A DNA stretch of 17,588 nt from assembly GCA_036939755.1 (NCBI GenBank), contig JALLAZ010000285.1:1-17588 (forward strand). Reading direction: 5' to 3'. The notes below the pieces were generated by a model, which was not told the origin of the DNA, searched no databases, and worked only from the letters and a program-made list of their open reading frames with translations. This document shows positions 1 to 17,588 of the stretch, in pieces (the first letter of the stretch is position 1; each line of letters begins with the position of its first letter). Source of the DNA: Stephanodiscus triporus (taxonomy: Eukaryota > Bacillariophyta > Thalassiosirophyceae > Thalassiosirales > Thalassiosiraceae). A program made the position numbers and the translations under genes.

Positions 1-450
1 AATATTCCCCAGGGCCACAGGGCTGATGCTTCTTTTCCAGTATCATGCTACAACTATGGCTCACTGGACCACACTGCTGACAAATACCCTACTCCCTGTG
101 ATGAGGCCAAGATCAAGAAGGCAGCCCATGATAAGGCCATCAAGGAGAGTTGTAGGGATTGCGGTGGTGGTCGTGGTTGCGGCGGCCAAGGAGGGGGTCA
201 GGGCGGTGTTCGCACAAATTCAAGGGATAAATGGAGTGCTAATGGTGGCGCTCCCAAAACCCTCAAACTGATAAAGTTTCCAGTGCAAATGGAATCGAGA
301 AGCAAAATGGGTCGTGGATGTTGGGGCACAGGACTTGGGGTCCTTTACATATTTTGTATCCTGTTCCGCTCTCTGCACTATCACGAAATTGCACGTACAG
401 AGCTCAGGAGGGAGTATCAAGATAGGTCGGTGAGACCTATTCTCACTTAG
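1..450 (+). pseudogene. LTR-retrotransposon gag-like relic with degenerate zinc knuckle (left end cut by window)
   Basis: Frame 1 is open from the window edge to TAG at 448-450 (149 codons, no start inside). It contains CYNYGSLDHTADKY followed by DEAKIKKA, a Gly/Arg/Cys-rich stretch and a DKW...PKT segment. This is the layout of the C-terminal part of Copia-like gag: a CCHC knuckle (C-x2-C-x4-H-x4-C), a basic Gly-rich linker, then a K/W motif. Here the second and fourth ligands are both Tyr instead of Cys, so the knuckle should not hold zinc. From about 270 the more protein-like reading moves to frame 2 (KWNREAKWVVD at about 284-316), which implies a frameshift. I see no LTR, integrase or reverse transcriptase downstream. 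The gag assignment is by motif resemblance; Copia versus another LTR order is inference. Confidence 0.55.
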
Positions 451-533
451 TTAGCACTTGGGAGGCCTAGCTGACTGAGGAGGTTGCCGCAGGCATAGAC
501 GAGGATAAAATTCTTTTCAATTAAATATATTCA
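451..533. other. Unassigned AT-rich spacer
   Basis: Short stretch between the gag-like relic and the minus-strand relic. I looked for an LTR end or a tRNA-like structure and saw neither. Confidence 0.4.
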
Positions 534-938
534 TTATTCATGTTCCCAAACTTCTTCTGAGTATACGGAGACATTTGTGATGTTCCCCGCCGCTAGGGAG
601 CCAAATCCAGCATTCAAGTCATACCGACTCATTAGCAATGCAAGAGAATTAAGCTACCATGTCAACCATGACCGCCATGCTTCTACTCCTTATCAATGCC
701 CCCACATCTCTTCACAATAAACACCCAACAATATCCAGAACAAAACCTTGCATCTCCCGCCATAAACACTGAATCTCTCAGCATAAATCCTGTCATAATC
801 CAATTGAGCTATCACCTCTATTATCCTTTCTATTGTTGTAAATGTAGAGAACTGTTATTGGGGTAGCATGTACTGTCTCCCTCCTCAAGAACACCTTGTG
901 CCGAAGAATTGCATGATCAACCGTGGTGGACTTGTCCT

Positions 939-1031
939 CACCAAGAGTTCCATCAACTGATTATCTTGGTAGAGCATGATGATTGCAGTATCAGTGCAAG
1001 TTCATCACCTCCCTCCTGGATTATGAGTTCA
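939..1031. repeat. Copy 1 of a diverged duplication (partner 1132-1227)
   Basis: Starts CACCAAGAGTTCCATCAACT and continues through AGAGCATGATGAT and AGTTCATCAC to GAGTTCA. The same ordered blocks recur in 1132-1227, about 193 nt downstream, with scattered substitutions and small indels. On the minus strand the partner copy is open (HHALLARSAVDGTLGEH) while this copy has stops, so they are divergent copies of one coding piece. Confidence 0.75.
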
Positions 1032-1131
1032 TGTGACATTATGCTTCACCGATTCAAAAAGAAAGACCCATTTTTGACAAGGATGGTCTTGGATCTTGCT
1101 TTACCATGATACAACTTCAGAAGGCTATGTT

Positions 1132-1227
1132 CACCAAGAGTTCCATCAACTGCTGATCTTGCTAGTAGAGCATGATGATCGCAGTACCAGTAAAAGTTCA
1201 TCACATCCCCCTGAATTACGAGTTCAA
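1132..1227. repeat. Copy 2 of a diverged duplication (partner 939-1031)
   Basis: Begins CACCAAGAGTTCCATCAACT and ends GAGTTCAAATG. It is the better preserved copy on the minus strand, where it encodes part of a 63-codon open stretch (1046-1237). Confidence 0.75.
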
Positions 1228-1928
1228 ATGTGGGCAAGATGAGATCTCAAGAGAAAGGTTTGTAGATGGACTTGGAATTTAATTGGATGTTGCATTTTTT
1301 GTTTATTGACAATCCTGCTGTGATGTGTATTTAGTGATTCCTTTGCTACGTCCCAATCTTCCACAACTTGTTTGCGTCTGCGATAAAACTCTAATGCTCT
1401 GCCTCTATGGCATCCTCACTCATAAGGTCCAGTAGGTACACAATCACCCTCAACTTAGTCTTCCACCATTGAATTCGGCAATTAACAAATCATTACCCGG
1501 CTTAGGATCATATGCTTGCATAAAAAGCATGAATACTAGACCAGTCTCCTAGTGTATCATCGTAAAACAGCATCAAATCAAGAGATTCTTTGCTGAGGAG
1601 TAGCTCAAGGGCGTAGAGAACGTCAGGCTGCTCACTTGGCTCCATGTCTTGATGTGATCTGATTGCCTCAAAATTTGTCAACCATTCAAACATGCAAACC
1701 AATGCATCAGTCTGGACAATATTCAAGGACATTGTAGGGGTTGGTGGCTGACGGAGGCAATGACAGAGGGAATAAAAAAAGTGGCTCGGGTTCCTTCTTA
1801 TTCAGAATTCTGATGGGCAATTTTTGTTTTTTACATATCTATTCGTGCACGCGGCTCGTCCTGCAAATCGTTTGTGGAGTCATGGATTCATCATGTCAGA
1901 GGTTCATTATATAAAAAATAATCTACTA

Positions 1929-3272
1929 TTACTTTGCCGCCTTTTTCTTTGCATAACTCCTTCTTTTGGCCTCCACTTCCCTTCTGAGCAGAGCGCTGTA
2001 TTGTGGGGTCGTCTTGTCAGCATGTTCCTTGCACTCACCGTCAATCACCTTTCCCTTGGTGCACTCAGGGTGAAGACATTGCTTGCTTGCACAAGATTCT
2101 GCTGGTGCACATGTTTTGCACTATCCTTCACCTGACCCATCCTTCAAACGAAATTGAACCACTTTCCTGCAGTTGGGAGCCATGCAACATCTAATTCCAC
2201 TTTCTGCATGCTGATGTGCGGCCAGCTTGACTGGCGGGGCACCTGTCACACAAGTTGGTACATATTCACCAGCCGCTCTCTTCCTCATATTTTTGCTGGC
2301 AAGAACATCTCTGTACCTCTTCCTTTGTAGCTTGTTGTATGTGTCGTCAGAGACAAGTCGAACTTCCACCCCACCTATCGACAAATTGGAAATCATCCTG
2401 TTCAAGTCTTCTTTCAACTCGGATTTGAATAGAATTTCCAAAGTCTCTGGAAATAGTTCCTCTTCAAGCTTTTCCTCTACTTGTTCTTGTGTTAGCGTGG
2501 AATCCTGACTTGGAATCTTGGAAAAGAAGAATTCAATTGGCCGAGTCCTGATGGGTGGTGGTAAGTTCTCCTTGTTGGCTTCTCGTCTGGCAATCACCGC
2601 TTGTTTATGTGCATCTAACTGTTGGTCATGTTCCCACAAGCCAATTCCTGCGTGGACGAAATGGATGTAAAGACATCCAGAGTGCCAGTACTAGGTAAGG
2701 TTGATGTCACCGTAAGCACTATTGACTCCTTTTCTATTAGTTCCAACAGGGAACTCGCCAGGTGGACAAATGGTATCCCTATTCCACAGTAGGTTGATGA
2801 GAAAACCTTTGCAGAAAGAGCAACCACTGTTAGTCAACAAGACAGGCACAAAGCAAACATCTGCTTCGTCATACAAGTGTCCTGGGTAGTCGTGCTTGCT
2901 CAAGATGCATTGGGTGATATTGAGCCTTGTGCGATCCTTCAAAGTTGCAAATGATGCAAATCCTGCTTTATGAAGCCGATCCTCCTCCAAGTCATGTACA
3001 CCCTTTGCGAAGGCATGTAGTATGTTCTCGACATATTTGGTGAGTTGTTTCACTACAAGAATCAACCCATTTCTCGTGGAGAGATAAAATGCATCGTCAC
3101 AAGAATCAAATTCTTGCTCACTCATTCTCTTCAGCACAAGCGAAGCGTGAGTGAGAGCCTTGACAGTATCACTCTTGCTTTGAGTGTAAAAGTCATCGTC
3201 CAGCTCAACCTGATTGATTGACTGATATGATTCGGCCAGGCTGCTGAGCGGCTTGCTCCAGACTGGCAGCAT
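1929..3272 (-). pseudogene. 448-codon frame with two in-frame TAG codons; Cys/His-rich C terminus; unknown family
   Basis: Minus-strand reading from ATG at 3270-3272 to TAA at 1929-1931 stays in one frame and is interrupted only by TAG at 2691-2693 (codon 194) and TAG at 2121-2123 (codon 384). The frame is open further upstream for about 14 codons, to a TGA. The translation looks protein-like on both sides of each TAG: an N-terminal region with NITQCILSKHDYPGHLYDEA, a strongly charged helical middle (EQVEEKLEEELFPETLEILF), a basic KLQRKRYRDVLASKNMRKRA segment, then a Cys/His-rich end. That end holds CMAPNC...KDGSGEG, then after the second TAG CKTC-x5-C-x4-CLHPEC-x9-CKEH, which looks like two related zinc-binding units. 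I do not recognise the family. Simplest reading: a young pseudogene with two nonsense changes. A conserved readthrough gene is less likely but not excluded. Confidence 0.6.
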
Positions 3273-3357
3273 CGCCGCAACAATAAGTTGCACCTCGGCG
3301 AAAAAGGTGAGAATGGTTTTTCAACATCATTCTATTTATTTTAATTTTTAAAGGGCA

Positions 3358-3495
3358 ATGGAAGAGGACATCATATCGAGGAGGAACGAGGAGGCAAGGG
3401 TCGAGTGCGAGGGGAGGGAGAGAATGGGACTCGAGGACATGAACGTGAGATGGATGATGGAGAGGCTCGATGCGGAGAGGGGGAGGATGAGGTAA
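3358..3495 (+). other. Short helical open frame just upstream of the OTU relic
   Basis: ATG to TAA, 45 codons, rich in Glu, Arg and Met (for example RERMGLEDMNVRWMMERL), predicted to be a charged helix. It lies on the same strand immediately before the OTU relic and may be what is left of that protein's N-terminal region. It lacks the catalytic-Cys box (GDGNCLF-like) expected there. Chance openness in a purine-rich stretch is a real alternative. Confidence 0.3.
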
Positions 3496-3505
3496 AAGGA
3501 AGACG

Positions 3506-3840
3506 GTATGCAATTGCCTCTCTACAAACATCAAGAAATAAAGGGCATTCTTTAGTGATGACATCAACATCAGCGAGTACATCAACAATATGAGGAAGGT
3601 CAAGGTGTGGGGCGGCAACCCAGAGATTGACGCCGCTGCAATGCATTACAAGAGGACCATTACCATCTTTCAAGATGGTTTGCCAACTCAAGACACTCCA
3701 TCGGAAACTCCTTGAGCAACGAACCTCCATTGATGTTGTTGTACACTGGTCGTAGACACTATGACAGTGTCATAGGCCATGACAACATTGTCCCACTACT
3801 GAGCAGTAGTGATGAGAAAGAAGGCAGCAATGATGCCTAG
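3506..3840 (+). pseudogene. OTU-like cysteine protease relic (C-terminal half)
   Basis: Reads VCNCLSTNIKK, then an in-frame TAA (3539-3541), then RAFFSDDINISEYINNMRKV followed by KVWGGNPEIDAAAMHYKRTI and TIFQD. These match the second half of OTU domains: the SEYI..MR helix, the WGG..E turn and the I.I.. strand. A TGA ends this frame at 3713-3715. In the next frame the sequence carries on as PPLMLLYTGRRHYDSVIGHD to TAG at 3838-3840, where HYDSV matches the OTU catalytic-His motif (HY..V). So the catalytic His survives, but the frame is broken by one stop and one frameshift, and the catalytic-Cys segment is absent. OTU enzymes remove ubiquitin-like modifiers; in several lineages OTU domains are also carried by transposable elements, which would fit this relic-rich region (inference). 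Confidence 0.65.
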
Positions 3841-4045
3841 TTCGAATATCTTGTTGTGGACTCTCCTCCTTGAAAGGCTGTCAATCTTATCAGCAATTTG
3901 CAGAATGGTGTACCCATCCATGCATAGTCGACGGAGAGTTTTGAGTTGTGTCCCAGAATACATATCACCTTTGTACATTCCATTGTTTTTCCCAGTAACT
4001 TTAGCCCGACAGTTGGGATTTTTCATTGGATTATCCATTGTTTTT

Positions 4046-4093
4046 AGTAGACTATGTGCTTCTTTAGGATCAACCTCCTCGTGATTCAATTCC
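4046..4093. repeat. Copy 1 of a 48-nt duplication (partner 4145-4192)
   Basis: AGTAGACTATGTGCTTCTTT...CAATTCC matches 4145-4192 with a few mismatches. Spacing is 99 nt (33 codons), so the duplication preserves the minus-strand frame and encodes the second HEEVD..KEA..SLL unit. Confidence 0.8.
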
Positions 4094-4144
4094 TTCAGTC
4101 TCTTTACCGCATATGTTTGGAGATTGTTTTCACCGATGGCATAA

Positions 4145-4192
4145 AGTAGACTCTGTGCTTCTTTGGAATCAACCTCCTCGTGACCCAATTCC
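4145..4192. repeat. Copy 2 of a 48-nt duplication (partner 4046-4093)
   Basis: AGTAGACTCTGTGCTTCTTT...CAATTCC, the N-terminal HEEVD..KEA..SLL unit of the minus-strand relic. Confidence 0.8.
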
Positions 4193-4222
4193 CCTCCGCC
4201 TCGTCGCCCTTATACTCCATGG

Positions 4223-4338
4223 CCATTTACTTTGATTGAATAATTCAAACTGTTGGTGCATAGCCATAGCCCTTGATCTCAGCTCTCCGACACATGTTTC
4301 ACTTTATAACAGGGGACAAAAACTAATGGTATTATTGC
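4223..4338. repeat. Copy 1 of a ~110-nt duplication (partner 4424-4533)
   Basis: Shares CCATTTA, TTTGATTGAATAA, GTTGGTGCATAGCC, CTTGATCTCAGCT, CATGTTTCACTTTATA and CAGGGGACAAAAACTAATGG in order with 4424-4533. On the minus strand the copy is the 5' flank of the relic gene starting at 4226, and the likeness runs into its first codons (ATGGCCATGGAG here, ATGGCAGTGGAG in the partner). Confidence 0.85.
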
Positions 4339-4423
4339 TATCCTCCCGGACCCCGAACCTCTGCGTCCTTGGAAAATCGGGCCAAAAAAGTAGCCTCCCA
4401 TGCCGTCGACAATATCTCCACTG

Positions 4424-4533
4424 CCATTTAATTTGATTGAATAACTCAAACCGTTGGTGCATAGCCCTTGATCTCAGCTATCTGATGCATGTTTCACTTT
4501 ATATCAGGGGACAAAAACTAATGGTGTTATTGC
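4424..4533. repeat. Copy 2 of a ~110-nt duplication (partner 4223-4338)
   Basis: About 200 nt downstream of copy 1 with scattered substitutions and a 6-nt deletion in the GCATAGCC(ATAGCC) block. It may be a duplicated promoter and start region of the neighbouring minus-strand relic. Confidence 0.85.
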
Positions 4534-4870
4534 CCCAGATCATCAACTATGTTTTACACACAGAATTCAAATTGATCCATGAAAATTAGTGCCAGGCCTT
4601 TTGATCTAGCTACGGACTTGCTGCTTGTGACATTCACGAGCAGGGAGGAGCAGCACACAAGCGCGGTGAAAGCCGATGTCTTCGAATGCTCCCCGACATG
4701 CACCTCCAGGGGGTTTGGTAGTGTACCACCACCACCGCCACCAAGTGCATTTGCCATGCATGGCAGCAGTGGCTATGGCGGTGTTGGTGGTGGCTATGGT
4801 GGTGTAAGCCACGTTGCTAGCTTTGTTTTACGTTCATACCTTTTTGGTACATACATTATCATGGGCGAAG
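4534..4870. other. No gene recognised; Gly/Pro-rich chance frames
   Basis: Both strands have open stretches here (about 100 codons on +, 67 on -), driven by a CCACCACCGCC / GGTGGTGGC simple-sequence block at about 4728-4803. Neither translation resembles a family I know, and neither has coding texture outside the block. Confidence 0.4.
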
Positions 4871-5470
4871 CTAGCAAAAATTGGTGAAAGTAGCTAAGTA
4901 CTTTCCAGGAAGTCGGCTAAAAACTTTTTCTCAATTGTTACCCGACCCGTAGTAATAGGTCTTCATATCGTCGTAGAGATCCTGATATGCTTCTAAATTC
5001 TTCTTGCCTTAACCTCCAGGAAAATTACTCATCACCTTGAAGCCGCTTTATGATCTTTGAATGTTTGTATCGTTCTAGTTTGTCATCGGTGGGCGTCTCG
5101 GGTGCGGAGCCTTTGTTCCTGTTCTCCTGTTTTCGCTTTCATATTCATCTTCTTCCTCATCGTCAAAGTAAAAGTTGTCTCCTGCATTAGGCAGGAAGAA
5201 TTTTCATAACTTGTGATCCATGGCCTGCAGAGAATGGGCGTCATACCCCTCGCCGAGAGATGCGATCTGTAGTTCACAAATCTCACACTGTTTCTTCCAT
5301 TGCTAGCATTTCAACAGAACCTAAGTCATCCGCGATTTCTCTAGCAGAAGCCGCATCATAGGAAGCTGGAAGTCGGGCCTGCCGCGTTGCCGCTTTGGCC
5401 TTGATCACCTTTTAATCTTGCTTTTCTTTCACATCTTGGTGAACAAGAGGAGAACCACTACATACATACA
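4871..5470 (-). pseudogene. Heavily degraded acidic minus-strand gene, unknown family
   Basis: From about 5470 one frame reads CSGSPLVHQDVKEKQD, a TAA, then KVIKAKAATRQARLPASYDA and REIADDLGSVEMLAME. At about 5300 it shifts to WKKQCEICELQIASLGEGYD, then a TGA (5204-5206), KFFLPNAGDNFYFDDEEEDE and a TAG (5075-5077). The same frame goes on through more stops with SGFKVMSNFPGG, NLEAYQDLYDDMKTYYYGSG and EKVFSRLPGKYLATF to TAG at 4871-4873. Amino-acid texture is retained while all three stop types occur, so this is old neutral decay. The CEIC pair and acidic tail are the only motif-like features. I cannot name a family. Confidence 0.45.
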
Positions 5471-5693
5471 CTACCACCTTCTTCAATGATAAGCGATATT
5501 TAGCGATATCTGTATTCGTCGCGAAGATTCTCCAAAATAATTGGGGGATCTTCTGTCGTCTGGCCTGTGGCTCTTCTTGAAGGTGAAGATCGCGATCTTG
5601 AGACGGAGTTGGAGAGTTTGTTCCTTGCTGTTAGACCACTCATAATAATACACTCTTACTCCTGCTCTCATATCCCTACCCCTATTTGCAAAC
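5471..5693 (+). promoter_or_regulatory. 5' flank and leader of the light-harvesting gene
   Basis: This stretch lies directly upstream of the light-harvesting ATG. It holds an AGCGATAT direct repeat (about 5492-5510), an inverted CCAAT-like ATTGGGG at about 5541-5547 and a pyrimidine-rich leader (CACTCTTACTCCTGCTCTCA) ending about 20 nt before the ATG. There is no clear TATA box. Promoter function is inferred from position only. Confidence 0.35.
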
Positions 5694-6302
5694 ATGAAGA
5701 CCGCCGTTCTCGCTGCCATCATCGGCTCTGCCGCCGCCTTCGCCCCCGCCCCCGTGGCCAAGACCACCTCGGCCCTCAACGCCTTCGAGAACGAGCTCGG
5801 AGCCCAGCCTCCGCTTGGCTTCTTCGATCCCCTCGGCCTGCTCGATGACGCCGACCAGGAGCGATTCGACCGCCTCCGTTTCGTTGAGCTCAAGCACGGA
5901 CGTATCTGCCAGCTCGCCTTCTTGGGCCAGATCACCACCCGCGCCGGCTTCCACCTCTCGGGAGACATCGACTACTCGGGACACTCCTTCGACTCCTACC
6001 CCAACGGCATTGCCGCCCTCTTCGGCCCCGATGCCATCCCCACCGCCGGCTTCGCCCAGATCTTCGCCTTCGTTGGCCTCCTCGAGCTCGGCGTCATGAA
6101 GGACGTCACTGGCGAGAGCGAATTCGTCGGTGACTTCCGCAACGGCGCCATCGACTTCGGCTGGGATTCCTTCGACGAGGAGACCAAGCTCTCCAAGCGC
6201 GCTATCGAGCTGAACAACGGCCGTGCCGCCATGATGGGCATCCTCGGACTCATGGTTCATGAGGAACTCCACACCGTCCTCCCCGTCATTGGACAGGTGT
6301 AA
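5694..6302 (+). CDS. Fucoxanthin-chlorophyll a/c binding protein (Lhcf type)
   Basis: Plastid light-harvesting antenna protein that binds chlorophyll a, chlorophyll c and fucoxanthin in the thylakoid membrane and passes energy to the photosystems. The 202 codons are intronless. Residues 1-17 form a signal peptide ending in AAAFAP (13-18), the diatom ASAFAP-type plastid-targeting junction. The mature part has the three-helix LHC layout: helix 1 with RFVELKHGR (62-70, chlorophyll-ligating E65 and R70), helix 2 around AQIFAFVGLLELGV (121-134) and helix 3 with AIELNNGRAAMMGILG (170-185, ligands E172, N175, R177). Length is usual for Lhcf. Coding bases are strongly C-ending, as in highly expressed genes, in sharp contrast to the relics upstream. 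The ATG context is AAACATGAAG. Family certain; exact Lhcf subtype not resolved. Confidence 0.95.
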   Translation: MKTAVLAAIIGSAAAFAPAPVAKTTSALNAFENELGAQPPLGFFDPLGLLDDADQERFDRLRFVELKHGRICQLAFLGQITTRAGFHLSGDIDYSGHSFDSYPNGIAALFGPDAIPTAGFAQIFAFVGLLELGVMKDVTGESEFVGDFRNGAIDFGWDSFDEETKLSKRAIELNNGRAAMMGILGLMVHEELHTVLPVIGQV

Positions 6303-6689
6303 ATTATGCTAAATATTTCGTAGTGTATTAATGACCTTAATAGCAGAATAGAGTTGTTTCACGAGTTATATTAGGCTTCGTTTATTTGTGTGAACAATCT
6401 TGAGCACGACTACCTCTCCTCAGACAAACATTGTTTTTGTGGATACTGGGAAGACATAGAAATATGTGATAACTTAATGAAAGAGAGTTGTGAGAGTAAG
6501 TCAGTACTGCTAAGTATTGCATTCTACTGTGTTGAGATCCCTGGAGGCGAACGCATCTGTAACAACTAAAAATATGGACAATGCTTTCTTTAATGAGTGC
6601 AGGAGAAGATACAAAAAAGGACTCAAACTGCATCGACTGTATTGATGTACATATCTGTGAATTCATTGACATCGCGTTTTCGTCGCTCT
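6303..6689. other. Convergent 3' region between the Lhcf and SURF1 genes
   Basis: AT-rich sequence following the Lhcf TAA and the SURF1 stop, consistent with two 3' UTRs facing each other. I see no further gene. A minus-strand open stretch (6382-6672) resembles nothing. Confidence 0.5.
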
Positions 6690-7830
6690 CTATCTTCCCC
6701 TTGACAATAATTTCCTAGTCATAACTATCCCCGCGGAACTGAGTCCAAACCAGGTAAATGCATACCCCGCGTGTACCCCGGGCGATACCTTGAACTCGCC
6801 GACAAACTCCCGACTCGCCTTGGCGGGGAAGGAGGGCGGCGCACCTTTCCTCTCGACGGCGTCGATTTCCACGAAGAGGTACGGATGACGATCCGCGCCA
6901 CACGACGTCAGTTCCTCCATGGCCCGTCGATCCATCCACAGCAACCTCTTACATTCGGGCGTCGGGCGTCTGTCGTCGCCGCCGTTCCCTCGCCTGCCGC
7001 CCTCGAGACGAGAGGGGGGGGCGAACGTCCCCCCCGTTTCCGTGTTGGATTCCATCGCCGTCAATGTGACCGTGCCCCGAGGTCGTTCCCACGACGTGAC
7101 TATCTCGTATCGATTGTTGACGTAGTGACGCGGGATCCAACCTCGATTGATCCACACGACGGTGCCAACCTCGTTCGCGTCAATCGACGATGGAGATCGA
7201 ACGGCCTTCGATTTCGAATCGTACGATTCTCCCGCCTCCTCGCCCCGTTGGAGCCTCCCGAACCATCCTCGTATTATCCGCCCGGCCCCGCCCTCCTCCC
7301 CTCGGATGCCCGTCGTCGTCCTCCGTCGTCGAACGGCGTCGTCGCCGTTGTCGCCGTTGTCGTCGTCGTCGTCGTCATCGTCGTCCGATATGACGAACGG
7401 CGTCACGACAAGGTAACCCTGCGCGCTCGAGCTCATGCCTCCCCCCCCGCCTCGTCCCGAATTCGGACCCGACTCCGCCAGCGCCCCCGGTGGCGGACCG
7501 CGGGGGCCGATCAGCATTTCGTTCGCGTGTTGGAATTCTCCCCGGAGGCGCACCCGTCGGTAGCTCCTGGGTACGTCCGCGATCTTCGTCTTGGTCTTCG
7601 TCTTCATATCGACGGCGGCGTCTTCGTCGTCGTCGTTCCCCCTCGTCGTCCTCCACATGTCGAAATTCGGGAGAGGATCCATGCCGAGGTCGTCCTCCCT
7701 CTTCTTCACCATTTCCAACTTCTCGAAGTAACGTCGAGTCTGCCACGTCCCGAGTCCGAAGGTCAGGAGGCAAAGGGAGGAGAAGAAGGCCTTCCCGAGC
7801 GGTCCCCCCTCGCCGTTCTCGCCGCCGGAT

Positions 7831-7871
<41 letters not shown>

Positions 7872-8006
7872 AGACGAGGCGGCCACGCCGTCGGCGGCGG
7901 CGTAGCGCCGGGTGCGAATGCGAGGGGCTCGTCCGGGCGCTGCTGAGAGCGATGCCGATCCGAGACGTAGAAGGCGGTGGCCCGCGAGTTTGGTCGACGG
8001 TATCAT
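6690..8006 (-). CDS. SURF1: SURF1-like cytochrome c oxidase assembly protein
   Basis: SURF1/Shy1 is an inner-mitochondrial-membrane factor needed to build cytochrome c oxidase. The 438 residues start with an Arg/Ser/Ala-rich mitochondrial presequence (1-40). TM1 is at about 73-88 and is followed by GTWQTRRYFEKLEMV (86-100), the family's W-Q-R-R-x-x-K-x-x-M/L signature. Next come YRRVRLRGEF (149-158), GYLVVTPFVI (197-206), VVWINRGWIP (283-292) and TVTLTAMESNTETGGTFAP (312-330). LLWMDRRAMEE (355-365) and HPYLFVEID (374-382) follow, and HAGYAFTWFGLSSAG (412-426) lies in TM2. The protein is longer than the usual ~300 residues because of low-complexity inserts: 11 Thr (46-56), a KTKTKTK run, a Gly run and 9 Asp (208-216). 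The ATG at 8004-8006 puts the presequence at the N terminus. No intron is needed. It is divergent with the histone gene. Confidence 0.92.
7355..7386. repeat. Imperfect (GTC)n microsatellite coding for an Asp run in SURF1
   Basis: Triplet repeat GTCGTCGTC... with one CAT interruption. On the minus strand it encodes nine consecutive Asp inserted in the domain after GYLVVTPFVIS. Confidence 0.8.
7840..7872. repeat. (GTC)11 microsatellite coding for Thr11 in the SURF1 presequence region
   Basis: Eleven perfect GTC/GAC-type triplets, read on the minus strand as ACG codons (Thr 46-56), between the presequence and TM1. Confidence 0.85.
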
Positions 8007-8060
8007 GGTGAGGCGTGCGGCGTCCCCCCGTCCGGCTGTTCAGAAGAGAGGTTGTTGAGG

Positions 8061-8088
8061 CTTGAGTCGTGAGTCTTGAGTCGCGAGT
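8061..8088. promoter_or_regulatory. Tandem 14-nt repeat in the SURF1/H2B divergent promoter
   Basis: CTTGAGTCGTGAGT is followed directly by CTTGAGTCGCGAGT (one mismatch), 55-82 nt upstream of the SURF1 ATG. The TGAGTC core resembles bZIP half-sites, but regulatory function is only inferred from position and repetition. Confidence 0.35.
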
Positions 8089-8336
8089 TATCCTCCACGG
8101 TGGCGGAAGAATTTTGGCGGGGTCACAGGCGACGACCCAAGACATGACACCAAAGACGCGCCATCTTTTGTTGGGAACACCGAGCAACTTTTTTGTTGAC
8201 ATGACGTGCAACTCACTCTCATGCAACATCATACCATTTCGCCTGTGGTACCATAATATCATCATGATCCACCTTCACCATAGCTTCCAATGCTGGGCAA
8301 CAATGCTATCTAGAGTATCATTTTTTCGCATGCGCG

Positions 8337-8346
8337 CATATATATC
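8337..8346 (+). promoter_or_regulatory. Candidate TATA box of the H2B gene
   Basis: CATATATATC lies 106-115 nt upstream of the H2B ATG in the divergent 8007-8451 spacer. Distance and composition fit a core promoter with a leader of about 70-80 nt. Confidence 0.4.
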
Positions 8347-8451
8347 AGGTGAACCATAATCTACCATAATTCGCCCAACAACGACAGCAACAACAACCTA
8401 ACTCACGAAAAGAAAGTTCCCTCGACCAACAAAAATAATAATTAATCGATC

Positions 8452-9083
8452 ATGCCAACCTCGACCAAGAAGACCCCCCCGCCCGCCAAGGCCGTCAAGT
8501 CCGCCGCCGATCCTAAAGTCGCGAAGAAGAGGAAGTCGAAGTCGAAGTCGAAGTCGCCAAGGCTCAACTTCAGCACCTACATCTATCGCGTCCTGAAGGA
8601 GGTAAGTCGCTTTTCGTCGTGCGCCCATTTCGACCGCCGTGCGCCTTTCGTGCCGGTAGGTGTGCTTTACATTGGCGAAAAACCGCACCCCACGTCCCCC
8701 CCCCCCGACGACGTCCGCTCATCATTTCCCCCCCCTTCCCACCCCCTACAATTCGACAATTCGTCGCGTACGGTGCGCGCGCGCGAAACGACGCGAACGG
8801 ATGGCAGACCCATCCCACCATCGGCATCACGAAAAAATCCATGGGCATCATGAACGACTTCTGCATCGACATGATGGAGAGGCTCGCGACGGAGGCGAAG
8901 CAGGACCTCTCGATATCTGGGGGTGAGAAGACGCTGCGGGAATGGCACTTCAACACCGCGACGAAGCTCGTGCTACCGGGCGAGCTGAAGAAGCACGGGA
9001 TCGGCGAGGGGACCAAGGCCGTGCGCAATTACGCGATGAACAAGCCGAAGACGACGACCAAGAAGTCCAGCCCCAAGTTGTAG
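8452..9083 (+). CDS. Divergent histone H2B with one intron (exons 8452-8601 and 8808-9083)
   Basis: Core nucleosome subunit that pairs with H2A. Exon 1 gives a Lys/Pro-rich tail with KSKSKSKS and then the start of the fold, FSTYIYRVLKE. The donor GTAAGT at 8602 and acceptor GGCAG ending at 8807 give a 206-nt phase-0 intron. Exon 2 resumes THPTIGITKKSMGIMNDF and ends KLVLPGELKKHGIGEGTKAV plus a basic tail. The spliced product is 141 residues. IYRVLKE, HP-IGI, MGIMN-F, LPGEL-KH and EGTKAV are H2B hallmarks. The part between helix 2 and LPGEL (EAKQDLSISGGEKTLREWHF) does not match canonical H2B: the YNKR loop and the T-SREIQTAV stretch are replaced, with one extra residue. That and the intron point to a variant rather than a bulk replication histone. 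The two reading frames are joined by splicing, not by a frameshift error. Confidence 0.9.
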
Positions 9084-9105
9084 TGAATTTTTTTTGTTCT
9101 TCTTC

Positions 9106-9128
9106 GTGACGATGGGGAAAATCGTCGC
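9106..9128 (+). other. 3' UTR hairpin of H2B (candidate processing element)
   Basis: GACGAT at 9108-9113 pairs perfectly with ATCGTC at 9121-9126 around the loop GGGGAAA, extendable to 8 pairs with one G-T. It starts 23-25 nt after the stop codon, where replication-type histone mRNAs carry their stem-loop, but the sequence does not match the animal histone stem-loop consensus. Confidence 0.4.
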
Positions 9129-9155
9129 CCAACAAACGATCTCGGGGAGATGAGG

Positions 9156-9173
9156 CGACTGGTTTTCTAGTCG
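9156..9173 (+). other. Second 3' UTR hairpin of H2B, TTTT loop
   Basis: CGACTGG-TTTT-CTAGTCG: seven pairs including one G-T, with a four-T loop. The stem and loop sizes resemble a histone-type stem-loop (6 bp, 4-nt U-rich loop), although the stem bases differ from the metazoan consensus. Centred about 80 nt after the stop. Confidence 0.4.
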
Positions 9174-9566
9174 GAGAGGTGAATGTCCCTTTTTGGAATT
9201 AGGTTGGAATGTATGCACTGGGGCATCCACTCGATTATCTCTTACCTGTTAATACTATTCTAATGCATTTTTATCGACTCAGGTTTTTCACTCTATTGAT
9301 GTTGGATGGAGATTGGGTCATGGAACTACTTATTCCAATGGCTCTGGAGAAGAGTTGTTCGTTTGCTGAGCATGTTGTGCGAGGATGTCCCTTCCCTGCT
9401 AGTAGTGGACGTACAGCATCTGAAGCTTTCAAATATCAAATAGCAGACACTTCTATAATCACCGATTTTCATTCAACACAGATGCGAGCCATAAATGTCC
9501 CTTCACCAAATTGTGAATGATCCCATCGCCATCAGACAACTGCTGATCAATCTCACTCATAAGATG

Positions 9567-9627
9567 ACAGCAGCAGCAGCAGTAACAACAACAATACCAA
9601 CAACAACGGCAACAGCAAGGGCGCATG
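9567..9627. repeat. CAG/CAA-type trinucleotide repeat
   Basis: CAGCAGCAGCAGCAG followed by imperfect AACAACAAC and CAACAACAAC runs, in non-coding DNA between H2B and the four-pass membrane gene. Confidence 0.75.
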
Positions 9628-9849
9628 CATGGGAGGCAGAAATGCAGTGATTTTCAACATAAACAATGTATCATATTAATTAATATACGTCCAACAGATG
9701 AACGTCTTTGTTGAATGTTGGCGAGCTCCGACCAAAGCTTGTTCACATCCGAATCAGTAACAAGGCATCATACATATATCTAACACGAAGCTCTCCCCGT
9801 CCATGAAAACTCGAAGTTCCTTCTTTTATTTCATTCGCCGAATTTTCGA

Positions 9850-10995
9850 TCAACTCATTTGAATGTACGACCCCCCCCCCCCGTCCTCGCCTTCGTCACC
9901 ATTTCCCCCACCTCTACTGCCATTTTTACCCGCCTTCTTGGGGGGGGGGCTCTTCTCCTTCGTTCCGCCGTGCAACATCCACCTCTCGTAAAATTTCCAC
10001 CGTATCCAGTTCCCAAGAATCGACACCGCGGGGAATACGCCCCCGACGACGATCCAAAACGCCAATCGCGCCGTCTCCGCGTCCTCGTCGACGTACGCGT
10101 CGTCGACGACACGTACGCGATCGACGACGTAATAGCTCGCTAGGACGAGGAAGCAAACCCAGAAGATCGCGACGGCCAATACGCCCCGGCCGCGATCGCG
10201 TCGCCGCAGGATGGCGTTCCCGTCGCTCCCGTCGTCGTCGATGTCGTCGTCGATGTCGTCGTCCTCGCCCTCCCCCCCCACCCGGGACGGCAATCCGACG
10301 TACTTGGCGAAGCTCGCCCAGTCGGCCTCCAAATCCGCCTTGGGCTGCCCCGAGTACGGATATTTCGGCAATACGAGTACGCTGATCCTCTCCCGGGGAT
10401 ATCGGTGGTACACGCGCACCCTCTTGGTGACGATCCCGGCGAGCTGCGGTTGGCCCCCCCCCCCGCCGCGACGACGGCGCTCCTCGTAGTCGCACGCGGG
10501 GTGATTCGCCACGCGCCCGAGGTCGTACACGACGTGGCCGTAGTTGTTCCGGAGCGCGAATCCGTTCATGACCCACCCGCGCAGACGGAGGAGGGAATCC
10601 CCGACGGCGGCCCGCATCGTCGTCGTCGTCGTCGCAGTCGTCGTCCTGCTCCCGCCTTGGTCGTGGTAACTCTCCTCGTATTTAACGTCCCCCAGAACGA
10701 CGATGCCGTCCTTCTCGTACCGCGCGCTCAATCCCCGTCGCATCGGCACGAACCACAGCATGTAAACGACCAGGCACCCGAACGGCGGCAGCGTGGCGAG
10801 GTAAACGTACAGTATGTCCGTCAGCCGTATGCGATCGTCGGCGTACCTTGGATTGCTCGGATCCGCGATCGACGGACGCTCGTGCGCGAGGTAGAGGAAG
10901 TAGAGGTACACGCACAGCAATGGCACGGTCATGAGCAGGAATTGCAGGATCGAGCCGGAGGGCATGGCGAGGAGCGGGACGTTGGCCTCGGGCAT
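9850..10995 (-). CDS. Four-pass membrane protein of unknown function
   Basis: The 381 residues start at ATG 10993-10995, preceded on this strand by a run of 13 A. Hydrophobic segments are at about 15-36, 60-84, 271-291 and 309-330, giving a 2+2 layout. They bracket a soluble domain of about 185 residues with RGLSARYEKDGIVVLGDVKY (87-106), GFALRNNYGHVVYDLGR (145-161), KRVRVYHRYPRERISVLVLP (191-210) and YPYSGQPKADLEADW (212-226). A strand-rich domain between membrane pairs recalls DUF3592-type proteins, but that is only an impression. The texture suggests a conserved protein, probably diatom-specific; no catalytic motif is seen. Inserts of Thr (118-125), Gly (177-181) and Asp (245-255) are low-complexity. 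Two homopolymers (C-run about 9872-9884, G-run about 9941-9950) lie in the last 40 codons, so the exact C terminus depends on their length. Confidence 0.75.
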   Translation of the reverse strand: MPEANVPLLAMPSGSILQFLLMTVPLLCVYLYFLYLAHERPSIADPSNPRYADDRIRLTDILYVYLATLPPFGCLVVYMLWFVPMRRGLSARYEKDGIVVLGDVKYEESYHDQGGSRTTTATTTTTMRAAVGDSLLRLRGWVMNGFALRNNYGHVVYDLGRVANHPACDYEERRRRGGGGGQPQLAGIVTKRVRVYHRYPRERISVLVLPKYPYSGQPKADLEADWASFAKYVGLPSRVGGEGEDDDIDDDIDDDGSDGNAILRRRDRGRGVLAVAIFWVCFLVLASYYVVDRVRVVDDAYVDEDAETARLAFWIVVGGVFPAVSILGNWIRWKFYERWMLHGGTKEKSPPPKKAGKNGSRGGGNGDEGEDGGGGSYIQMS

Positions 10996-11504
10996 GGCTT
11001 TTTTTTTTTTTCGCTCTCGCTCGATCGTTACTTTTGCACAGGTGCCCTCGCGCGATGGATTGTTTTGTTTAATTAGAGTAATATATTATTGTATTGTTAG
11101 ATGGGCACTACACTGCCTGCCATGCAGTTCAACAACGGTCTATTGTTATTATATGGATGATATCTATCGGCATTCTCACATGCAAATCGTGCTATTTCAT
11201 TTTTTGTCTTGGGGGGGGGGCGCGGGGTTCGGTTCCTCTCTGGAACTTTTCGCCTCAGCGAGAAAAGTTCAACGGGATTCAAATAATTTTTCTCTCTCTC
11301 TCTTTCGTACCGGTGGAGGCAGGCCAGACGCCTGAGCGCAGGCTTGCGCCAATCCCAAACACAGTTGGGACATAAAGAGAGGCTCGGATGATGAGTGATG
11401 GAGAATGATGGGGGAGAGTGAAATAGAAATATCATATCCGTCCCTCTAACCAAGACCCACGTCCTCCTTAACCACCAGCACCATAACCCCCCTTGCATTT
11501 GATA
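10996..11504. promoter_or_regulatory. Divergent promoter region between the two membrane-protein genes
   Basis: The 509-nt AT-rich spacer holds T13 (10999-11011), G10 (about 11210-11219), a TC run (11290-11303) and a short hairpin GCCTG-AGCG-CAGGC (about 11330-11343). No TATA box is convincing on either strand. Open frames here are short or lack an ATG. Confidence 0.35.
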
Positions 11505-12275
11505 ATGTATATGAACAATTACAACGGCGTTCCCGATACAATTTCCATCGTCGAGGGCGGACACCTCGAACTCGAGGGCGAAAGTTCACTCTCTCCCCTT
11601 CTCCTTCGGGGCGGCGGCGGGGGTAGAGGCGCCGACGATCCGACACCGTACACGCCGGAAACAGTCGTCGTGCGTAACCCCCTGCCCGACGGATCCATCG
11701 CCGTCGAGGCGAGCACCACGACCCCTCGATCGAACGGTTATCGCGACGTTAGGGTGGAACACTTCGTCGTGCCATCGTCGAATGCCGCGTCGGTCGGGTA
11801 TTTCTCGCAAGTCCCGATTCCAGATTATCTCACGCGGGTGGAATACCGTGTCCTATCGCCCGATTGGGTGTCGGAACATGTCGACTGCGACGACATCGAC
11901 GATGACGATGTGTTCTCGACGGGATACTTTTCGCAGTCCTCGTTCGACAGCGCCGACGTCACGTCCATTTTGAGGGGTCACGTCGATTTCGAGGATGACG
12001 CATTTTCCAGCTCCTGCTCCCGAACGAGACAACGCAGGCGAAGGCGTCGCATTTTCATCGGGGCGGTGCTCTTCTTCCTCGTTGTTATTATCGGCGCCGC
12101 ATTCACTCGGAGCTCAAGACGCCACAATAATAATCGAAATTCACAAGAAGACGAGTATGCGAAAGCTGATGACAAGATATCAAATGCTACTTCATCTGAT
12201 GCATCGATGCCTCCGAATAGAACGAATGTGACTGACAATCGAAGTGATATCCCTCTCCTTTCTACGCATATGTAG
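11505..12275 (+). CDS. Single-pass (type II-like) membrane protein of unknown function
   Basis: First ATG in frame is 11505 (a second is two codons on); 256 residues. The acidic N-terminal part (1-175) has GYFSQVP (98-104) and GYFSQSS (140-146), a short repeated motif, and the run DDIDDDD (129-135). RTRQRRRRRR (173-182) directly precedes the only hydrophobic segment, IFIGAVLFFLVVIIGAAF (183-200). By the positive-inside rule the N-terminal 180 residues are cytosolic. The remaining 56 residues would be lumenal or extracellular, which fits three N-glycosylation sequons (NAT 227, NRT 238, NVT 241). I do not recognise a family. The gene is convergent with the SAM-like gene (196-nt gap). The absence of other domains and the repeat-rich texture make it a likely lineage-specific protein; the single clean ATG-to-stop frame supports a real gene. 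Confidence 0.65.
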   Translation: MYMNNYNGVPDTISIVEGGHLELEGESSLSPLLLRGGGGGRGADDPTPYTPETVVVRNPLPDGSIAVEASTTTPRSNGYRDVRVEHFVVPSSNAASVGYFSQVPIPDYLTRVEYRVLSPDWVSEHVDCDDIDDDDVFSTGYFSQSSFDSADVTSILRGHVDFEDDAFSSSCSRTRQRRRRRRIFIGAVLFFLVVIIGAAFTRSSRRHNNNRNSQEDEYAKADDKISNATSSDASMPPNRTNVTDNRSDIPLLSTHM

Positions 12276-12471
12276 ATGCATTCTTACTAGACACGTTATG
12301 GCTCAACTGATTAAAATAATATAGCACTAGTTGTTAATTTGGAAGACAAAAGCGACAATGAGTGCATCTTGGTCCTAACATTCATGTTCAACAAGTATAG
12401 TAATGGAACAGTTTACCAACCGAGTAAGCTCTAACACCAACATGTTACGCAATCAGTGCCGGGCATGTGTT

Positions 12472-13230
12472 TCACTTGTCACAGTCGCAAAATATCCAGG
12501 ACGCAAACCTTGTAACCCAATCCGAATGCGACTGCTGCTCTCCCAGCTTTTGTAACTTTTTTCTCAAGCTAGGGAGATCGGAGTAAAATCTTCTCTCCCA
12601 GTCGGCTGGTATGAGAGTTTCGCCCCCTTTCCTGTGGCCGTGCTTGTTCCTGGGTTTAACGGCGCCGTCGTCGTTCTCGATACCTTCGTGCATGTAAGAA
12701 GGCGGTCGTACAGGAATTCCATCCTTTCCTAAATTCCCAGTATCCGCCAGTGATCGCACCCACGAGAGCAGGACTCTTAATTTTCGTTGCTGCAGGGGGC
12801 ATATCGGCCTACCCATACGGGCCTGGGTTCGCACTAAATCGTCGAAGTCTTCGTTAGTCATCAGTGAGAAATCCTCCAATTTCGTAGCGTCGAATATCCT
12901 CAGTGCATACCTCGATTGTTCCGCGATGCCGAATTCGTCGCAGATGAGCTTCACGTCGTGGCGCAATCGCGGCGGCTCCGTCGCTTGCGGCGTTCGCTTC
13001 TCGTCACTTCGATTCGACGGAGTTTTACTATGAGAAAGTTTCGCCTCCTTCGCGGTGGGTTCGATGCGGGCGCGGGCATTCGTCCCAAACTGCGTGGAAA
13101 TGTTTCGGGGGGTGATGGCAGTTCTGCCTCGGAGGTCAGAACGTGACAGAACCGAACCCTTGCTAGCAATAGACGCATTCCCTTTGTCGCCGCCATTGTT
13201 TTTCTTTTTCGGCAGAAAAAAATGCGACAT
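12472..13230 (-). CDS. Protein with a SAM-like module and a basic N-terminal region
   Basis: I take ATG 13228-13230 (MSHFFLPKKKN) as the start, giving 252 residues. Residues 1-90 are basic and low-complexity. Residues 92-160 form a compact helical module, VKLICDEFGIAEQSRYALRI...LEDFSLMTNEDFDDL, followed by RTQARMGRPICPLQQRKL (134-151), resembling SAM-type domains (L..F..L...D...LG.....R..L). The C terminus has DWERRFYSDLPSLRKKLQKLG and ends CDCDK. SAM-type modules mediate protein-protein contacts; no enzyme motif is visible. The frame stays open upstream to 14115, but that part runs antisense through the Fuseless-like gene and its promoter, so I treat it as chance. An intermediate ATG at 13540, with a hydrophobic stretch after it, cannot be ruled out. 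Product function unknown. Confidence 0.6.
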   Translation of the reverse strand: MSHFFLPKKKNNGGDKGNASIASKGSVLSRSDLRGRTAITPRNISTQFGTNARARIEPTAKEAKLSHSKTPSNRSDEKRTPQATEPPRLRHDVKLICDEFGIAEQSRYALRIFDATKLEDFSLMTNEDFDDLVRTQARMGRPICPLQQRKLRVLLSWVRSLADTGNLGKDGIPVRPPSYMHEGIENDDGAVKPRNKHGHRKGGETLIPADWERRFYSDLPSLRKKLQKLGEQQSHSDWVTRFASWIFCDCDK

Positions 13231-13746
13231 CGTAGAGACGCGATGACGTTTAGTGTAGACAATCGGTCGACCAAGCCACCGAGACCTAGCCTCTAGGCAA
13301 CGATGATTTGAGTCGCCTCCACAAATAAAACAGAAAGCTCGCCGCTGGCAAGTGCACAAGGCGCGCGACCCAAAAATGGCTGCGACTGGTTTTCTCCTTC
13401 CTCCCATCCAGCCGGCCGCCGATATGATAGGTAGATAGAGTACTTGAATTCCTCTGTTCGTAAGTGCAAAACAATACATGGTACCAGAGACTAAAAAAGT
13501 GAACGTACCAAGGGCCACGTCGTCATAAAAGTTCTTCATGAGTTTTCGGGGGAAGAACAATGACAATGCATGCACGCAAGTCGCCACACCAACATAAACC
13601 AACACAGCACCAACACCACGTTTCGCATCGCATCGCACACCTGAACCATAATTATAACACAACCAAACGAACGCAGCCAAGGCAAGGCTCTGGGAGATCG
13701 CCGTCGTCCCAAGCAAGGATAATAGTAGTTCGCCTCGCCATTCGCC
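13231..13746. promoter_or_regulatory. Divergent promoter region (SAM-like gene and Fuseless-like gene)
   Basis: The 516 nt between two outward-facing ATGs. There is no strong TATA box. It is open on the minus strand but the translation lacks family resemblance. The plus-strand ATG at 13747 sits in a good context, GCCATGGCG. Confidence 0.35.
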
Positions 13747-14541
13747 ATGGCGATGATGATGACGATATTCTCCTCGTCCACCCTCCCCGTCCAGGTCGCC
13801 ACGGGCGTGCTCTGCGCCTCCTACTGGCGAGGCGCGTGGTACATCCTCGACCACACCCTCTTTCCCGAAGACCGTCTCCTCTCCGGCGCGGCGTCGCTCG
13901 CGTCCGGCTCGATCCTGCTCGGCATGAAGCAGTACATTATAAGTCCGTCGTACAACGGCACGAAGCGACTCGTGCGCCTCCTCCCACCTCCCACGTCGAC
14001 GTCGTTGCGGCGGCATTACATCAAGACGAATCGATTCATCGTGCTCTACGGCATCGCGTCGGGTTGCATACTCGTGTGGAGAGGGACGTGGCTCCTTTGG
14101 GACGAGGCCGCGCACGCCACGGCCGACGCCATCGCTTCCTACGGGCGTCGTGGCTGGTCGTCGTCGTCGTCGTTGGCGGCGTCGTCGTCGTCGTCGTCAT
14201 CGCCATCGGCGCAAGCGGCGCCGAACGCCATGATCGCCACGGCCGCCATAACGACGAAATCCCCACCCAACCACCACCATCCCGATCATCATCATCATCA
14301 TCATCACGATATTCACCACGGCGAGTCCACCGTGACTCAGCACGAGGACATGGAGGGAAACGCCCTCTTCTACTCCGGCATCGCGTCTCACGTATTCGCG
14401 ACGGCCGGACTGCTGCTCATGGGACGGTTCGCGTGCGTCATGGCCCCGCCCGCGAACGTCACCATGGTTCGCGATTGCTTCATACACGGCGAGGGGAAGC
14501 TGTTCGCGAAGGCCGCGAGGAAATTCGCGTCCCACTCGTAG
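13747..14541 (+). CDS. Fuseless-like multi-pass membrane protein
   Basis: The 264 residues have hydrophobic segments at about 12-36, 44-65, 97-117 and 208-232. The tell-tale is WRGAWYILD (27-35) and, about 84 residues later, WRGTWLLWD (111-119). Each follows a hydrophobic run, so the N-terminal half is an internal duplication. The W-R-G-x-W-x-x-x-D signature is what I associate with the Fuseless family, named after a Drosophila presynaptic membrane protein; its role in a diatom is unknown. Between TM3 and TM4 lie a Ser run (138-152, TCG repeats) and a His-rich stretch (HHHPDHHHHHHHDIHH, 176-191), a possible metal-binding loop or merely CAT-repeat expansion. The last part (GRFACVMAPPANVTMVRDCF) is unlike repeat DNA and probably functional. 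It is divergent with the SAM-like gene. Family call moderate. Confidence 0.7.
   Translation: MAMMMTIFSSSTLPVQVATGVLCASYWRGAWYILDHTLFPEDRLLSGAASLASGSILLGMKQYIISPSYNGTKRLVRLLPPPTSTSLRRHYIKTNRFIVLYGIASGCILVWRGTWLLWDEAAHATADAIASYGRRGWSSSSSLAASSSSSSSPSAQAAPNAMIATAAITTKSPPNHHHPDHHHHHHHDIHHGESTVTQHEDMEGNALFYSGIASHVFATAGLLLMGRFACVMAPPANVTMVRDCFIHGEGKLFAKAARKFASHS
14158..14306. repeat. Two trinucleotide microsatellites coding for Ser and His runs
   Basis: TCG repeats (about 14158-14203) encode the Ser run and CAC/CAT repeats (about 14268-14306) the His-rich loop of the Fuseless-like protein. Confidence 0.8.
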
Positions 14542-14562
14542 TAACGAGCGGTAGATGGGCGG

Positions 14563-14584
14563 CGTGCGCGCGCGCGTGTGTGTG
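14563..14584. other. Alternating CG/TG run, Z-DNA-prone
   Basis: CGTGCGCGCGCGCGTGTGTGTG is 22 nt of almost strict pyrimidine-purine alternation, 22 nt after the Fuseless-like stop codon. Confidence 0.55.
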
Positions 14585-14647
14585 GGGTGGGTGAGTGGGA
14601 GCGAGTGCGGATGGGAAGGGAGGGAACGAGGGGCGAGGTGGAATGGA

Positions 14648-14663
14648 GGGAGGGAGGGAGGGG
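14648..14663 (+). other. G-quadruplex-type tract
   Basis: GGGAGGGAGGGAGGGG: four G-tracts with single-A loops, a pattern known to fold very stably, inside a longer G/A-rich region (14581-14664). Confidence 0.65.
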
Positions 14664-15874
14664 TTGTCGCGCCTCGATCTCGACTTTGAACGTGTAAAAT
14701 ACGACGAGCAATAATACATCATCGTCCCCATCCACGGCGTGAATCAAGATAGACGGTGATCCGACGAAAACATCAGGCACTGTCGAGTTCTTAAAATATA
14801 CCGGTATGCTAGATTCACCGCACCGTGCAAACATGAATCTTCGGAGCATTCTTTGCCGTTGAGACGTCATTTCTCGCAATACCCGCGATTGCGAATATCC
14901 TCTCCCAAAAATGGTGAACATGATGCCAAAACATTGAGACTTGACAAAGAAATGACGAGGAACTTTTTCCCGCAGTCTCGATGGCACAGTTCGAATTAGT
15001 CCGGGTCGCTTAAATTGCGATGGCAAAGGAGGGATGCATCGATGAGTCCACACTTCTGAAGCTGTCGCCGAGGAGGGTGAATTTTGCCTTCAATATGAAC
15101 GTTGGGAGAGATTAATCATGACACCGCCGCGACGACGCACTGCCTTGGTATGGTGTGCGTTCATGTGGGCGTATGTATATTATCAACTCTGATACTTGGA
15201 TGTCGCCAACGAGCAAATGTTCAACAAGTTCGCAGGTGTCACTTAAGCCTTGGAGATGATCAAAGATAGCTGGGGGGTGATTTATTTTTGATGATAATGA
15301 TCTCGGTACTCACCAGAAGGCTTGCACCAATCAATAGAAGTGATGTGCATCTCTAGATTTTTGCGATGACTAGAGTTGCGATCCTAATCATTTCTCGTTT
15401 GTAATGGTATAAGGCCAACGTAGTTGTAACATTGTAATGACTGAACAGGAATGAAAATTATACGAGACACATAGCTATGAATTGTTTTTGTGAAAACTCA
15501 CGTTCCTCTATTGTATCGTGCATGAACTGAGTTTTGCTCAACATTGCAACAAAAAAGCAAATGCTGAAGAAAAATCAATGTTGAGTAAGAACTTCATGTT
15601 GCGCACACGCACAGATGACCACGATGCAATCGTTTTCAGCATCGAAAAGGATATCACACCCTCCCCTACAACACTACATATGTGACCACCAAGCCTTTTC
15701 AGAGTTCTCGTTAGAAAATTAGTGAACAAAACAGGGTTCTTAAGGGTTACAAGCAGTTGCAGCTCGAATTTCTGAAAATATGAAGTCCACTCTGTCGCCA
15801 GATAGAGCTGACTTTGCCAAGGCCTGGTTCTCTTTTTTATATTTGTACTATCCGATGCCTCTCTCCATATCTCT

Positions 15875-17308
15875 CTAGATGGGCACAAAAGGCTTATCGA
15901 AGATGTCCATGCACTTCTTAAGCGTGCCGTGGCTTACCATGGAACCGAGGGCATCCACGATGATCCGCAGCGCCATCAACGATGTGATGTCGGCGTGGTC
16001 GTACGGGGGACTGACCTCTACGATCTCCATGCCGCACAGTCCCTCCTTAGCGACCAGCCCGACCAGCTTCAGCGCCTCGCGGGGGAGGAGGCCGCCGGGC
16101 TCGGGCCAGCCCGTGCCGGGCACGAACGCCGCCTCGATGGAATCGATGTCGTAGCTCATGTACACGGCGTCGCACCCGTCCCACGCCCGCTCCAGCGCGA
16201 TCTCGGCGACCTTGTCGATGCCGAGGGTCTCGATGTCGTCCATGGTGAAGATGTTCGTCTCGCGCTCGACCATGTTAGCAACGGCGGGACGGGGGACCTG
16301 CCACCCCCCGATGCCGATCTGTACGAGATTCTTCGGGTTGACGTTGGGCAGGTTCGTAGCGTGGAAGTACGGCGTGGTGTGCATCCGCTCGTCCAGGTCT
16401 TTCTCCTGAATGTCGGCGTGACGATCGACGTGGATGATGCCGATATTCTTTGAGGTGACGGATGCCAAACCTCTGACGGTGGGAAATCCAATCGAATGAT
16501 CCCTGTGGCAGGATGTTATGAATGTGCGAATAAGGATTGAGCAACGAGGCAGACGCACAGATTCGCAACATGAAAAGGTTTCAAATGGAAATATGCCGTC
16601 TTACCCTCCCAATATGATGGGCATGGTTCCATTCGATGCAATGTGAGCCACGGCGTTGGAAATCTGATCAAAACTTTTCTCGATGTTGGCAGGTATGGTG
16701 AAGACATCGCCAATGTCGCAGAGAGTCTGGCAAGAAGGTTTGTTGTGTGAGATAGTGGAAAATGTGCATTCGGCATCAAGAATGGATTTAGTGAACGAAA
16801 AGATATGCATATATCATAGAGGGAAAACCCAACTCACCATCTGCTCGCGCAGGTCGATGCCCTTCTCGTAATTGTACGGCGTGTACAGCGCCGAGATGCG
16901 CCGGATGCCCTGGGGACCGAACCTCGTCCCCGCGCGGTAGGTGCATCCCCCGTCGAACGGCACCCCCACCACCGCGACGTCGTAATTCCCGACGAGGCGC
17001 GAGTCCTCGATGTACGGCGCCTTGAGGAAGGTGTTGATCCCCGCGAAGTGCGGCAGCTCGCCCCTCGAGAACGTGGGGATCGTCTTGTCGTCGATGGAGG
17101 ACGCGCCGGGCAGGCCGTGCACGAGGGCCTCGGCGATCTCCCGATCGAAGTTCGTCCGGGGGATCTCGGCCTCCTTCAGGGCCGCCTTCCATCCCTTGGT
17201 GTTCGTGGGGTGGAACGGATCCGGGTGATGATGCCGCTTCTGCTGTCGGAGCAACTTCTGGGATAACCCCAGAGATCGCCTGGCTTGGTTGGTGGCGGCA
17301 GAAGACAT
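15875..17308 (-). CDS. Ureohydrolase, probable guanidine hydrolase (GdmH-like); exons 16838-17308, 16605-16726, 15875-16502
   Basis: Hydrolyses a guanidino group to urea plus ammonia or an amine. Splicing by GTGAGT...CAG (16837-16727, 111 nt, phase 0) and GTAAGA...CAG (16604-16503, 102 nt, phase 2) gives 406 residues. All six expected metal ligands are present: H200 in GGDHS, D224/H226/D228 in HVDRHAD, D316/D318 in YDIDSIE. Family members usually have DAH; here it is DRH (R225), and the last acidic position is Glu (E321). Other signatures are IPTFSRGELPHFAGINTFLK in the N-terminal extension, ALYTPYNYEKGIDLREQM (140-157), DERMHTTPYFHATN (235-248), GIGGWQVPR (261-269), GTGWPEPGG (327-335) and EVSPPYD (360-366). 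Together these match the cyanobacterial nickel-dependent guanidine hydrolase group (Sll1077 type) rather than agmatinase or arginase. Residues 1-27 are Arg/Ser-rich with no acid, so a mitochondrial presequence is possible. Family certain; substrate inferred. Confidence 0.85.
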
Positions 17309-17588
17309 GATGAAGTTATTCTTCAGAGTATTATTTATTTGCAGTCCGGAGCTGTTGTGGTATCGTCATAGAGTAGTGCTCTGACTTTGGGCCTCCCACA
17401 ACAACCACAGCTCACCGTCGAAAGCTATGGTGTGGTCGAATTTGGTGAAGTGCTGTCACAAAAATCTTGACGCCTGCGGGAGACGCTGACGACATCAGGA
17501 AGACACTGGATTGGGCGCGAAAAAGGGGGGAAAATAGGGCGCCCCCGCTTTTTTGGCGCGACCACTCACTTTCTTGTGTAATCGCCGA
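17309..17588. promoter_or_regulatory. 5' flank of the ureohydrolase gene, with E2F-like sites near the right edge
   Basis: Contains GGGCGCGAAAAA (17513-17524; TTTTTCGCGCCC on the minus strand) and TTTTTTGGCGCG (17549-17560). Both fit the E2F/DP consensus TTT(C/G)(C/G)CGC, in opposite orientations and about 36 nt apart. They are about 205-250 nt from the ureohydrolase ATG and may serve a gene beyond the right edge instead. Confidence 0.4.

Follow-up and report, generated by a model that had tools for sequence, protein, structure and literature searches.

A candidate guanidine hydrolase of the GdmH clade encoded in a diatom nuclear genome, and its algal and bacterial relatives

The ureohydrolase-like gene on this contig raises the question of which substrate its product acts on, since homologues of the protein are named 'agmatinase' in databases whereas the initial annotation proposed a guanidine hydrolase related to Synechocystis Sll1077. 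The window, i.e. the whole stretch of 17,588 nucleotides that was analyzed, was used for the gene model; the spliced protein was then compared with characterized ureohydrolases, with bacterial loci and with algal homologues. Statements from the literature are taken from excerpts of the papers cited.

Gene structure and genomic setting

The gene and the other annotated features of the window are as follows.

17308-15875, minus strand: GdmH-like gene, three exons and two introns, 406-residue product, ATG at 17308, TAG ending at 15875
17231..17308, minus strand: residues 1-26, MSSAATNQARRSLGLSQKLLRQQKRH, with six Arg/Lys and no Asp/Glu
16838..17308, minus strand: exon 1, 471 nt, codons 1-157, holding the basic N-terminal extension, the TFSRGELPHFAGINTFLK block and Thr123
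16727..16837, minus strand: intron 1, GT-AG, 111 nt, GTGAGT...CAG, sequence-inferred
16605..16726, minus strand: exon 2, 122 nt, its last codons just ahead of metal ligand His200
16503..16604, minus strand: intron 2, GT-AG, 102 nt, GTAAGA...CAG, sequence-inferred
15875..16502, minus strand: exon 3, 628 nt to the TAG, holding His200, Asp224, His226, Asp228, Asp316, Asp318, His239, Trp330 and Glu360
5649-6302: chlorophyll-binding protein (light-harvesting type; chlorophyll a/b-binding type), Pfam match
6690-8039: SURF1, Pfam match
13729-14541: Fuseless family, partial match (36.9 bits, cut-off 25)

The coordinates given by the initial annotation proved exact, its two introns are borne out as sequence-inferred GT-AG introns, and the motifs it quoted (DRHAD, DERMHTTPYFHATN, GIGGWQVPR, GTGWPEPGG and TFSRGELPHFAGINTFLK) are all found in the spliced protein. 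Both introns contain stop codons in all three frames; their GC contents are 0.40 and 0.44 (introns 1 and 2), and those of exons 1-3 are 0.65, 0.48 and 0.61. The splice sites were inferred from sequence; homologues that are collinear over the full length, some of them transcript-derived (e.g. P0003, 88% identity at 100% query coverage), support them. Among nine other reading frames tested on the contig, three match a Pfam family.

Family assignment and active site

The spliced protein matches PF00491 with an E-value of 9.3e-78. Comparison with all PDB sequences reveals that its best relative is Synechocystis Sll1077/GdmH (7esr/7oi1; 533 bits, E = 3.5e-159), followed by the Nitrospira inopinata guanidinase (9fek; 520 bits), while the third family, proclavaminate amidinohydrolase (PAH), reaches only 170 bits. 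Sequence identity amounts to 63.7% with Sll1077 (361 positions) and 61.6% with the N. inopinata enzyme (362 positions), values close to the 66.9% found between these two guanidinases. The protein stays below the cut-offs of the curated NCBI agmatinase models (TIGR01230, 152.9 bits vs. a cut-off of 174.3; PRK02190, 204.4 vs. 302) and of the curated arginase model TIGR01229 (122.6 vs. 227.6 bits). We also built an 18-row ureohydrolase tree, in which PAH, guanidinopropionase, guanidinobutyrase, two agmatinases (7lol, 4dz4) and two arginases stand outside GdmH. The diatom protein lies inside the GdmH group of 11 rows with support 94/98, a value just short of the star mark of the tool in a tree that carries a long-branch warning; agmatinases, guanidinobutyrase and guanidinopropionase form a separate group (89/93). 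The phylogeny against GdmH, agmatinases, guanidinobutyrase and arginases proposed by the initial annotation as a check hence places the diatom protein with GdmH, apart from the rest.

Sll1077 (7esr, 7oi1) resembles the diatom protein over nearly its full length and has the same metal ligands, the same Thr, His, Trp and Glu residues and the N-terminal block. The diatom gene differs in being eukaryotic, with inferred introns, and in encoding a longer basic N-terminus; the cyanobacterial C-terminal extension is absent from its product, and Sll1077 does not belong to its closest clade. The N. inopinata guanidinase (9fek) is likewise described, in the excerpt of PMC11410670, as having an N-terminal and no C-terminal extension. 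The TFSRGELPHFAGINTFLK block to which the initial annotation drew attention in the N-terminal extension is indeed present; it is not peculiar to the diatom protein, being near-identical in both characterized bacterial guanidinases. Six of the seven positions counted in this block (79, 81–84, 87, 92) are near-invariant, the exception being Ser81, which is Ala in 74 of the 80 bacterial loci described below.

According to the excerpts of PMC11410670, the metal ligands of the N. inopinata enzyme are H182, D207, H209, D211, D299 and D301, the residues proposed for guanidine hydrolysis are T105, H222, W313 and E344, and Thr, His and Trp were required for calling a sequence a guanidinase. The diatom protein keeps all six ligands (H200, D224, H226, D228, D316, D318) and all four guanidine residues (T123, H239, W330, E360), so that the ten published residues are common to both enzymes; one numbering offset fits all ten. 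Thr123 (codon 16942-16940) corresponds to Thr105 of N. inopinata and to Thr97 of Sll1077, and the codon of Trp330 is 16108-16106. Among the best 120 homologues listed, which include bacterial rows and rows without organism name, Thr123 is found in 119, His239 in 118, Trp330 in 119 and Glu360 in 120. On the other hand, position 330 is Thr in all seven comparisons (PAH, guanidinopropionase, guanidinobutyrase, two agmatinases, arginase 5ynl and the diatom's own arginase). Position 123 is Ser in PAH, guanidinobutyrase and 7lol, Thr in guanidinopropionase 3nip and agmatinase 4dz4, and a gap in two arginase pieces; Trp330 is the sharper marker because Thr at 123 also occurs in some non-guanidinases. 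Agmatinase (SpeB), guanidinobutyrase, guanidinopropionase and PAH thus share the superfamily and the six metal ligands with the diatom protein but score at most 170 bits, have Thr in place of Trp330 and offer no residue aligned to Glu84 in the N-terminal block.

The membership in the Sll1077-type guanidine hydrolase family claimed by the initial annotation is borne out by the score gap, the residue criteria, the phylogeny and the genome context of the bacterial relatives (see below). Judged by its sequence, the 406-residue protein is a GdmH-clade ureohydrolase with the arginase fold that most likely uses a two-metal centre, for which nickel is predicted, to convert free guanidine into urea and ammonium. 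Purified Sll1077 hydrolyzed guanidine, and Sll1077 cell extract degraded guanidine and not agmatine (PMC8390497). The N. inopinata guanidinase produced only very minor amounts of urea from agmatine and, according to the excerpt of PMC11410670, urea could not be detected with methylguanidine (given as 'methylguanine' in the text but as methylguanidine in the legend), creatine, guanidinobutyrate or guanidinopropionate. By homology, guanidinium would enter a narrow channel and reach a pocket that Thr123 and Trp330 are predicted to narrow, keeping out agmatine and other guanidino compounds. A hydroxide bridging the two metals would then attack the guanidinium carbon, as in the characterized homologues, urea and ammonium would leave, and cleavage of the urea by urease would raise the yield to as many as three ammonium per guanidine. 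An AlphaFold model of the Cyclostephanos orthologue (30 sequences) has a mean pLDDT of 66.5 and a pTM of 0.65, with pLDDT below 50 in the segments that contain Thr123, His239 and Trp330; because of this low confidence, no inference on pocket geometry is drawn from it. The conservation of the ten guanidine-hydrolase residues suggests a probable capacity of diatoms and several related algae to degrade free guanidine to urea and ammonium.

Bacterial relatives, origin and spread among algae

The nearest named bacterial branch is formed by SAR324/proteobacterial GdmH-like proteins (L005–L084; L005 is 74.0% identical over 392 positions), and those compared share with the diatom protein an HHPD-like start of the conserved region. 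The bacterial loci considered are the best 80 of 550 confirmed relatives from a genome scan, 23 of which were scanned with Rfam. Of these 23, 18 (9/12 and 9/11 in two batches) are preceded on the same strand by a guanidine-I riboswitch, situated approximately 2.3–3.3 kb before the matched stretch in 17 loci and 0.13 kb before it in L062. Five scanned loci (L005, L006, L012, L025 and L079) gave no riboswitch at the gathering threshold, L005 and L025 having just 1.3–1.4 kb of upstream sequence; they include both SAR324 loci near the algal clade, L005 (1.4 kb upstream) and L006 (6 kb upstream). Neighbouring genes were read in two loci, L006 and L007. In L007, an ABC importer consisting of an SsuA-type binding protein, a permease and an ATPase is situated between the riboswitch and the GdmH gene. 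In L006 (SAR324 bacterium, 5968-9968), an ABC importer lies directly downstream of the GdmH-like gene on the same strand, and its binding protein scores 501.6 bits with the model TIGR03427 ('putative urea ABC transporter'), above the cut-off of 333.9. On the evidence of the riboswitches and importers, free guanidine is the substrate with the best support in the bacterial branches adjoining the algae. The diatom gene differs from these relatives in both respects, and also from the Nitrospira gene, which has a guanidine-I riboswitch and permease neighbours (PMC11410670, excerpt): the Rfam scan of the window gave zero matches, so that no guanidine riboswitch was found at the diatom gene. For a gene in the nucleus, such a riboswitch does not count among the defining traits.

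In a 46-row tree, 15 rows treated as algal form one clade (99/97); eight of these carry an organism name, the query included, and seven do not, having been picked by their place in an earlier 105-row tree, which likewise served to sort P0102, P0110, P0118 and other rows without organism name beside the clade. A wider group (100/99) unites the algal clade with SAR324 proteins and sequences without organism name. Alpha- and gammaproteobacterial proteins adjoin this group, and cyanobacteria and N. inopinata are found on the opposite side of the tree. A single clade of algae and cyanobacteria was rejected on the same 46 rows (p-AU 0.003, log-likelihood 43 lower), so that a link with the cyanobacteria by descent finds no support. 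The topology points to a gene of bacterial origin without plastid descent. When Vitrella and other rows were added, 17 ochrophyte, haptophyte, Tetraselmis and no-organism-name rows stayed together (96/97), and Vitrella (P0245) came out as a long branch outside the main algal clade, beside SAR324 and without resolution of its position; a single transfer is therefore supported for the ochrophyte-haptophyte set only. With Vitrella set apart, the ancestor of the gene would probably have reached the algae in one early transfer from a non-cyanobacterial bacterium.

The nearest named database protein, 95% identical along the entire query, is that of Cyclostephanos tholiformis, and other diatoms come next. 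Cyclostephanos is a freshwater centric diatom, and this closest match lends no support to the 'marine alga' of the initial annotation. At least 15 diatom genera (two by partial name) are represented among the 120 matches listed, with Thalassiosira exigua and Cyclotella homologues among them, and 12 of the 120 have either mmetsp as their source or a CAMPEP (MMETSP) name, which indicates transcription of the gene in several algae. The window is accordingly read as nuclear DNA of a diatom, and this one protein makes the Cyclostephanos/Stephanodiscus group its most likely source. The algal clade comprises diatoms, a brown alga, Phaeothamnion, a haptophyte, a Tetraselmis transcript and sequences without organism name. 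The transcript in question (P0070, from the green alga Tetraselmis astigmatica) falls inside the ochrophyte-haptophyte clade and may reflect contamination or a separate transfer. In the chromerid Vitrella brassicaformis, the GdmH-like protein (P0245) is encoded on a 669-kb contig.

The N-termini of the algal clade contain an HHP motif in 21 sequences and lack it in two more. Seventeen of the 21 have at most one acidic residue before the motif, and all have at least four Arg/Lys. Residues 1–26 of the diatom protein may thus possibly be a presequence that sends it to mitochondria. Short basic N-termini were also observed among the bacterial relatives compared, so that a mitochondrial address, though plausible, is a guess.

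Alternative readings and nitrogen metabolism

Taken at its word, the database name of the homologues would mean that the enzyme is a true agmatinase, converting agmatine to putrescine and urea in diatom polyamine and urea-cycle metabolism. Support for such a role comes from a Phaeodactylum tricornutum 'agmatinase' (Phatr3_J40880) that is up at night and reported alongside urease (PMC5156380, excerpt), from the agmatine ureohydrolase listed for the same species (PMC6356823, excerpt), both candidate orthologues, and from two members of the ornithine/arginine decarboxylase family (PF02784) encoded in the present genome, which make an arginine decarboxylase possible. We nevertheless consider this reading very unlikely: agmatinases 7lol and 4dz4 stand outside the GdmH group and have Thr at the position of Trp330, both curated agmatinase cut-offs (TIGR01230, PRK02190) were missed, agmatine is barely used by the characterized homologues (PMC8390497, PMC11410670, excerpts), arginine decarboxylase is listed as absent from P. 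tricornutum in the excerpt of PMC6356823, and the agmatine-deiminase family (PF04371), present at two places in the genome, could provide another outlet for agmatine if it is made. It is also very unlikely, given that all ten functional residues are kept and that the four guanidine residues recur in 118–120 of the best 120 homologues, that the algal branch kept the GdmH scaffold but shifted its activity to a different small guanidino compound, e.g. methylguanidine or hydroxyguanidine. The N. inopinata enzyme yielded no detectable urea from methylguanidine (PMC11410670, excerpt) and the riboswitches of the next bacterial branches point to guanidine, whereas the idea of drift draws on the fact that the characterized members come from a cyanobacterium and a comammox Nitrospira, 62–64% identical to the diatom protein, and on the two SAR324 loci nearest the algal clade, which gave no riboswitch at the gathering threshold.

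Since the closest solved relative is cyanobacterial, the gene might also be a bacterial contaminant or a plastid-borne gene from a cyanobacterium. Such an origin is contradicted by the two inferred introns, by the light-harvesting-type gene on the same contig and by homologues in 15 named diatom genera, the very features that uphold the description of the gene as 'truly nuclear' in the initial annotation. The plastid route is further opposed by the rejection of the algae-cyanobacteria clade (p-AU 0.003), in a tree whose algal rows without organism name were chosen after the earlier tree. We regard both versions of this explanation as highly improbable, and retain a guanidine hydrolase of the GdmH type as the most likely reading.

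Agmatinase is placed in algal nitrogen metabolism by the review PMC6356823 and the research paper PMC7542463 (excerpts). The former reports an agmatine ureohydrolase in P. tricornutum and none in T. pseudonana, with arginine decarboxylase in neither; the T. pseudonana entry fits oddly with the Thalassiosira exigua and Cyclotella homologues found here. A search of the partial genome with PF00491 yielded only the GdmH-like gene and one arginase, so that the 'agmatinase' of the diatom literature is likely to be this GdmH-type enzyme. The arginase is encoded on contig C1252 (L004:5240-5980, minus strand) and has 5ynl as its best PDB match. In the literature searched, mostly at title and abstract level, guanidine hydrolases are bacterial and no report of a eukaryotic one was found; Funck et al. 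2022 and the full guanidinase tree of PMC11410670, outside the scope of this search, may show algal members. The enzyme class and its biochemistry are already known, and it is the eukaryotic, non-cyanobacterial spread under the name 'agmatinase' that looks new. If the algal members work alike, one major group of primary producers would be able to use free guanidine or render it harmless, and this compound would be a candidate for linking algae and bacteria through organic nitrogen; the enzyme called 'agmatinase' in models of diatom polyamine and urea-cycle metabolism would then require a new name. A broader and tentative reading, which we hold at rather less than even strength, would combine these points: algae with red-derived plastids (diatoms, brown algae, haptophytes, possibly chromerids) would have acquired guanidine hydrolysis early, as a nitrogen trait and in a single event, from a donor resembling SAR324 or an alphaproteobacterium; the enzyme would be located in mitochondria, with the urea passed to urease, and the diatom urea-cycle 'agmatinase' would be a GdmH-type enzyme whose metabolite is free guanidine and not agmatine.

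The assembly searched for partner genes is partial (21.65 Mb), and the absence of a gene from it is weak evidence because, in addition, the search went exon by exon, ignoring introns, and only the best candidates were scored. With this reservation, the partial assembly gave no match for urease alpha (PF00449, TIGR01792) or for the nickel chaperones HypA, HypB and UreG; P. tricornutum has a urease (PMC5156380, excerpt). PF02492 matched seven stretches of the assembly. For the three compared at protein level (L085, L087 and a piece of L086), the highest scores were with CobW- or ZigA-type GTPase models, each of them under the cut-off, and the CobW-like L087 matched the HypB model weakly (28.3 vs. 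a cut-off of 121.2 bits); by eye, L091 resembles an SRP54-type GTPase and L088/L089 a CobW-like protein. Nickel chaperones are needed by Sll1077 (PMC9772407, PMC11271267, excerpts). The N. inopinata genome is described in the excerpt of PMC11410670 as being without them, and there it is likewise unclear how the guanidinase obtains its nickel; chaperones of the GhaA/GhaB (HypA/HypB) type are thus not universal in the guanidinase family. Contig C1102 (L092:907-3627) of the same assembly contains a 907-residue open reading frame with UreD (residues 199–412) and UreF (residues 649–838) regions, which apparently represents a fused urease accessory protein.
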